Assembly (NCBI GenBank): GCA_013215445.1
Contig: JABSRA010000006.1
Location: forward strand, 1-64,000
Reading direction: 5' to 3'
Length of the DNA stretch: 64,000 nucleotides
Source of the DNA: Oceanospirillaceae bacterium
GTDB lineage: Bacteria; Pseudomonadota; Gammaproteobacteria; Pseudomonadales; Balneatricaceae
Made by a program: the position numbers and the translations under genes. Within the stretch, counting starts at the first letter, position 1; each line of letters begins with the position of its first letter. Below, in pieces: positions 1-64,000 of this stretch. The notes under the pieces were generated by a model, which saw only the letters and a program-made list of their open reading frames with translations, was not told where the DNA came from and searched no databases.

Positions 1-283
1 CATGTTGCGAGACTCCCAGCACGACCGTGAATTGAGCATGTAGCAAACCAAACAGGCCACCGACAAAAGCGGCAAACAAAATACCGCCGACTAAATCTCC
101 CCCCTGATAGACCCACATCCATCCGGCCATGGCCCCCGCGGTCATAATGCCCTCAATACCTAAATTTAATACCCCGGCTCGCTCGCAAATCAACTCGCCT
201 AAGGTGGCAAATATTAACGGGCAGGCGATGCGAATGGTGGCCGCCCAAAAACTGGCAGATAAGAAAATATCGAGTATATCCAT
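1..283 (-). CDS. Nucleoside-type ABC transporter permease (second permease), N-terminal part only
   Basis: The 5' part of a membrane permease whose C-terminus lies beyond base 1. The start ATG (281-283) overlaps the stop of the preceding permease gene as ATGA, so the two are translationally coupled. The visible 94 residues begin MDILDIFLSASFWAA and hold the conserved ERAGVLNLGIEGIM stretch typical of the second permease of Bmp/Nup (YufQ-like) importers in the BPD_transp_2 family. By context it forms the inner-membrane channel with its neighbour and imports a nucleoside or purine-like solute. The substrate is inferred from the family, not shown. Confidence 0.85.
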   Translation of the reverse strand, partial: MDILDIFLSASFWAATIRIACPLIFATLGELICERAGVLNLGIEGIMTAGAMAGWMWVYQGGDLVGGILFAAFVGGLFGLLHAQFTVVLGVSQH

Positions 284-1374
284 CAGCTGACTTCCCGGTT
301 AACACTGCTGGTTTTAGAGAGTCTCGGGTTAAAGCGAATCCGGTATTTACAGAGTAACAGCCCGATTAAAATACACAGCACCGAGGTCGCCACCATAATA
401 TCGGCGATAAAGTTGGGCACGCCGATGCTGCGGCCCATAAAATCGGCTCCGACAAAAATACTGGCCAAAAACAGCGCCGATAAAATGACCCCTAAAGGGT
501 GTAGATTGGCCAACATCGCCACCGCTATCCCCGTGTATCCGTAACCCGGTGAAATATCTAAGGTGAGATAACCCTTTAGTCCCGCCACTTCGCTGACACC
601 GGCTAAGCCCGCTAGACCCCCGGAGAGCAACGCAACTTTTAGGATCGTCCAATTGGGCTTGATACCTGCATGGCGGGCCGCCGTGGCATTTAAACCCTGA
701 GCTCTTATTTCAAATCCCCAGAGCGTGAAACGAAAGATAGCCCAGGTAATTACTGCCGCCAGCAGCGCAAATATGAGACCGATATGCAGGCGGCTGCGCT
801 CAATTAACTGGGGGAAAATTCCGTTGTCTATGATAGGGGCAGCTTGTGGCCAGCCCATAGACATTGGGTCTTTTAATGGCCCCTCGAGACAGTAACCGAC
901 GAACAGCAAGATGATAAAGTTGAGTAACAAAGTGGTGACTACTTCATCAACTTTGAGTTGGGTTTTGAGAAAGACTGGCAACATCAAAATGGTGGCCCCA
1001 GCGATCATGCCGACCATGATTAAAAAGGGAATCATCAGCCAAGGTGGTAAATCTATCATGCCGGTGCCCAGCCACGTGATGGCCAGCGCGCCACAGTATA
1101 ATTGGCCCTCACCACCGATGTTCCAAAATTTGGCCTTAAAGGCAATGGCGGCGGCGAGGCCGGTAAAAATAAGTGGCGTGGTTTTGGCCAGTGTCTCAGT
1201 GATGGCAAAAGTAGAGCCAAAGGCACCTTCAAAGATCAGAGCAAACCCTTGCAGTGGCGATTGTCCCGCCCACATAATGAGCAGCGAGGCGAATAACATT
1301 GAGCAGAGTACGGCGATTAGCGGCACCACTAATAAAAACGCTAGGGGGGTGTGTTCTCTGGCTTCAAACTGCAT
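283..1374 (-). CDS. Nucleoside-type ABC transporter permease (first permease)
   Basis: A 363-residue inner-membrane permease of the BPD_transp_2 family, YufP/NupP-like. It has about eight to nine hydrophobic segments, including a first one near residues 14-38 and the conserved region GGLAGLAGVSEVAGLKG around 255-270. It lies downstream of the ATPase gene, overlapping it by 11 bases, and upstream of the second permease, overlapping by an ATGA. Gene order (substrate-binding protein, ATPase, permease, permease) is the standard order of Bmp-family nucleoside importers. Alternative substrates of this family include purines and related bases. Confidence 0.88.
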   Translation of the reverse strand: MQFEAREHTPLAFLLVVPLIAVLCSMLFASLLIMWAGQSPLQGFALIFEGAFGSTFAITETLAKTTPLIFTGLAAAIAFKAKFWNIGGEGQLYCGALAITWLGTGMIDLPPWLMIPFLIMVGMIAGATILMLPVFLKTQLKVDEVVTTLLLNFIILLFVGYCLEGPLKDPMSMGWPQAAPIIDNGIFPQLIERSRLHIGLIFALLAAVITWAIFRFTLWGFEIRAQGLNATAARHAGIKPNWTILKVALLSGGLAGLAGVSEVAGLKGYLTLDISPGYGYTGIAVAMLANLHPLGVILSALFLASIFVGADFMGRSIGVPNFIADIMVATSVLCILIGLLLCKYRIRFNPRLSKTSSVNREVS

Positions 1375-2926
1375 TGATCTGGCTCCCGCTGCTTAGTATT
1401 TGGGGGGTGTCTGTGGTATCTAGCTGTCCGCCACTCATTAAAATACCCAATAACTTCGGGGTGAGTGCCTCTCTGGGGTAGGCCTTACTGAGTTCACCGT
1501 TGTGCATTACTTGCACATAATCACAGAGGCGCAGTAACTCATCTAAATCTTCAGAGATTAACAGCACACCACTGCCGCCGGCTTTTGCATCGATCAGTTG
1601 CTGGTGGACGAAACTGATCGCTCCTTCATCTAAGCCCCTGACCGGTTGATTAGCCAATACCAATTTTGGTTCTAGTTGAAAGTTACGCGCCAGGATCAAC
1701 TTTTGAATATTACCACCAGAGAGTAACTTAGCGGGCATCTGCATATTGGCGCAGCGGATATCAAACTTTTTGATCAGCTGTTCGGCGCGGGTCTTGGCGG
1801 CTGCGCGCTTAATCCAAAATCCCCAAGACCAGCAGGGGTCGGCGCCTAAATCTTCTAGCATGAGGTTTTCCCAGACACTCATATCACCGACAATGCCAGC
1901 ACTGTGTCTATCTTCGGGAATGCGCGCGACCTTTAATTTGCGCAGCTGCTTGATGCTGAGGCTTCGACAATCTCGCTGCAGTATTTCGAAGCTGCCGCTA
2001 TTGATCTTTAAAATGCCGCTAATGACTTCGGCTAATTCGCGCTGTCCGTTACCTGAGACCCCGGCAATACCGATTATTTGCCGCTCGTGGAGGATTAAAT
2101 TAATATTTTTGAGTTGGTACTTGCCCTTACTGTCTTTAAATAGATTGACGTCTTTTAAGTGCAGTACTGGCTCACCGGGGGGGAGTTGATGAGTGATCGG
2201 CTGGAGTACCTTTTTGCCGACGATCAGCTCGGCAAGCTCGCCTCTATCGACACTGGAAGTGGAGATTTTTGCGACTTGTTCGCCCTGACGTAATACTACG
2301 ATACTCTGCGATATAGCGAGAATTTCATCGAGTTTATGTGAGATGATAATCACTGACAAACCACTCTTTTGCATATTGCGCAGCATCTCAAACAGCCCTT
2401 CGACTTCTTGTGGGGTCAGCACAGCGGTGGGTTCATCGAGGATTAAAATTTTGGCATCGCGGTAGAGTGCCTTGAGAATTTCCACCCGCTGTCTCTCGCC
2501 GATGGCCAAATCACTGACATAACTGTCTACTGCAATACTCAAGCCCATGGTTTGGCAAATACGGGTTATTTTAGCCCGCGCCGCTCGGGTATCACTGCGC
2601 AGGGAGAATAGTGACTGAGTGCCCAGCATCACATTTTCTAACACGGTCATATTTTCAGCGAGGGTGAAATGTTGGTGGACCATGCCGATACCGACTTTGA
2701 GCGCGGCGTCGGTAGAGTTGGCGGGTAATATTTTACCCCAGGCTTTGATCTGTCCTGAATCGGCACTGTATTGGCCGAATAGGATGTTCATTAAGGTGGT
2801 TTTACCCGCCCCGTTTTCCCCGAGCAAAGCCAAAATTTCGCCTTGATTTAGCGAAAAACTAATCTCTTTATTGGCTACGACAGACGCAAAAGATTTACTG
2901 ATCTTGTCTATTTCTAAGATAACCAT
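1364..2926 (-). CDS. Nucleoside-type ABC transporter ATP-binding protein (double ATPase)
   Basis: A 520-residue tandem ABC ATPase, the usual length for YufO/NupO and RbsA-type proteins. The first half has an intact Walker A (GENGAGKTT near residue 37), an AIGERQRVEIL signature and ILILDEPTAVL Walker B. The second half has a degenerate Walker A (GVSGNGQREL) but keeps the signature LLSGGNIQKLILAR, and LVLANQPVRGLD replaces the usual Walker B region. That asymmetry is normal for this family. It energises the two permeases downstream. The 3' end overlaps the next gene by 11 bases. Confidence 0.92.
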   Translation of the reverse strand: MVILEIDKISKSFASVVANKEISFSLNQGEILALLGENGAGKTTLMNILFGQYSADSGQIKAWGKILPANSTDAALKVGIGMVHQHFTLAENMTVLENVMLGTQSLFSLRSDTRAARAKITRICQTMGLSIAVDSYVSDLAIGERQRVEILKALYRDAKILILDEPTAVLTPQEVEGLFEMLRNMQKSGLSVIIISHKLDEILAISQSIVVLRQGEQVAKISTSSVDRGELAELIVGKKVLQPITHQLPPGEPVLHLKDVNLFKDSKGKYQLKNINLILHERQIIGIAGVSGNGQRELAEVISGILKINSGSFEILQRDCRSLSIKQLRKLKVARIPEDRHSAGIVGDMSVWENLMLEDLGADPCWSWGFWIKRAAAKTRAEQLIKKFDIRCANMQMPAKLLSGGNIQKLILARNFQLEPKLVLANQPVRGLDEGAISFVHQQLIDAKAGGSGVLLISEDLDELLRLCDYVQVMHNGELSKAYPREALTPKLLGILMSGGQLDTTDTPQILSSGSQINAV

Positions 2927-3000
2927 AGCTGTATTTCTTTATCGGGAGCGGTGGGAAAGATAACCGGCGGATAATCAATTCCGCCACAGATGACTAAGCC

Positions 3001-3031
3001 CAGTGAAGGCGTCTACTACGACACCTCACTG
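3001..3031 (-). other. Intergenic stem-loop after the substrate-binding protein gene
   Basis: An imperfect inverted repeat CAGTGA...TCACTG with further pairing of GG.GT with AC.CC inside lies between the substrate-binding protein gene and the ATPase gene. It has no T-run on the transcribed side, so it looks like an mRNA-stabilising or processing hairpin that lets the binding protein be made in excess, not like a terminator. Confidence 0.45.
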
Positions 3032-3048
3032 ATACTTAATAATAGCCA

Positions 3049-4062
3049 TTAATAGGTAGATTTAGGCTCGGTATCATTAATCTCGACGACAAATGTCCCC
3101 TGGCGAATTTCTTCGGCTAAGGTGGCGACCTGTGCTTTGATCTGCGGATCAATTTTGTCCTCAAATCCGTAGTAAGGTGCCAGTGTCGCGCCGCCCTTGG
3201 TCATCATGGTCCACTCTTTGTAGTCTTGTGCGGTAAACGTGCCCGCCTTGACTTGCGAGATAGCGTGATTGATCGCGCTTTCCATGTGCCACAGTGCAGA
3301 GGTAACTACCACACCAGCGCCATTTTCTTCAACGTTCATATCATTGACGTTGCCAAAGGCTAAAATACCTTTACTGCGAGCGGCATCTACCACCCCCGCG
3401 CGCTCTGCATAGAGCACATCGACACCGGCTTCTACTTGAGCAAAAGCCGCTTCTTTGGCCTTCGGTGGATCAAACCATGAACCGATAAACGTCACTTTGA
3501 AAGCGACATCGGGGTTGACTGCTTTAGCGCCCGCCATAAAGGCGTGGAACAAACGGTTTACCTCACCGATCGGGTAACCGCCAACTAAGCCAATTTTATT
3601 GGTCTTAGTCATGCTGCCGGCGATCATGCCCATCAGGTAGCAGGGCTCGTGGATATAATTGTCGAACACGGAAAAGTTATCGCCGCTGGGCTTGAAGGGG
3701 TCGCCCATTAAAAAAGCCACGTTGGGATAGTCTTTGGCGGTTTTACGCGCCTCGCGGGAGATACCAAAGGCTTCACCAACGATCAATTGCACACCGCTTT
3801 GGGCATACTCTCGCAGCACTCTGACATAATCGGTATTGGCGACTTTTTCGGAGTACTTGTAGTCGATTTCACCGGCAGCAGCGGCAGCTTGTAGTGCCAA
3901 GTGCAGTCGCGCATCCCATTTTTGCTGAATAGGTTGGGTGTAAATACCGGCAACACTGATTTTTTCAGCCATTGCCGCAGAGCTGACGAAGAAGAAACTA
4001 CTCAGTAATGTAATACCGAGAATAGGTCCAGTTATTATTTTTTTTAGTGACGTTAAGAACAT
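3049..4062 (-). CDS. BMP-family ABC transporter substrate-binding protein
   Basis: A 337-residue periplasmic binding protein of the Bmp/Med family (BmpA, NupN, PnrA). Residues 1-32 form a signal peptide with a hydrophobic core (ILGITLLSSFFFVSSAAMA); no lipobox cysteine is seen. Typical family stretches include IVGEAFGISREARKTAKDYP and NKIGLVGGYPIGEVNRL. It is the first gene of the transporter operon and delivers the solute to the permeases. Family members bind purine nucleosides; one branch is used for other purine-derived compounds, so the exact ligand is open. No riboswitch or clear operator was recognised in the 190 bases upstream. Confidence 0.9.
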   Translation of the reverse strand: MFLTSLKKIITGPILGITLLSSFFFVSSAAMAEKISVAGIYTQPIQQKWDARLHLALQAAAAAGEIDYKYSEKVANTDYVRVLREYAQSGVQLIVGEAFGISREARKTAKDYPNVAFLMGDPFKPSGDNFSVFDNYIHEPCYLMGMIAGSMTKTNKIGLVGGYPIGEVNRLFHAFMAGAKAVNPDVAFKVTFIGSWFDPPKAKEAAFAQVEAGVDVLYAERAGVVDAARSKGILAFGNVNDMNVEENGAGVVVTSALWHMESAINHAISQVKAGTFTAQDYKEWTMMTKGGATLAPYYGFEDKIDPQIKAQVATLAEEIRQGTFVVEINDTEPKSTY

Positions 4063-4256
4063 TTTTTTGACCTCTTGGACAAATATTGTTCAGACATCCT
4101 ACCGAAGTAAATTTTTTAAGACAATAACTTTGGTTAGAAAACCAGCAAATATTTTCATCTTCAATGCTCATTGGGGCACAGCATGATGATTGGCGGGCGT
4201 CGAGCGGGCGTTCCGGCGTAGCAGTACTCAATACGGCACACTACGCCTGAAAGAGC

Positions 4257-4742
4257 CTATTCGCGGTACTCCTCGATGCCAGTTCCGCGCAGGCTATAGC
4301 CAACGTCTGCCATGTCGTGAGAGCTGTCTTGTGCCTGTAATTCACCTATCACATACACCACATCCCACAGTTCTTTGATGGCAATGCCCTCGGCAAATTT
4401 GACATAGATGATTTGATTTTCAGGCGGGGGTGGCACGTGATAACAAGCGCCGAAATAGGGAACCAGCAGTAGCTCAGTAATTGTCTGCTCATCACTCTCC
4501 AATGGTATGACGAACCCCGCGATTTTAATCTGCTGGCCATTTAGGTCGGTACGTACTTTACCAAGCTCCGGCAGGGGTTCCAGTTCATCATTCTCACCGA
4601 GCTGTTCTTGTCTTGCCAACCAAGTATCGATAATTTTTTGCTCAGAGGCGGGGACTAAATCTTCCCAGCTTAATTCTACGCTCTGGGCAGAGAGCGGCGA
4701 ATAGGCGAGTGTGCAGAGTAAAAATATAAATAGCTGTCTCAT
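4257..4742 (-). CDS. DUF3299-domain periplasmic protein, last gene of the zrg-like zinc operon
   Basis: A 161-residue protein with a signal peptide (about residues 1-19, FIFLLCTLAYSPLSAQ). The core has the DUF3299 signature: GQQIKIAGFVIPLE followed by ELLLVPYFGACYHVPPPPENQIIYV. Gene order with an FtsX-type permease, an ABC ATPase and a ZrgA homologue upstream on the same strand matches zinc-responsive zrg clusters described in Vibrio. Its molecular role is unknown. The cysteine and histidine in YFGACYHVPPPP could bind metal; that is an inference. Confidence 0.85.
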   Translation of the reverse strand: MRQLFIFLLCTLAYSPLSAQSVELSWEDLVPASEQKIIDTWLARQEQLGENDELEPLPELGKVRTDLNGQQIKIAGFVIPLESDEQTITELLLVPYFGACYHVPPPPENQIIYVKFAEGIAIKELWDVVYVIGELQAQDSSHDMADVGYSLRGTGIEEYRE

Positions 4743-4750
4743 AATAACCT

Positions 4751-5995
4751 CTAAACCTTGATGGTCATGCCATCGGCAAGAGAATTGCGATAGGCATTAA
4801 ATGCGGGGATGAAACCAATCAGCATACCGGATATTTGTACCAGTGCGATTAACCGCCACTCAGTGCTAGTGAGCATACTCAAAGAGAGATTGAGACCAAA
4901 TTCACGACTGACAAGTGGTGAAAATAGCCCTAAGAGCGCAAATAATAGCGCGATGCCAGTTGCAATGCCCAAGGTGGTTAGCAAGCTTGCTTCACTGATC
5001 AACAACATGAAAATTTGCAGTGGCCGGGCGCCCATTCCCCGTAGAATTGCCATCTCACGGCGCCTCTCTTGTAAACTACTCAACAGGTTGCTGAGCATGG
5101 CGAGCATGGCGGCAATCACCACAAAAATAGCCACGCCTTGCAGTGCCTGCTCGGCAACTGACATTATCCCCCACAACTCGTGCAGGGCGATTCCCGGCAT
5201 GATTGCGCTCAATGGTTCCCGACGATAGGTATTGATTTTTCTCTGTAGTGCAAAGCTTTTCACCTTGGAATGCAGCCCCAATAGAAAGGCCGTAATCTGC
5301 TGTGGCTGATAGGCTGCTCGGTTTACATTATTCTGGTCGCCCCCTGCTGTCATGATGCCGCCCGCATGAATCGCCTCAATGGCAGCGAGCGAGACGTGGA
5401 CGCTTTTATCAACAGGGGTGCCGGTTGGCGCCAAAATACCGGTGACTATAAAAGGTGAGTTTTTGTGGCGATTAAATTTTTTATCGCTAATGCCGTGCGC
5501 GATAATTATTTCACTGCCTAATTTATAATCCAAACGTTTCGCTACCTCAGAGCCCAACACGGTATCAAACATATTTGAAAAAGCATGGCCCTGGCTAAAG
5601 GTGAGTGGTTGCTTTTTTCCGTATTGATAAAATTTAAAATAGTCTTGGTTGGTACCTATTACTCGAGAGCCACGATGAGAATCACCTAGGGAGATAGGGA
5701 TAGACCATTTAACCGCGGGTTCACTGATGATTTTTTGATAGCTCTGCCAATCAATATTATTGGTGGAGTTGCCGATGCGAAAGACCGAGTAAAGCAGTAA
5801 ATTTACTTGCCCTGATCGCGCCCCCACAATTAAATCTGTGTTGGAGATAGTGTTGGCAAAACTCTGTTTGGCCTGTAGCCGAATACGCTCTACTGCCAGT
5901 AGTAATAGCACCGAGATCGCGACCGTAAAGACGGTTAAGATAGCGGTGGTACGACGGTTCTTTAAACTTTTATAGGAGAGATTATAGATACTCAT
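4751..5995 (-). CDS. FtsX/MacB-type ABC transporter permease (zrg-like cluster)
   Basis: A 414-residue permease with the MacB-like layout: one N-terminal membrane segment (about residues 17-36), a long periplasmic MacB_PCD-type domain (about 40-275), then three membrane segments near 285-310, 335-365 and 385-405. The FtsX core motif SLQERRREMAILRGMGA is near residues 309-325. It sits directly after the ATPase gene (14-base overlap) and 8 bases before the DUF3299 gene. Family members of this type are often mechanotransmission machines and not classical importers, so how it aids zinc uptake is unclear. Confidence 0.87.
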   Translation of the reverse strand: MSIYNLSYKSLKNRRTTAILTVFTVAISVLLLLAVERIRLQAKQSFANTISNTDLIVGARSGQVNLLLYSVFRIGNSTNNIDWQSYQKIISEPAVKWSIPISLGDSHRGSRVIGTNQDYFKFYQYGKKQPLTFSQGHAFSNMFDTVLGSEVAKRLDYKLGSEIIIAHGISDKKFNRHKNSPFIVTGILAPTGTPVDKSVHVSLAAIEAIHAGGIMTAGGDQNNVNRAAYQPQQITAFLLGLHSKVKSFALQRKINTYRREPLSAIMPGIALHELWGIMSVAEQALQGVAIFVVIAAMLAMLSNLLSSLQERRREMAILRGMGARPLQIFMLLISEASLLTTLGIATGIALLFALLGLFSPLVSREFGLNLSLSMLTSTEWRLIALVQISGMLIGFIPAFNAYRNSLADGMTIKV

Positions 5996-6683
5996 TGGCA
6001 GGTTCCTCGCAGTTATTTATCGCGGATAAGGCTAGATGCCGATCAAACAGCGGTTGCAGTTGTTGATCGTGGCTGACAAAGAGCAAACTCGCCCCCGTTA
6101 GCGCACATTGATTCATCAGCAGTTCGATGAATGCCTGACGATTATGGGTATCTAAAGCGGAGGTAGGTTCATCTGCAATCACCAATTCTGGGTTGCCGAT
6201 CAGCGCTCTGGCGGCGGCCACGCGCTGTTGTTGGCCGATACTCAGTTGAGTGACTGGCCGGTTGATACAAGTATCAGGTAACTTCAGACTACTCAACAGT
6301 TGCCTCGCATGTTCAGTAGCGTGGTTGGACAGCTGAGCGCGACGTTTTTGGGAGAAAAGACAGGGCAGTAATACATTTTCAATCACAGATAAGTAGGGAA
6401 TGAGATTAAATTGTTGAAAAATATAGCCGATATGATCTGCCCGAAACTGATCTCTTTGGCCGTCACTCAATGCGGTGAATTTGGCTTGCAGAATGTTAAT
6501 GCTGCCGCTGGAGGGGGTTAAAATTCCTGAGAGTAGGCCTAGCAGGGTGGATTTTCCACTGCCGCTAGCGCCGCTGATAAATAATTTTTCGCCGCGCTTG
6601 AGCGAAAAGCGTTCAATGTCTATGACAGTGGCGGCGCTGTGTGGCCAGCAAAAAGTCACATCTTGTAATTCAATAATGTTCAT
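5982..6683 (-). CDS. ABC transporter ATP-binding protein (zrg-like cluster)
   Basis: The start is put at the ATG 6681-6683 (MNIIELQDVTF), because the longer open frame to 6752 would run into the upstream zrgA gene and has no homology to the family. This gives about 233 residues, normal for LolD/MacB-type ATPases. Visible motifs are Walker A GASGSGKST, signature LSIGQQQRVAAARAL (isoleucine in place of the usual glycine) and Walker B LVIADEPTSALD. It pairs with the FtsX-type permease that overlaps its 3' end. It lies 43 bases after zrgA, so it is co-transcribed with it. Confidence 0.9.
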   Translation of the reverse strand: MNIIELQDVTFCWPHSAATVIDIERFSLKRGEKLFISGASGSGKSTLLGLLSGILTPSSGSINILQAKFTALSDGQRDQFRADHIGYIFQQFNLIPYLSVIENVLLPCLFSQKRRAQLSNHATEHARQLLSSLKLPDTCINRPVTQLSIGQQQRVAAARALIGNPELVIADEPTSALDTHNRQAFIELLMNQCALTGASLLFVSHDQQLQPLFDRHLALSAINNCEEPANEYL

Positions 6684-6726
6684 AATACTTGCAGGGGAGC
6701 GGTGAGGCTCCCCTCTCCTGATGGAC

Positions 6727-7434
6727 TTAAAAATGAATGTCTGGATTGTCACTGTCTAGTATTTGCACGCTTTGTTGGGTCTGAGTTAACAGTTGCACGC
6801 TAATCAACTCTGTGTTGGGAAAGTGGCTGAACCAATGCGTACTGATAGTGTTGAGTTGGGCTAGTTGCTTGCATTGAAATTGGTACTGGGCGGTAAAACT
6901 TCCATGGCCCGCTTGGTTTTCATGCGCATCGTCGTGGCCATTTTCATGCGCGTCGTCATGCTCTTCATCGTGGTCCTTTTCATTGTCATCATCGTGGCTC
7001 TTTTCAGGCTCGTCGTGATGCTCCTCTTCATGCTTTTCATCGTGACCCTTTTCATCGTGGTCGTTATCATGATGATTAGTGTCGACTGCTGAATGGTGGC
7101 TGACAGTTGCACTTTGCAGCTTACATTCTGCCTCCCCTGGGAAAGAGAACAGTTTTTGTGGCCGCTCGAGTAGGTGGATGGCGGCACTCAGAAGTTGGCG
7201 CTGCTCATCAGTGGCAGGTAAGTTTTCAAAGCCGACCACATCGGCACCCGGCGCGTCTAACTCGATGAATAACATTTGTCCTTCCAGTGCTATATTTAGG
7301 ACTACCCGCCCGTGTTGATGAGCATCGTGTTGAATGACGGCTTGCTCTGTGGCTGCATTGACGCTGCAAATTGTCACAATCAAGATAACTGCCGTATAAA
7401 CGGCGGCAAATTTTAGTTTTAACGGATTAGGCAT
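6727..7434 (-). CDS. zrgA: ZrgA-like zinc uptake protein (DUF2796)
   Basis: A 235-residue secreted protein with a signal peptide (about residues 1-27). The N-terminal domain has the family pattern HDAHQHGRVVLNIALEGQMLFIELDAPGADVVGFE, then a long stretch from about residue 115 to 175 made almost only of His, Asp and Glu (many HDE, HDD and HEN triplets), then a C-terminal domain with QYQFQCKQL. The acidic-histidine loop is a clear metal-binding feature. Homologues are zinc-regulated and assist zinc acquisition. The repeated codons create long false reading frames on both strands, which are not listed. A Zur box lies upstream of the short gene that precedes it. Confidence 0.9.
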   Translation of the reverse strand: MPNPLKLKFAAVYTAVILIVTICSVNAATEQAVIQHDAHQHGRVVLNIALEGQMLFIELDAPGADVVGFENLPATDEQRQLLSAAIHLLERPQKLFSFPGEAECKLQSATVSHHSAVDTNHHDNDHDEKGHDEKHEEEHHDEPEKSHDDDNEKDHDEEHDDAHENGHDDAHENQAGHGSFTAQYQFQCKQLAQLNTISTHWFSHFPNTELISVQLLTQTQQSVQILDSDNPDIHF

Positions 7435-7552
7435 ACTTTCCCCTTAACGATTTTTGGCAAACCTTTGTCTCTCGCTCGATAATCGGGCGTTAGTAACAGG
7501 CGCAGCTATGCATGCACCTTGCAAAGGCCTTTATAGAATTAAAAAATATAAT

Positions 7553-7846
7553 TTATATGGAAGAAGTAGAGGCTGGGGGGCCACGGACGCGAGCGGCTAA
7601 TGGTTGGTACTGGGTGAGTAGGATCGGTAATTCAGCAGATTTAATGATACCTGCGAAAATAACCTCTAATGCATGTACCTCACTGGGTAGGACATGCGTA
7701 CAAGTTTGGAATAAGCTGCAGTGATGTTGTTCATGATGGCTATCGTCAACGTCTAGACTATGAGTGATGCTTCCCTGAATTGATAGCAAGAAGAACAGCA
7801 CCATGAGGTAGCAGGTCATCTTGGCAGGAAATTTGCTGAAGGGCAT
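7553..7846 (-). CDS. Small histidine-containing membrane/periplasmic protein, first gene of the zinc operon
   Basis: A 97-residue product if translation begins at the ATG 7844-7846 (MPFSKFPAKMTCYLMVLFFLLSIQG). An in-frame GTG at 7897 would put the start inside the Zur box and is less likely. One hydrophobic N-terminal segment is followed by DDSHHEQHHCSLFQTC, rich in His and Cys, and the C-terminus carries RGPP. Small proteins with these traits often accompany zinc or copper handling genes (DUF2607/DUF2946-like), but I do not recognise the exact family. It is 118 bases upstream of zrgA and is the first gene after the Zur box. Confidence 0.6.
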   Translation of the reverse strand: MPFSKFPAKMTCYLMVLFFLLSIQGSITHSLDVDDSHHEQHHCSLFQTCTHVLPSEVHALEVIFAGIIKSAELPILLTQYQPLAARVRGPPASTSSI

Positions 7847-7881
7847 CACAGAGTCTCTAAATAACGGGTCGAGGTAGTTAA

Positions 7882-7896
7882 TGTTATAATATAACA
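7882..7896 (-). promoter_or_regulatory. Zur-type zinc operator
   Basis: The 15-base palindrome TGTTATAATATAACA matches the core of the gammaproteobacterial Zur consensus (GAAATGTTATANTATAACATTTC), with a matching AA on the left flank. It lies 36 bases upstream of the first start codon of the zinc operon on the minus strand. A possible -10 (TATATT on the minus strand) lies within it, and a -35-like CTGTCA lies 16 bases before. Binding of zinc-loaded Zur would therefore block transcription. Zur itself is not in the window. Confidence 0.85.
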
Positions 7897-8088
7897 CTTA
7901 TTAGCTGATTGACAGAGCATTGCTCAATCTTATGCCAATTAGCAGCTTGGATGCTGTGATCAATTAGAGCCAAGATCGATTGCCTAGCCAGTTAAGTGGT
8001 CGGTGAAAGTAAGCGGGGAATAGCGGTGCAGGGGCGTGCCGAAAAATTCAGTTAATACTCATTTTTTCCACGCCCTGCGCTGATAACG

Positions 8089-8343
8089 CTACTTGCCAGA
8101 TAAGGTGACGTTTAACTCTAAGATGTTTAGACCGCTGTCGTTGTCGATTTCTAAGGTGATATCTTGCTCTGAAATTTTGACGTACTTGGAAACCACTTCT
8201 AGGATATCTCGTTTTAATTGTGGCAGGTAATCTGGGGCGTTTCTGCCTCTGCGCTCGTGCGCGACGATAATTTGCAGGCGCTCTTTTGCCAGTGAGGCGG
8301 TCTTTTTCTTCGGGGCTCTAAAATAATCAAAAATAGCCATCAT
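8089..8343 (-). CDS. minE: Cell division topological specificity factor MinE
   Basis: 84 residues, the usual length. It begins MMAIFDYF; either ATG could be used. The N-terminal amphipathic stretch is followed by the MinD-contact region KERLQIIVAHERRGRNAPDYLPQLKRDIL and the topological specificity domain to the end. MinE drives MinD off the membrane and restricts MinC action to the poles. Its start codon overlaps the minD stop (TAATG), so it is coupled to minD. It is the last gene of minCDE. Confidence 0.97.
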   Translation of the reverse strand: MMAIFDYFRAPKKKTASLAKERLQIIVAHERRGRNAPDYLPQLKRDILEVVSKYVKISEQDITLEIDNDSGLNILELNVTLSGK

Positions 8344-9152
8344 TAAGTACCAAATAAGCGGTTGAATAAACCTTTTTTTGTAACGTTCATAAATCTCAGT
8401 GCTACCTCTTTACCGAGTAACCGGTCGATTGCATCTGAGTAAGCCTGACCCGCGTCACTGTCAGTATCGTGCACGACTGGGGTACCCAAATTGGAAGCTT
8501 TTAACACGGCCTTTGACTCTGGTATGACTCCCAGTAGTTTTAGTGCGAGGATGTCGTGAATATCATCGACACTGAGCATCTCGCCTTCAGCGACTCTTTT
8601 AGGATCGTAGCGGGTGATTAATAGGTGCTCTATTATCGGCTCTAAACCCCGTTCGGCACGCTGCGACTTACTTTGTAAAATGCCTAAAATTCGGTCTGAA
8701 TCACGTACTGAAGAAACTTCTGGATTGGTGGTGACGATGGCTTCGTCGGCAAAATAGAGTGCCATCATTGCCCCCGCTTCAATGCCCGCTGGGGAGTCGC
8801 AAATAATGTATTCAAACTTTTCGCGAAGCTGATCGATAACCTTACCCACTCCCTCCTTGGTTAGTGCGTCTTTATCCTTGGTTTGCGATGCGGGTAAAAT
8901 GTAGAGGCCTTCGACTTTTTTATCTTTGATTAAGGTTTGGGTTAAATTGGACTCGCCGTTAATTAAATTGACAAAATCATAGACCACACGCCGTTCGCAG
9001 CCCATGATTAAATCTAAATTTCTCAGACCAATATCGAAATCAATAACGACTGTCTTATGACCTCTTAAGGCTAGCCCAGTGGCAATGGCTGCGCTGGAGG
9101 TGGTTTTGCCGACCCCTCCTTTTCCAGAGGTAATGACGATAACTTTTGACAT
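8343..9152 (-). CDS. minD: Septum site-determining ATPase MinD
   Basis: 269 residues. The deviant Walker A motif KGGVGKTT is at residues 11-18, followed by FDIGLRNLDLIMGCERR and the C-terminal amphipathic membrane-targeting helix (KGLFNRLFGT). MinD binds the inner membrane in the ATP form, recruits MinC, and oscillates under MinE. It is 10 bases downstream of minC and overlaps minE. All expected family motifs are present. Confidence 0.98.
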   Translation of the reverse strand: MSKVIVITSGKGGVGKTTSSAAIATGLALRGHKTVVIDFDIGLRNLDLIMGCERRVVYDFVNLINGESNLTQTLIKDKKVEGLYILPASQTKDKDALTKEGVGKVIDQLREKFEYIICDSPAGIEAGAMMALYFADEAIVTTNPEVSSVRDSDRILGILQSKSQRAERGLEPIIEHLLITRYDPKRVAEGEMLSVDDIHDILALKLLGVIPESKAVLKASNLGTPVVHDTDSDAGQAYSDAIDRLLGKEVALRFMNVTKKGLFNRLFGT

Positions 9153-9162
9153 AAATGTGTTC

Positions 9163-9912
9163 CTAATTTTTAATGCTAGTGGGGCCTATTGGCTGTGCTG
9201 ATAATTTTCCCGATTCATATTTAAACAGCGCAGATTGTCGCCATACGGCTGGTGGTAATTGATCGCTCAGCCAGTAATTACCGGCAATAGAGACTAATTC
9301 AGCTTCCATCGAGTGGCAGTAAATGATGGCGTTTGTGGCACCCGATGCACCGGCCAGTGCCCGTCCTCTGAGTTGCCCATAAATATGGATGTTGCCGTCG
9401 GCGACGACTTCAGCACCGTTACTGACCGAGCCGATAATGATCAAATCGGAGTTTTTTGCATAAATCTGTTGCCCGGAGCGCACCGGTTTTGTAATCACTT
9501 TGGCGGCGACAGCCGCTTTAGGCAGCGCCGGGTTGGCTTCTCGCTCTGCGGCTTTTAGCGGCTGGGTGTCGGCAAGTTTTGCCGCATCTGAGCGGGGTTG
9601 CTTAAGGGTGGCTAATCCAGCCGCGATTGCCGCTATTGCCTGTTCTGGAGTGGCGTTACAGACACCCACACAGACAAAATCCCGGGTCTCAATCACTTGT
9701 TTAAGTTGCTTGAAATTCAGCAGTGCTCCCTGAGTCTTCTCAATATTAATGACCAGTGGGGCGCGATAAAAGAAATCTTTAGTCTGTTGCAACCTTGCAT
9801 CTAACTGTGCGGTGAGAACCGCTAGGTCGGTTCCGTCCAATTGTAATATTGAGAGTGGGAAAAGACTGCCTTTAATTTCAGTCTCTTTTATCAAAGCGTT
9901 GTGTTGCACCAT
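9163..9912 (-). CDS. minC: Septum site-determining protein MinC
   Basis: 249 residues, slightly longer than the E. coli protein because of a longer alanine- and lysine-rich linker (about residues 108-140). The N-terminal domain (about 1-105) is the FtsZ-inhibiting part. The C-terminal beta-helix domain (about 140-240) shows VRSGQQIYAKNSDLIIIG, GNIHIYGQLRGRALAGA and GNYWL. MinC with MinD blocks FtsZ assembly away from midcell. It is the first gene of minCDE. Confidence 0.96.
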   Translation of the reverse strand: MVQHNALIKETEIKGSLFPLSILQLDGTDLAVLTAQLDARLQQTKDFFYRAPLVINIEKTQGALLNFKQLKQVIETRDFVCVGVCNATPEQAIAAIAAGLATLKQPRSDAAKLADTQPLKAAEREANPALPKAAVAAKVITKPVRSGQQIYAKNSDLIIIGSVSNGAEVVADGNIHIYGQLRGRALAGASGATNAIIYCHSMEAELVSIAGNYWLSDQLPPAVWRQSALFKYESGKLSAQPIGPTSIKN

Positions 9913-10422
9913 TAAATGAATAACTCCAAACCAATAATTTCGCTGCTAGAGGTAGATTTTCCACGGAGTAAACTGGTCGAATCCCGCTGTTGCATAAAAT
10001 AGTGCAAGCCAGCTTGGCAAACAGTGTTTTAAACTGACCAAAAATTTTGCGGAATTTACAGTGAAAAACTGTAGTTGTTTGTTTAATAACCAGATAAACA
10101 AGTGGCAGAGACGTTGATCAATACCTTTAGCTCAGGGCGCGCAGTATAATATAGTCACTGAAAAAAGCAGATAAATTTAGCCTTTTTGGGCATTATTTGT
10201 AATATAGCCGCGATTCATGGTTGCCAATGGTGAGTTTTTTGAGAATGTGCTCTGCAGGCGCTGTAGATATTCAGGAACCTGGAGAGAGTGGTTGGTTAAG
10301 CGGTGAATAGTGGCATATTGTCACAGGGACTCTCCCGGGGAGATTAGCCTTGAGCGGAGTGAGAGAAAACGGGTTTCGCTATATCTGGTCGCATTTTCGC
10401 CAGTCCTACCAATCACCAGTCG
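9913..10422. other. Intergenic region upstream of minCDE
   Basis: 510 bases without a supported gene. It must hold the min operon promoter on the minus strand. An AT-rich CTATATTATACTG stretch at about 10140-10156 (minus strand) is a plausible -10 region, but I cannot fix a -35. A short inverted repeat TCTCCCGGGGAGA near 10330-10343 is not followed by a T-run. A 67-codon open frame on the plus strand here has no support. Confidence 0.4.
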
Positions 10423-10893
10423 TTACAGCTTTCGGCCCAGCTTTTTCTCGACTTGCTTTTTCTCCCATTTAGCACCAAAGAAGTCAAATACCTCAAAGAC
10501 GCTAAGCCCGTGAGATACCACTCCAATACCCCAACCCAATGCTACCCACCAAGCCCAAATATAAGCGGGGCTGGTGACTAAATTCAGTATAAATAGGCCA
10601 CCGACAATAATGGCGTATTTAAGCAGATGGTTGTAAAAGTTTTTGATGTCACGCACTTGTTCTAGGGCTTGGCTCTGTGTAGTACTCAGTGATGATTGGC
10701 TGGGCATGGTTGGCTCCTGCGGGGATAAATCCGCTAGATTGATTTCAAAAACCGCCGCAAGAGACTTCATGGACTCAAGTCCGGCGGTTTGGCCGCGCTC
10801 GATTCGCTGAATAGTTCGTACACTTAAGCCGGCTAATTGTGCCAGTTGCTGCTGCGACCAGCCCCGTTGTAATCTTAATTTACGAACAATCAT
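10423..10893 (-). CDS. XRE-family regulator fused to a 2TM domain
   Basis: 156 residues. Residues 1-60 form a Cro/C1-type helix-turn-helix (RGWSQQQLAQLAGLSVRTIQRIERG). Residues about 75-140 match the 2TM domain layout, with two membrane segments (YAIIVGGLFILNLVTSPAYIWAWWVALGWGIGVVSHG split by a short turn). Such proteins are membrane-anchored transcription regulators of mostly unknown targets. The gene stands alone, with no divergent partner that would name its target. Confidence 0.85.
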   Translation of the reverse strand: MIVRKLRLQRGWSQQQLAQLAGLSVRTIQRIERGQTAGLESMKSLAAVFEINLADLSPQEPTMPSQSSLSTTQSQALEQVRDIKNFYNHLLKYAIIVGGLFILNLVTSPAYIWAWWVALGWGIGVVSHGLSVFEVFDFFGAKWEKKQVEKKLGRKL

Positions 10894-11019
10894 TAGTCCC
10901 TTTTATCTCCAGTGCTGCGGGGTTTAATTATCCCGCATCTAGTAAAAAAATGTGACGACATTTAGCTGACACAAAAGTGACAGTTGTTAATAATCAAAAA
11001 GTTACGTCTTCACCTATTT

Positions 11020-11268
11020 TCAACGCAGTAAAACGATGCGGGGCTGGATGCTGTTTTTCAAGGGCTCCTGCAGTCGCTGTGCCGGCGTTAAAAAGGGCTC
11101 AGAGGTCAGCGGATAAGTCCCCCAGTGAATAGTCACCGAGCGTTTTGCTTTAATCTCTTGAACTATGCTGACCACCTGCACTGGGTCTGCCTGCTGACGG
11201 CTCATAACAATAACGGGGAGAGTATGCCAAGATCGGTACCAACGCTAGCTCAATAGCGCCTGCCCTTT
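11020..11268 (-). pseudogene. Remnant of an MBL-fold hydrolase (NAPE-PLD/UlaG-like), frameshifted
   Basis: Only the C-terminal end of a metallo-beta-lactamase-fold hydrolase is left. The downstream part reads MSRQQADPVQVV...SVTIHWGTYPLTSEPF, the usual end of NAPE-PLD-like hydrolases. Upstream, in another frame, GAIELALVPILAYSPRY matches the preceding conserved strand. The two join only through a frameshift near 11205. No metal-binding HxHxDH part was found further upstream. The fragment is non-functional and its position between unrelated genes suggests an old deletion. Confidence 0.65.
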
Positions 11269-11378
11269 TCCGCTTATTACCGTTTTTCATCAACCAGCCA
11301 TACGGTGTTCAATCGAAAAAAGTCCCCTGAAAACAATTAACGGCGCTATCATCAAGGCAGTGAATTATCATTAATGGC

Positions 11379-12362
11379 TTAATCGATGGTATCAAGCAGT
11401 GATTGCCTGCGTCTATCGACGGTTAACTTGGTCACATCAGGTCTCGAATAATGGCCGGCAATATCAAAATTTTGTCGCTCTTCGCGCACCCGTGCCTGAT
11501 CAATGACGGCGGTATAGAGCCCCTCCTCATCGCATTGCGGTTCAATAATCCACTGCCCATCCGGGCCCGCTAAACAGGAACCACCATTAGATAACATCTC
11601 GTTATCGCCGGCGCCGTCTAGAATAGCCGCCAAATGAGGCGTGTCGCTCGGAAAGTCAGCTTTGCGCATTAAGCCACAGGCCGCCATCGAAAATGAGCGC
11701 CCCTCTTTGGCGATAAATTTAGTTAAATCAAAGGTGTTTCGCTGACAGCCGGGCCAGATGGCGACGTGTAAATCCTCACCTAGGGCGTAGAGTGCGGTGC
11801 GTGAAAGCGGCATCCAGTTCTCCCAACAATTGAGTCCACCGGCGTGAAATGCACCTATGTTGTGAACTTGCAAGCCGTGTCCATCTCCCGCTGACCAGGT
11901 TAAACGCTCTTCGTAAGTGGGCATTAACTTACGGTGGGTCGACTGAATCTCACCGTTTTGATCGATGTATACCATAGTGCAATATAAACTGTGACCACCG
12001 CGATGCATCGGGCGCTCGATAATACCTAAATAGACGGCGCAATGGTTAGCCTTAGCCGCACTGCAAACATCCTTTAAATGCCCAGCCTCAATCACCACCG
12101 CCTGATCAGTATAGTGCGAGTGCAGCTCTTTTTGGTCGCGGGCATTAAATCTGGCACCATCGGTCATCGAGACCCAATAGGGGTAGCCGGGGATAAGTGC
12201 CTCACCAAAGGCCACTAAATCGACTTTTTCTGCCCCGGCTCTCTCGATCATCGTGACTACCTTTTGGGTGGTCGCCACTCTGTCTAACCATACTGGGGCC
12301 AATTGTGCCAAGCCAACTTTTAGCTGATCCTTGCCCAAGCTACTATCATTGTTATAGAACAT
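11379..12362 (-). CDS. Nitrilase-family carbon-nitrogen hydrolase
   Basis: 327 residues, usual for aliphatic or aryl nitrilases and cyanide hydratases. The catalytic triad is visible: Glu54 (FGEALIPGYP), Lys145 (THRKLMPTYEERL) and Cys179 (GGLNCWENWMP). The fold is the cytoplasmic CN-hydrolase type that turns a nitrile into an acid and ammonia. It is divergent from a LysR regulator, with an inverted repeat between the two genes, so it is probably controlled by that regulator. The substrate cannot be read from the sequence. Confidence 0.93.
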   Translation of the reverse strand: MFYNNDSSLGKDQLKVGLAQLAPVWLDRVATTQKVVTMIERAGAEKVDLVAFGEALIPGYPYWVSMTDGARFNARDQKELHSHYTDQAVVIEAGHLKDVCSAAKANHCAVYLGIIERPMHRGGHSLYCTMVYIDQNGEIQSTHRKLMPTYEERLTWSAGDGHGLQVHNIGAFHAGGLNCWENWMPLSRTALYALGEDLHVAIWPGCQRNTFDLTKFIAKEGRSFSMAACGLMRKADFPSDTPHLAAILDGAGDNEMLSNGGSCLAGPDGQWIIEPQCDEEGLYTAVIDQARVREERQNFDIAGHYSRPDVTKLTVDRRRQSLLDTID

Positions 12363-12424
12363 TGATTATCTCCGATAAAATGTGGTGATTGAGTATTTAT
12401 TACTGCGATGAGAGACAGCATAAT

Positions 12425-12448
12425 CTATTATGGTGGTAATGATAATAG
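12425..12448. promoter_or_regulatory. Candidate LysR-type operator in the nitrilase/LysR divergent region
   Basis: CTATTAT (12425-12431) and ATAATAG (12442-12448) form a perfect 7-base inverted repeat with a 10-base spacer, 27 bases upstream of the lysR GTG start. LysR-type regulators bind such A/T-rich dyads in divergent promoters. Binding is inferred. Confidence 0.5.
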
Positions 12449-12475
12449 CGAAAAACAGAACAGGACTTATGCATT

Positions 12476-13408
12476 GTGGACATAAATAAGCTGATAAACT
12501 CACTGGCGGATATGGCCAGTTTTGTCACTGTGGTAGAGGAGGGCGACTTCAGTGCCGCGAGTCGCAAGTTGGGTGTCACTCCCTCAGCGGTGAGCCGTCA
12601 AGTAACCCGACTAGAGCAGACGTTGGGGGTAAAACTACTGGAACGCACCACTCGAAAAATGGACTTGTCGAGTTCTGGTAGACCTGTTTTTGAGCTGTGT
12701 CGGGCGATGTTAGATTCTGCCCAAGAGGTGGTGAATGTCGTCGCCACGGTCGCTGAACCTGAGGGTTTGCTACGAATTGCCGCTCCTAAAGCGCTGGCAA
12801 AACAAATACTGGAACCACTCTTACTCGCCTTTGCGCTGCGCTATCCAAAAATAAAGCTGCAAATCAAAGTGACGGATCATATTGTCGACCCTATCCACAA
12901 CGAAGTTGATATTGTGGTAACGCTGGAGAGAGAGCCTATTTTGGGTTTGATTGCCAAAGAGTTGGGTGAGGTGAAAATTATACTCTGTGCATGTCCTGAC
13001 TATCTGCGACAGCTAGCCCCAGTGATGGATCCAAAAGACTTGCAGCGCCACAGTTGTATTACCTTGGGAGAAAGTGCCAATAATGGTGTGTTGGAGTTAC
13101 AAAAAGAGGGCATCATCCGAAAAATTCAAGTCAGTGGCCGGATCAGCGTCAACCACTCTGAAATACGCTTGCAAGCGGTATTAAAAGGCTTAGGTATAGG
13201 TCTTTTGCCGGATTTTGTCGCCGCTGAGCAGTTACAAAAAGGTAATTTAATCAAAGTACTAGCTGATTGGGAAATAAAGCATAACTATCAGGGGAAAGTT
13301 AGATTACAATATGCGCAATCCAAGTTTATGCCAGAGCGGGTCAAGTTGTTGGTCGCTTATCTGGTCGATAATTATCCTGGGGAAGCGCTGCATTCATCAA
13401 CTATCTGA
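12476..13408 (+). CDS. LysR-family transcriptional regulator
   Basis: 310 residues from a GTG start. The N-terminal winged helix (about residues 10-70) shows DFSAASRKLGVTPSAVSRQVTRLEQTLGVKLLERTTRK. The rest is a LysR substrate-binding domain (about 95-295) of the group that often controls efflux or catabolic genes. It is divergent from the nitrilase gene and followed 50 bases later by an EamA exporter gene on the same strand, so it may control both. Confidence 0.93.
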   Translation: MDINKLINSLADMASFVTVVEEGDFSAASRKLGVTPSAVSRQVTRLEQTLGVKLLERTTRKMDLSSSGRPVFELCRAMLDSAQEVVNVVATVAEPEGLLRIAAPKALAKQILEPLLLAFALRYPKIKLQIKVTDHIVDPIHNEVDIVVTLEREPILGLIAKELGEVKIILCACPDYLRQLAPVMDPKDLQRHSCITLGESANNGVLELQKEGIIRKIQVSGRISVNHSEIRLQAVLKGLGIGLLPDFVAAEQLQKGNLIKVLADWEIKHNYQGKVRLQYAQSKFMPERVKLLVAYLVDNYPGEALHSSTI

Positions 13409-13458
13409 GCGATGAATAGAGAGTGATTCGTTGTATCTTCCAAATAAAGAGTGCCTGC

Positions 13459-14394
13459 ATGTCCACTGTCTCCTCCAACCAGCAAGTTATGATTTCTCCT
13501 CGTCAATGGGGACTTATATTATTGTTATTATCGCCTGCCCTACTGGCATCGAACGTTATCATTGCCAAGGCGGTGGTCGATATTATACCGCCTTTCACCC
13601 TGGCGTTTAGCCGTTGGTTGGTCACTGTATTATTGTTGCTGCCGTTTGTCGGTTCACACCTGTGGCGGGCGAGGGCTATTATAAAAAAAGAATGGCGACA
13701 GCTGTTGGTGCTGGGTTTTTTAGGGATGGGCGTCTGCGGTGCGTTCCCCTATATAGGTGCGCAAACCACGAGTGCGACTAATATTGGTTTGATATACGCC
13801 TTTTCGCCGATTTTTATCATTGTATTTTCACGCCTTTTTTATGCAGTGCAATTAACCAAACGTCAGTTATTGGGAGTGCTGTTTGCGTTTGTCGGGGTGC
13901 TGGTCATCGTCGCAAAAGGGGATGTGCAAGTACTGCAGGATTTAAGCTTCACCGAGGGAGACTTGTGGATAGTCGGGGCTGCGGCTGGATGGGGATTTTA
14001 TTCACTGTGGCAAGGGTATCTCAAGAGTGAGTTAAGTTTGTTGATACGTTTTAGTGCCATGGCAGTGGGGGGAGCTATCGTATTGTTGCCCTTTGCAGCG
14101 GTTGAACTCTATCAGCAGTTACCCATCGTCTGGGACCCGCAAGTGGGGCAGACGATTATCGTTACTATTATTTTTTTGGCGGTGGTTTCCTCGATAGCTT
14201 CCTATGCTGCCTACGCACAAATTCAAGTGCTGTTAGGGGCCTCTGTTGCATCATTAGTGATGTATGCTCTACCGCTTTACACCGCAGCCCTAGCTTGGCT
14301 GATTCTCGATGAGCAACTTCACAGCTTCCACTTGTTCGGGGCGGCACTAATATTACCGGGATTGTTTTTAGCGGCGAAGGTCAAACGGCACTAG
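13459..14394 (+). CDS. DMT-superfamily transporter (EamA domains)
   Basis: The start is placed at ATG 13459 (MSTVSSNQQVMIS), since the open frame from the GTG 13423 adds an unusual hydrophilic leader. About 311 residues with ten hydrophobic segments in two EamA repeats (first about residues 20-145, second about 160-305). The conserved pattern of each repeat end is present (TSATNIGLIYAFSPIFIIVFSRLFY; SLVMYALPLYTAALAWLILDE). Substrate unknown; amino acids or metabolites are typical. It follows the LysR gene. Confidence 0.88.
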   Translation: MSTVSSNQQVMISPRQWGLILLLLSPALLASNVIIAKAVVDIIPPFTLAFSRWLVTVLLLLPFVGSHLWRARAIIKKEWRQLLVLGFLGMGVCGAFPYIGAQTTSATNIGLIYAFSPIFIIVFSRLFYAVQLTKRQLLGVLFAFVGVLVIVAKGDVQVLQDLSFTEGDLWIVGAAAGWGFYSLWQGYLKSELSLLIRFSAMAVGGAIVLLPFAAVELYQQLPIVWDPQVGQTIIVTIIFLAVVSSIASYAAYAQIQVLLGASVASLVMYALPLYTAALAWLILDEQLHSFHLFGAALILPGLFLAAKVKRH

Positions 14395-14580
14395 GGTTGC
14401 GAAGAAAAAATTAGAGCTCTCGACCATATAGAGTGAGACCTCAGCATAACGTATAACCGAGCGCTTCTTAAAAACAGAAAATGTACTATATTTTTCCTTT
14501 TATTGAGAATAGTCCTCAGGACTATTTCATTATTGGCGACAATTTATCACTATAATTATCTATTATTCATGGCGAATACA

Positions 14581-16047
14581 ATGAATATTGATAAAAGTAA
14601 GCGAATCATAAGTGTCTTACTGGCTATTGTTTATCTACTCATTCCAATCTCTGCTAAGGCTTTTAATAAAGATGACTCCGAGTGGTATGCCCTATTTTTA
14701 GCGGGGAAAAAATCCGGATATTCAAAAATTGAACGAGTCGTCAGCGATCAGATTGTCACCACCAGCGTGACCACTTTGCTGCAAATTAACCGTGGCAAGA
14801 CACAAATTCAGCTTAAAACCATTGAACAGAGTACTGAAACGTTAACCGGCGAAGTGATTAGCTTCAGCTCTATGGAGGAGGAAGGTACGACCCGTCGTAC
14901 TATCACGGGAGTGATCGAGGGAGCAGTATTAAAGGTTAGCATTGATCATGGGGGAAACGTCAAGCATCGACAGTTGCCCTGGGATAATTCGGCGCTATTG
15001 TTTGAGGGCCAACGTTTATTGGCGATAGAGCACGGCTTGGTTGAAGGTAGTAGCTACCAGTCGCCTAATTTCTTGATCGGCGCGCTCCAAGTGGTTCAAA
15101 CTAAGGTAAAGATTGGTGCTACGGTGCCGGTTGAGCTGTTGGGCAAGGTGCTCAAACTTACTAAAACCACCACTTTCATTGAGTTTGGCACAACGACCTT
15201 GCAGATGGTTTCTTATGTTGATGAATTTTACCATTTCAAAAAAATGCAAATTCCATTGATGGGTAGTCAATTGGAGATGATCGCCACGACCGAACAATAT
15301 GCATTGAGCAGCAATCAATTATCAGATTTTTTTCTACGCCTATTTGTGTCCTCCCCCGTTGCTATAAAGACCCGACAGGCGAATGCTGCTGCTAAGTATT
15401 CGATAGTAAGGCACAGCCTTGACGCCCAATTTGTCGAGTCCTCTGAGCAGCAAGTTAGCGGGTCGGCAAGTGGCATCGTCTCGATTGAAATCACCCCGTT
15501 AGCGGATGTGGATGGTAAGTTTCCCTATCTTGGGCAGGATAATAAAATAGTGCAATCTTTAGCGCCGAATCGCTGGGTGCAAAACGATGATCCACGGTTG
15601 GTTAATATGGCAAAAAATGTAGTGCGCAATACTGTTTCTGCCCGTCGAGCGGCACAGCAGTTAGAGCGTTTTGTGCGGAACTATATTGTGCAGAAAGATT
15701 TAAATGTTGGTTATGCCAGTGCCTCACAGGTACTTAAAACCAAGCGCGGAGATTGTACTGAGCACGCTCTTCTATTGACCGCTATGTTAAAAGCGGTAGG
15801 GATTCCCGCCAGAGTAGCCACTGGGGTCGTCTATATGGCTGAATTTTTAGATCAACAGCAAGTATTTGTGCCCCATGCTTGGGCACAAGCTTATATAGGC
15901 GGAAAATGGCTAAGTTTTGATGCTTCCCTGGCGGGTTTTGACAGTACCCATATCCTGTTCGCTGTTGGGGATGGGGATCCCATGGCTTTTTTTAGTTTGA
16001 TCAATACCTTGGGGAATTTTGAGATTAAAGCCATTACCTTTCAATGA
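14581..16047 (+). CDS. Secreted transglutaminase-like protein
   Basis: The start is set at ATG 14581 (MNIDKSKRIISVLL), giving a clean signal peptide ending near SAKA; an in-frame ATG at 14569 is possible and the TTG at 14503 is unlikely. About 488 residues. The C-terminal third holds a transglutaminase-core domain with the triad cysteine in KRGDCTEHALLLTAMLKAVGIPAR, the histidine in VFVPHAWAQAY and the aspartate in WLSFDASL. The large N-terminal part is beta-rich with no recognised motif. Similar proteins are periplasmic and may act as proteases or on peptide bonds. It stands alone. Confidence 0.85.
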   Translation: MNIDKSKRIISVLLAIVYLLIPISAKAFNKDDSEWYALFLAGKKSGYSKIERVVSDQIVTTSVTTLLQINRGKTQIQLKTIEQSTETLTGEVISFSSMEEEGTTRRTITGVIEGAVLKVSIDHGGNVKHRQLPWDNSALLFEGQRLLAIEHGLVEGSSYQSPNFLIGALQVVQTKVKIGATVPVELLGKVLKLTKTTTFIEFGTTTLQMVSYVDEFYHFKKMQIPLMGSQLEMIATTEQYALSSNQLSDFFLRLFVSSPVAIKTRQANAAAKYSIVRHSLDAQFVESSEQQVSGSASGIVSIEITPLADVDGKFPYLGQDNKIVQSLAPNRWVQNDDPRLVNMAKNVVRNTVSARRAAQQLERFVRNYIVQKDLNVGYASASQVLKTKRGDCTEHALLLTAMLKAVGIPARVATGVVYMAEFLDQQQVFVPHAWAQAYIGGKWLSFDASLAGFDSTHILFAVGDGDPMAFFSLINTLGNFEIKAITFQ

Positions 16048-16481
16048 AAGGCAGGGGTTAAGGCTAGGCTAAATAAGATCCCTGAATATTAACCGGCAAT
16101 AATAACTGCGCTATTTTACTAATTTTTGCCATGCCTTCGCTCGACAAGTTGGCATGGCGTAGGTCTCTGCGCTAGTCATTAGCAGTTGAACTGTTTAGTG
16201 CGCAGTTCGACGGTGGTTTTATAGACTATACTAAACACGATAGGCCCGATGGTCGGTGCAATAATCTGTTGAAGTTGCTTGATACTCGCGGTTATCGGTA
16301 GCGGGTTTTTACCGCTAAATTTGCCATTGAATTATCCATTTTCTGCGAAAATTGCTGGGTGCTGTGAACAATATGCACAAAATTTGCAAAATGAACAAAA
16401 AAATCATTAAATTCTTAAACTTCAAAACAATCATAACGCGGGATATGGTGTCGCTATAACGAAAACAAAAAGGAGCAAAAC
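16048..16481. other. Intergenic region upstream of tctC
   Basis: 434 bases. It contains an inverted repeat GCCATGCC (16128-16135) and GGCATGGC (16151-16158) with a 15-base loop and no T-run, perhaps a terminator-like or operator element. A good ribosome binding site AAGGAG (about 16470-16475) precedes tctC. TATAAC just upstream of the gene (around 16455) may be a -10. No gene is seen. Confidence 0.4.
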
Positions 16482-17468
16482 ATGTCAATAAAACGTCGTA
16501 CTCTACTAGCTGCTGCCATTACCGGTTGCTTGCTATCTAGCCTTACATTCTCTGTTTCAGCCGCTGAAACCAAGCTTGATAAAATTCACTTTTTAATCCC
16601 CGGCGGTGCTGGTGGTGGTTGGGATGGTACTGCCCGTGGTACAGGAGAGGCGCTGCAGAAGTCTGGTTTAGTCGGAGAGGTCTCTTTTCAGAACATGTCT
16701 GGCGGTGGCGGTGGCAAGGCTATTGCACACTTGATCGAAACAGCTAAATCAGCTGAAGATACTCTGATGGTTAACTCCACACCTATCATCGTTCGCTCAA
16801 TCACTAAAGTATTCCCGCAGAGCTTTCGCGATCTGACCCCCGTTGCCGGTGTTATCGCCGATTATGGCGCACTAGTGGTTAGTGCTGACAGCCCGCTACA
16901 AGATTGGTCTCAGGCGCTGGCGTTATTCAAAGAGAGCCCTAGAAAATTGAAATTCGCCGGCGGATCAGCCCGTGGATCACTCGATCATTTAGTGGTTGCC
17001 TCAATTATCAAAGCTGAGGGTCTCGACCCACGCTCGCTTAAATACATTCCGTACGACGCTGGTGGCAAGGCAATGGCCGGGTTACTTTCTGGCGAAGCTA
17101 AGATTCTCTCTACCGGTTTAGGTGAAGCTTTGGCATTGGCCAAGGGTGGACAAGTCCGCATCTTAGGTATTACTGCTCCAGAGCGGGTTTCAGATGCACC
17201 TGATGTTCCAACCATGATGGAAATGGGTAATGACACAGTGTTTGCTAACTGGCGTGGATTCTTTGCGGCCCCTGGTGTGTCCAAAGAAAAAGTGGCAATG
17301 TGGAATGAAACGTTAGAGGCGATGTACAAAACTCCAGAGTGGGAATTGGTCCGTAGCCGTAATGGTTGGGTTAACCTCTACAACAACGGTGATGATTTTT
17401 ACAAGTTCCTAGAGCAGCAGGAAGAGCAAATCGGCTCATTGATGAAAGAGTTAGGTTTTTTGAAGTAA
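16482..17468 (+). CDS. tctC: Tripartite tricarboxylate transporter substrate-binding protein TctC
   Basis: 328 residues with a signal peptide of about 27 residues (LAAAITGCLLSSLTFSVSAA). The TctC/BugT fold is shown by PGGAGGGWDGTARGTGEAL near the N-terminus and GLGEALALAKGGQVRILGITAPER. It binds a carboxylate in the periplasm and hands it to TctA/TctB. A strong hairpin follows the gene and a strong ribosome binding site precedes it, in line with high expression. The glycine-rich start is of the type seen in citrate/tricarboxylate members; the ligand is not proven. Confidence 0.92.
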   Translation: MSIKRRTLLAAAITGCLLSSLTFSVSAAETKLDKIHFLIPGGAGGGWDGTARGTGEALQKSGLVGEVSFQNMSGGGGGKAIAHLIETAKSAEDTLMVNSTPIIVRSITKVFPQSFRDLTPVAGVIADYGALVVSADSPLQDWSQALALFKESPRKLKFAGGSARGSLDHLVVASIIKAEGLDPRSLKYIPYDAGGKAMAGLLSGEAKILSTGLGEALALAKGGQVRILGITAPERVSDAPDVPTMMEMGNDTVFANWRGFFAAPGVSKEKVAMWNETLEAMYKTPEWELVRSRNGWVNLYNNGDDFYKFLEQQEEQIGSLMKELGFLK

Positions 17469-17525
17469 AAATTGTTAAGAATTTGACCGCAGTGCACTCT
17501 GTACTCGGTCAGGTTCAATAGCAAC

Positions 17526-17561
17526 GCTCATGTGCCGGAATTACGCACATGAGCTTTTATT
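17526..17561 (+). terminator. Stem-loop with T-rich tail after tctC (partial terminator)
   Basis: Perfect 10-base stem GCTCATGTGC / GCACATGAGC with a 9-base loop, followed by TTTTATT. It lies between tctC and tctB. As tctB and tctA have no clear promoter of their own, it probably acts as an attenuator or 3' stabiliser of tctC mRNA. Confidence 0.75.
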
Positions 17562-17668
17562 CTAGAAGCGCTCAATAAGTCTCGATGTTCCCTCATAGAA
17601 CAACGTGATTTATCCAGATCTTTCTCAATAATAAGAGGCGGGCCGCTATTCATCGGCCCATACACACT

Positions 17669-18133
17669 ATGACACTAGCAAAAGACCGTATCGGTGCTTT
17701 AATCTTTCTGGCGCTGTCCATTGGCTATGGGTTATCCATTCCTTTAATTCCCGATTATCCTGGCGATGAATATGAAATATTCACCGCTAAGACACTACCG
17801 ACGGCGCTGGCCATTATCGGTGGTTTATTATCGCTGGCGTTGCTCTATGGGGCGAGAGGCGAGGAAAAAAGTGCACTACCCGAATTAGACTGGGCAATTG
17901 CCTTTAAATTAATCGCATTAATGGTTAGTTATGGATTAATTTTAGAGTCGCTCGGGTTTTTGATTGCCACCACCATTTTCTTGCTTTGCGGTTACTGGTT
18001 ACTGGGAGAGCGGCGTAAATGGTTGTTATTTAGCTGCTCGTTGCCGTTGGTATTATGTTTTTGGTATGGGTTGACCCAGCTGTTAGATATTTATCTGGCA
18101 CCGGGTGTGGTTATGCAGTGGATGGGGATGTAA
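17669..18133 (+). CDS. tctB: Tripartite tricarboxylate transporter small membrane subunit TctB
   Basis: 154 residues with four hydrophobic segments, the normal layout of TctB. The start ATG is 30 bases from the nearest Shine-Dalgarno-like AAGAGG (17633-17638). A GGGCCG/CGGCCC hairpin (17640-17659) lies between them and would bring them to about 10 bases when folded. TctB supports TctA in the inner membrane. The gene ends 4 bases before tctA. Confidence 0.88.
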   Translation: MTLAKDRIGALIFLALSIGYGLSIPLIPDYPGDEYEIFTAKTLPTALAIIGGLLSLALLYGARGEEKSALPELDWAIAFKLIALMVSYGLILESLGFLIATTIFLLCGYWLLGERRKWLLFSCSLPLVLCFWYGLTQLLDIYLAPGVVMQWMGM

Positions 18134-18137
18134 TAAA

Positions 18138-19676
18138 ATGTGGGAAGGTATTTATATTGGGGTGACCACTGCGGTCATGCCCTTCAATTTATTAATGATG
18201 TTTGTCGGTTGTTTTGCCGGAACTTTTATCGGTATGTTACCCGGCTTGGGGCCTGTGTCAGCCGTGGCGCTGATGATTCCGGTCACCTATGGTCTTGACC
18301 CTTCCTCTGGTATTATTTTGATGGCGGGCGTTTATTATGGGGCGGTGTTTGGTGCCTCGACTTCGTCTATTTTGATTAACGCCCCGGGTTGTGCCTCCAC
18401 CGTGGTCACCGCCTTTGATGGCTACCCAATGGCCCAGCAGGGCAAGGCGGGTAAAGCGTTAGCGCTGGCCGCATACTCTTCTTTTACCGGCGGCACTATC
18501 GGGGCTATCTTTCTGGTGCTGTTTGCCCCGATGTTAGCCAAAGTGTCGCTCAGCTTTCAATCCAGTGATTATTTTGCCCTGATGGTATTGGGCTTGACTG
18601 CGGTTGCTGCGTTTGCCGGCAAGGGCAATATTTTAAAAGCGCTGATGATGTGCATCTTGGGTTTGATGTTATCGACGGTGGGTACCGATCGATCTAATGG
18701 TGTCGAGCGCTTTACCTACGGCTCTATCGAATTTATCGATGGTCTTAGTTTCTTGTTGCTGGCGATGGCTACTTTTGCCTTGGCTGAAGTGGTTATGTCG
18801 GTCATGGATAAAACCACTAATGCACAGCAAGCACAAAGCAATGACGCCTCTGCACTTGGCAGTATGAAATTGACAAAAGCTGAAATAAAGGAAGTGGCGC
18901 CGACGATATTACGCTCTTCAGTACTGGGTTTTGTGGTCGGAGTACTACCGGGCGCGGGGGCCACAATCGCCTCCTTTTTAGCTTATGGTGTGGAGCGTAA
19001 TCTCTCCAGCAAAGAGGACAAAGAAAAGTTTGGCAAGGGATCACTAAGAGGCTTAGCTGCCCCAGAATCTGCCAATAATGCGGCATCAACCGGGTCTTTT
19101 GTGCCGATGTTGACCTTGGGGATACCAGGCAGTGGCACCACAGCTGTGATGCTGGGTGCGTTAATTGCCTACGGAATTCAGCCGGGTCCAAGGTTGTTTA
19201 TCGATCATCCAGATGTGTTTTGGTCGGTGATTGTCTCGATGTATTTAGGCAACATAGTGCTGCTGATTTTGAACTTGCCGCTGATTCCCTACATCGCTAA
19301 GTTGCTTGAAATTCCCAGAAGCATATTAATCCCGTTAATCTTGTTTTTCTCGCTAACCGGTGTCTATCTGGTGTCATTTAATGCCTTTGATATTCAGGTG
19401 ATGGTGATTATCTGTATCTGTGCGATCGGCTTGAAACTATTAGATTTCCCGCTGGCACCGATGTTACTCGGCTTTATCTTAGGTGGTATGTTAGAAGATA
19501 ACTTACGCCGTGCACTATTGATCAACGATGAGAGCATGAGCTTTTTGTGGGAGCGCCCACTGACCGCGGTGATCATGTCACTGGCGATGTTGGCGCTATT
19601 TGGCCAGCCACTGTTGAATCTTCTTCGAGCAAAGTTGCGCCAGGGTAAAACTCAAGACGTCTTTGATGCCGAGTAA
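18138..19676 (+). CDS. tctA: Tripartite tricarboxylate transporter large membrane subunit TctA
   Basis: 512 residues from ATG 18138 (MWEGIYIGVTTAV); the frame extended to 18105 overlaps tctB and is rejected. About eleven to twelve membrane segments. Signature TctA stretches are GMLPGLGPVSAVALMIPVTYGLDP and GVLPGAGATIASFLAYGVERN, and PMLTLGIPGSGTTAVMLGAL. It carries out sodium- or proton-coupled uptake with TctC and TctB. It is the last gene of the operon, ahead of a strong terminator. Confidence 0.95.
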   Translation: MWEGIYIGVTTAVMPFNLLMMFVGCFAGTFIGMLPGLGPVSAVALMIPVTYGLDPSSGIILMAGVYYGAVFGASTSSILINAPGCASTVVTAFDGYPMAQQGKAGKALALAAYSSFTGGTIGAIFLVLFAPMLAKVSLSFQSSDYFALMVLGLTAVAAFAGKGNILKALMMCILGLMLSTVGTDRSNGVERFTYGSIEFIDGLSFLLLAMATFALAEVVMSVMDKTTNAQQAQSNDASALGSMKLTKAEIKEVAPTILRSSVLGFVVGVLPGAGATIASFLAYGVERNLSSKEDKEKFGKGSLRGLAAPESANNAASTGSFVPMLTLGIPGSGTTAVMLGALIAYGIQPGPRLFIDHPDVFWSVIVSMYLGNIVLLILNLPLIPYIAKLLEIPRSILIPLILFFSLTGVYLVSFNAFDIQVMVIICICAIGLKLLDFPLAPMLLGFILGGMLEDNLRRALLINDESMSFLWERPLTAVIMSLAMLALFGQPLLNLLRAKLRQGKTQDVFDAE

Positions 19677-19731
19677 ATAGCTGGATTTCCTCTCGCTATT
19701 GACTGGTCACTTGGCTATTGCCATTGGACAA

Positions 19732-20016
19732 TCATGTCGATAAAAAGAGTTTCGATAAAAAGAGCGCCATGTAGGCGCTCTTTTTTTGTTTAAATAACTG
19801 GGAAAGCTCCGTACTGAATACGCTTAGGGCGGATAATTCATGCGTACTTTGGGGATGGCGCTCGACAATGTTCAGGTAAGAGCTCATATAGCGCAACCTT
19901 TGATAGTAGAGAGCCCAAATCAATTCAGTGGCTTGCTGGGGAATAAGCGACCAGCTGCTGTGAGCATTTTCATGGTTGGCTGCACGGCTATTTTCATATG
20001 GGCAGATTAAGCACAA
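19732..20016 (-). CDS. Hypothetical protein, doubtful
   Basis: A possible 94-codon frame with a TTG start that overlaps the end of the diguanylate cyclase gene by 10 bases. The protein (MCLICPYENSRAANHENAH...) has no recognised domain or signal. Its last third is encoded by the tctA terminator, which argues against a conserved function. It could be translated by coupling to the cyclase gene, or be chance. Confidence 0.25.
   Translation of the reverse strand: MCLICPYENSRAANHENAHSSWSLIPQQATELIWALYYQRLRYMSSYLNIVERHPQSTHELSALSVFSTELSQLFKQKKSAYMALFLSKLFLST
19757..19787 (+). terminator. Rho-independent terminator of tctCBA
   Basis: Stem AGAGCGCC (19761-19768) and GGCGCTCT (19774-19781) with loop ATGTA, followed by a run of seven T (19781-19787). 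A-run on the left (19757-19760) gives a weaker tail on the other strand, so it may act both ways. Confidence 0.9.
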
Positions 20017-21017
20017 ACTTTATTTCGCCCCCCTCGCTTGGCCCGATATAGGCCATCATCAGCCCCTTTGATCCAATCATCCACGCTCATCGCAGGCTTG
20101 AATTCGCAGACGCCGATACTGACAGTAAAGGCTTTGTTGGTATCGGGGAGTAAAATTTTACTGAGCAAGAGGCGGTGCTTATCTGCTATAAGCAGTGCAT
20201 CGGCACTATTAACCTCTGGCAGCAGTAGTATAAACTCTTCACCACCGTAGCGAAATAACATATCGCTGGCACGCTTATGCCCCAAAATGGTGGCAACTAA
20301 TTGGCGTAAAATGTCATCCCCGACTATGTGTCCGAATTGGTCATTTACTTTTTTAAAATGATCGATATCGATCAGTAGGAGAGACAGGGGAGCAGCAGTG
20401 CGTTTAAACAAACGGATGCTATGTTCAAAAATAGCATCCATGTGGCGTCTGTTGTAGCAGTGAGTGAGTGGATCCCTGATGGATTGATTGACAAGTTCTT
20501 GTTGCAAGTTGCTATTGATAATAACAATTAAATTAGTAGTGAGCAGAATCGCGGTGATGCTGGACATGTACCTGATGGTAAAGATAACATCCCCAGATAA
20601 ACTCAACAGGTAGCTGATAGGAATCGCGATGCTGATCGCGGCGAAATTAGCTTGTTTAATGGGTAGAATAAAAAAGTAAATAGATAACAATGGATAAGTC
20701 CAAAGTGTGGCCGAGCTACCCTCGTAGAAGGTTAATGCAATGAGTTGGGAGCCAATAAATGCCAGTACAATTGATCGAGGCAACAGCTCAGGCTGGTTAT
20801 TTATGATTTGTCGAAAGTTACAGCAGAAAAATATCAGGGCCAGGCCCTGGATAAAAGCCAGCATAAACTTGCCCTTTAACAGCCAAAAAAAGCTGAAAGG
20901 CGTTAAAAAAAAACAACAGGTAAAGGTTAATGTCTTGTAGAAAAAATCTTCATCTAAGTGACTAGATTTAAGAACCTTTACGATTAGATCAGCACTTTTA
21001 GGGCGCTTATTTAGCAT
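20007..21017 (-). CDS. Membrane diguanylate cyclase (GGDEF domain)
   Basis: 336 residues. Five to six hydrophobic segments fill about residues 30-165. The C-terminal GGDEF domain starts at DPLTHCYNRRHMDAIF and has an intact active site RYGGEEFILLLPE. It makes cyclic di-GMP from two GTP in the cytoplasm in response to something sensed by the membrane part. No inhibitory RxxD motif directly before the active site was noticed. The gene is a single unit. Confidence 0.92.
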   Translation of the reverse strand: MLNKRPKSADLIVKVLKSSHLDEDFFYKTLTFTCCFFLTPFSFFWLLKGKFMLAFIQGLALIFFCCNFRQIINNQPELLPRSIVLAFIGSQLIALTFYEGSSATLWTYPLLSIYFFILPIKQANFAAISIAIPISYLLSLSGDVIFTIRYMSSITAILLTTNLIVIINSNLQQELVNQSIRDPLTHCYNRRHMDAIFEHSIRLFKRTAAPLSLLLIDIDHFKKVNDQFGHIVGDDILRQLVATILGHKRASDMLFRYGGEEFILLLPEVNSADALLIADKHRLLLSKILLPDTNKAFTVSIGVCEFKPAMSVDDWIKGADDGLYRAKRGGRNKVCA

Positions 21018-21514
21018 AAATAATCCTAGATATCAGCTGGAGAAGAATCTATCTAAGGAAGTAGCGAACTAGCCAAAAATGTCGGTAGAGTTTTGGCTCT
21101 TACGACATATTCATGGACAAAAAGTTATAGGTAATAGGTCACGGCTGACATTGAGGGGTTAATTCTCTAATTCCTAAGGGTATTAACTATATTTTAATGG
21201 CTTGCTGAAATTAAGACAATACTTAACGGTAGCTTAATTGATGTTTCGGGGAGTGTGTTGAGTTTTTCCTAATTTCTTGACGGTATGCATTGCGTTGTCA
21301 ATTTTCTTAAACGAGGTTTTAATATCATCTCACCGTCTGTTTTTCTAGTGAGTGCATTGCGTACACTACTTTGATGATGACGCGCCAGTGTAGTATGCAT
21401 ATATAGATTAAACACAGAGCCATTAAATATCCTAGTAGCTGGTGCTATGGCATGCTGCTAGGGGGTTAATTAACAACATATGTGATAGTCATGTTTTGGT
21501 GTTACCGCAAGAAA
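21018..21514. other. Gene-free stretch between the cyclase and pseudoazurin genes
   Basis: About 500 bases, AT-rich, with the promoter region of the minus-strand cyclase gene. It holds the first copy (21406-21470) of a 65-base imperfect direct repeat. A 72-codon frame on the plus strand at 21442-21660 is not supported. Confidence 0.4.
21406..21470 (+). repeat. 65-base imperfect direct repeat, copy 1
   Basis: Shares the pattern TTAAACACAG, then TAAAT, CTAGTAGCT and GCAT..GCTAG.GGG with the copy at 22418-22482. By eye about 75% of positions agree. The two copies flank the pseudoazurin gene. Confidence 0.6.
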
Positions 21515-21548
21515 CAAAAAAGCCCTGCCAATACAAATTGATCGGGCT
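21515..21548 (-). terminator. Rho-independent terminator of the pseudoazurin gene
   Basis: Read on the minus strand: AGCCC...GGGCT outer stem with inner TCAAT/ATTGG pairing and a TTGT loop, followed by TTTTTG. It is about 50 bases past the pseudoazurin stop codon. Confidence 0.8.
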
Positions 21549-21599
21549 ATATATTGATCGAAATAAAATTCGCTACTGCCTTGGGCGACTTTATTTAGC

Positions 21600-22064
21600 T
21601 CAAGTACCCTTACTAATTTGCGCAAAAAGTGCCTGCAAACGCTCTCCTTTCATCCTATAATCTTTATTCATGAGAGACGAATCTGCCCTTATCTTTTCCA
21701 AGTTAGTCGCTGCACCCGCCACAATTACCGCCACCATCCCCATTAACGAATGAGGGTTACACTGCACCGCGTACACGCCCTCTTTTTCTAGTGTGATAGT
21801 GATTGGCTCATCCATCTTGCCATAAAAAGAAGTACTGCCCTGGGGGCTAAGCCCTGCAATACTCTCGGCATTATGCCCCCAATCTGTTGGGATAAAGGTC
21901 ACGGTATCTCCCACAGCTACCCGCAGCAGACTTGGCTCAAATACCATCTGTGCCGAATCGTTGGAGTCCAACATTAAAACTTGGTGTTCAGCACTGACTG
22001 CCTCTGAAACAAAGCCAGGCATCAGAAATAAAATAAAGGCACAGCTCAAAACACTGTTTGTCAT
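21600..22064 (-). CDS. Pseudoazurin (type 1 copper protein)
   Basis: 154 residues, with a signal peptide of about 24 residues (LSCAFILFLMPGFVSEAVSA). The cupredoxin ligands are visible: His in DWGHNAESI, then Cys, His and Met in VQCNPHSLMGMVAV. This spacing is that of pseudoazurin. It carries electrons in the periplasm, typically to nitrite reductase, nitrous oxide reductase or a cytochrome oxidase; none of these is in the window. A Fur-like box lies just upstream, and a Shine-Dalgarno AGGGG is 8 bases before the ATG. Confidence 0.92.
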   Translation of the reverse strand: MTNSVLSCAFILFLMPGFVSEAVSAEHQVLMLDSNDSAQMVFEPSLLRVAVGDTVTFIPTDWGHNAESIAGLSPQGSTSFYGKMDEPITITLEKEGVYAVQCNPHSLMGMVAVIVAGAATNLEKIRADSSLMNKDYRMKGERLQALFAQISKGT

Positions 22065-22092
22065 CGGAAAAACCCCTAGTAACTATCTTTAT

Positions 22093-22111
22093 GAGAATGA
22101 TTATCAATAGT
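22093..22111 (-). promoter_or_regulatory. Fur-like iron box upstream of pseudoazurin
   Basis: GAGAATGATTATCAATAGT matches the 19-base Fur consensus GATAATGATTATCATTATC at 15 positions. It ends 29 bases before the start codon. On the minus strand a possible promoter TTACAA-16 bases-GATAAT puts the -10 inside the box, so iron-loaded Fur would repress. Binding is inferred. Confidence 0.6.
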
Positions 22112-22417
22112 ATCTTGTTTCTTGTAATATTGCTCTAAATAAACATAATTTTTAGAATTATATTCAAGCTGGCTACAGGATTGGTACCCTAAAATAGGGG
22201 GGAGTCATTTTTTTAGTTGCGGCAAAGGAACAAAAAACCTACTAATTCAAATAATAAGGAGACAAAGGAAGTTAAGGAGACAAGAGACAAAGGATAGTCA
22301 TCTATTAATTGAGAATGAACGTAATAAAGAATAGGGTATCTAGTACTAAGAATTAAATTTAGCGGTTGATACCTCTGAGCGAGGTAAATATGACTCGTGC
22401 CCGTGCGCAGCCCAATA

Positions 22418-22482
22418 GGTTAAACACAGACCCAGTAAATCTTCTAGTAGCTTGAGGTATAGCATTGCGCTAGAGGGTAATA
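22418..22482 (+). repeat. 65-base imperfect direct repeat, copy 2
   Basis: Second copy of the repeat at 21406-21470. A shorter third match (ATAGCATGTCGCTAG) lies near 22618-22634. All three lie in the 920-base gene-free stretch 22065-22985 or just before it; nothing else was recognised in that stretch. Confidence 0.6.
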
Positions 22483-22985
22483 GTGACCTAGGTTGCTGAG
22501 TCAAACCGGTTAGCGTCGCGGTCATATTAATCGCAGTATGCTAACTTTCAGAGAAAGTGCCTGCTTCGGTATCTTCAGAGTTTGGGCTTGTGGTCTTGCT
22601 CTGTTTAAAAGACACCAGATAGCATGTCGCTAGCTAGATTTGACCGGGTACCTGGGGAAATAGGCAAGAACAGCAAACAACATTATTACCTCGCTCTGAC
22701 GCATCTCTTGCATTGAATAAATACTTGCATAGGCAAAATCGAGCTGATTTGTAATTCTCAAAACAGGCTTTTAGCCTCTAGGCCTGAAGCAGCCAATCTA
22801 GACGCGAAACATAATCAAAGTGATCAACTCCAGCTTCGACAATAAGTTAGCCTGAAAAAATACTCTTATAAACAAAATCAAAATAGATGCCAAAACTACC
22901 TTTCTCACTCATATAGGCTATCTTTAATCGGTAACTTGTCATTAATGAGCAATGAACTAAAAATAATAAGAAAGGTTAGTTAGCT

Positions 22986-24749
22986 GTGAGTCGATCTATA
23001 ACCTGCCAAGCCTCTGAGAAAATCACCCCCAAAATTTTGGTGATGGATGATACCCCAGCAAATTTAACAGCGATTAAAAGATTGCTAAAAAAAATTAACG
23101 TGCAGGTGCTTACCGCACAAGATGGCAATCAAGGTTTAGAAATTGCCTACAGAGAAAACCTCGCGCTGATATTACTCGACGTCAATATGCCAGAAATGGA
23201 CGGCTTCGAAGTTGCACAATTGCTCAGGGCAGTACAAGAGACCGCCGACATTCCATTCATTTTTCTCACTGCTTTCCAGCAAAATGAAGAACATCAGTTA
23301 AAGGGGTATCTCAGTGGTGCCATCGATTGTATCAATAAACCTTTTAACCCGGAGATCTTGCTGGCAAAAGTAATACTATTTATCAATATGTGGTCCTTAA
23401 AAAATGAAATGCGTCTGGAAATTCAAAGACGTGAAGCCGCCGAGCAAGAGATCAAGTACCTAGCGCAGCACGATATATTGACTGGGTTGCCAAATAGACG
23501 CCATGTATTAAGCAATATTGAAAACTTACTGGAGCGGGCAAAACGTCAACAGAGTCAGTTTGCCCTGCTATTTTTAGATTTAGACGGTTTCAAACAAATT
23601 AATGATGAACTGGGACATGACGCTGGCGATGAATTTCTGATTGCTATTGCCGAACGTTTTCAAACCAATATTCGCAGTATTGATTTAATTGCCCGCTACG
23701 GAGGCGATGAATTTTTAATTGTATTGACCGATATTGGCAAGACTTTAGAGTTGACCCCAAAATTAACCCGCTTGATCGATCTTGCACTACGACCGGTGGC
23801 ATGGAAAGGCTCAGAAGTCAGGGCGGGGGTCAGTATTGGTGTCTCTATTTACCCAGAACATGGGCAGACGACTAGCGAATTAATTAATTGCGCAGATGAG
23901 GCTATGTACCTGGCTAAAGCGTCGGGAAAAAATACTTTTAGGTTTTACTCTAGTGATCTTAACCAAGCTCTAGATCGCAAGTTAACCCTGGAACGGGCTA
24001 TTATTAAGGGGCTAGATAATGGCGAATTTGAAGTGCGCTACCAGCCATTAATCGAGACTGAAACCGGCAATGTTTTGGGTGCTGAGGCACTGCTTCGTTG
24101 GTCTAACCGTAACTTGGGAGAGGTGCAACCTGTTGAGTTTATACCTATTGCCGAGAGCTGTGGTTTTATCCATGAGTTGGGAATTTGGGTATTGCGAGAA
24201 ATCATCCCGCAGCTGCAGTGTTATCCTGAGATGAAATTTTCCATCAATGTCTCCGCGCTACAATTTAATAATCAACAATTACTCGATACCCTCATAGAAC
24301 TCTTCGACTCCGGGTTAATTCTACCCGGACAATTGGTGGTGGAAATCACCGAAGACATATTATTAGAGCGCAAAGATGCAGTGATGGCACGCCTTGCCAG
24401 GATGCGAGAGTTAGGCATAGAGTTATCGATTGATGACTTTGGCACCGGTTATTCTGCGTTGACCTTTCTGCAGAAAAACCCAGTAGAGCAGGTAAAAATA
24501 GACCGCTCCTGTATCGCCAATATGCAGGAGGACAACAATGCCTTGCTGGTGAAAGGTATTATTGCTATGGCCCATGCTTTAAACATTAATGTGGTAGCGG
24601 AAGGGGTTGAAACCGCTGCACAAATGGAGTTTCTCCGCCAGCAACAGTGCGATAGTGTGCAAGGTTTTCTATTTTCCAAACCATTGACGGCTGTCGATTT
24701 TGAGAAGTTAGTGCAGAGCAGATATCAATGTTCATTAAACTTTGGCTAA
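22986..24749 (+). CDS. Response regulator with GGDEF and EAL domains
   Basis: 587 residues from a GTG start. The receiver domain (about 14-130) has the phospho-acceptor Asp65 (LLDVNMPEMDGFEVA) and the conserved lysine in INKPFNP. The GGDEF domain (about 160-320) has an intact RYGGDEFLIVL (239-243). The EAL domain (about 335-580) has EALLRW (Glu367), EITEDIL, IDDFGTGYSAL and EGVET. Both catalytic domains therefore look able to make and break cyclic di-GMP. No cognate histidine kinase gene is adjacent. Confidence 0.94.
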   Translation: MSRSITCQASEKITPKILVMDDTPANLTAIKRLLKKINVQVLTAQDGNQGLEIAYRENLALILLDVNMPEMDGFEVAQLLRAVQETADIPFIFLTAFQQNEEHQLKGYLSGAIDCINKPFNPEILLAKVILFINMWSLKNEMRLEIQRREAAEQEIKYLAQHDILTGLPNRRHVLSNIENLLERAKRQQSQFALLFLDLDGFKQINDELGHDAGDEFLIAIAERFQTNIRSIDLIARYGGDEFLIVLTDIGKTLELTPKLTRLIDLALRPVAWKGSEVRAGVSIGVSIYPEHGQTTSELINCADEAMYLAKASGKNTFRFYSSDLNQALDRKLTLERAIIKGLDNGEFEVRYQPLIETETGNVLGAEALLRWSNRNLGEVQPVEFIPIAESCGFIHELGIWVLREIIPQLQCYPEMKFSINVSALQFNNQQLLDTLIELFDSGLILPGQLVVEITEDILLERKDAVMARLARMRELGIELSIDDFGTGYSALTFLQKNPVEQVKIDRSCIANMQEDNNALLVKGIIAMAHALNINVVAEGVETAAQMEFLRQQQCDSVQGFLFSKPLTAVDFEKLVQSRYQCSLNFG

Positions 24750-24892
24750 GCATTGCACCGCGGGCCATATGCCAACTCGAAAATAGAGCATAAAGGTCAG
24801 TTAAAACATTAATGTCTCTGGTGTTTATCTCGATGCTGAGCTGAGACTCAGTAACGAATCAATGCGCGCTAAAAACTATGCCTTAAAAGCGC

Positions 24893-24933
24893 AAAAAATT
24901 GCCCTGCAAACCGCTAAGTGTATGTTGCAGGGC
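24893..24933 (-). terminator. Rho-independent terminator of the trpREG operon
   Basis: Perfect 9-base stem GCCCTGCAA / TTGCAGGGC (24901-24909 and 24925-24933) with a 15-base loop; on the minus strand it is followed by AATTTTTTG. It lies 28 bases past the trpG stop codon. Confidence 0.88.
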
Positions 24934-24961
24934 GAAGCTGCTGCAGTGCCTAAGTGAGCAG

Positions 24962-25609
24962 TTAACTGAGCAAGAAGTTCTTCAGTAAGTTTTTACCCCC
25001 CTCAGTGGCGAAAGATTCTGGGTGATATTGAATGCCCTCGATCGGATATTGGATGTGTCTAAGTCCCATGATTTCACTGCCATTGAGTGCCGCCTGCATA
25101 AAATCATTGGTATCTGCGGAAAATTCATCGTCAACCACCGAGGTGATTTTTAGACAGTCAGGCAGAGATTGTGCATCGACCATCAGCGAGTGATAGCGCA
25201 TTACTTCCAGCTCTTGAGGCATGTTTTTATACACACCCTTAGCGTCGTGAGTGACTGGGGATACTTTGCCATGCATGGGGATGCCCGCATGTACCACCTT
25301 GGCGCCAAAACAGTGTGCGATACCTTGCATGCCAAGACAGACACCCAAGGTTGGAATCGTCTTGCCCAACTGGGTGATTACCTGGCTACAGATACCAAAA
25401 TAGGCGGGGTCTTCAGGTGTGCCTGGACCCGGTGAAATAATAATCCTGTCAACCTGCAACGCTTCTATCTCGGCGATACTGATCTCATCATTGCGCTTCA
25501 CCAGCACTGAAAAATCGGTTAAATCTTGCTCGCGTGATAAAATATCGCCCACGTATTGGTACAAGTTAAAGGTAAAAGAATCATAGTTATCAATAATAAG
25601 TACCCGCAT
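24962..25609 (-). CDS. trpG: Anthranilate synthase component II (glutamine amidotransferase)
   Basis: 215 residues. Class I amidotransferase motifs are all present: IIISPGPGTPED, nucleophile Cys91 in LGVCLGMQGIAHCFGA, and the His196/Glu198 pair in YHPESFATEGG. It releases ammonia from glutamine for component I to convert chorismate to anthranilate. The frame starts on the same base as the trpE stop (1-base overlap), so the two are coupled. PabA-type dual use is possible, but the TrpR gene in front favours tryptophan synthesis. Confidence 0.93.
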   Translation of the reverse strand: MRVLIIDNYDSFTFNLYQYVGDILSREQDLTDFSVLVKRNDEISIAEIEALQVDRIIISPGPGTPEDPAYFGICSQVITQLGKTIPTLGVCLGMQGIAHCFGAKVVHAGIPMHGKVSPVTHDAKGVYKNMPQELEVMRYHSLMVDAQSLPDCLKITSVVDDEFSADTNDFMQAALNGSEIMGLRHIQYPIEGIQYHPESFATEGGKNLLKNFLLS

Positions 25610-27003
25610 TATTGCTCTCCCTCAAAATAGGCCAGCACTTTGCGCATAGCAGATAATTTACGTTGAATCTCTAGGTATTCATCCTCAGCCGTTGAGTCAT
25701 ACACATTACCGCCGCTGGTTTGCGCGTAACCATCTTCGCCGTTGATAAATACCGTGCGGATCGGGATGGCAAAAGTACAGTCACCATTAAAGCTGAACTC
25801 ACCCAAGGCACCGCCGTATGGGCCACGACCATCGGGCTCGAGATCATCTATAATCTTCATCGCCTCCATTTTAGGTGCTCCTGAGAGCGTGCCCGCGGGA
25901 AAGTTAGAGGCCAGTGCCGAGAACATATCCTCTTGGTCGGCGATAATGCCAAAGATCTCGGTGGAAATATGTTGCACGTGCGAGTAACGCTTGATCGACA
26001 TCAGATTACGTACCGTAACCGTGCCAAACTTAGCTACCCGGCCTATGTCATTGCGGTGCAAATCGACCAACATATTGTGCTCGGCAATCTCTTTAGGATC
26101 ATTGAGTAGCGCCCTGGCCAGTTTAGTGTCTTCGGCACTATCCACACCACGTTTGGCAGTACCCGCCAAGGGGAAGGTTTCCATCTCGCCATCACTGAGT
26201 CGAAATAATAACTCAGGGGAGGCGCCGATAATTTTCTGTTCACCAAACTTCATGTAATACATATAGGGCGAGGGGTTCACCTCGCGTAATTTGGCATAGA
26301 GTTGAGTGCAATCGCCACTGATCTTGTAGCGAGTTTTAAAGCCCACTTCGGTCTGAAAAATTCGACCATCGATAATGTCCTGTTTTACTTTTGCCACAGA
26401 TTCGGCGTGCTGTTCACGGGTCATAGTATCGCCTAGGCATACTGTATGGGTTTCGCCGTATTCGCCCACATCGCTGTGCAGCAATGCCTCTACCACGCTG
26501 AATCTATTCTCAGTGTAATAATAATAAAAAATTTCGCCGGTCATATGATCGTAGACCAAGCCATCTTTGTAGACGCCAAACTTAAACGGCTCAAACAGCT
26601 CACTGGATTGCACCTTGAGTTTAGGCTCAAAAAAATTCACCGCATCGTAGCCTAAATAACCGACGATACCGCCCGCATAACGGCGCGAAATAATATGTTG
26701 CGGGACAATTTCCCGCAGTGCGTAATAGGGGTTATCACAAGGGTACTCTTCTATCACACCCGTAGTATTGTCTTGAATGCACAAGGTTTTATAATCTTTG
26801 GCGAAGATAGTCTGCGCCGGATCAAAGCCTATAATGTGGTGGCGCGAGACGTAGCTCTCCTCGCCGAGTGATTCGAGGATATAACAGTTGTCGTATTTTT
26901 TTTCGATGGCGCGAAACAGTTGAAAAAAATCAAAGTCTTCAGTCAGTTTCAAATAAGTCGGTTTGCCGGGCAGTTCAATCTTCGGCAGGGGTTTTGCAAT
27001 CAT
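25609..27003 (-). CDS. trpE: Anthranilate synthase component I
   Basis: 464 residues, shorter than the E. coli TrpE. Chorismate-binding domain motifs: IIGASPELLFRL, FPLAGTAKRG, LVDLHRNDIGRVAKFGTV, IKRYSHVQHISTEIFG, FPAGTLSGAPKMEAMKIID and YAQTSGGNVYDSTAEDEY. It converts chorismate plus ammonia to anthranilate. It is 5 bases after the trpR-like gene and overlaps trpG. The remaining trp genes are not in the window. PabB is the main alternative. Confidence 0.9.
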   Translation of the reverse strand: MIAKPLPKIELPGKPTYLKLTEDFDFFQLFRAIEKKYDNCYILESLGEESYVSRHHIIGFDPAQTIFAKDYKTLCIQDNTTGVIEEYPCDNPYYALREIVPQHIISRRYAGGIVGYLGYDAVNFFEPKLKVQSSELFEPFKFGVYKDGLVYDHMTGEIFYYYYTENRFSVVEALLHSDVGEYGETHTVCLGDTMTREQHAESVAKVKQDIIDGRIFQTEVGFKTRYKISGDCTQLYAKLREVNPSPYMYYMKFGEQKIIGASPELLFRLSDGEMETFPLAGTAKRGVDSAEDTKLARALLNDPKEIAEHNMLVDLHRNDIGRVAKFGTVTVRNLMSIKRYSHVQHISTEIFGIIADQEDMFSALASNFPAGTLSGAPKMEAMKIIDDLEPDGRGPYGGALGEFSFNGDCTFAIPIRTVFINGEDGYAQTSGGNVYDSTAEDEYLEIQRKLSAMRKVLAYFEGEQ

Positions 27004-27008
27004 TGCGC

Positions 27009-27296
27009 TTAACCTTTGTGTGCGCGGCTATTAGCCAGCTTCTCTCTTAATAATTGATAACTGTCAGTTTGCATGGCTTTAGAGCCGCGGGTGACAGTGG
27101 CGATGCCCACTCCTAAACGCGCTGAAATCTCGCGCTGTGCAACTTTGTCTTCAAGGGCATTGAAGATTTGCAGGCGCTTATCGACTTCCTGCTGTTCACT
27201 ATCGGTGAGGATAATCTCCAGCGCAGCGGACATTTCGCGCGGATCAGTGATCTCGCAGAGCAGGTTTAGTAGTTGTTGGTTAGTTGGTGTATTCAT
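27009..27296 (-). CDS. trpR: Trp repressor-family protein TrpR
   Basis: 95 residues, close to the 108 of E. coli TrpR. The DNA-reading helix-turn-helix QREISARLGVGIATVTRGSKAM is nearly that of E. coli (LGAGIATITRGSNSL), and the middle helix ILTDSEQQEVDKRLQIFNAL matches the tryptophan-binding part. It is the first gene of trpR-trpE-trpG, so it probably represses its own operon. The start codon ATG lies directly against an operator-like sequence with no Shine-Dalgarno sequence, which suggests a leaderless transcript. Confidence 0.9.
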   Translation of the reverse strand: MNTPTNQQLLNLLCEITDPREMSAALEIILTDSEQQEVDKRLQIFNALEDKVAQREISARLGVGIATVTRGSKAMQTDSYQLLREKLANSRAHKG

Positions 27297-27333
27297 GTAC
27301 TAGTACGATAGTATTTTGCAAGAGATTGGTCAA
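27297..27333 (-). promoter_or_regulatory. TrpR-like operator overlapping a promoter for leaderless trpREG mRNA
   Basis: GTACTAGTACGATAGTAT (27297-27314) resembles known TrpR operators such as that of aroL. On the minus strand a -35 TTGACC (27328-27333) and a -10 TATCGT (27305-27310) are 17 bases apart. The predicted transcription start falls at or next to the ATG of trpR. The operator covers the -10 and the start point, consistent with autorepression. Confidence 0.65.
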
Positions 27334-27446
27334 GGGGGTTTTGTGTTGTTTTTGCTAAATTGGGTTTTTAGAGGGGGATTTGGTTACGGGCTAAAGGATT
27401 AGAATACTGAACTGATTTTTTTTTGAGGTTGTGGGTCAACTAATTG

Positions 27447-27882
27447 AAGTGCAGTTTCGACTGCGTCGAGTGCATTTCTTTTGACGAAAAAAAGAAACAG
27501 AACCAAAGAGGCTCTTTGCCATCCCTGGCACCGCCAAATTGCTTACATGGATGTAAGTACTTAGTTTTTGTCGGGAACAAAAAAACTGACCGTTCGTCCT
27601 GTACATAAAAATTTCGCCCTACTATTGCCGAGAGACTCCTCCGCTATTGATTAAATTCTCGGCCGTTCGCCAGGGACATCCATGTCCCACTCACTCTACG
27701 TGTCATCCTGACGCTTCGCTTCGATAATTTAAGCAATAGCTCCGGTGGCAATACAAGGGGTTTTGTGGCTCCGTAGGTAACTTTTTGTGTGCGGCGATTC
27801 TTTTATCTACAATTATCATTATTATTAGTGATATCAGCTGGTTTATTCATAAATTGCAGTGATAAAAAGAGTCCCATATCTT
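27447..27882 (+). repeat. Long inverted repeat, left copy (islet boundary)
   Basis: Matches the reverse complement of 36164-36504. From about 27609 to 27869 the two copies are about 95% identical by eye. The outer part 27447-27509 also matches, separated by about 95 bases (27510-27605) found only in this copy. It contains the shared tail GCCACAAAAC.CCTTGTATTGCC (reverse sense) of the dispersed repeat family and an in-frame lipoprotein-like start (27789-27870, lipobox LFINC). It bounds the 9-kb catabolic islet. Confidence 0.88.
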
Positions 27883-28234
27883 TCATTACCTTTTTGTCAC
27901 TAAGTAAAACGATCCAAATTGTTAATAATATCAAGCTTAAAAGACCTGATGGTCAGTTAATACAGGGCTGATGGATACTTATGAAATAATTGAAACAGAG
28001 ACTACAAGCGATGTGGTAGGTGAATATTATAAATTACTGACTTGCTAGCAGCAGGTTTGATACAGTACCAAGGAAGGTCACATTTGATCCACGGACATGC
28101 ATTTCTAGCCTACATCGAGCGGTATGGCGATAGTCTGAAACATCGTAATAAAATTATCCCTAGAAGTTTAGATTGAGCTGGTGATCTACCCCTCTTTTCA
28201 ACTGAAGTCATAATAGCAGTTTAACAGTATCATT

Positions 28235-28301
28235 AAGGAGGTAATTAACCATGCTTTATCAATATCATGTTGTCAGACAACATGATATTGATGTATGGTA
28301 G
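28235..28301 (+). other. Perfect ribosome binding site with a 16-codon leader frame over the operator
   Basis: AAGGAGG (28235-28241) stands 9 bases before ATG 28251, which opens MLYQYHVVRQHDIDVW and then a stop at 28301. The frame is encoded largely by the GntR operator palindrome. It could be a leader peptide on a longer transcript or the leftover start of a lost gene. Confidence 0.4.
28258..28292 (+). promoter_or_regulatory. FadR/GntR-type operator 1 (35-base perfect palindrome)
   Basis: A perfect 35-base palindrome centred on A28275 with core GTTGTCAGACAAC. FadR-subfamily regulators bind TTGTNNNACAA-type sites. A TTGTCA in the core, 18 bases before TATGGT (28293-28298), forms a plausible promoter, so the operator overlaps the -35. 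The same core and the same following TTGATGTA.GGTA occur at operator 2. Confidence 0.8.
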
Positions 28302-28328
28302 TTCGAACTTTATTTGGGAGTGTTAGGC

Positions 28329-30026
28329 ATGTCTGTATCGAGTATTTCAAGGCACGGGGGACAAATTCTTGTCGATCAACTGACTATTCAAGGATGCAAA
28401 AGAGTATTTCTGGTCCCTGGAGAAAGCTATCTACCTGTACTTGATGGGTTGCATGACTCTGATAATATTGAAGTTGTGGTTTGTCGTCAAGAGGGTGGCG
28501 CTGCCATCATGGCTGAAGCTCATGGTAAACTTACCAATCAGACGGGTGTCTGTATGGTGACACGCGGGCCAGGTGCAACGAATGCCTCATGTGGTGTCCA
28601 TATAGCGCATCAAGATTCTACTCCTATGATACTGTTCGTCGGTCAAGTAGATCGCAATTCCATTGATAGAGAGGGGTTTCAGGAAGTCGATTATCGACAA
28701 ATGTTTGCTCCCCTTGCCAAGTGGGTGGCGGAGATCAATGATATTGAACGTATTCCCGAATATATAAGTAGAGCCTATCATGTGGCGAATAGCGGCCGAC
28801 CAGGGCCGGTGGTTTTGGCCTTGCCCGAAAACGTGCTTTTCGCGCGAGCAGATGTTGCGGATGCAAAACCCGCAGTCAATGTTGAAGCTAAAGCGACGAT
28901 TCAAGATGTTGAGTCTATGCTGCAATCATTATATTTAGCCGAAAGGCCTTTGGTTATAGTTGGCGGTGGGGGATGGACTGCGCAGGCGACTATAGACTTA
29001 GCCACATTTGCTGAAAAAACAGGGCTACCAGTCGCCACTTCGCTCCGCTGCCAAGACTATTTAAATAATGCCGATAGTCACTATGTGGGTGACGTGGGCA
29101 TTGGCATTAATCCAAGCCTTGCAGAAAGTATAAAGACAGCCGATTTGATTATCTTAATTGGCTGTAGAATGGGCGAGATGACCAGTAGTGGTTATACATT
29201 ACTTGAAGTACCTAACCCTAAGCAGAAACTAATACATGTGTTTTCTGCTTCCGAAGAGCTAGGCAGTGTGTATCGCCCGGATATAGCGATTAATGCGAGT
29301 CAAAAATCTTTATTGAGCCAGCTTTCAGATATGCCCTTAAAATTAACTGATCGATGGTCCCAGTGGACAACAGCATTAAGACTAAATTATTTGCAGTATT
29401 GCAAGCCGGTCTCAATGCCAGGGGATGCCAACTTTTCAAAAATAGTCAGTGACTTATCTAATTATCTCCCCAGTAACTCCATCATTACTAACGGTGCTGG
29501 AAATTATTGCGCTTTTGTCCATCGCTTTTATTCGTTTAAGGACTATAGCACACAGTTAGCGCCGACCTCCGGCTCAATGGGTTACGGAGTACCCGCGGCG
29601 ATTGCTGCCAAATTGGAGAGGCCAGATGTACCTGTTGTATGCTTTGCTGGAGACGGCTGTTTCTTAATGCACGGTCAGGAGTTGGCAACCGCTGCTCAAT
29701 ATAACGTTGCTATCATAGTGGTGGTGGTAAACAACGGCATGTACGGCACCATTCGAATGCATCAGGAGCGTACTTATCCTGAGCGAGTCGTGGGAACTGA
29801 TTTACAAAACCCCGATTTTGCTGCGCTTGCTCGAGCTTATGGTGGCTATGCTGAAATCATTGATAAAACCGAGGACTTTGAAGGGGCTTTTAATCGGGCT
29901 CGAAATCAAAACTGTTTTTCGCTGATCGAATTAAAAGTAGATCCTGAAGCACTAACGGCCAATGCTTCGCTCAGTAAGATTATAGAAAGCTCTATTAAAA
30001 AATTATCAGTGATTGCAGATAGCTAG
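28329..30026 (+). CDS. Thiamine pyrophosphate-dependent 2-oxoacid enzyme (acetolactate synthase-like)
   Basis: 565 residues from ATG 28329, preceded by GGGAG; the earlier in-frame TTG 28314 is rejected. Three TPP-enzyme domains: N-terminal pyrimidine-binding with the catalytic Glu55 (CRQEGGAAIMAEAHGK) and VTRGPGATNASCGVHIAHQD, a central domain, and C-terminal pyrophosphate-binding with GDGCFLMHGQELATAAQYNVAIIVVVVNNGMYGT. It joins or decarboxylates 2-oxoacids. Because the catalytic Glu is present it is not a glyoxylate carboligase. Acetolactate synthase, sulfoacetaldehyde acetyltransferase and benzoylformate decarboxylase types remain possible; substrate unknown. Confidence 0.88.
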   Translation: MSVSSISRHGGQILVDQLTIQGCKRVFLVPGESYLPVLDGLHDSDNIEVVVCRQEGGAAIMAEAHGKLTNQTGVCMVTRGPGATNASCGVHIAHQDSTPMILFVGQVDRNSIDREGFQEVDYRQMFAPLAKWVAEINDIERIPEYISRAYHVANSGRPGPVVLALPENVLFARADVADAKPAVNVEAKATIQDVESMLQSLYLAERPLVIVGGGGWTAQATIDLATFAEKTGLPVATSLRCQDYLNNADSHYVGDVGIGINPSLAESIKTADLIILIGCRMGEMTSSGYTLLEVPNPKQKLIHVFSASEELGSVYRPDIAINASQKSLLSQLSDMPLKLTDRWSQWTTALRLNYLQYCKPVSMPGDANFSKIVSDLSNYLPSNSIITNGAGNYCAFVHRFYSFKDYSTQLAPTSGSMGYGVPAAIAAKLERPDVPVVCFAGDGCFLMHGQELATAAQYNVAIIVVVVNNGMYGTIRMHQERTYPERVVGTDLQNPDFAALARAYGGYAEIIDKTEDFEGAFNRARNQNCFSLIELKVDPEALTANASLSKIIESSIKKLSVIADS

Positions 30027-30436
30027 TTTAACAGTGACTGTGGGGCGGCGCGTGTAGATATGAGTGTCGTTTATCGCGCCTAGGTCAAATCAGCATGCTC
30101 ACCAGGACTTGTCTAGTTAGCTAAAAAAAATACCATTGGATTTTTTTTAAAAATCGCCAGGCTTTAGTGGGAAAATCTACTGTTAAACAGTGCAGGCATA
30201 ATAGGGCTGCGGGATCTGTTAATGGAGATGCTCCCGCACGCTGTGCCAATGAACAGTTTATTTGCGGGTGATTTTGGCTGGGTTGGAGTACGAAGTCATT
30301 CACGGCATCGATAAATTTTTAAGCAGCTAGAGCAGGTGTTAGCAAAACACTCATCACTTTGCAAAGTACATTACAGGTTGCATAAAGGATCTTGCTTCAA
30401 ACAGTAACAGTCCCCTTTTTTCCTCGCAAAATAGCG
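30027..30436. other. Convergent intergenic region in the islet
   Basis: 410 bases between convergent genes. A weak AT-rich hairpin (AAAAAAAAT.CC / GGATTTTTTTT, about 30122-30149) may end transcription from both sides. A 60-codon minus frame at 30121-30303 has no recognised similarity and is not called. Confidence 0.35.
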
Positions 30437-31174
30437 TTAAACGTCTCTTTCGTCAGCGCGTGCCAGTAAGCGTTCTGTGGATTTCTCAAAATGGCTTCTT
30501 GTTGCAAGGCGAGAAGACTCAGAATTAGCTTGCAGTATTTGTTCATGGATACTGGTTAATTCACTGCGAATAAGATTCACATCCGTTGCCATTAAATTCT
30601 TGATAGCGACAGAGCGCAGGTTTTCATTTAGTCGTGTATCTATCATTCTGATAATTTCAAGAAAGTGTATATTTCCAGATGCTTTGGCGATGGCCAGATA
30701 AAAAGAACGAATAGTATCCAAAAGGGCTTCTGTGATTTCATAGGAAGACGGATCAGGACTGTTTAAGATGCTTTCATGTAACTCAGTCAGTGCTGATAAA
30801 TCTTCACTGGTGCGGTTTTCCGCTGCTAGGGCCGCTGAGGCAGAAAGATTACTGGTTTGTAACTGCAATACCATGGCCAGTTCTTTACGCTTTTTAAAAC
30901 AGGAGCTACCAATTCTAAAAACTGACTTTTGATCAGGGTTAGTAACAAAAGCACCTACTCCCTGTTTCGACTGTATCAGTCCTTCAAACTTAAGTTGCGA
31001 GATCGCCTCCCTTACGACGGTTCTGGCTACTCCGAATGCCAGAGATAACTTTTGCTCGGTGGGGAGTTTGTCGCCAGCTTTTAAGGCTCCAGAATTAATG
31101 TCGTTGGAAAGTTTCTCTGCAATTTCATCAGGTAATCTACGTGGTCTGGCAATTTTTTCATAGATTTGAGACAT
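30437..31174 (-). CDS. GntR-family (FadR subfamily) transcriptional regulator
   Basis: 245 residues. The N-terminal winged helix (about 10-75) shows INSGALKAGDKLPTEQKLSLAFGVARTVVREAISQLKFEGLI. An FCD-type all-helical ligand domain fills about 95-235. Members sense a small carboxylate and repress catabolic genes. It is divergent from the dehydrogenase-TRAP operon, and two matching palindromes lie in front of the two arms of the islet, so it most likely controls the whole islet including itself. Confidence 0.92.
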   Translation of the reverse strand: MSQIYEKIARPRRLPDEIAEKLSNDINSGALKAGDKLPTEQKLSLAFGVARTVVREAISQLKFEGLIQSKQGVGAFVTNPDQKSVFRIGSSCFKKRKELAMVLQLQTSNLSASAALAAENRTSEDLSALTELHESILNSPDPSSYEITEALLDTIRSFYLAIAKASGNIHFLEIIRMIDTRLNENLRSVAIKNLMATDVNLIRSELTSIHEQILQANSESSRLATRSHFEKSTERLLARADERDV

Positions 31175-31361
31175 AATTTTGCTCTTTGCAAGTCGAATGG
31201 AGTCAGCGAGATCAACCGATGAAAGGCCTATATTCTAAGGCGTTTCAATTAAACAATTGATATATAAGCGTTCCATGCAGTAGGTTTGATGTTAAAAGGT
31301 TATTCATATTAATGATTTAAGAACATATTAACATACATTTAGATATTAGTAATAAAAACAT

Positions 31362-31374
31362 GTTGTCAGACAAC
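31362..31374 (+). promoter_or_regulatory. FadR/GntR-type operator 2
   Basis: GTTGTCAGACAAC repeats the core of operator 1, between the divergent regulator gene and the dehydrogenase gene. As at operator 1, TTGTCA is followed after 18 bases by a -10-like TAAGGT, and the spacer shares TTGATGTA. The flanks are less symmetrical here. Confidence 0.78.
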
Positions 31375-31441
31375 CTGTTCTTGATGTAAGGTACTGAGAC
31401 TAAGTCGAAATTTGACAAAATAATGCTGAGGTAGTTAGTAG

Positions 31442-32353
31442 ATGAAAGACAATCGCAAAGTAGGTTTTGTAGGGCTAGGGGGTATGGGCAGAGGTCTTGT
31501 TAAACATCTCCGTCTGCACGATATGCCTGTTTATGTTGCTGATACTCGCGCAGAAGCCGTTACCGATGTAGTAGAAAATTTTGGTGCGATTGCCTGCTCT
31601 GATCTCAAAGAAATGAGCCAAAAAGTTGATGTGCTTATGTATTGCGTCAGTACAGCAGAAGATATTGAAGGGCTAGTATTGGGTGAACAAGGGATCCTTA
31701 AGTATTTGTCAAAGGGGCAAATTGTTGTTGATCACACTACAACCAATCCGGCCACAGTAGAAAAACTGCACAAAGCTATTACCAAACAGGGTGCTAAATA
31801 CGCTGAAGCACCGATGACCAGAACGCCGATTCATGCAGACAAAGGCTGTGTGAATGTTCTGTTCGGAGGTGATAGTGATCTGTTGGAGGATCTACGGCCG
31901 CTATTTGATTGTTATGCTGAAAATATTTTCCACATTGGAGAAACCGGTCATGCAATTAAACTTAAGTTGATTCACAACTATATCGCCTTCGCCAACGTTG
32001 CTTCCTGGTGTGAAGGATTCGCTCTTGCTGCTAAGGAAGGTCTGGATATGAGCAAGGTGATCGATATCATTTCCGCAGCTGGCGGAAGAAGTGGCATGAT
32101 GGATCTTTATGGAGAGTCGACGTTAAAGAGAGATTTTCAGCCTTTAATGACACTCAGTAATGCTCAAAAAGATGTTAAATATTATGCTCAGTGGCTTGAA
32201 AGTGCTGGATTACCTGGGTTTATGGCTCAGTCGGTTCATCAAACATATGCAATGGCATCAATCATGGGACACGGTGATGAAGGATGTACCGCAGTTATAA
32301 AATATTATGAAGCTCTAACCGGAGTGGAAGCAAAATTACCTGAAGAAAAATGA
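31442..32353 (+). CDS. NAD(P)-dependent beta-hydroxyacid dehydrogenase
   Basis: 303 residues. N-terminal Rossmann motif GFVGLGGMGRGLVKHL, substrate motif VDHTTTNPATV, and the catalytic lysine in GHAIKLKLIHNYIAFANV (about residue 178). The family includes 3-hydroxyisobutyrate, tartronate semialdehyde and sulfolactaldehyde reductases. It is the first gene of the plus-strand arm and is followed by a TRAP transporter, so it handles either the imported compound or the aldehyde made by the TPP enzyme. Substrate not deducible. Confidence 0.9.
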   Translation: MKDNRKVGFVGLGGMGRGLVKHLRLHDMPVYVADTRAEAVTDVVENFGAIACSDLKEMSQKVDVLMYCVSTAEDIEGLVLGEQGILKYLSKGQIVVDHTTTNPATVEKLHKAITKQGAKYAEAPMTRTPIHADKGCVNVLFGGDSDLLEDLRPLFDCYAENIFHIGETGHAIKLKLIHNYIAFANVASWCEGFALAAKEGLDMSKVIDIISAAGGRSGMMDLYGESTLKRDFQPLMTLSNAQKDVKYYAQWLESAGLPGFMAQSVHQTYAMASIMGHGDEGCTAVIKYYEALTGVEAKLPEEK

Positions 32354-32434
32354 CCTAAATGATAGCTAAAAATTTACATAGCTATAGTTGTCTTACAACC
32401 TGATAAATAACCATAATAAAACAGTTGAGAGAAA

Positions 32435-33430
32435 ATGATGAAGTATATGAAGAATTTAACAAAAGCTATAATCATTGCGGGTGCAGCAATGAGTCCGTTC
32501 TTGGTAGTTAACCAGGCCAGTGCTGAGACAGTGCTTAAACTATCTCACTTTGGTGCAAAAACTCACCCATCACATATTGCGGCGCTGCAACTGGCAGAGC
32601 AAGTGAGCCTTCGAACAAATGGTGAGTTGACAATTAAGATCTATCCAGCGAATGCACTTGGCTCTCCTCCAGAGCAGTTGGAACAGACTATCCTAGGTGC
32701 TATCGATATGAACCTGCCCACTCAAGGGGCTTTGGATAAATACGAAAAAGCATTTGCAACAGTGATGAGTCCATTTGCTTTTCGAAACTACAAACATGCA
32801 CATGCGGTGCTCGATGGCCCATTCAATGACTGGGTTGCTCCAAAGTTAGAGAAAAAGGGACTAGTGCTGTTGTCAAATTGGGAATATGGTTTTCGCAATA
32901 TTACCAACAATAAGCGCCCAATTAATTCTCCAGAAGATCTAAAAGGCATTAAGTTGCGCACTCCACCTGAGATTCAGCTGGTTGCTGCAATGGAGGCTGC
33001 GGGTGCATCTGCCACGCAAATCGCCTTTCCTGAACTGCCTATGGCATTAAACTCAGGTGTGGTTGATGGTCAAGAAAACCCAATTAGTGTCATTTATCAC
33101 TATAAGCTGTTCGAAATCCAAGAGCACTTAGCGTTAACACGTCACTCATACAACAGCATGGTTAATGTGATTAATAAATCTTCTTTTGATCGTCTCACTA
33201 AAGAGCATCAGAAAATTCTCATGGAAGAAAGTAAGTCTGCTGGTCAGCTAATGCGGAAGTTGGTCTCAGAACAAGAAACTGACAATCTTGCAGCGATGAA
33301 GAAAGCGGGATTGAAAATCACAGAGCCGGATCTTGCTGCCTTTAAAGCAATGATGGGCCCCGCTTATGTTCGCATTGGAGAGTATGCCGGTAAAGAGAAC
33401 ATGGAAAAATTCTTATCAATGATTAAATAA
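32435..33430 (+). CDS. dctP: TRAP transporter substrate-binding protein DctP
   Basis: 331 residues. Signal peptide of about 30 residues (AIIIAGAAMSPFLVVNQASA). DctP fold markers include LKLSHFGAKTHPSHIAALQLAEQV, FGFRNITNNKRPINSPEDLKGIKLRTPPEI (in part) and the conserved Arg in KLRTPP that binds a carboxylate. It captures an organic acid in the periplasm for DctM/DctQ. The stop codon lies inside a four-copy TTAAATAA repeat, and a stem-loop follows. Confidence 0.92.
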   Translation: MMKYMKNLTKAIIIAGAAMSPFLVVNQASAETVLKLSHFGAKTHPSHIAALQLAEQVSLRTNGELTIKIYPANALGSPPEQLEQTILGAIDMNLPTQGALDKYEKAFATVMSPFAFRNYKHAHAVLDGPFNDWVAPKLEKKGLVLLSNWEYGFRNITNNKRPINSPEDLKGIKLRTPPEIQLVAAMEAAGASATQIAFPELPMALNSGVVDGQENPISVIYHYKLFEIQEHLALTRHSYNSMVNVINKSSFDRLTKEHQKILMEESKSAGQLMRKLVSEQETDNLAAMKKAGLKITEPDLAAFKAMMGPAYVRIGEYAGKENMEKFLSMIK

Positions 33431-33454
33431 TTAAATAATTAAATAATTAAATAA
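33423..33454 (+). repeat. TTAAATAA octamer, four tandem copies
   Basis: Four exact tandem copies of TTAAATAA, the first of which contains the dctP stop codon. Such arrays change length by slippage and could alter the dctP-dctM spacing. Confidence 0.9.
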
Positions 33455-33460
33455 TTGTCT

Positions 33461-33481
33461 GGGCTCTATTTAATAGAGCCC
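33461..33481 (+). other. Stem-loop between dctP and dctM
   Basis: A perfect 21-base palindrome, GGGCTCTATT, T, AATAGAGCCC. No T-run follows. It probably protects the dctP 3' end or limits read-through into dctM. Confidence 0.6.
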
Positions 33482-33511
33482 ATTATTACATATACCGTAA
33501 GAGTAACTGTC

Positions 33512-34798
33512 ATGCTGCCCCTCGCTATAATATTTGGATTAGTACTATTAATTTTTTTAGGTTTACCTATAGCAATCAGTTTAGGCTTTACAGCGGTTAC
33601 GACCTATTTAGCACTTGATATGGCATTTTTGTTGCAGATGCTGCCGCAGCGCATGTATGCAGCAACAACATCTTTTACGCTTCTGGCTATCCCGTTTTTT
33701 ATACTGGCGGGTAGTTTAATGAACACCGGAGGGATAACGGAAAGGATTTTTCGTTTCGCCGGCGCTTTGGTTGGGCACATAAGGGGAGGACTCGGGCAAG
33801 TTAATATAGTCGCTAGTCTTATTTTCTCTGGCATGTCAGGTTCCGCCGTTGCCGATGCGGCTGGTTTAGGGCAAGTGGAACTGAAGGCCATGAATGACAA
33901 GGGTTATGATCCAGTGTTCTCCGCGGCAGTGACTGCGGCATCTTCTACCATTGGTCCGGTTTTTCCACCCAGCATCCCCTTCGTTATTTACAGCAGTATT
34001 ACCGGAGTGTCAGTTATACAACTATTTTTAGCGGGTGTGCTTCCAGGGTTGTTAATGGCTCTAATGCTGATGGTCGCTGTTTATGTTGTTTCTGTCGTAA
34101 GAAAATATCCAAAAGAGCCGAGAGCTTCCCTTAAAGAAATTTTAATATCCGCTAAAGAATCGATTTTACCTCTGCTCACGCCGGTGATCATTATTGCCGG
34201 AATTATGGGAGGTGGATTTACACCGACAGAAGCAGGGGCAATAGCTTGCGTCTACGCGGCTTTTTTGGGGCTGTTCGTATATAAAGAAATCGTTATTGCA
34301 GATCTGATTCCCATCTTGTGGGAAACGCTCAGACATACACTGAGAGTAATGTTCGTCATTGCTGCTGCTGGTTTCTTTGGCTGGTTACTTATTCAGCAAA
34401 ATGTTCCTGATAAGTTAGTTGAATTATTACTGACTATAAGTGACGACAAGTACATCACGCTTGGCATTATCGTCGCTATTCTGCTGGTGCTTGGAATGTT
34501 TCTGGAAGGCATAGCAATTATTGTCATTGCGGTTCCGCTATTTATGCCAGTTGTAACCAGTTTAGAAATAGATATGGTGCAATTTGGAGTAATTATGATA
34601 ATGACGTCTATGCTCGGGTTGTTAACTCCGCCAGTCGGTATGGTTTTATTTGCTGTATCAAGTGCCTCAGGCGTATCCATAGGCGTTTTGTCGAAAGAGC
34701 TGTGGCCCTATTTTATTGGCATCTTTGTAGTTCTTATGATGGTGACATATATACCATCAATATCTACATTTCTTCCAAATATGATGATGGGAGGTTGA
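33512..34798 (+). CDS. dctM: TRAP transporter large permease DctM
   Basis: 428 residues from ATG 33512 (MLPLAIIFGLVLL). The longer frame from TTG 33455 would translate the stem-loop and is rejected. About twelve membrane segments. DctM stretches: IPFFILAGSLMNTGGIT, FSGMSGSAVADAAGLGQVE, TAASSTIGPVFPPSIPFVIYS and TPPVGMVLFAVSSASG. It forms the sodium-driven channel for the substrate bound by DctP. It precedes the small subunit gene, the reverse of the common P-Q-M order. Confidence 0.94.
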   Translation: MLPLAIIFGLVLLIFLGLPIAISLGFTAVTTYLALDMAFLLQMLPQRMYAATTSFTLLAIPFFILAGSLMNTGGITERIFRFAGALVGHIRGGLGQVNIVASLIFSGMSGSAVADAAGLGQVELKAMNDKGYDPVFSAAVTAASSTIGPVFPPSIPFVIYSSITGVSVIQLFLAGVLPGLLMALMLMVAVYVVSVVRKYPKEPRASLKEILISAKESILPLLTPVIIIAGIMGGGFTPTEAGAIACVYAAFLGLFVYKEIVIADLIPILWETLRHTLRVMFVIAAAGFFGWLLIQQNVPDKLVELLLTISDDKYITLGIIVAILLVLGMFLEGIAIIVIAVPLFMPVVTSLEIDMVQFGVIMIMTSMLGLLTPPVGMVLFAVSSASGVSIGVLSKELWPYFIGIFVVLMMVTYIPSISTFLPNMMMGG

Positions 34799-34800
34799 TA

Positions 34801-35310
34801 ATGAAAATATTAAATTATATTGAAAATCATGTGTTTAAGTTTTTATCGGGTCTTTCAATTATCGCTCTCTTGTCTATATTATTCCTGATCTTGATAAATA
34901 TATTTGGGCGTTACTTTGAGCTATATACACTCAGTTGGATAAATGAAGTTATTGAAATTATTTTTTCCTGGATGGTATTTATGGGTGCTGCGGCACTTTG
35001 GATGAAACATGATCATTTTCGTGTGGACTATTTAAGCAAGAAGCTTGCTCATACCAAGCTAGGGTGGTTATTAGAAGCCTTTATTGTGTCATCTTGTTTG
35101 TTTTTCTTGGTAATACTGACATGGCAAGGATTTATGCTGACTGTAAAAGCGGGTGCGATAACTCCGATTTTGGAAATTCCTACTTTTGTTAGTTATGCAA
35201 GTATTCCGCTGTCGGGTCTAATTATGTCTTTATATAGTATGCGTGATTTGCACGCATTATTTACTGGTGGCGAGAATGGTTCCGAAGCTCTCGTTATTGA
35301 TGATGTTTAA
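34801..35310 (+). CDS. dctQ: TRAP transporter small permease DctQ
   Basis: 169 residues from ATG 34801, with a strong GGGAGG ribosome site (34789-34794) inside the dctM end. Four hydrophobic segments in the DctQ pattern, with SWINEVIEIIFSWMVFMGAAALWMKHDHFRVDYL in the second and third. It partners DctM in the inner membrane. Only 2 bases separate it from dctM. Confidence 0.9.
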   Translation: MKILNYIENHVFKFLSGLSIIALLSILFLILINIFGRYFELYTLSWINEVIEIIFSWMVFMGAAALWMKHDHFRVDYLSKKLAHTKLGWLLEAFIVSSCLFFLVILTWQGFMLTVKAGAITPILEIPTFVSYASIPLSGLIMSLYSMRDLHALFTGGENGSEALVIDDV

Positions 35311-35331
35311 TAATAGAAGAAGGTTAATACA

Positions 35332-35655
35332 ATGATTTATGATGTTCGTACATACACTTGTCGTCCAGGTACAATTAATAAGCATCTTGCGCTGTATGAA
35401 GAATTTGGCCGCGATGTGCAGTTTAAGCACTTAGGTGAGCCGCTTGCATACTTGATAACAGAAACCGGTGCATTGAATTCCTATATGCATATTTGGGTAT
35501 ATGACAATGTAGAAGATCGTGCTGCTAAGCGAAAACAAATGCAAACAGACCCAGACTGGAAGAAATTCTTGAGCATCAGCTCTGAAGCTGCCTATTTAGT
35601 CAGCCAAGAAAATAGAATGATGACTCCCGTTTCTTTTGCTACAGCGAAAAGGTAA
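35332..35655 (+). CDS. NIPSNAP-family protein
   Basis: 107 residues, a single NIPSNAP (dimeric alpha-beta barrel-like) domain: MIYDVRTYTCRPGTINKHLALYEEFG, then GALNSYMHIWVYDNVEDRAAKRKQMQTDPDWKKFL. The function of bacterial members is mostly unknown; they often sit in catabolic operons. It ends the plus-strand arm of the islet, 21 bases after dctQ, and may act on the intermediate formed by the TPP enzyme or dehydrogenase; that is an inference. Confidence 0.88.
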   Translation: MIYDVRTYTCRPGTINKHLALYEEFGRDVQFKHLGEPLAYLITETGALNSYMHIWVYDNVEDRAAKRKQMQTDPDWKKFLSISSEAAYLVSQENRMMTPVSFATAKR

Positions 35656-36163
35656 CTAGAGTACGACAAAGTCGTTTGGTGTTAAGACGTATATCTGTAC
35701 TAGCTCAACCTGATCTGACCGTCAGCCGTTTTTTAAAGGAATCGGTCGGTTTAGGTTTAAGCTAGTAACACTAAGCTTACAAAAGTAGCCACTGCAAAGC
35801 ACTTTTCATTGGTGTGCACTTTTAAACTGCAAATACTTATCCATGTAAGTGGTTAAAACTATGGTCGTTTTGTGTGATTAACTTATCCTTACCCACAAAT
35901 TTATAATAGATAATACAAGTTTATCTATAGGGGTCTGAACAGAGCGGGCTAATGTTGGGCGAATTTTGGATATTGATAGTGATCCCGTTTCGCCGACTTG
36001 TTTAGTTCTTCCAGGCTGATTCACCCATATCAGTTGCTTGCTAATTCCCCTGTACCAGTTCAATTGCGCTGACTGTCCCTCTCACGTAACCGCACCAACC
36101 ATTTAATGGACACACTCCAATACAGTATGAAAAGAAACAAGATATGGGAGAAACAAGATATGG
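35656..36163. other. Gene-free stretch downstream of the NIPSNAP gene
   Basis: About 500 AT-rich bases without a supported gene. A 61-codon minus-strand frame at 35878-36063 was not recognised. Near the end, AGAAACAAGATATGG occurs twice in tandem (about 36133-36164) just before the right inverted repeat. Confidence 0.35.
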
Positions 36164-36504
36164 AAGATATGGGACAGGCTCTTTTTATCACTGCAATTTA
36201 CGAATAAACCAGCTGATATTACTAATAATGATGATAATTGTAGATAAAAGAATCGCCGTACACAAAAACTTACCTACGAAGCCACAAACCCCCTTGTATT
36301 GCCGCCGGAGCTATTGGTTAAATTATCGAAGCGAAGTGTCAGGATGACACGTAGAGTGAGTGGGACATGGATGTCCCTGGCGAACGGCCGAGAATTTAAT
36401 CAATAGCGGAGGAGTCTCTCGGCAATAGTAGGGCGAAATTTTCTTTGGTTCTGTTTCTTTTTTTCGCAAAAAGAAATGAACTCGACGCAGTCGAAACTGC
36501 ACTT
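36164..36504 (-). repeat. Long inverted repeat, right copy (islet boundary)
   Basis: Reverse-complement partner of 27447-27882. The inner end reads GATATGGGACAGGC, the head shared with the dispersed double-hairpin repeats. Further in, CCCCTTGTATTGCCGCCGGAGC is the tail shared with the copy at 37797-37935. The copy lacks the 95-base insert of the left copy. In the minus-strand sense it also encodes the lipoprotein-like start with lipobox LFVNC. Confidence 0.88.
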
Positions 36505-36540
36505 GAAATCTCTTAAAAGTCATTAGTCATGAAGTGCTTT

Positions 36541-36655
36541 GGGACAGGCGCTATTTAAGCCCGCCAAAATCTACATTTTTAGTGATTTTCACTAGAGAAA
36601 AGCGGTTTTCTAGATACATGCATCAGGCACATGCAGGCTACACTACGGAGCACTA
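36541..36655 (+). repeat. Double-hairpin dispersed repeat, copy a
   Basis: Starts GGGACAGGC. Contains AGTGATTTTCACT (hairpin 1) and CTAGAGAA...TTTTCTAG (hairpin 2, with one G-T pair), and ends near CACTACGGAGC. It lies upstream of the toxin-antitoxin pair. Confidence 0.85.
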
Positions 36656-36966
36656 CTGGTTTATGTAGGTTTTAAACAACTGCTAATGGTTTCGAAAACA
36701 GTAATTCACTACGCCAATGAGTTGTTTGTTCTCTAACCCCTGCGAAGTAACCAATACTCGCTTTCAGCTTCACTTGTAAAAACGTTTGGTAATGCAATAT
36801 TGCTAATCTACATATCTTGTATGGGCAACAACGTTGTTCGTACTATACCAAAGAGTTTAGCGAAACTTTAGTGTTGACTTATAGCTATCTTGATAGCGAA
36901 CTCGCTTATCGTATCTCTTTGGCTTTCTTTAGTACAATTCTCACTTTGGCAGTGCCTAATGGAAAC

Positions 36967-37089
36967 TAACGCTAGTATCTTTTGCGGCTGTAACAGAACG
37001 AGGTACGAGTGGCGTGAAAGCCGTCCCAGCAGCCGAAGGATGCGAAAACCATGCTCTTGATAGTTGCCTGTGATTGATACTAGTGCTAA
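36967..37089 (+). repeat. Long imperfect hairpin upstream of the toxin-antitoxin pair
   Basis: TAACGCTAGTATC (36967-36979) pairs with GATACTAGTGCTAA (37076-37089). An inner CGGCTG/CAGCCG stem lies at 36985-36990 and 37030-37035. The outer AACTAACGC also starts the hairpin downstream of the pair. The layout recalls integron attC sites, but the 3' core GTTRRRY is absent. Confidence 0.4.
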
Positions 37090-37125
37090 CATTTGTAGGT
37101 ACAAATAAATTAAAGGTAACAGATA

Positions 37126-37410
37126 ATGGACACTCGCATTCAATTTAGAATTGATGAAGAAACTAAACGACTAGCGCAGTTAATGGCTGAAAGCCAAGGG
37201 CGTACATTGAGTGAGGCATGTCGAGAACTTACCGTAGGTCTAGCTGAAGAACAACGGAAATCTATGACCCATGATTTGTGGTTAACAGAGCAAATAAATG
37301 CAGCGTTTGATAAATTTGATAGTGGTAAAGCTAATTTCACTGAGCATGATGAAGCTAAAGCACAAATGGAAACTAGAAAAATGAAGATTCGCAATAGAGC
37401 CAAGACATGA
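37126..37410 (+). CDS. Antitoxin of a type II toxin-antitoxin pair (RelB/DinJ-like, YacA type)
   Basis: 94 residues. The N-terminal part MDTRIQFRIDEETKRLAQLMAESQGRTLSEACRELT is a ribbon-helix-helix DNA-binding fold; the C-terminal half, charged and likely flexible, would wrap the toxin. It overlaps the toxin start as ATGA, the usual antitoxin-first order. It binds its own promoter in known pairs; no clear operator was picked out in the 36 bases before the start. Confidence 0.88.
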   Translation: MDTRIQFRIDEETKRLAQLMAESQGRTLSEACRELTVGLAEEQRKSMTHDLWLTEQINAAFDKFDSGKANFTEHDEAKAQMETRKMKIRNRAKT

Positions 37411-37685
37411 TTTTTTGGGAAGAAGAGTCACTAAATGACCGCGAAAAAATATTTGAATTTTTGTTCGATTTTAATCCTAGTGCCGCTGAAAGAACCGACC
37501 AAATTATAGAGACCAAAGTTGAGTACTTACTTGAACATCCACTAATGGGCGTTCAAAGAGATGTTTTTCGAGGACGAGTATTAATTATTCCGGAAATATC
37601 AATGATTATTTCTTATTGGGTTGATGGTGAAACTATTCGAATTATGCGGGTATTGCACCAAAAGCAGAAGTTTCCATCAGAGTAA
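37407..37685 (+). CDS. RelE/ParE-family toxin
   Basis: 92 residues, a typical RelE/ParE size. Family features: IFEFLFDFNPSAAERTDQIIETKVEYLLEHPLMGVQRDVFRGRVLIIPE and IRIMRVLHQKQKFP near the end. It is coupled to the antitoxin by a 4-base overlap. RelE-type members cut mRNA on the ribosome and ParE-type members inhibit gyrase; sequence alone does not decide. The pair sits between two direct copies of the double-hairpin repeat, suggesting acquisition as a unit. Confidence 0.88.
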   Translation: MIFWEEESLNDREKIFEFLFDFNPSAAERTDQIIETKVEYLLEHPLMGVQRDVFRGRVLIIPEISMIISYWVDGETIRIMRVLHQKQKFPSE

Positions 37686-37695
37686 GGAAGGCAAC

Positions 37696-37771
37696 TAACG
37701 CCGCAAACACCAATGACAAAACCAGAGAGAGCGGAGCGGCGATTTTGGCAGCTGCGTGATTTGCCTTGTTA
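37696..37771 (+). repeat. attC-like imperfect hairpin downstream of the toxin gene
   Basis: TAACGCCGCAAACAC (37696-37710) pairs with GTGATTTGCCTTGTTA (37756-37771), with one bulge. Inside, TGACAAAA pairs with TTTTGGCA. The size (76 bases), TAAC/GTTA ends and mismatched spacers resemble an integron attC site. No integrase gene is in the window. Confidence 0.4.
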
Positions 37772-37796
37772 ACCCCTAAATTTCAGAAGCTCTTTT

Positions 37797-37935
37797 GGGA
37801 CAGGCCTTATTAAACCCACCAAAACCTACATTCTTAGTGATTTTCACTAGAGAAAAGCGGTTCTCTAGATACACACATCAGACAAATGTAGCCTGCACTA
37901 CGGAGCCACCAATCCCCTTGTATTGCCGCCGGAGC
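37797..37935 (+). repeat. Double-hairpin dispersed repeat, copy b
   Basis: GGGACAGGC head, then AGTGA-TTT-TCACT (37836-37848) and CTAGAGAA-6 bases-TTCTCTAG (37847-37868), both perfect, then the tail CGGAGCCACCAATCCCCTTG and GTATTGCCGCCGGAGC to 37935. The most complete copy in the window. Confidence 0.88.
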
Positions 37936-38027
37936 GATTTACCAAATTGATGAGTGGAGCCACAGGCAGACTTTATGCTCCGGATTGAGTCTCTTTACCT
38001 TATGCTGACAGAATACAGCAGAGCCGA

Positions 38028-38501
38028 TCAGTCAGTACCCGCTGCTAATATCCCTCGGTAAACTCCTGGAGTAGACCCTTCAATGACGACTGCTCCTACT
38101 TTCTTTTGATAAAAATCCACCGGACCCGCACCGCCGATCACCGCATAGCCATAGCCTATCTCTCGCATACCTTGCAGGCAATGCAGTAATAGGAGTTCAC
38201 CTATACCTTGAGCGCGCTGTGTTTTATCGACCCCTGTCGGTCCAAAAAAGCCACGACAAGTCGCGTCATAACAGGCGAAACCCACCAGTTTAGATTCTTT
38301 GATTGCCAGGTAGATAGCCACCGGCTGGCGAGCGAATGCAACTTCGGCCTCACTGGCCCACTCTTCATCGAAGTGCTGTGCTATCCAGCGGCATACCTGC
38401 CTTTTTTCCGGTGCTAGCGCGCGGCGAACTTGCAGCGCAGAACTGTGCGCTAAAACCTCGCACTGGGGTAGATCATAGAGTTTGACCAACATATCTGGCA
38501 T
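38028..38501 (-). CDS. GNAT-family N-acetyltransferase
   Basis: 157 residues. The acetyl-CoA binding motif is visible as GVDKTQRAQGIGELLLLHCLQGMREIGYGYAVIGGAG, and FYQKKVGAVVIEGSTPGVYRG follows. The family transfers acetyl groups to amines. It lies 146 bases downstream of the chitobiose transporter operon on the same strand, so a role in amino-sugar metabolism is possible but not shown. Confidence 0.82.
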   Translation of the reverse strand: MPDMLVKLYDLPQCEVLAHSSALQVRRALAPEKRQVCRWIAQHFDEEWASEAEVAFARQPVAIYLAIKESKLVGFACYDATCRGFFGPTGVDKTQRAQGIGELLLLHCLQGMREIGYGYAVIGGAGPVDFYQKKVGAVVIEGSTPGVYRGILAAGTD

Positions 38502-38647
38502 TGAATAGTTTCCTTTATCACAGTAATTTTTATTGAGAAATGCTGTTTTTTTGGGACTGTTAAGCTTAAGAGTTGCAGATTAACCGGTGCAAAACAATCT
38601 GGCCACACAGCGGCGGCTGCCGCTATATTTTTGCCGCGCACCCAATA

Positions 38648-39607
38648 CTAACTAAAATCATGTCTGCGGATAAAGTGATTGCTACTAATTTGTTGAATAT
38701 CAGGCGCTGTTTCGGCGCTGATCTGGCGGATTCGCTCGGCATTATCTAGATAGTATGCCTGCTCTGGATTCACTTCATCAAAACGAACATGCGCATCGGG
38801 TACCGCCGATAATAACAGCTTAGTATAACCGTGCTGAGGGTTTTCTATCACCTCTACTGTCGGCCCCCACTCCACAATTTGACCGCGATATAACACCGCA
38901 ATATCTTCGGCGAAATAGCGGGCAGTGGCAATATCGTGGGTGATGTAGAGGAACGAGATACCATTTTTATCTTTCATCCGCTTGAGCAGATTCAGTACAT
39001 CGATGCGAATCGACACGTCCAGCATCGAGGTCGGCTCGTCTGCTAAAATGACTTTTGCACCCACCGCTAAGGTTCTGGCTAATGCTACCCGCTGGCGCTG
39101 ACCACCCGATAGTTGATGGGGAAACTTGTAGGCAGTACTTTGGGGCGCTAATTCCACTTGTCTTAAAATATCAAAAACCGCGGCTTCTAACTTTGATTTA
39201 TCGGTGACTTGAGCATGGCGAAGTAACGGCCTAGCGATATGATGGTAGATGCGATGCGCCGGATTTAGCGAGCCAAAGGGGTCCTGAAAAACCATCTGTA
39301 CTGATTTGCGATAGGCCAATTCCTGCTGTTTCGTTTCATGGCCAAAGATACTTTTACCTGCATAGTTTATCTCCCCTGAACTGGCCTGGTACATTTTCAT
39401 GATAATGCGCGCCACTGTCGACTTGCCAGAACCCGACTCACCCACCAGAGCCAGTGCCCGCCCCCGATATAAATTAAACGAAACGTCTCTGAGCGCATGC
39501 ACTTGTTGTTGTTTAAAGCCGGTACCAGTGTAAAAGGTTTTGCTTAAGTTTTTCACCGACAGCATTACTTCAGGAGACGCTATGCTTGCAGTATTAGGCT
39601 GACTCAC
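38648..39607 (-). CDS. ABC transporter ATPase (OppF/DppF type), chitobiose locus
   Basis: The start is placed at GTG 39605-39607, which overlaps the stop of the preceding ATPase gene as GTGA; the frame to 39685 overlaps that gene by 80 bases and is rejected. About 319 residues. Walker [10 protein letters not shown], signature [15 protein letters not shown], Walker [13 protein letters not shown], and a C-terminal Opp/Dpp region. It energises uptake with its partner ATPase. Gene order matches the (GlcNAc)2 transporter locus of Vibrio. Confidence 0.9.
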
Positions 39608-40443
39608 GCTGACACCTCCGCGCGAGGCTCGGCAGTAAACTTGCCCATCACGCCATCGCCAAACGGGGACGGAATCGCCTGCCACAATTTTTTGGTATAG
39701 GGATGCTGCGGGTTGTTTAAAATCTCACTGGCACTCGCCACTTCGACTAACTGGCCCTGCAACATTACTCCGATTCGATCACAAAACTGGGTCATCAAAC
39801 TGAGATCATGGGTAATAAATAATATTGAAAAACCATACTTTTTTCGCAATTTAAAGATCTCCTGCAATATCTCTCGCTGTACTACCACATCTAAAGCAGT
39901 GGTCGGCTCATCCATGACGATCAAATCTGGATTCAGCGCGAGGGCGATAGCGATCACGATGCGCTGGCGCATTCCCCCGGAGAACTGGTGTGGATAATCC
40001 CCGAGCCTCGATTGTTCTATACCCACCAAGGTCAACAGCTCCCCAGCGCGAACAGCGGATTCTGCTGGCGTCATGGCCAAGTGTTGAAATAACATATCGC
40101 GAAATTGCTCTTCGATAGTCAGCACTGGGTTAAGGCTGTTCATGGCACTTTGAAACACCATAGAGACCTTCTTCCAGCGCATCTCACTTAGTGCTTGCTG
40201 ATCCATCTCTAGGCTATTAATGCCGTCGATGAATATCTTGCCATTGGCAATATAAGCGGGGGGTTGCAACAATCTGTTAATGGCAAATGCTATGGTCGAT
40301 TTACCACAGCCGCTCTCGCCCGCCAGGCCAAAAATTTCACCTTTGGCAATTTCAAAACTCACATGGTCTACGGCGCGAAACTCGCCGTCATCCAAGATAA
40401 AGTCGACACACAAATCTTGCACTTCTAAGATATTTTGGCTCAT
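39604..40443 (-). CDS. ABC transporter ATPase (OppD/DppD type), chitobiose locus
   Basis: 279 residues. Walker A GESGCGKST, signature FSGGMRQRIVIAIALA, Walker B LIVMDEPTTALDVVVQ. It is shorter than typical DppD (about 330), because the C-terminal extension is small. It overlaps the upstream permease gene by 4 bases (ATGA) and the downstream ATPase gene by 4 bases, so the three are translationally coupled. Confidence 0.92.
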   Translation of the reverse strand: MSQNILEVQDLCVDFILDDGEFRAVDHVSFEIAKGEIFGLAGESGCGKSTIAFAINRLLQPPAYIANGKIFIDGINSLEMDQQALSEMRWKKVSMVFQSAMNSLNPVLTIEEQFRDMLFQHLAMTPAESAVRAGELLTLVGIEQSRLGDYPHQFSGGMRQRIVIAIALALNPDLIVMDEPTTALDVVVQREILQEIFKLRKKYGFSILFITHDLSLMTQFCDRIGVMLQGQLVEVASASEILNNPQHPYTKKLWQAIPSPFGDGVMGKFTAEPRAEVSA

Positions 40444-41357
40444 GCCGCTCGCTCCGATAATTTCAAGCTCTTTTCGTACTCAATGGCGGCAATACGACGA
40501 TTAAAAATCCGCAGACCGGAAAAGGTGCGCAGTTTGGGGTTAGATACTTCATCGAGGGCAAAATTCATTAGTGCCAATGCCATGCCCAACACGGCGATAG
40601 CTACTGCCGGAACGAGTAGTTCCCACCATGCGCCCACATGCATGGCACTAGTCGTCTGAGCGTTGTACAACATAGTGCCCCAACTAGTTGCCAGGGGATC
40701 GCCCAGACCGAGAAATTCAATCGTTGCCTGAGTAATCACGGTATAAAGTACCGAGCCGATAAAGTTGGCGCCGATAATAGAGGCCAAATTGGGCATCAAC
40801 TCGACCAAAATAATCCTCCAGCGGCTCTCGCCCATCAACACAGCCGATTGAATGTACTCCTTTTCCCGCAGCGCCATGGTCTGAGCGCGGGTGACTCTAG
40901 CGCCCCAGGCCCAACTGGTAAAACCTATGATTAGGGCAATGGTGGTCGGCGATGACTGACCGAGAAACGCCGCCAGCACTAACAACAGCGGCAGCTGTGG
41001 AATAACCAGGGCGATATTGGTAAAAAAGTTGATGACTTCATCTACCTTGCCGCCAAAATAGCCCGCCGAAATACCGAGAATAGTACCCAATATGACGATG
41101 ATAAAACCGGCCGAAAAACCTACCGCCAAAGAAGTACGAGTGCCGTGCACAAATTGGGTAAATACATCACGGCCCATGCGCGTGGTACCCATGATGTGCT
41201 CAATACTAGGCTCTTGATGGGGCCTAGCGACTCGTTTGCTCGGTTTATGATCGGTAATGGCATTGGCAAAGAGCGCGATCATTACATACACTATTAAAAT
41301 AAAAACACCGCTGCAGGCCTTTTTATTACGTTTAACAACTTTCCAAATTGCTGACAT
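40440..41357 (-). CDS. ABC transporter permease (DppC type), chitobiose locus
   Basis: 305 residues with about six membrane segments. The first is near residues 14-32; the EAA-type loop is at ARVTRAQTMALREKEYIQSAVLMGES. The motif GTTRMGRDVFTQFVHGTRTSL is typical of DppC/OppC. It pairs with the DppB-type permease upstream and overlaps the OppD-type ATPase gene. It belongs to the peptide/oligosaccharide class that includes the chitobiose importer of Vibrio. Confidence 0.93.
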   Translation of the reverse strand: MSAIWKVVKRNKKACSGVFILIVYVMIALFANAITDHKPSKRVARPHQEPSIEHIMGTTRMGRDVFTQFVHGTRTSLAVGFSAGFIIVILGTILGISAGYFGGKVDEVINFFTNIALVIPQLPLLLVLAAFLGQSSPTTIALIIGFTSWAWGARVTRAQTMALREKEYIQSAVLMGESRWRIILVELMPNLASIIGANFIGSVLYTVITQATIEFLGLGDPLATSWGTMLYNAQTTSAMHVGAWWELLVPAVAIAVLGMALALMNFALDEVSNPKLRTFSGLRIFNRRIAAIEYEKSLKLSERAA

Positions 41358-41414
41358 TTTTTAACCTTTCATTATTATTTTAAGGGCACTGCTCATTCTC
41401 GGATTACCAGCTAC

Positions 41415-42392
41415 TTAAGCATGACGCAATCTAGGATCGAGAAAAACATAGGCCATATCTGCGAGGAAATTCATGCTCAACATCGCCAAGGTCATTATTA
41501 GTAACTGGCCTTGGATAACCGGGTAATCTCGATTAACTATCGCCTGGTATAAAGTATTGCCTAGCCCCGGGTAATTAAATACATACTCAGTAATCAGCGA
41601 GCCTCCCAATACCACGCCAATGGTCATGGCAAAAGTAGTCACCGATGGCAGCAGTGCATTGCGGGCACCATAGTTGAGCATTACCCGCATTTCACTCAGC
41701 CCTTTGGCTCTGGCCATGACGATATAATCCTCTCCTAAAAGGTTGATCAAGTTGTTGCGAATAGTAATGAGATAGCCACCCACTTGCACAATCACTAAAG
41801 TGGTAATGGGCATGATGGCGTGTTCCATCACACTGGATATATAGCGCCAGTCCCAAGCGGGATCTAGATCAATGTTGTAGGCGTAACCCGTGGGCAGCCA
41901 GTTTAGGGCCACACCAAAGGTAAACAGAAACAGTAGCGAGATGATCACTGCGGGTATTGATTGCAACACCAGTGACAGCGGTGAAAACAAGGTATCGAAC
42001 ATGCCCCCTCGATTCCAGGCAGCGTAGATACCCGCCATAGATCCTATGGTAAAACTAATCAGTGAGGAGACGCCCACTAAAAACAACGTCCAGTACAGCG
42101 AGCGGCTCAATACATCGTTGACGCTCTGTGGGTAATATTGCACTGAATAACCTAAGTCCCAGGTAAAGACACTTTTAAGATAAGCGAAATATTGCAGGTA
42201 GAGAGGTCCCTCGATAAAACCAAAAGTTTCTCGCAGCGCCGCCAAAGTTTCGAGTGGTAGGGGCGTCCCTTGGGATGCAAACATCGCGGTCACTGGATCA
42301 CCGGGCATCATTCGCGGCAAGATAAAATTAAAGGTCGCAGCGCAAAAAAATGCGACTAGATAAAAGAACAAACGTCTGCTGACAAAGCGCAT
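41415..42392 (-). CDS. ABC transporter permease (DppB type), chitobiose locus
   Basis: 325 residues, six membrane segments. It starts with the family pattern RRLFFYLVAFFCAATFNFILPRMMPGDPV, and has LLGEDYIVMARAKGLSEMRVMLNYGARNALLP as the EAA loop. It lies 57 bases upstream of the DppC-type gene and is separated from the binding-protein gene by a terminator-like hairpin. Confidence 0.93.
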   Translation of the reverse strand: MRFVSRRLFFYLVAFFCAATFNFILPRMMPGDPVTAMFASQGTPLPLETLAALRETFGFIEGPLYLQYFAYLKSVFTWDLGYSVQYYPQSVNDVLSRSLYWTLFLVGVSSLISFTIGSMAGIYAAWNRGGMFDTLFSPLSLVLQSIPAVIISLLFLFTFGVALNWLPTGYAYNIDLDPAWDWRYISSVMEHAIMPITTLVIVQVGGYLITIRNNLINLLGEDYIVMARAKGLSEMRVMLNYGARNALLPSVTTFAMTIGVVLGGSLITEYVFNYPGLGNTLYQAIVNRDYPVIQGQLLIMTLAMLSMNFLADMAYVFLDPRLRHA

Positions 42393-42500
42393 AGCGGCCT
42401 CTTTGAAGATCTGAGGGAGGTAAAATGCGGCTCAATTGCTGTGTGAATCAAGCCATGCATTCAAGGCAAAAGACGATCAGAGTAGAAAACCGTCGCAGTT

Positions 42501-42534
42501 AAAAAAAAGCCCTGAAGAGCATCACACTCTTCAG
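42501..42534 (-). terminator. Attenuator/terminator between the binding-protein and permease genes
   Basis: On the minus strand CTGAAGAG-7 bases-CTCTTCAG is followed by GGC and eight T. It stands just after the binding-protein gene. As the permease and ATPase genes follow on the same strand with no clear promoter, it likely gives partial termination so that binding protein is made in excess. Confidence 0.88.
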
Positions 42535-42549
42535 AGCTCGGCTTAAACT

Positions 42550-44235
42550 CTACTGGTTAGGCTTGATGGATAAGAGGTTCAACAAACGCTCGGGGTTGCC
42601 TGGATGGATAACCGGGTTGCCACCGGGATTATCGGCGCTAAAGAATCCAGAAAATCTAGCGGTGTTGTACTGGTACCACTTAGGGTTGTTAAAGACTGGG
42701 ATATAAGGGGTGTTTTCAGCGACGATATACTGCACCTTATCCATGATACTTTTCTGCAGGGAGGCATCGTTAGTGGCATAGAATTTATCCAGCTGCGCAT
42801 CTAGTTCAGGGGTAGAAAAACGCGTTGAGGAGAAGCGTGTCAGGTTTTTATGTCGACTGTGCAGCGCTGTCTCATACTGGCGGTGGGGGGTAATACCGGT
42901 AAAATAAGCATTGATGCCCGCATCGTAACTACCATCGATTAACCCTTGCGTCCAAGCGGCAGCTTCGGGAGTGGAGACTTTGGCGTCGATGCCAATTTCC
43001 TGCAGACCCTCTACCGCTATCTGCACAGTATTTACCCAGTCTGTCCAGCCATTGGGCACTATAATATCAAATTTGATCGCGCTGCCATCGCTATTTTGCA
43101 GCTTGCCATCGCCATTGATATCTTTAAAACCGCTCTTGTCGAGTAGCGTTTTAGCCGCCTCGATATTTAATTTAGTGTACTGACCAAAATCGGCCTGCGC
43201 TTGCTCATTGTTCCAGGCATGATAACCACGCCCCAGACCAGATGCGTAGTCATTGAGCGTTGGGTAACCGTAACCTGCCACATTCACCATCGCGTCACGG
43301 TCCATCGCCATCGACATCGCGCGGCGGAAACCTAAATTATTGAACGCTTGTTTGTTACCGGCATTTTTTGATTCTAAATTAAAGTTAAATGCCACCATGG
43401 AACCACCGGGGAACCAATATTTATGATTGTCGGCATCTTTGGCGACATAGGTTTTCTCGATGTCAGGTAGAAACGAGCCAAACCAGTCTAACTCACCTTT
43501 TTGCGCGGCAGCCAAGGTTTGATCATTATTACCCAGTTGCGGAAGCTTCAAACAATCCACCGCCAAATTGGCGTTATCCCAGTAGTGCGGGTTGCGACAC
43601 TGTATGTACACTCGTTCGGTAAAACGTTTGACCACCGTCATTGGCCCGGTACCGACTGGCGTTTCGTTGGTAAAGGTCACAGGATCTTTTATATTGCGCC
43701 AGATGTGTTCGGCAATCACCGGAGCTTTAACTATTTTGTAGGCCGCGGCGGCGTTTGCCTGTTTCAAATTAAATTTAATGGTATGGCTATCGACCACTTC
43801 ATAGCTATCAATAATTCCCCATACCGCTTGAATATCAAGCGCCTTGTGCTCTTTGGCAAGATCCATTGAATAAGCGACATCTTGTGCATCAAATGCCTCA
43901 CCATCGGACCACTTAACTCCTTTACGTAAATTAAAAGTCAGTGTTTTAAGGTCATCCGAATAAGAGTACCCTTCGGCGAGGCGATAATAGGCTTTGCCGC
44001 CTTTCATCGCATTGAAGATGATTAAGGGCTCGTAGACAAATTCTTGGGTGGTCGGCAATTTGGTAGTCTGATTGAACGGGTTAAAATTCTTTACCCAAGC
44101 TGTGACTTGGCGTGGCACAATGACCAGTTCAGAGTCGGTGCTGGCCATGGCGATTGTCGGTGCGAGTGCCACTGCTGAAATGGCTGCGCTTACGATGCTT
44201 GCGAGTAATAATTTTTTCACTGAAGATATCCTCAT
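42550..44235 (-). CDS. Extracellular solute-binding protein (SBP_bac_5), probable chitobiose-binding protein
   Basis: 561 residues, close to the Vibrio chitin-oligosaccharide binding protein (about 556). Signal peptide of about 32 residues ending TIAMA. Family-5 markers include EPLIIFNAMKGGKAYYRLAEGYSYSDDLKTLTFNLRKGVKWSDGEAFDAQDV. In Vibrio this protein both feeds the transporter and holds ChiS inactive when no ligand is bound. The ChiS-like gene nearby makes the same role likely here; a plain peptide-binding function is the alternative. Confidence 0.85.
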   Translation of the reverse strand: MRISSVKKLLLASIVSAAISAVALAPTIAMASTDSELVIVPRQVTAWVKNFNPFNQTTKLPTTQEFVYEPLIIFNAMKGGKAYYRLAEGYSYSDDLKTLTFNLRKGVKWSDGEAFDAQDVAYSMDLAKEHKALDIQAVWGIIDSYEVVDSHTIKFNLKQANAAAAYKIVKAPVIAEHIWRNIKDPVTFTNETPVGTGPMTVVKRFTERVYIQCRNPHYWDNANLAVDCLKLPQLGNNDQTLAAAQKGELDWFGSFLPDIEKTYVAKDADNHKYWFPGGSMVAFNFNLESKNAGNKQAFNNLGFRRAMSMAMDRDAMVNVAGYGYPTLNDYASGLGRGYHAWNNEQAQADFGQYTKLNIEAAKTLLDKSGFKDINGDGKLQNSDGSAIKFDIIVPNGWTDWVNTVQIAVEGLQEIGIDAKVSTPEAAAWTQGLIDGSYDAGINAYFTGITPHRQYETALHSRHKNLTRFSSTRFSTPELDAQLDKFYATNDASLQKSIMDKVQYIVAENTPYIPVFNNPKWYQYNTARFSGFFSADNPGGNPVIHPGNPERLLNLLSIKPNQ

Positions 44236-44460
44236 TAATTTATTTTTGTAATAATTTTCTTCAACTTCCTAGTGACTGAATCGACATAACCGTTAAATCT
44301 TTTGTTATCGACCAGCAAACTTAATGTTTTTTGCCGATACCCACATCGACGACATTAACTTAGCAGTTAGCGACGCCAAGAACGAAGCTTTATCTGTTGT
44401 CAATTTCGTTAACAAGCCAAATATTTACGTTATTAATAATAATTTATATTTTAATATCAA

Positions 44461-45492
44461 TTAGTTATATTTATTCAACAATTCCCATACTGCTGCCATG
44501 GTCGCCGCTGGATCAGGGTCCAACTGACGTTTAAAGGCAGCCACCTTGGCACTTTGCAACGCGAGTCGCGCTAGTGATTTTGCGCCAAGTGGCACTAATT
44601 TCTCATGCCACAAGTACCAATCTTGCGGCTCTCCATGGCAGGACAGCACCAGATCTACTCCTGCCTGCTGAACTTGTTGACAGCGGTCGGCGATCGCTCC
44701 AGTAAGGCTCTCCATATAGACACAGTCTGAAATCAATACGCCTTCAAAACCAATGCGCTGGCGAATGATTTTCTCAACCACCGCTTTAGAAACACTGGCA
44801 GGAAGTGCATCGCAAGCGGCATAGACAACATGGGAAACCATCGCCCAGGGGCAGTGATTCAATTGCCTAAAAGGTAAAAAATCACTCTCGTCTAACTCCT
44901 GCAGCGAGTGTTCCACCACAGGTCGCGTCAAGTGGCTATCCTCCATCGCTCTGCCGTGTCCTGGAATATGTTTGATCATCGGTGTAATACCCGATTCCAT
45001 AAACCCAGCGATAATTTGCTCACCCATGGCAGTGACCCGCTGCGCATCTGTGCCGAAACTACGATCGGAGATAACCTCGGAGGCCCCGCTAAAACAGAGA
45101 TCTATCACGGGGCCACAATTGGCATTAAAGCCGGCACTGGCCATATCCGACGCCAGCGCTCTGGCACAGCGGCGCATGGTGGACTGTGCCAAGGCAAAAT
45201 CTCGCTCGAGCAGCGCATGAAATTTCCCATATATTGGATATCTAGGCCAATCTGGCCCTTCCAAATGCTGGATCCGCCCCCCTTCTTGATCAGTGGTAAT
45301 AATTGCATCTTCGCGACCAACCGCTTCGCGAAATTGCTCATTGAGTCGGGTTATCTGCTGGCGAGAGGTCACATTGCGGCGCATCACCATCAGACCGTAA
45401 GGTTTAATTTCTCGCAGGGCAGTAAGTTGTTGCGGGGTAAATTCAGTGCCTTGAAACCCTAAGACCAAGGGCGATTGATGATCCATACTCAC
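44461..45492 (-). CDS. nagZ: Beta-N-acetylhexosaminidase NagZ (GH3)
   Basis: 343 residues, the usual NagZ size, with no signal peptide, so cytoplasmic. Motifs: TTDQEGGRIQHL, SDRSFGTD, KHIPGHGRAMEDSHLTRP (general acid His) and LISDCVYMESLTGA, whose Asp is the nucleophile. NagZ removes terminal N-acetylglucosamine from muropeptides or chitobiose. It is upstream of the chitobiose transporter genes on the same strand (225-base gap), fitting hydrolysis of imported chitobiose. Cell wall recycling is the alternative role. Confidence 0.92.
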   Translation of the reverse strand: MSMDHQSPLVLGFQGTEFTPQQLTALREIKPYGLMVMRRNVTSRQQITRLNEQFREAVGREDAIITTDQEGGRIQHLEGPDWPRYPIYGKFHALLERDFALAQSTMRRCARALASDMASAGFNANCGPVIDLCFSGASEVISDRSFGTDAQRVTAMGEQIIAGFMESGITPMIKHIPGHGRAMEDSHLTRPVVEHSLQELDESDFLPFRQLNHCPWAMVSHVVYAACDALPASVSKAVVEKIIRQRIGFEGVLISDCVYMESLTGAIADRCQQVQQAGVDLVLSCHGEPQDWYLWHEKLVPLGAKSLARLALQSAKVAAFKRQLDPDPAATMAAVWELLNKYN

Positions 45493-45776
45493 CTCTATAT
45501 TTGTGATTATTTTCGGTTTTAATAGCCATTAATATCAAATATATAGCGGGGTAGTTCAACTTATTTGTACGACAATATCTGCAAAACTGACGTTAAAATC
45601 GTTAAATCAGCGTCGATCTATGCAATGGACTTAATTTAAAGAGTCAATTTCGCTAATTTTTACATTTAATTGACGAAATACTGATTTTTTATCGCTTGAG
45701 GCCCATATCTACTTCAGATAATTTGCAGCTCGATTAAAAACAGGTAGTATATTCAATAAAAAATAACTGGAAAATT

Positions 45777-48700
45777 ATGTTTAATTTTTTCGCCAACATT
45801 GGTTATCGCAGTAAATTGAGCTGGGCATTTTTACTCCTTTCTATTATTCCTATTGCCGGCATTGGTATTTTTTTCCAACATTCTTTCTCACAAAATATCG
45901 AAGAACATGTTTTCGATAAGCTTGTCTCTATCCGCGACAGTAAAAAGAGTGAGATCAGTCAATACCTCAACAGTGTCAATGCTCGGGCAAAACTGTACTC
46001 CACTGGCAACCATGTACGTTATAGCATCAGTCCTTTTTCAGGATTTTCCTATGGTTTTGAGTGGATAGACAAAGACCCCCAGCAAGGTGCTAAAAAATTG
46101 CTAGAAGCACAGCGCAGCGGCAAAGGATTCTATAGTTTAAGCTCAAAATTTCACGCTCAAAATGATGGTTATGCCGGCGTCCATAATAGGTTTGATCCCG
46201 ATTACCAAGATTTTGTTAAATCGTCTATCTTCAGTAATATTTTACTGCTAACCCCCGGCGGTCAAGTGGTCTACTCCACTGCAAAGCTGGGTTATTTCAG
46301 CCATAACATCCAAAATAAAGCGCTACTCGACAGCCCGGTAGCTAAAATTTACCAACGCTTACAACAAAGGGTTCAAGCCGGTGATCGACTCAATACAATG
46401 GTCGAATTTATTGATTTTTCTTGGGACAAACAAACCTCTCAAGTGGTCGCTTATCTCGCCTACCCGGTGATTCAGCACAATAGATTTAGCGGGACCATCT
46501 TGTTTGCGCTGCCCACTGATTTATTGAGTATTATCACCAGTCGAAGAAACGGCTTAGGTAAAACCGGCGAAGCTTATGTGTTTGGTGCCGATTCACTACC
46601 GCGCAGTCAATTGGCCGCCTTTGCTGGCAACCCTGAGAAGTTTCGCCTTGCGGATCTCTATCGACGGGCAGAACAGCTAACACTACCTGCTGTAAGCCTG
46701 GCGCTAAAGGGGATTCCCTCGCAGATAAAAACTATCAATTACCTCAACACAGCCACCTTAACCGCCTTCGATAATATTCATTTTCTGGGGGTTAACTGGG
46801 CGTTAATCGTCGAAATTAGCGCCGCTGAGGCACTGCAAAAAAGTGTCTATTTTACTAATTTAGTCATAGCTCTCGCGGTGTTGATGATCTTTTTTATCGC
46901 CGTTATTGTCTACTATTTAGCCGATTCTATCACCCGGCCCTTAAACGCCTTAATGCTGGCGACTGAAATGGTCTCAAAAGGCGACCTCAATCATCCGATA
47001 AGGGGTAGCAGTCGCAGTGACGAGCTGGGTAGCTTAGCCCGAAGCTTTCTGACCATGCAGCAATCTATTCGCTATCAACTGGATGAAATTAAAGACGTTA
47101 ACAATGAACTTGAAGAAAAAGTTGACACTATCGAGCAGCAAAATTTAGAGTTGCAAGCGGCCGATAAACTCAAAGATGAATTCCTCGCCAATACCTCTCA
47201 TGAACTGCGCACACCTTTACACGGTATTATTGGTATGGTCGAATCTCTGCTTGACGGGGCGGCGGGGGAGTTTAATAAAATACAACAAAATCAACTAGGC
47301 ATGGTAAAAAATTCGGCGCATCGATTGGCGATGCTGGTCGATGACCTGCTAGATTTTCATAAAATGCGCCACCATCAATTACGCATCGATATTCAAGCCA
47401 TTGAAGTAAAGATGCTGGTCAATCACGTCATCGAATTATCCAAACATTTGATCGCGGGCAAACCTCTGACCATTAATATGCAGATCCCATCCGATCTACC
47501 TAGAGTGCTCGCCGACCCCACCAGGTTTGAGCAAGTTTTATACAATTTGCTGGGCAATGCGATTAAATATAGCCAGGCTGGCACTATTGTGATCAGCGCC
47601 AGCCTTCAAGGTAAATACTTGTTATTTAAAGTCACGGACACGGGCATAGGTATCAAGCAGTCAGAGCAAGCGCATATTTTTAAACCCTTTGAGCAGGCTG
47701 ATGGCGGTATCACCCGCAAGATCGGTGGCAGTGGCTTAGGCCTGGCTATCAGTAAGCAGTTGGTCGAGTTGATGCAGGGCAAGATGCACTTGATCTCCGA
47801 GTTGGGGAAGGGGTCTACTTTCTCCTTCCAACTGCCGTTATCCGATGATGACAGCCCGCCTTGCACCGATCACCAAGCAGCGGAATTTTCTGTTATTCAA
47901 CTACTGCAGTCGCCGTTAATTCAACAGAGCTACAGTGCTGACTCCAGTGCCAGTTACAGCAGTGAATTGTTTGAGGCCTCGGGCGAGACGGTATTAGTGG
48001 TAGATGACGAACAGATCAACCTACAAATACTACAAAATCACTTGTCGCTGGTCGGTTATCGGGTGTTAGTCGCCAGTGATGCGCAGCAGGCCTACGCCCA
48101 GTTAGCTGCGCATAAACCGGCATTGATCATCTTAGATGTAATGTTACCTGAGATCAGTGGCTTCGACATCGCCCGTAAAATTCGCGAAGAATACGACCTG
48201 TATGAGTTACCAATATTGATGTTGACTGCCAGAGCGCAAATTGGCGATTTGGTCGAGGGATTTAACAGCGGCGCCAACGATTATGTGATTAAGCCTTTTT
48301 TAAAGGACGAGTTACTCTCCAGAGTGCGCACTTTGCTGGAAGCGAGCCAGGCACAGGCGAGGTTAAAAGAAAACCAACAGTTAAAAGCAGAAGTTGCCCG
48401 GCGTTTGGAGACAGAGCAAGAGTTGCGAAATTCGCAGCAAAGAATGTTAAAAATGCTCGATAACATTGAAGATGCGATCATCACTTTCAATAACTTTGAT
48501 CAAATCTCCTTCATCAATAAAGCCGCCATTATACAGTTGGGTTTTACTGGGGAAGAGATGATAGGCAAGAGCATTGAGCTGATTATTGATAATACACAAA
48601 TTGTCAAAATTCGTCAGCGGATGCTCCACAGAGATCGTGATGCAATGCAATTGCAGATCGCAGCGGGCGATGCAACTAGCTTGCAGATCAACGCTTATAT

Positions 48701-49208
48701 CACCCGAGTGGCCGGTTTTAGCTCTGACGATCTGGCAATAATTTTGCATCAGGTCAGTGCAACACCAGCCCAGGTAAACTTAGGCGCTATTGAAAGCGCC
48801 CTGTCAATAAGTCAGAGCACTCGCCCTTTAACTGCCGCATCCGAGCAACAAGGACAAGAGCAGCGCATCGCCTATCGCCAATTAGTTGTGAATACGATGC
48901 ACGACTCACTCGAACTCTGGAAGCTTGCCAGTAGAATGGGTAAAATAGAGCTGGCCGAGCAAAGTAATATTTGGCGGGTTTATATGGATCGATCCTCCCA
49001 ACAGACCCGCACTTTAGACAAATACTTTCTCGAGCAAACACTGCCAAATAATCCTCGCTGGCGGGATGTATTGCGCACGGGTAACTACGTACTTAAATAT
49101 ATTGAAGCGCTGGAAAACACAGAGCTTAAAACTCAATTAAAGGCAGATGAACGCCACCTCAGGCTAGCTCAAAAACTGCCACTACTGAAACACCACCTAG
49201 GAAAATAG
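45777..49208 (+). CDS. chiS: ChiS-like hybrid sensor kinase (chitin sensor)
   Basis: 1143 residues, near the 1129 of Vibrio ChiS. Membrane segments are at about 12-32 and 358-382 with a large periplasmic domain between them. Then HAMP, HisKA with His475 (NTSHELRTPLHG), HATPase, receiver domain with Asp787 (LIILDVMLPEISGFD), a coiled stretch, a PAS-like domain (about 905-1000) and a C-terminal part (LASRMGKIELAEQ...YMDRSSQQTRTLDKYFLEQTLPNNPRWRDVLRTGNYVL) that resembles the ChiS DNA-binding domain. It would sense chitin oligosaccharide through the binding protein and switch on chitin genes. Confidence 0.85.
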   Translation: MFNFFANIGYRSKLSWAFLLLSIIPIAGIGIFFQHSFSQNIEEHVFDKLVSIRDSKKSEISQYLNSVNARAKLYSTGNHVRYSISPFSGFSYGFEWIDKDPQQGAKKLLEAQRSGKGFYSLSSKFHAQNDGYAGVHNRFDPDYQDFVKSSIFSNILLLTPGGQVVYSTAKLGYFSHNIQNKALLDSPVAKIYQRLQQRVQAGDRLNTMVEFIDFSWDKQTSQVVAYLAYPVIQHNRFSGTILFALPTDLLSIITSRRNGLGKTGEAYVFGADSLPRSQLAAFAGNPEKFRLADLYRRAEQLTLPAVSLALKGIPSQIKTINYLNTATLTAFDNIHFLGVNWALIVEISAAEALQKSVYFTNLVIALAVLMIFFIAVIVYYLADSITRPLNALMLATEMVSKGDLNHPIRGSSRSDELGSLARSFLTMQQSIRYQLDEIKDVNNELEEKVDTIEQQNLELQAADKLKDEFLANTSHELRTPLHGIIGMVESLLDGAAGEFNKIQQNQLGMVKNSAHRLAMLVDDLLDFHKMRHHQLRIDIQAIEVKMLVNHVIELSKHLIAGKPLTINMQIPSDLPRVLADPTRFEQVLYNLLGNAIKYSQAGTIVISASLQGKYLLFKVTDTGIGIKQSEQAHIFKPFEQADGGITRKIGGSGLGLAISKQLVELMQGKMHLISELGKGSTFSFQLPLSDDDSPPCTDHQAAEFSVIQLLQSPLIQQSYSADSSASYSSELFEASGETVLVVDDEQINLQILQNHLSLVGYRVLVASDAQQAYAQLAAHKPALIILDVMLPEISGFDIARKIREEYDLYELPILMLTARAQIGDLVEGFNSGANDYVIKPFLKDELLSRVRTLLEASQAQARLKENQQLKAEVARRLETEQELRNSQQRMLKMLDNIEDAIITFNNFDQISFINKAAIIQLGFTGEEMIGKSIELIIDNTQIVKIRQRMLHRDRDAMQLQIAAGDATSLQINAYITRVAGFSSDDLAIILHQVSATPAQVNLGAIESALSISQSTRPLTAASEQQGQEQRIAYRQLVVNTMHDSLELWKLASRMGKIELAEQSNIWRVYMDRSSQQTRTLDKYFLEQTLPNNPRWRDVLRTGNYVLKYIEALENTELKTQLKADERHLRLAQKLPLLKHHLGK

Positions 49209-49234
49209 CTGTGCCTTTGATCAAATGCAGTGCT

Positions 49235-51178
49235 TTACCCCAGCCCTCGACGGCGGTAATTGATGTTCAAGACGCTCAATAGCGGTAACTGATATTTAAT
49301 TAAATCATGGCGAAAACTAGGATAGTGTTTTTGCGCCGGCTGACTCCAACAAACTTCACTCAAGGCGATCATCCGGGGAAAAAGCTGATGCTCTACAATG
49401 CTTTTATCGTATAGATTTTCCGACCATAGGCAGCCTTGCACGCCGATGATATTGGCGCTAAATTCAGTGGGAAAACCCGGCGGAATGGGATTAAAACTGT
49501 AAGTGCTCTGCACATCGACACGCCCGTCGATCCAAGTCAGTCCCGGCTCATCCCAGTGCTCCGATTGGGCAATATCAAAATAACAATATTGGGCTGGGGA
49601 CATCACCACCTGATAGCCCCTCTTGGCGGCACTGAGCCCTGCGTCTACCCCTTTCCAACTGACTATATAGCCATCTTTGGCAATCTCTCCCTGTTCGGTC
49701 GCCTCTTCCCAAGCCCCCGTCTTTTTACCTAACTTAGCCAGCATGGCTTGCACTTTATTGAGAAAATAACTTTGTACTTGCTCGGTGGTGGTAAAACCAT
49801 GGCGTTGCATTAACTGCCCGATTAATGGGGATTTTTCCCAGCTCCCCGCGGGTCTTTCATCGGCACCGATATGAATGTATTGACTGGGAAATAGCTCTGC
49901 TACTTCACTGAAAACCGTCTCGAGAAAGACATATGTGGCCTCTAGAGCGGGATTTAGGCAATTATTTTGATAACCTTGCACTGACTTATACTCAGATTTA
50001 TCGGCAGGTTCCGATAGCTCGGGCAGCAGTTTTAACAGCGCGTAGCAGTGCCCGGGAATATCAATTTCTGGAATCACTTCGATATTTCTCGCCGCGGCAT
50101 AAGCGATCACTTCTCGCACTTGCTCAGGGCTATAATAGCCACCGCTGGCTGCAGCCGAACTGCCGTATTGAGGGGGCACCAACTCCCTGTATCCACGCTG
50201 GGAAATTTTTTGGCACAGCTGTGGCAGCGCCTTAATTTCAAGGCGCCACGCCTCGTCATCGACCAAGTGCCAGTGAAATTTGTTTAATTTATACAGCGCC
50301 ATTTGATTGAGTAAGCGCTTAATCTCCGCTACCGTGTAGTACACTCTGGCGGTATCTAAATGCTGCGCGCGCCAAATAAAACGCGGTGCATCGGTTATTA
50401 TGACTGCCGGCACCACCGCGGGATTCAGCACCGCTATCTGCCATAAGCTGATCAGGGCATGCTGCACCCCCTGAGAATCAGCGGCTCGGATTTTGACTCC
50501 AGCACTGCTAATCGATAGCTGATAAGCCTCTGGGGAAAATTCAGCGTCACACTCTATTTTCAGCGAAATACCCTGATTTAAATTGTTAAACAGCGGCTGT
50601 GACAGTGCAAAATCTTGTTCAATCGCGATTATATTGTGCCAGCAGTGTTTAAATTCTTTACTGGCAGTGCAGTTAAAACCAACGCTTAAGTCCAGGCTGT
50701 AATTTAGATGAGTGATATCCAGTGGCAGCGGAAAACAATTGAGTTGTCGACTGTTAATATCTTGGCTGTTAGTGCGTACCTCTGAGGGACTTGCTGCAGA
50801 GTCAACAAACGCTGCTCTGGCAGCGAGTTTCGCCCTCTTGTCATAAACTACCCTAGTGCAAATGTCATCTTTGACGATAAAAAAACCACAGGGCATGTCC
50901 GAGTATTGATTTAAAACAGCACTGACTTGGGCACTAAAACTCCATGCCTGTGCAGGCGCCAGTTCAATACTCTGTTCAGGCTCTAATTCAATATAGCTGC
51001 CCTGATGACGAAGCAACCTGACATTGTTAAATTTATCGGGGTTAAAAACGTAGATAAAAGTAAAGCAGAGTTTGTCGAGGGAAATTGGATTGGGGCTATT
51101 GTTGGTCAACGTAAAATTTAAGGCGGTAGTAGCCTTTAAACTGGCGGTGATGGTAATGTTCAGATCAAGCTTATTCAT
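49235..51178 (-). CDS. Beta-N-acetylhexosaminidase (GH20), cytoplasmic
   Basis: About 647 residues from ATG 51178 (MNKLDLNITITASL), which has AGGA 8 bases before it; the upstream ATG 51205 has no such site. No signal peptide is seen. A CHB_HEX-like N-terminal part precedes the catalytic barrel: LYKLNKFHWHLVDDEAWRLEI, PEIDIPGHCYALLKLLPEL and the Asp-Glu pair in HIGADERPAGSW. It cleaves N-acetylglucosamine from chitobiose-type substrates by substrate-assisted catalysis. It is convergent with chiS. Confidence 0.92.
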   Translation of the reverse strand: MNKLDLNITITASLKATTALNFTLTNNSPNPISLDKLCFTFIYVFNPDKFNNVRLLRHQGSYIELEPEQSIELAPAQAWSFSAQVSAVLNQYSDMPCGFFIVKDDICTRVVYDKRAKLAARAAFVDSAASPSEVRTNSQDINSRQLNCFPLPLDITHLNYSLDLSVGFNCTASKEFKHCWHNIIAIEQDFALSQPLFNNLNQGISLKIECDAEFSPEAYQLSISSAGVKIRAADSQGVQHALISLWQIAVLNPAVVPAVIITDAPRFIWRAQHLDTARVYYTVAEIKRLLNQMALYKLNKFHWHLVDDEAWRLEIKALPQLCQKISQRGYRELVPPQYGSSAAASGGYYSPEQVREVIAYAAARNIEVIPEIDIPGHCYALLKLLPELSEPADKSEYKSVQGYQNNCLNPALEATYVFLETVFSEVAELFPSQYIHIGADERPAGSWEKSPLIGQLMQRHGFTTTEQVQSYFLNKVQAMLAKLGKKTGAWEEATEQGEIAKDGYIVSWKGVDAGLSAAKRGYQVVMSPAQYCYFDIAQSEHWDEPGLTWIDGRVDVQSTYSFNPIPPGFPTEFSANIIGVQGCLWSENLYDKSIVEHQLFPRMIALSEVCWSQPAQKHYPSFRHDLIKYQLPLLSVLNINYRRRGLG

Positions 51179-51556
51179 CAATGAAATCCTATTAAAAATA
51201 GTCATTATCTTTAACCCAGCCTAGCCCAGTTGCAGATGCGGGAGTCTTCACAGACCACAACATTGAGGGTAGCGATTAGCGAGAATGATTTTATTAAACA
51301 TTTGATTGAAGCCGAAAAGATCATCGATGACTAAATTTAGAGATAATCTATTGTTACTACTTATTATTTTATTTATATTTGTATTTATCTACTAATAATT
51401 CTACTCGAATTAAGTTTAGTAACAAAGTGGTCAGCGGACATTTCTGTAGTATTGAGGTAAAAAATGACCATAAATAACACAGCATCAAGATCATTCTAGG
51501 TCGGCACTTACACGCAAATGGCATCACATCTGATTAACGCCGATGGCTTGGGAATT

Positions 51557-51722
51557 TATCACAAAAGCTAAGAATAATAACAGTAGCGCAAGGTATCGAA
51601 ACTGAGGAAGTCAAAAAATCCCTAAAAATCTTGGATGTGATATTTATCATGGATATTATTTTTCTAAACCGCTCAATAAAGAAAGTTTGAAAAAATATTT
51701 GCAAAATTATTTAATCGGCTAG
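51557..51722 (+). pseudogene. Decayed copy of the 3' end of the downstream GGDEF/EAL gene
   Basis: Matches 54341-54507 closely: ATCACAAAAGCTAA, then AACTGAGGAAGTCAAAAAA, TATTATTTTTCTAAACCGCT and AATTATTTAATCGGCTAG. It has a one-base loss in an A-run and other changes, so it is not translated. It covers only the last 55 codons of the EAL domain. The repeat copy c follows it exactly as copy d follows the intact gene. Confidence 0.88.
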
Positions 51723-51740
51723 GTCGTTCTTTAACCCTTT

Positions 51741-51846
51741 TGAGATAGGCACTTTTTAAAACCACTAACACCTATGTGCTTAATAATTTTCACTGGAGAA
51801 AATTGGCTCTCTGGATAAAGACATCAGACCCATGCAGGACACTCTT
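51741..51846 (+). repeat. Double-hairpin dispersed repeat, copy c
   Basis: Degenerate copy: TGAGATAGGCAC head, hairpin 1 lost (AATAATTTTCACT), hairpin 2 kept as GGAGA...TCTCTGG, and CAGACCCATGCAGG. About 75% like copy d by eye. The stretch 51847-52233 holds only the promoter region of the next gene. Confidence 0.75.
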
Positions 51847-52233
51847 ATTTTTTTATCATAAAGTGTTGCATTGAAAGGTTATCTGGTCATATAAGAGGAA
51901 TAAAAAATTCTGTGGTAAAGGAATATAATTCCTATAATATATAAGGATTTTCATCGACCTTAATTTGATAAAGAGCACTGTTAGAGCTACAGTTGTAGCG
52001 AAAGGCTACAATCTACATTTAGTACCACGTACTATTAAGGACCTGCGGATATCCAAGTGGTCACTGGGTTAATTGTATTCAGTCTACGGTCAGCTGGCTC
52101 TCAAGTTTATTGCCAAATGTGTCGGTTGTAGTGGGAATCTAGTATATTATGCTGCGCTCAATACTTATTAAAATTTAACCGGTTGCACTTATTCTATTCC
52201 TCCAGCAACAACCTATTACCTTAAAGGTATCAT

Positions 52234-54507
52234 ATGGCTTTATTTAAAAAGAATATTTGGTTAGCTTTCTATATTACCGTCATTTTTTGGTCAATTTTCA
52301 CCACAGTTGCAGCATATTATACCTATCAAAATGTTTATCAGGATATTACTCTAGAGCAAGCGAATATAACTAAAATTTCAGCCAAGTCGCTGCAATCTTC
52401 GTTTCAGCAATATGAAACTATATTAAATCTTGTTGCAGCAGAGCTTACCAGAAGAGGCTCTCTTGATGACAAAAATTCCGTTTATAATACATTGAATACT
52501 GCGGTTGAAATGGATCAAACTATAGTGGCATTTGTGATATTTAATGTTAGGGGAGAACCAATTGTCAGTGCACCTTTATTACCTATCCCCGATCAATCGT
52601 CCTTACTTAATACTTCTCAAACAAAAGATACTTTTAAGGCAACCCTTAAAGTAGAGGGTGTGGTGCTTGGGCGTACTTATTATAGTGACATAATCGGTGA
52701 AATAATTCTGCCCTTTCGTAAAACTGTTAGGGATAGGGAAGGAAAAGTGCTGTTTGTACTTTCGCTGTCAATCAGTTTAAAAGAGGGCTTCGATTACTTT
52801 ATTAATAATGTGCAGGAAAGCCTAGTATATAATACCTTCCTATATCGAAAGATGGACCGCTATTTCCAACTCGCACCGTTTGATAAAATTTATGATAAAA
52901 ATATCTATAACTACCAAATACCTTTAGCTGTTATCAAAAAATCTATAGCATTGCCAGTTGAAAATAAAGGCGAATCCTATAATTTTATCGAACATGGTAG
53001 TGAAATTGTGTACCATGAAATCAACCTTCCTGCAAAACATTCCATTACTGCTAGTGCATATTTGGATCGCTACCAATTATGGCTGATTACTGAAGTAGAA
53101 TTCAACGTTATAAGACAGTTATTTCTACAAAAAGTAATAATTATATTGGTTCTGTATGTTTTTTCGCTTTCTATCATGTTCATTTTATTTAGAAGTATCG
53201 CTTTAAATCAGGAAAATAAAAGCAAGGCATTAACCTATCAGGCGACCCATGACTTTTTAACTAATCTATATAATCGATTTTATCTCGAACAATATTTTAA
53301 AGAATTCAAAAAGAATGAATTGTTTTCTGTGATTTTTATTAATATCGATAACTTCAAGTTGATTAACGAAAGTTACGGTCATGCTCAGGGGGATAAAATT
53401 TTAAAAGATGTCGCATTGCGTCTTAAAGATATTGTTGCAACAGACGATTTGCTGGTGCGCATTAGTAGTGATGAGTTCGTTATCGTTTCAAATGAGAATA
53501 ATCGGCCACTCATTGAATATTTTTGCCGGAAAATAGTGCAATCATTTGGAGTGGTTTTTCGTTCTGACGGTATTGAAATTGCAATTAGTGCAAGTATCGC
53601 AGTATCTTCAGCCCCTCAAGATGGAGCAACAGTCGACATTATAATGCGCAATGTCGATCTTGCAATGTATCAAGCTAAGAAAACCAAAAATTGTGTTTCG
53701 TTTTATGAACATCGACTTCTTACTGAGTATTTATATAATAATGATGTCGAGAACGAGTTAAAGAAAGCATTAGAAAAAAACGAATTTTATTTAGTATATC
53801 AACCTCAGTTGGGTATCAGCAATAATCTCAAGGGAGTTGAAGCTTTACTGCGGTGGAACAATAGTAAATTGGGAAATATACCTCCTGATATTTTTATACC
53901 TATAGCTGAAAAGTCTGGTTATATGAATATTATTGGTGAGTTTGTGATACGACGCTCATTAGAAGATGTGCATGAACTTAAACAACAGACTGGAAGGCAG
54001 TTTGATCTTTCAATTAATGTATCCGTTAAGCAGCTGCAGAATGCTGACTTTTACACCGTGATGGTTGCTTTACTGGAACGTTTTAAATTTGATGCTAGCA
54101 CTGTGCTGTTGGAAGTGACTGAAAGTGTCCTCATTGAGGATATAGAACAAGTAAGAGCGACAATTATAAAGTTGAAGGAAAGGGATTTACGCATATCACT
54201 GGATGATTTCGGTACCGGGTATTCATCCCTTACGATACTGAAAAATTTACCGATTGATGAGCTAAAAATTGATAAGAGTTTTGTTTTTGATATGCTTATT
54301 GATAGCAAAACTTTTTCAATGGTGGAAGGTATTATTGCGATATCACAAAAGCTAAAAATAATAACAGTTGCGGAAGGTATCGAAACTGAGGAAGTCAAAA
54401 AAGCCCTAAAAAATCTTGGCTGTGATATTTATCAAGGGTATTATTTTTCTAAACCGCTCAATAAAGAAGGTTTGAAGAAATATTTGCAAAATTATTTAAT
54501 CGGCTAG
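52234..54507 (+). CDS. Membrane GGDEF-EAL protein with degenerate GGDEF site, probable cyclic di-GMP phosphodiesterase
   Basis: 757 residues. Membrane segments at about 10-30 and 307-328 enclose a periplasmic sensor (dCache-like). The GGDEF domain (about 340-495) has SSDEF in place of GGDEF (residues 411-415), so it likely cannot make cyclic di-GMP. The EAL domain (about 505-750) is intact: EALLRW (Glu536), EVTESVL, LDDFGTGYSSL and EGIET. It is therefore predicted to degrade cyclic di-GMP, with the GGDEF part as a GTP sensor or scaffold. AT-rich codon use differs from its neighbours. Confidence 0.9.
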   Translation: MALFKKNIWLAFYITVIFWSIFTTVAAYYTYQNVYQDITLEQANITKISAKSLQSSFQQYETILNLVAAELTRRGSLDDKNSVYNTLNTAVEMDQTIVAFVIFNVRGEPIVSAPLLPIPDQSSLLNTSQTKDTFKATLKVEGVVLGRTYYSDIIGEIILPFRKTVRDREGKVLFVLSLSISLKEGFDYFINNVQESLVYNTFLYRKMDRYFQLAPFDKIYDKNIYNYQIPLAVIKKSIALPVENKGESYNFIEHGSEIVYHEINLPAKHSITASAYLDRYQLWLITEVEFNVIRQLFLQKVIIILVLYVFSLSIMFILFRSIALNQENKSKALTYQATHDFLTNLYNRFYLEQYFKEFKKNELFSVIFINIDNFKLINESYGHAQGDKILKDVALRLKDIVATDDLLVRISSDEFVIVSNENNRPLIEYFCRKIVQSFGVVFRSDGIEIAISASIAVSSAPQDGATVDIIMRNVDLAMYQAKKTKNCVSFYEHRLLTEYLYNNDVENELKKALEKNEFYLVYQPQLGISNNLKGVEALLRWNNSKLGNIPPDIFIPIAEKSGYMNIIGEFVIRRSLEDVHELKQQTGRQFDLSINVSVKQLQNADFYTVMVALLERFKFDASTVLLEVTESVLIEDIEQVRATIIKLKERDLRISLDDFGTGYSSLTILKNLPIDELKIDKSFVFDMLIDSKTFSMVEGIIAISQKLKIITVAEGIETEEVKKALKNLGCDIYQGYYFSKPLNKEGLKKYLQNYLIG

Positions 54508-54526
54508 GTTGTTCTTTAGCCCTTTT

Positions 54527-54645
54527 GGGATAGGCACATTTTAAAACCACTAAAACCTATATTCTTAGTGATTTTCACTAGAGAGAAGTAATTCTCTGGA
54601 TAAATACTAGACCCATGCAGGCTATACTATGGAGCCAGCAATGCC
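54527..54645 (+). repeat. Double-hairpin dispersed repeat, copy d
   Basis: GGGATAGGC head, AGTGA-TTT-TCACT, then AGAGA...TCTCT, then ACCCATGCAGGCTATACTATGG and AGCC. It starts 20 bases after the stop of the GGDEF/EAL gene, as copy c does after the decayed copy. Confidence 0.85.
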
Positions 54646-54814
54646 CATGTAAATCGCGAAGAGAGCCTTCAGCCCATGTGGATTCAATTAGTCGCCGCTA
54701 CATACCGTATATCCTTATACATAAAAATAAATCAGTTCGGATCTTTTAATGTTTTAAATTATTAACAATAGGATTGTTTTACAAAGTCGAGCTACTTTAG
54801 GACAGCCATAAATT

Positions 54815-55075
54815 AATTTTGCTGCCAGCCATTGCGCCTCTATTCCCGTAACGCTGCTACAGAGCATCTCGTTTGGTTACGATAAGGGAACTGTTACCGG
54901 TACTGACAAAAGCGGCAGGCGTGGGCTCTTTGAGATAGCCGCTAATGGAACCACCTTTTGACCAAGTTAGTGAATTTCTCTACAGTCTACAGAGGCGATT
55001 ATTAGGCGTATTACAAGAGTGCCAATACATGCCCTCGACTCCGATACCCTATTAGATATCGACGTTAGTGGTAGC
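54815..55075 (+). pseudogene. Sigma-54 activator (AAA+) pseudogene, part before the IS element
   Basis: Readable with frameshifts: CASIPVTLLQS, FGYDKGTVTGTDKSGRRGLFEIAANGTTF, then SLQRRLLGVLQEC and DSDTLLDIDV. These match the AAA+ domain of enhancer-binding proteins (GAFTGA region is GTVTGT; then Walker B surroundings and VDVRVIAATN). No intact frame remains. The IS3 element interrupts it right after the V-V-A part of the VIAATN motif. No N-terminal sensor part was recognised upstream. Confidence 0.8.
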
Positions 55076-55106
55076 TGACGTGGTCAAGTAATTTCAGACA
55101 ACCCAG

Positions 55107-55934
55107 TTAAGAGGCTTTTCTCATTAGATCTGTTCTTACTTCATAGTCATTTGGACTCATGTAATTTAACGTTGAGTGCAAACGACTACTATTATAAAAC
55201 ATCGTTATATAGCTCAATATATCCTGCTGAGCTTCATGCCTAGATTGATAGCTCTTCCACTGTACCCGTTCTTGTTTTAGGCTGCCGAAAAAACTTTCAG
55301 CCACAGCGTTATCCCAACAGTTTCCTTTGCGGCTCATGCTCCCTCTAAACTCTTTGTCAGTCAATAGTTTTCGATATTGAAGACTCGCGTATTGAGAGCC
55401 ACGGTCTGTATGCATAATCAACCCTGGAGCAGGCCTTCTTTGCCAAATAGCCATGGTAAGTGCATCACAGACGAGTTGAGCTTTCATGCGGGAACTCATG
55501 CTCCAACCAACAACTTTCCGCGAATAAAGGTCAATCACAACCGCTAAATATAACCAACCCTCTTGAGTCCAGATGTACGTGATGTCTGCAACATACGCAG
55601 TATTAGCCTCTTTAACATCGAATTGACGATTAAGTAAATTATCAAACAAGGGGCGCTTGTGATTGCTGTCTGTCGTGACTTTATACTTCTTTTTACTGCG
55701 CACCCAAACCCCAGCTTCTTTCATTAGTTTCGCTGTCATATACCGACTAACATGAAATCCTAGTAAATTTAATACTTTTTTTATTCGCCTTTCGCCGTAG
55801 GTATAATCACTAGCCTTAGCGGTATTGATGATGACTTTAATCATGTCGTCATGATCAGGATCGACAATTTTATTGAGATTATATTTTTGATAACTATAGA
55901 AATTATTACGTTTAACACCCAGTACTCGACACAT
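55107..55934 (-). CDS. IS3-family transposase OrfB (DDE integrase domain)
   Basis: 275 residues shown from the GTG/ATG-like start; the frame continues upstream (KYSFIAQNRKTWPIDLMCRVLGV) to meet orfA, so the active product is an OrfAB fusion made by frameshifting. DDE motifs: TYVADITYIWTQEGWLYLAVVIDLYSRKVVGW-type core (first Asp), HTDRGSQYAS (second Asp) and GNCWDNAVAESFFGSLKQE (Glu). It cuts and joins the element ends. Confidence 0.93.
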   Translation of the reverse strand: MCRVLGVKRNNFYSYQKYNLNKIVDPDHDDMIKVIINTAKASDYTYGERRIKKVLNLLGFHVSRYMTAKLMKEAGVWVRSKKKYKVTTDSNHKRPLFDNLLNRQFDVKEANTAYVADITYIWTQEGWLYLAVVIDLYSRKVVGWSMSSRMKAQLVCDALTMAIWQRRPAPGLIMHTDRGSQYASLQYRKLLTDKEFRGSMSRKGNCWDNAVAESFFGSLKQERVQWKSYQSRHEAQQDILSYITMFYNSSRLHSTLNYMSPNDYEVRTDLMRKAS

Positions 55935-55981
55935 TAAATCGATAGGCCAGGTCTTCCTGTTTTGGGCAATAAATGAATACT

Positions 55982-56275
55982 TTATTTCATTTCTTTGGCA
56001 AAGAAGACCGTCGCTTTTTTTAGTATGTCTTTTTCCATCTCAAGCCTCTTTACTTGAAATTTAAGTTTACGAATCTCTTCCTGTTCAGGCGTTAACTTAC
56101 CATTGCCTCTAAAGGCATGCCCATCGTCTTCTTTATGTTCATTAATCCAGCGGCCTAACACATTTGGGTTGATGCCTAGACTCCGAGAGGCAGCTGATCT
56201 GGTATAGTTTTGTTCAAGCACCAAATTGATTGCATCGAGTTTGAATTCTTTTGAGTATTTTTTTCTAGTGGTCAT
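55982..56275 (-). CDS. IS3-family transposase OrfA (helix-turn-helix)
   Basis: 97 residues. Helix-turn-helix of the HTH_Tnp_1 family: YSKEFKLDAINLVLEQNYTRSAASRSLGINPNVLGRWI. The second half is a leucine-zipper-like coil (EEIRKLKFQVKRLEMEKDILKKA) used for multimerisation. A run of seven A on the coding strand near LKKA is the likely frameshift point into orfB. Confidence 0.92.
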   Translation of the reverse strand: MTTRKKYSKEFKLDAINLVLEQNYTRSAASRSLGINPNVLGRWINEHKEDDGHAFRGNGKLTPEQEEIRKLKFQVKRLEMEKDILKKATVFFAKEMK

Positions 56276-56337
56276 TTTATTCTCCAGTTAAGTTATTATC
56301 TCTTAACTGGGTTGGTCGGATCTATTAGACCATGTCA

Positions 56338-56815
56338 AGCTGCCACCAACAGAAATCAGCTGGGGATGCTCGCCAACCAACGCTGTCTACCATAGACTCA
56401 ATTTATCACTGCCCTCAATCAGTCAACCAACGCCGTGATGATATCCCGCTGTTTTACCATCAATTTTTTAATACTCACAATCTCAACGTCGGCCAATACA
56501 GCCCGCTTTTGGCCAGCAGCATGCGGCTGAAGCTCAGTTATTCTTGGCCCGGCAATATCAAACCACTCGAAAATTTAGTGTACGACTCGCCACTATGCTC
56601 AGCGCCGACATGTCACTAGATGATATAGCGCGCGAGCTAAAGAAAGTATACAGGCGAGTGATAGTAGTCGCGCTACGCCTGAAAACACGGCGATAAATAT
56701 TCACCCAATGGAGTACCATTGCCGACGGGCGATGTTAGCAGCGGCCACTAACAATCGCAGCATCGCCGCCAACAAACTGGGTATCAGCCGTAGCACGTTA
56801 TGGTGAAAACTACAG
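56338..56815 (+). pseudogene. Sigma-54 activator pseudogene, part after the IS element
   Basis: Continuation of the gene broken at 55075. Read in shifting frames: AATNRN just after the junction, QRRDDIPLFYHQFFNTHNLNV, LKLSYSWPGNIKPLENLV, and a Fis-type helix-turn-helix MLAAATNNRSIAANKLGISRSTLW followed by a stop where arginine is expected. Frameshifts and stops show decay beyond the insertion itself. A 95-codon frame in this stretch is only a fragment of it. Confidence 0.82.
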
Positions 56816-56993
56816 AGGGGCCGCGCCTCACTACCTTGAGTTTATCCAGACCCGATATTACGCTGATCGGACATGGGGACAGTCGACTTGAAATTGAACC
56901 TGCTCAATACACTGCCGACAAGTTCACAAGGAATCTGTTCTTCGTCACAAAAACCAGCAGGCCATGAAAACGCCAGTATATCTGCACAGCGCA

Positions 56994-58715
56994 CTAAGCA
57001 TATTTTTCGCACTCTTTAAAGACGTGTTGCTGACAATACTCACAGACACTTGGCTGCAACAGCACAAAGATCTCTGCTATTGCCTTGCGCTTGTTGTCAT
57101 AAAACCGCTCTGGGCTGATCGCCGGGGTTAGCCCGAGCTTGAAGGCGCGCTGTTTAACCAATGGTTTCATCGCAAAAAAATATAACCCGCCCCCCTTGGC
57201 CTTCAGCTTTTTATCCAGGGCGATCAGCAAGTCTGTACCGCTTAAATCGATAAAGTTAATGCCACCGCAAAGAATTAAAACCCGACTGACATCCGGCTGA
57301 TTAACGATGTTCTCAATGCGGTTCTGAATATGGTTTACCGAGCCAAAATAGATCGACATATCTACCCTCAATACTCTCAACTGCGGGCATTGATAACCAG
57401 GATGAGCGGCCGCTTCGACAAAGCGGTGCTGTTCAACATTAAGCACCATCTCGGTAATTTCTGGTGTGGAGGTTTTAGCCAGGAACAAAATGAGGGACAT
57501 CAGTACCCCTAAATAAATAGCGAACTCCAGCTCCAGCAATAACGTCGAGAAAAAAGTGATTAACAGGACCGAAGATTCCGCTTTGCTGGTACTCAAAATC
57601 TTTTTGATCTGGGCAAAGTCGACCAAATTATACGCGACCATCAAGATCACCCCAGCCATCGCTGCGACGGGCAAATAGGCCGTCAAAGGCGCGATTAGGA
57701 GCACGATAAACATCAACAATATCGCAGAGAAAATAGCCGATAGCCCGGATTTAGCCCCCGCAGCATAGTTAACGCCAGAGCGGGTAAATGAGCCGGAGCC
57801 GGCGTAACAAGAAAAAAAACTACCGACTATATTGGACAGCCCCTGGCCAATAAACTCTTGATTCGGATAAATACGTTGCTGTGATTTAATGGCGATAGCC
57901 CTGCCGATCGAGACCGCCTCAATCAGTCCCAACAAGGCAATCGCGAAGGCTTCTGGCGCTAGTTGCTGTAGGGTTTGCCAAGATACATCCAGGACCGATA
58001 AAGGCGGTAAACCAGCGGGAATAGTGCCAACTAAGGCAATCCCCGCGTCACTGCCTATAGCCAGTGCCAGAAGACTACCGACTACCATAGCCACTAATAA
58101 GTTAGGTGCCTTGGGAGAGTATCTTTTTACCCCGATGGCGACCAGCAAAGTCCCCATGGCGACACTAAATACCGACCAATTTAATAATTCTAAATGGCTG
58201 ATTGTCGCTATCCAGCTGTGTATAAATGACAGACCATTGGCACTGGAAATAGCGGTAATATGCTGCATTTGGCTGGTCGCTATCAATATTGCAGCGCCGG
58301 CAGTGAAGCCTATCACCACGGTATGGGAAACAAAATCGACCAGTTTTCCCAGCCTCGCCAGGCCAAAGGCCAACTGATAAACCCCCGCCATTAAGGTCAG
58401 CGTTAAGGCCATGGCAATAAACTCCTCACTACCGGGTTCGGCATAACCACTGACGGAAGAGAAAACAACGATGGAGATAGCGGTGGTCGGCCCCGAGATT
58501 AAATGTTTGGATGAGCCGAACAACGCCGCGATAATGGGGGTGACCATCGCGGTATACAAGCCATACTCCGGCGGCAATCCTGCAATAGTCGCAAAGGCAA
58601 CCCCTTGCGGTAATACAATCACAGCTCCGGTTAAGCCGGCAATAAAGTCCGCTTTTATATCGTTGAAGGTTAAATACTTAAACCAGACTAAAAAGGGAAA
58701 AAAATGATATTTCAT
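56994..58715 (-). CDS. SulP-family inorganic anion transporter with STAS domain
   Basis: 573 residues. Twelve or so membrane segments fill about residues 20-410, starting with the SulP signature GLTGAVIVLPQGVAFATIAGLPPEYGLYTAMVTPIIAALFGSS. Then a STAS domain (about 430-545) with SRVLILCGGINFIDLSGTDLLIALDKKLK. The C-terminus ends in a cysteine-rich tail, VCEYCQQHVFKECEKYA. Substrates in the family include sulfate, bicarbonate and dicarboxylates; none can be chosen here. Single gene. Confidence 0.92.
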   Translation of the reverse strand: MKYHFFPFLVWFKYLTFNDIKADFIAGLTGAVIVLPQGVAFATIAGLPPEYGLYTAMVTPIIAALFGSSKHLISGPTTAISIVVFSSVSGYAEPGSEEFIAMALTLTLMAGVYQLAFGLARLGKLVDFVSHTVVIGFTAGAAILIATSQMQHITAISSANGLSFIHSWIATISHLELLNWSVFSVAMGTLLVAIGVKRYSPKAPNLLVAMVVGSLLALAIGSDAGIALVGTIPAGLPPLSVLDVSWQTLQQLAPEAFAIALLGLIEAVSIGRAIAIKSQQRIYPNQEFIGQGLSNIVGSFFSCYAGSGSFTRSGVNYAAGAKSGLSAIFSAILLMFIVLLIAPLTAYLPVAAMAGVILMVAYNLVDFAQIKKILSTSKAESSVLLITFFSTLLLELEFAIYLGVLMSLILFLAKTSTPEITEMVLNVEQHRFVEAAAHPGYQCPQLRVLRVDMSIYFGSVNHIQNRIENIVNQPDVSRVLILCGGINFIDLSGTDLLIALDKKLKAKGGGLYFFAMKPLVKQRAFKLGLTPAISPERFYDNKRKAIAEIFVLLQPSVCEYCQQHVFKECEKYA

Positions 58716-59042
58716 TCATACACCAAAATATACAACGACTGTTTCGACTACATAAGACGAAAACAGCCTCAAGATTTTTTTTGAAATGATTATATAAGCA
58801 GGGAAACAGCTGCATAAGTCCTGTCTTTAATACACGTCTTGCTGAACTTAAAAAATACAATAACCCTTTGATTTAATTAACAACATCACCTCGATCATTA
58901 TTGAACTCGTATATTTTACAGGTCAAAACATTCATCCGGCGCGCGTGCTTAATACAAAAACTAGGGGGAACAACAGCTTCAACTCTGACAATCGCCGGAA
59001 ATGCGGCTTTGCAGTCCGATATCTGCTGGACTTGCACTTAAA
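58716..59042. other. Gene-free stretch
   Basis: 327 bases between the SulP gene and the end of the meta-cleavage operon, both on the minus strand. It must hold the SulP promoter. No clear terminator, repeat or gene was seen. Confidence 0.4.
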
Positions 59043-59945
59043 CTATTTTTTGCCAAATGATGTTCCGCCGATATCGGCTAGGGCGGTAGCGACCCGGGTC
59101 ACGTTTTGCTCGCCAAAGCCCAATGCCTGAGCCAGCCGATATTGTGTCTTGGCAGCTTCACCGAGTAATACCGGTACGCCCGACGCGCCAGCGACTGCTG
59201 TATAGAGAACCAGATCTTTGGTTGCCGTATCCACGGCGAATGATTTTGCATGCTGGTCAGCGATAAGGGCAGGGGCGATAGCGTGTAGTCGCTTACTGGA
59301 TGCCATGCTTGCATCCATCGCCTGGTAAAGCGTATCCAGATTGACACCCATTTTTTGGGCAACGGTGAATGTTTCATAGAGGATCGCCGAATTAGTCAGT
59401 GTCACAGCATTATTAAGCAACTTTACCGTATGCCCGGTACCCGGACCACCTGTGAAAAACAAGTTTTTGGCGAACCCTTCGAGGACCTCTCGCGCCGCTT
59501 CAATCGCCGACTCTTCCCCACCAACAACAATACTGATGGTACCTTGCCATGTCATTTTAGGGCCGCCGAGAAGCGGTGCATCAACAAGCTGAATACCCTT
59601 CAACTTTGCCTTTGCCTGAAGGTTGCGGGTGACCGTCGGGTCACTGGTCGTGGTATCAATGATAAGTAATCCGGCGCTCCCGTTATCAATAATTCCGTCG
59701 GGTCCTTCAAACACAGCATGCACAGCAGCCATACTCGGCAGGCAAGTTATAATCACATCAGATGCAGCCGCAAGCTCTCTGCAGCTGGAAAATTCTGCTG
59801 CCCCTCGCTCGATCAAATCCTCGATACTTTCGCGGTTCCGGTGGGCAACAACAGAAAGTTTAAACCCTTGCTCAAGTAACGTTTTGCCAATCCCCTTACC
59901 CATCAGACCTGCGCCGATCAGGCCAATTCTTAGTTTTTTGTGCAT
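59043..59945 (-). CDS. NAD(P)-dependent beta-hydroxyacid dehydrogenase
   Basis: 300 residues. Rossmann motif IGLIGAGLMGKGIGKTLLEQGF, substrate motif LLIIDTTTSDPTV, and catalytic lysine in GTGHTVKLLNNAVTLTN. It belongs to the 3-hydroxyisobutyrate/tartronate semialdehyde reductase family, as does the gene at 31442-32353, but the two are only distantly alike. It lies 41 bases after the tautomerase gene and is probably the last gene of the meta-cleavage operon. Its step there is not obvious. Confidence 0.88.
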   Translation of the reverse strand: MHKKLRIGLIGAGLMGKGIGKTLLEQGFKLSVVAHRNRESIEDLIERGAAEFSSCRELAAASDVIITCLPSMAAVHAVFEGPDGIIDNGSAGLLIIDTTTSDPTVTRNLQAKAKLKGIQLVDAPLLGGPKMTWQGTISIVVGGEESAIEAAREVLEGFAKNLFFTGGPGTGHTVKLLNNAVTLTNSAILYETFTVAQKMGVNLDTLYQAMDASMASSKRLHAIAPALIADQHAKSFAVDTATKDLVLYTAVAGASGVPVLLGEAAKTQYRLAQALGFGEQNVTRVATALADIGGTSFGKK

Positions 59946-59986
59946 GATGTTGTTTTCCTCTGCGACAATCGTTATTGAGAACCGTC

Positions 59987-60202
59987 CTACGCGTTCGGAG
60001 CCTGCGCTGAACAGCTGGGGCTTTGCTGTTTGGGTTCACCCCCCACTCCCCATTGAGTCGGTGGTATGTCCTGAATAATCACTCGAACGGCCGCCCTGGG
60101 CACATCGATAGTTTCGCAGACAGCATCGGTGACTTTGGCGATAAGTGCCTGCTTTTGCTCGATTGAGCGCCCCTCTAGCATCAATACATTTATAATCGGC
60201 AT
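59987..60202 (-). CDS. dmpI: 4-oxalocrotonate tautomerase
   Basis: 71 residues: the usual 60-odd plus a short tail (PKQQSPSCSAQAPNA). Met1 is followed by Pro, the catalytic base of the family (MPIINVLMLEGRSIEQKQALIAKVTDAV), and Arg in VPRAAVRVIIQDIP. It turns 2-hydroxymuconate into its keto form ahead of decarboxylation. It follows the decarboxylase gene by about 80 bases on the same strand. Confidence 0.9.
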   Translation of the reverse strand: MPIINVLMLEGRSIEQKQALIAKVTDAVCETIDVPRAAVRVIIQDIPPTQWGVGGEPKQQSPSCSAQAPNA

Positions 60203-60282
60203 AAATTACTCCTCAGGGGCGCATCGCCCCATTACCGCTAACAATCGGCAGCCGCACTATGACGGCTGCTGTTAAGTTGGTT

Positions 60283-61062
60283 TTATTTAGCGGCAGAAGT
60301 CGTCACACTCACCGATCCCAGAGACTCGATTTCAAGACTGACATGCATGCCAGGCTCCAGTGGGATCGCCGGGGTCGCCGCACCCGCAAGTAAGACTTGT
60401 CCAGCCTGCAACGAATGCCCGTTCGCCAAAGCCAAACGCACCGCATCAATGATACTGCGCCCAGGATGGCCCATGATTGCCGCTGAGGAGGCGCAGCTGT
60501 GAGGAACACCATTCACTGACATCACCATGCCGAGATTGGCAATATTAGCTGGCAACTCAATAAACTGACCGATGATGTAGCCAGATGATGAACAGTTGTC
60601 GGCCAGTACATCTGCCAGTGAAAATTTAAAGTTTTTGTAGCGAGAATCAATAATTTCCAGTGCTGGAGCTATGCCATCTACTGCCATCATCACCTCACTC
60701 AGATCACAGTTTCTCGTCAGAGAGCGCGACAGGCGAAAAGCGATCTCCGGCTCTATCCGCGGGTGGATAAAGCGACCAGGATCGATCACTTGTCCATCGT
60801 TTATAGCCATGCTCTGGGTCAGGCGCCCCAGAATTCGGTCGAATACTCCCATCTGTTCGGCTTTTTCACGGCTGGTAAAACCCATTTTTACACCGGTAAT
60901 ACTATCGCCTCGATCGACTCGATGCTGAATTAACGCATTTTGAATGATATAGGCTTGCTGTTCATCAAAGTTATGCTCAAGACTGAGCTGCGTGATAGCG
61001 ACACGTTCAGTCGCTGCTATATCCAGATTCCTGGACAGTTGTTCAATCATTAAATTATTCAT
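60283..61062 (-). CDS. dmpH: 4-oxalocrotonate (2-oxo-3-hexenedioate) decarboxylase
   Basis: 259 residues of the fumarylacetoacetase-like hydratase/decarboxylase family. Markers: GVKMGFTSREKAEQMGV, PRIEPEIAFRLSR (metal-binding Glu), EIIDSRYKNFKFSLADVLADNCSSSGYIIG. The GxKMGxTSRxKxxQMGV pattern fits the decarboxylase (XylI/DmpH) and not the hydratase. It gives 2-oxopent-4-enoate. It starts 3 bases after the aldolase stop. Confidence 0.88.
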   Translation of the reverse strand: MNNLMIEQLSRNLDIAATERVAITQLSLEHNFDEQQAYIIQNALIQHRVDRGDSITGVKMGFTSREKAEQMGVFDRILGRLTQSMAINDGQVIDPGRFIHPRIEPEIAFRLSRSLTRNCDLSEVMMAVDGIAPALEIIDSRYKNFKFSLADVLADNCSSSGYIIGQFIELPANIANLGMVMSVNGVPHSCASSAAIMGHPGRSIIDAVRLALANGHSLQAGQVLLAGAATPAIPLEPGMHVSLEIESLGSVSVTTSAAK

Positions 61063-61065
61063 TTA

Positions 61066-62085
61066 TCAGGCCTCCAGGCTCTTTTGAATATCCAGGGCAA
61101 CATCTACAATCATATCCTCCTGCCCTCCCACCATGCGTCGCGCTCCCAGCTCCATAAGTATATCCCGGACATCGACACCGTAGGTCTGCGAGGCTTTTTC
61201 AGCGTGGCGCAGAAAACTTGAGTACACTCCCGCGTAACCTAGGGACAAACTCTCCCGGTCAACACGTACCGGTCGATCTTGCAGCGGTCGCACTAAATCT
61301 TCCGCCGCATCCATTAACTTAAACAAGTCACAGCCGGTCTCCCAATCCATACGATCGGCCACTGCGATTAAGGCCTCTAATGGCGCATTGCCCGCACCGG
61401 CACCCATTCCGGCCAGCGAGGCGTCAACCCGAGTGGCTCCCTCTTCGATAGCGACGATTGAATTGGCTACCCCTAAGGATAGATTGTGGTGAGCATGGAT
61501 ACCCACTTGGGTGGTCGGATCAAGGGCATCACGCAAGCTGCGAATGCGATCGCGGACGCCGTTCATGGTTAGCGCGCCGCCAGAGTCGGTCACATAAACA
61601 CAGTGCGCACCGAAAGACTCCATTAGCTTGGCCTGCTTTACCAGAGATTGATGGTCGTTCATATGCGCCATCATCAGAAAACCGCTAACATCCATACCCA
61701 TGTTGCGGGCGTGTTCGATATGCTGCCTGGAAATATCCGCCTCGGTACAGTGAGTAGCCACGCGTACCGAGCGAACTCCTGCTGCATATGCCCGCTGTAA
61801 ATCTTCGATGGTGCCAATGCCGGGAATCAGCAGCGTGGTCAATACCGCGTGTTCAAGAACCTCAGACACCGCCGAAATCCATTCCACATCGGTATGCAGC
61901 CCGAAGCCGTAATTAAAACTGGAGCCGGCCAGACCGTCACCGTGGGCGACTTCGATAGCATCAACCTTGGCCTCGTCCAGGGCTTTGGCAATGGATACCA
62001 TTTGTTCTACCGTGTACTGATGACCCATAGGGTGCATCCCGTCACGCAAGGTTACATCCTGAATATAGATTTTTTTCTGATTCAT
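61066..62085 (-). CDS. dmpG: 4-hydroxy-2-oxovalerate aldolase
   Basis: 339 residues, HMGL-like barrel. Catalytic and metal residues: [18 protein letters not shown] (Arg, Asp), [14 protein letters not shown], and [13 protein letters not shown] with the two metal-binding His. It splits 4-hydroxy-2-oxovalerate into pyruvate and acetaldehyde and channels the aldehyde to DmpF. It overlaps dmpF by 4 bases (ATGA), in keeping with the stable DmpF-DmpG complex. Confidence 0.96.
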
Positions 62086-63023
62086 TGCTCTTGCTCCCCT
62101 GTCCGCAACGCCACTATTCTCTCCGCCGCCTTAAGCGCTGCTGATGTCATAATATCTAAGTTGCCTGCGTAAGCGGGCAGGTAGTGCCCAGCGCCTTCAA
62201 CCTCGAGAAACACAGTCACCTTAAGCCCGGTCGCCAACTGATCACTCCCTGGGAGGCGAATCGCCTTATCTAAACCAACATCTTCAAACTGCACTTCCTG
62301 CTTGAGGCGATATCCAGGTACGTAACTGCGAACTTCCTCCACCATCGCGGCAATTGAGTCTCGAATTGCCTGTCGATCAGTGGTTTCTGCCAGTGCATAA
62401 ACAGTATCACGCATCACCATGGGTGGCTCAGCTGGATTGAGGATGATAATTGCCTTGCCTCTTTGAGCACCACCAACGGTTTCAATGGCCCGCGAAGTGG
62501 TTTCAGTAAATTCATCGATATTGGCGCGGGTGCCAGGACCGGCAGAACGCGACGCGATGGAAGCGACAATTTCCGCGTAAGGTACTGATGCTACTCGACT
62601 GATTGCGGCGACAATGGGAATCGTTGCCTGCCCACCGCAGGTGACCATGTTGATGTTTTTGGCATTTAGGTGGCTTTCAAGATTAACTGGGGGGATCACA
62701 AATGGACCCAGCGCCGCCGGCGTAAGGTCCACTACTTGTTTACCGTCCTGTTGCAGCACACGGTCATGCTGCACATGAGCCTTGGCTGATGTAGCGTCAA
62801 AGACAATATCAATCTCGGGATAAACAGGTAATTGACGCAGTCCCTCCAAGCCTAGATGAGTGGTGACAACGCCAAGGCTCCGCGCCCGTGCCAGACCTTC
62901 AGAGTCTGGATCGATACCGACCATCGCGCCCATTTCCAGCGTCTCTGACTTGCGAATAACCTTAATCATCAGATCAGTGCCAATATTTCCTGAGCCGATG
63001 ATAGCTACCTTTTTTTTGTTCAT
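62082..63023 (-). CDS. dmpF: Acetaldehyde dehydrogenase (acylating)
   Basis: 313 residues. NAD-binding motif [19 protein letters not shown], then [16 protein letters not shown] and the catalytic Cys129 in [19 protein letters not shown]. It converts channelled acetaldehyde plus CoA to acetyl-CoA. It precedes and overlaps dmpG. Family identity is very clear. Confidence 0.97.
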
Positions 63024-63053
63024 AACAGCAGTACTCTTCGTATAAATTCAGTT

Positions 63054-63857
63054 TCAAACAGCGGAAAAGGAAGCGCGAACGCTACCTAATCCAGAAATTC
63101 TGGCGGTGTAGGTTTGACCGGCCTCAACTTTCACCATAGGTCCCAACGCGCCCGAGAGGATAATATCACCAGCCCGCAAATGGCGGTTACGCAACGCCAT
63201 TTCACGGGCCAGCCAAGTCACTGCGTTGATCGGATTGCCCAGACATGCAGCGCCCGCCCCCGTCGAGACGACTTCACCTTGAACTTCCATGCTCATGCCA
63301 CATAAGCGGCTATCAAAATCAGCTAATGAGCGCTTTTGATTACCGAGCACAAACAGCCCAGATGAAGCGTTGTCGGCGATGGTATCGACGATATTTATAT
63401 CCCAATCCTTAATCCGCGAACCGACGATTTCAAGTGCGGGAAGGACGTAATCAATGGCGCTGATGACATCTGCAGTGGTAGGTTCGTCCATCAACAGATC
63501 GCGGCTGAGGATAAACGCTACTTCCGCCTCGATTTTTGGTTGCTGTACACGATCCATGCTAATCATCTCACCATCAGCTATGGCCATATCGGCAAACAGC
63601 ATGCCGAAATCAGGCTGATCGACACCCAGCTGTGCTTGAACCACTTTAGAGGTCAGGCCAATCTTACGACCGACCAATCGGCGCCCGCTTTCAAGTGCCT
63701 TGATAGTATTGATTTCCTGCACTGCGTAGGCTGCATCTAGATCCAGCTCGGGAAGTTCATCCCTGACCGGCGAGCAGGGCTTGCGCTGCTCGGTTGCCAC
63801 ATACAGTTTACGTGCCGCCGACTCTACTGCGGTCTCATTTATAAAGGAGTCAGACAT
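63054..63857 (-). CDS. dmpE: 2-oxopent-4-enoate hydratase
   Basis: 267 residues, same superfamily as the decarboxylase. Markers: GRRLVGRKIGLTSKVVQAQLGVDQPDFG, PKIEAEVAFILSRDL and EIVGSRIKDWDINIVDTIADNASSGLFVLG. The GRKIGLTSKxxQxQLGVxxPDFG pattern is that of the hydratase (DmpE/MhpD). It adds water to 2-oxopent-4-enoate. It is 30 bases upstream of dmpF and 10 bases after the partial transporter gene. Confidence 0.93.
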   Translation of the reverse strand: MSDSFINETAVESAARKLYVATEQRKPCSPVRDELPELDLDAAYAVQEINTIKALESGRRLVGRKIGLTSKVVQAQLGVDQPDFGMLFADMAIADGEMISMDRVQQPKIEAEVAFILSRDLLMDEPTTADVISAIDYVLPALEIVGSRIKDWDINIVDTIADNASSGLFVLGNQKRSLADFDSRLCGMSMEVQGEVVSTGAGAACLGNPINAVTWLAREMALRNRHLRAGDIILSGALGPMVKVEAGQTYTARISGLGSVRASFSAV

Positions 63858-63867
63858 TGTTATACCT

Positions 63868-64000
63868 CATATTAATTGTGCGAAGATAATGGAGCCACCC
63901 GCCACTAGGGGACTGAACAGGGCGTAGGGCCAATTCAACTGCCAAGCCATCTTAAAAGGTGACAAATTGGCAGCACGGGCAAGGATACTGATCGGTACTG
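63868..64000 (-). CDS. C-terminal end of an integral membrane transporter, partial
   Basis: The last 43 codons of a frame entering from the right edge, read as VPISILARAANLSPFKMAWQLNWPYALFSPLVAGGSIIFAQLI and a stop at 63868-63870. It looks like the last two membrane segments of a secondary transporter. The family is not clear from so short a piece. It is only 10 bases upstream of dmpE, so it likely belongs to the same operon and may import an aromatic compound. Confidence 0.6.

Follow-up and report, generated by a model that had tools for sequence, protein, structure and literature searches.

The TwoAYGGAY RNA is listed as a candidate RNA of the human gut, of gammaproteobacteria and of Clostridiales in one report (PMC2864571), and another proposes that it binds CsrA (PMC4333381). 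Small RNAs of the CsrB and RsmZ type, which sequester CsrA or RsmA, present GGA motifs in hairpin loops as a single dense array. Two further kinds of repeats are connected with mobility, namely the intergenic REP/BIME palindromes associated with RAYT, and the inverted arms that enclose the cargo of composite transposons. REPs are tens of base pairs long. Here, we describe a locus that partly resembles each of these systems. It lies in a window of 64,000 nucleotides, which is the whole stretch of DNA analyzed, from an Oceanospirillaceae bacterium (contig JABSRA010000006.1, assembly GCA_013215445.1; source genome G000), and was compared with six congeners (G001-G006) using, among other searches, a structure model of the genus repeat (R1). 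The locus comprises a catabolic islet between two inverted arms; the arms are dispersed structured repeats with a separate history, and the islet probably arrived at a variable site where such repeats abound.

Long inverted repeats around the islet, reported in the first-pass annotation, are real: the arms occupy positions 27444-27898 (about 455 bp) and 36148-36507 (about 360 bp), and their central 264 bp are 96% identical. The inverted-repeat comparison of the arms yields three pairs, 27608-27871/36179-36442 (264 nt, 96%), 27444-27509/36442-36507 (66 nt, 94%) and 27871-27898/36148-36175 (28 nt, 79%), and this likeness is not chance similarity. The left arm also contains an extra module of 98 bp (27510-27607, minus strand) with no counterpart in the right arm, and related stretches are present in some other copies of the repeat. 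Both arms are of the TwoAYGGAY type, with the structured strand being the minus strand in the left arm and the plus strand in the right one; as in many sister copies, the Rfam model RF01731 is matched over its whole length (model positions 1-168), including both GGA hairpins. The covarying structured core is located at 27609-27776 in the left arm (minus strand; RF01731 at 27630-27756, 36.1 bits; R1, 180.1 bits) and at 36274-36441 in the right arm (plus strand; RF01731 at 36294-36420, 41.8 bits; R1, 188.2 bits). Both RF01731 scores are under the curated gathering score of 43 bits, and sister copies reach 47.7 and 46.9 bits in G000 and up to 55.3 bits in G002. We assign the arms to the repeat family of the genus (R1), the best copies of which pass the RF01731 score, rather than to RF01731 as individual curated members.

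The fold of the repeat, in which a long basal stem carries two hairpins whose loops contain GGA, is supported by covariation in the genus alignment. Among its 40 pairs, 24 are changed on both sides (118 cells), compared to only 4-9 pairs in slid controls, and 96.3% of the cells are paired; neither value was reached by any of 500 shuffles, although the fold tested came from the same alignment, which favors it. GGA is found in the loop of one hairpin in 29 of 29 sequences and in the loop of the other in 28 of 29. The copies can be considered candidate RNAs of the CsrA-binding type, with both transcription and binding being predictions. They share the GGA hairpin loops with the CsrA/RsmA-sequestering small RNAs but, instead of one dense array, provide two sites per core over many loci. 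Furthermore, unlike the TwoAYGGAY RNA as described, the structure here forms the core of a dispersed repeat that extends beyond it; at least 5 to 33 copies of this repeat were found per genome in five members of the genus, and they show a head-to-head habit.

The islet itself is the self-contained gene set that had been described from its open reading frames, and its content stands as described. It encodes a ThDP (TPP) enzyme similar to acetolactate synthases, of the NF006052/PRK08199 subfamily (28314-30026, plus strand), a GntR regulator with an FCD domain (30437-31174, minus strand), a dehydrogenase of the 3-hydroxyisobutyrate/tartronate-semialdehyde-reductase type that scores under every curated NCBIfam cut-off (31442-32353, plus strand), the TRAP solute-binding protein DctP (32435-33430, plus strand), the large and small TRAP permeases DctM (33455-34798, plus strand) and DctQ (34702-35310, plus strand) and a NIPSNAP-family protein (35332-35655, plus strand). 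The listed open reading frame of dctQ overlaps dctM, and its true start probably lies downstream of the listed one. Candidate GntR operators, both kept in G006, are located upstream of the TPP gene (28261-28300, palindromic) and of the dehydrogenase gene (31354-31393). The closest solved relatives of the TPP enzyme are acetolactate synthases, with glyoxylate carboligases lower down, those of DctP are assorted DctP proteins, and that of the dehydrogenase is a 6-phosphogluconate-dehydrogenase-type enzyme, with tartronate-semialdehyde reductase lower down; no substrate is assigned to the cluster. The spacers that separate the islet from the arms (27899-28188 and 35858-36147, 290 bp each) contain no clear gene when inspected by eye in six frames. 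As the first-pass annotation had noted for transposases, no transposase or recombinase was detected in a Pfam scan of 20 proteins, which covered the open reading frames of 90 aa or more except for a few that overlap.

The same islet (28189-35857, plus strand) is present in G006 at a different locus (JABSQZ010000007.1), with 93.8% nucleotide identity over an alignment length of 7681 and 94.9-97.1% identity in its genes. Recent horizontal transfer is indicated because the 95-97% identity of the islet genes contrasts with a background between G000 and G006 of 76% for trpREG and 83-85% for the rpoB region. The islet was not found in the five other congeners, G001-G005, in drafts that are 87-98% complete, and its GC content is 41.9%, compared to 46.3% and 45.6% on its two sides. 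Judging from the patchy presence, the other locus in G006 and the identity excess over core genes, the islet is a horizontally acquired one. By gene content, the TPP enzyme, GntR, dehydrogenase, TRAP and NIPSNAP genes form a conserved cluster, as the full set of seven is found in alphaproteobacteria at three more loci among the 80 retained. A plasmid origin was considered and rejected, with no match in the plasmid collection to the two spacers (blastn, word 11) or to 27444-37700 (megablast).

In G006, the islet has no arms around it. Neither the arms nor the two spacers have a match in the 33 kb around its islet, the nearest listed repeat is about 68 kb away, and the block common to G000 and G006 stops about 290 bp inside each arm. 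No unit with arms was found at other loci, the armless islet of G006 being the sole other near-identical one. Thus, of the earlier proposal that the whole block moves as one unit, the movement of the islet is supported and the role of the arms as its vehicle is not. The proposal was said to fail if relatives all carried the block in one place and orientation with the repeats dispersed elsewhere: the repeats are indeed dispersed, but the block does not occupy one place in all of its carriers.

Conversely, G002 and G004 carry a repeat copy without the islet at the equivalent position upstream of trpR, the contig of G004 beginning at this copy; none was found upstream of trpR in G001 and G006 using R1. 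Since the islet of G006 is armless and the trpR-side repeat of G002 and G004 is islet-free, the arms and the islet have separate histories. Identity between the core of the left arm and the G002 trpR-side copy is only about 75%, although the two end at nearly the same alignment position, so that their orthology requires later conversion, the alternative being that each inserted separately at one site. As for the tail of the left arm, it fits this G002 copy best among 18 tails (70.8% versus 70.1% for the next), too small a margin to retain the idea of a hybrid left arm combining a resident tail with an incoming core. The gene order upstream of trpR is not conserved among G001, G002 and G006, and the contigs of G004 and G005 end close to trpR. 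The right flank (histidine kinase, GH3, Opp, GNAT) has a conserved counterpart in both G003 and G005, where the stretches examined contain no trp genes. Beyond the right arm, a further partial copy of the repeat is probably represented by a 5' leader recognized by eye (36531-36651, plus strand), which recurs as a direct repeat at 37786-37906 (81%); a RelB-like antitoxin gene, under cut-off, and a ParE/RelE-type toxin gene are located between the two leaders (37126-37685, plus strand), and a truncated repeat core follows (37897-37966, plus strand; 88.6% over 70 bp to a copy near trpR in G002). An integron was also considered and rejected: the attC-like sequence read by eye after relBE in the window shows no folding advantage over shuffled sequences (z -0.32). 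An attC-like sequence was also read by eye in G002. Of the seven genomes of the genus, two (G001 and G002) gave an integron-integrase match above the cut-off, and G000 had no such match; matches under cut-off occur everywhere, controls included.

We propose the following scenario as the best explanation. The islet, a GntR-controlled cluster for TRAP uptake and catabolism, was gained by horizontal transfer. Recombination, whether homologous or illegitimate, would have placed it next to an already resident repeat in the variable, repeat-rich region upstream of trpR. Portable homology for this entry may have come from resident repeats, which may be homogenized by gene conversion. Both the entry route and a contribution of the repeats to it, if any, are inferences.

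A less probable but possible alternative, which we regard with some doubt, is that two copies of a dispersed repeat lie next to the islet by pure coincidence and had no role in its arrival. The arms are two among at least 19 copies of the repeat in G000, as counted in an R1 search with at most 47 candidates scored, and at least 22 copies were found in G004, 30 in G006, 5 in G003 and 33 in G002. In a sequence search with 40 of 52 candidates scored, at least 45 pieces of G000 match the left arm, and such matches are present in all seven genomes of the genus. The copies are often close together (29 adjacent pairs at most 10 kb apart among 109 copies listed), and an opposite-strand pair within 9 kb arises in 29% of simulations that scatter 19 copies at random over the genome, so the bracketing of the islet is unremarkable on its own; the islet-free trpR-side repeats point the same way. 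Nor is the similarity of the arms specific to the pair, since the right-arm core, 97.0% identical to the left-arm core, is 96.4% identical to C80, a copy in G002. However, both arms belong to one young subfamily, which has recently expanded both inside and across species of the genus, and the trpR-side copy of G002 falls outside it; such a pattern suggests sequence exchange of the arms or their joint arrival.

Of 20 pairs of opposite-strand neighbors at most 10 kb apart, 19 stand head to head (p 4e-5), which is unexpected, and the arms follow this order. The count outside the genus, based on 90 rows, gives the same pairs as the 57 listed rows. The 3.7-kb head-to-head pair of G350, which was counted, probably has unlisted copies in between, where an open reading frame reads like repeat. 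Around kilobase-sized cargo, the head-to-head order prevails in the genus by 6 to 1 (p=0.125), leaving room for a functional bracket, and at the trpR locus such a pair spans 1.5 kb of other genes in G002 and 8.5 kb in G000. It is conceivable, though quite unlikely, that TwoAYGGAY, more than a lone RNA, forms the center of a mobile structured element whose head-to-head pairs spread together, settle at chromosomal sites (trpR, for example) and allow the cargo between the two copies to be exchanged through homologous recombination, while its many transcribed copies could jointly titrate CsrA. If true, this would tie the gain of cargo and the tuning of central carbon control to one repeat.

More improbable is a non-autonomous composite mobile unit, in which two outward-reading TwoAYGGAY elements, mobilized in trans, carry the intervening DNA. 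The head-to-head order, including the pairs at trpR, is as expected for such a unit, and the inverted arms around cargo recall composite transposons; however, no transposase was seen in or between the arms among the genes scanned, no target-site duplication was noticed at the outer ends, the islet is armless elsewhere, the block shared with G006 ends short of the arms, and the sequences beyond the partner copies in G000 and G002 have no window gene in common. A RAYT enzyme as the mover was also rejected: a divergent RAYT-like gene (337 aa, NF047646 under cut-off) adjoins one copy and fragments adjoin others, but a comparison of seven of the ten Y1_Tnp loci showed none of the five repeat motifs and no arm match, and the link stays weak because most loci with RAYT genes or fragments were fetched for their repeats. 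The likeness to REP/BIME systems is thus confined to palindromic intergenic repeats in both orientations, some of them beside a RAYT-like gene, whereas the unit is here about 360-450 bp and has no consistent RAYT link. Least probable is an invertible segment flipping the islet relative to trpR by RecA-mediated or site-specific recombination: the inverted order of about 330 bp of 95% identity, enough homology for RecA, makes inversion by RecA mechanically possible, but this homology is not special to the pair, its family being scattered over the genome, no recombinase is found among the nearby genes scanned, orientation need not switch expression because the cluster has its own candidate operators, and, against the first-pass suggestion of inversion, no genome examined has the block reversed here and no relative has it at this locus.

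The favored reading, in which the islet came to a variable site rich in repeats, raises two questions: by what route a catabolic cluster with no visible mobility genes passed from one species to another, and for what reason some gammaproteobacteria have many copies, paired head to head, of a functionally uncharacterized Rfam RNA. If transcribed, the copies would be candidate genome-wide CsrA decoys; if not, they would be structured DNA repeats offering portable homology.

Self-comparison of the window bears out the inverted repeats that the first-pass annotation reported, at 27444-27898 (left arm, on the trpR side, structured strand minus) and 36148-36507 (right arm, structured strand plus). 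The gene set it listed between them (TPP enzyme, GntR regulator, dehydrogenase, TRAP transporter and NIPSNAP protein) is present as well. The arms share inverted pieces of 264 nt (27608-27871 and 36179-36442, 96%) and 66 nt (27444-27509 and 36442-36507, 94%), with an innermost 28-nt piece of weak inverted similarity, and a 98-bp stretch of the left arm (27510-27607) is missing from the right. The further suggestion that the block is a mobile or invertible unit is unsupported in the form proposed, because each component is found without the other: repeats of this kind without the islet, and the islet without arms.

The stretch 28189-35857 aligns with contig C52 of the congener G006 (record JABSQZ010000007.1) at 93.8% over 7681 columns, the islet genes being 94.9-97.1% identical; the non-islet comparison of the same genomes gives 76% for trpREG and 83-85% for rpoB and its flanks. 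In G006 the islet lies apart from trpR, with trpEG on contig C12, and neither arm nor spacer was matched within 33 kb around it. The spacers are two 290-bp stretches (27899-28188 and 35858-36147) that separate the arms from the shared islet; no clear genes were found in them, nor any match in the G006 stretch or the plasmid collection. In the other five congeners, G001-G005 (drafts 87-98% complete), nothing resembled the TPP enzyme at more than about 30% identity. In a genome-collection scan, all seven islet genes were present in 4 of the best 80 of at least 582 confirmed loci, some of these 80 being cut by contig ends; the four are the G006 record, Phyllobacterium phragmitis, Paramesorhizobium deserti and Chelativorans salis. 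In the last three, which are alphaproteobacterial versions of the cluster (loci L142, L143 and L147), the GntR and TPP genes are co-oriented and divergent from the other cluster genes, so the window, by comparison, has its TPP gene reversed with respect to the GntR gene. The GC content is 41.9% in the islet and 46.3% and 45.6% on its two sides. We read the islet, from these comparisons, as a catabolic cluster acquired horizontally. The TPP gene and the dehydrogenase gene are each preceded by a palindrome (28261-28300 and 31354-31393, respectively); the two resemble each other, are conserved in G006 and are probably GntR operators.

The left arm matches at least 45 pieces in its own genome and DNA in all seven genomes of the genus. 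Both arms match the whole Rfam model of TwoAYGGAY (RF01731), the right at 36294-36420 on the plus strand (41.8 bits) and the left at 27630-27756 on the minus strand (36.1 bits), under the curated threshold of 43 bits, which some other copies in the genus exceed (best 55.3 bits). In an alignment of 29 of the 32 distinct extracted copies (three divergent or truncated ones were left out), the consensus fold has 40 pairs, 24 of them changed on both sides, and 96.3% paired cells, neither value being equaled in 500 shuffles, although derivation of the fold from the tested alignment favours it; with slid partners, the paired fraction drops to 31-48%. The compensatory changes are direct evidence for the fold. 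GGA occupies the loops of two hairpins in 29 and 28 of the 29 copies.

A covariance model built from the copies (R1) found at least 19 copies in the window's genome, 22 in G004, 30 in G006, 5 in G003 and 33 in G002, all lower bounds, as at most 47 candidates were scored per genome under strict filters; outside the genus it gave three weak matches, all in one of 55 genomes of the family's other genera. RF01731 itself was detected in 11 of 57 genomes. In a sample of 369 genomes from the class it turned up in 24 (over the cut-off in 16), own genome included in both counts, and at least two copies occur in 14 of the 24 positive genomes, with only seven candidates scored per genome. A second model, applied to one third of genome G444 (800 kb of 2.39 Mb), found two copies, forming one pair. 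This patchy multi-copy presence looks like that of a spreading repeat.

Judged by trpE (94%), the nearest relative is G002, which lacks the islet and carries a repeat copy upstream of trpR that ends at about the same point; islet-free G004 has one in the same place and orientation, at a contig start, and a G005 contig end near trpR resembles a repeat tail by eye. R1 found no repeat upstream of trpR in G001 or G006. Given the copies in islet-free relatives, the repeat on the trpR side is most likely older than the islet. The core of the G002 copy is about 75% identical to the left arm and belongs to another subfamily, so either gene conversion overwrote the window copy or that copy arose by a separate insertion. 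The right arm core (168 nt) is 97.0% identical to the left arm and 96.4% to a G002 copy (C80), and another copy in the window's own genome (C126) reaches 94.0%, although the species are 15-28% divergent in conserved gene regions; both arms are therefore members of a young subfamily. The partner copy in G002 lies 1.5 kb from the trpR-side copy, head to head, with two small genes between, so that one site holds a head-to-head pair with different cargo in two species. The small genes (L091:14268-15271) are a weak MreB match and an HTH protein, with an attC-like stretch between them. Since none of the window's right-flank genes was found in 20 kb around the G002 pair, except for distant GGDEF/EAL-type similarity, the partner copies need not be orthologous.

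An opposite-strand pair within 9 kb arises in 29% of simulated genomes with 19 randomly placed copies. In the genus (109 copies), opposite-strand neighbours no more than 10 kb apart form 12 head-to-head pairs and one tail-to-tail pair. Outside it the figures are seven and none, unchanged on recounting with 90 rows; pooled, 19 of 20 are head to head (two-sided binomial p = 4e-5). Gaps under 1 kb supply most of this signal (6/6 in the genus and 8/8 elsewhere, the latter being six pairs from the main count plus two found separately, and not independent because six come from one genus, g197, with genomes G240, G350 and G444), and gaps of 1-10 kb in the genus give six head to head versus one (p = 0.125). 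Same-strand neighbours within 10 kb make up 16 of 29 pairs in the genus, with one pair outside. Four pairs inspected by eye suggest that the basic unit is likely a double element, about 600-800 bp long with its halves head to head; a hypothetical insertion of the islet between these halves would yield exactly the bracket observed.

Beyond the right arm, a 121-bp direct repeat (36531-36651 and 37786-37906, 81%) flanks a RelB/ParE-type toxin-antitoxin pair, each copy resembling by eye the 5' leader of the TwoAYGGAY-type repeat family to which the arms belong. An attC-like sequence, also recognized by eye, lies immediately 3' of the toxin gene (37688-37782); its fold was unsupported against shuffles (z -0.32). 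A divergent RAYT-like transposase (337 aa), matching NCBIfam NF047646 under its cut-off, and its fragments were seen at L095:7719-8729 (G001), L023:1800-2807, L277:1859-2206 and L052:7913-8100, some adjoining repeat copies.

TwoAYGGAY, which is among the families listed in PMC2864571, has been proposed in PMC4333381, from motif matches, to sequester CsrA. The conserved GGA loops of the genus copies fit this proposed role. A limited literature search found no description of TwoAYGGAY as a dispersed or paired repeat. What is ordinary at this locus is, as we read it, a horizontally acquired catabolic cluster next to dispersed repeats; what is unusual is which repeat family this is and its head-to-head habit.
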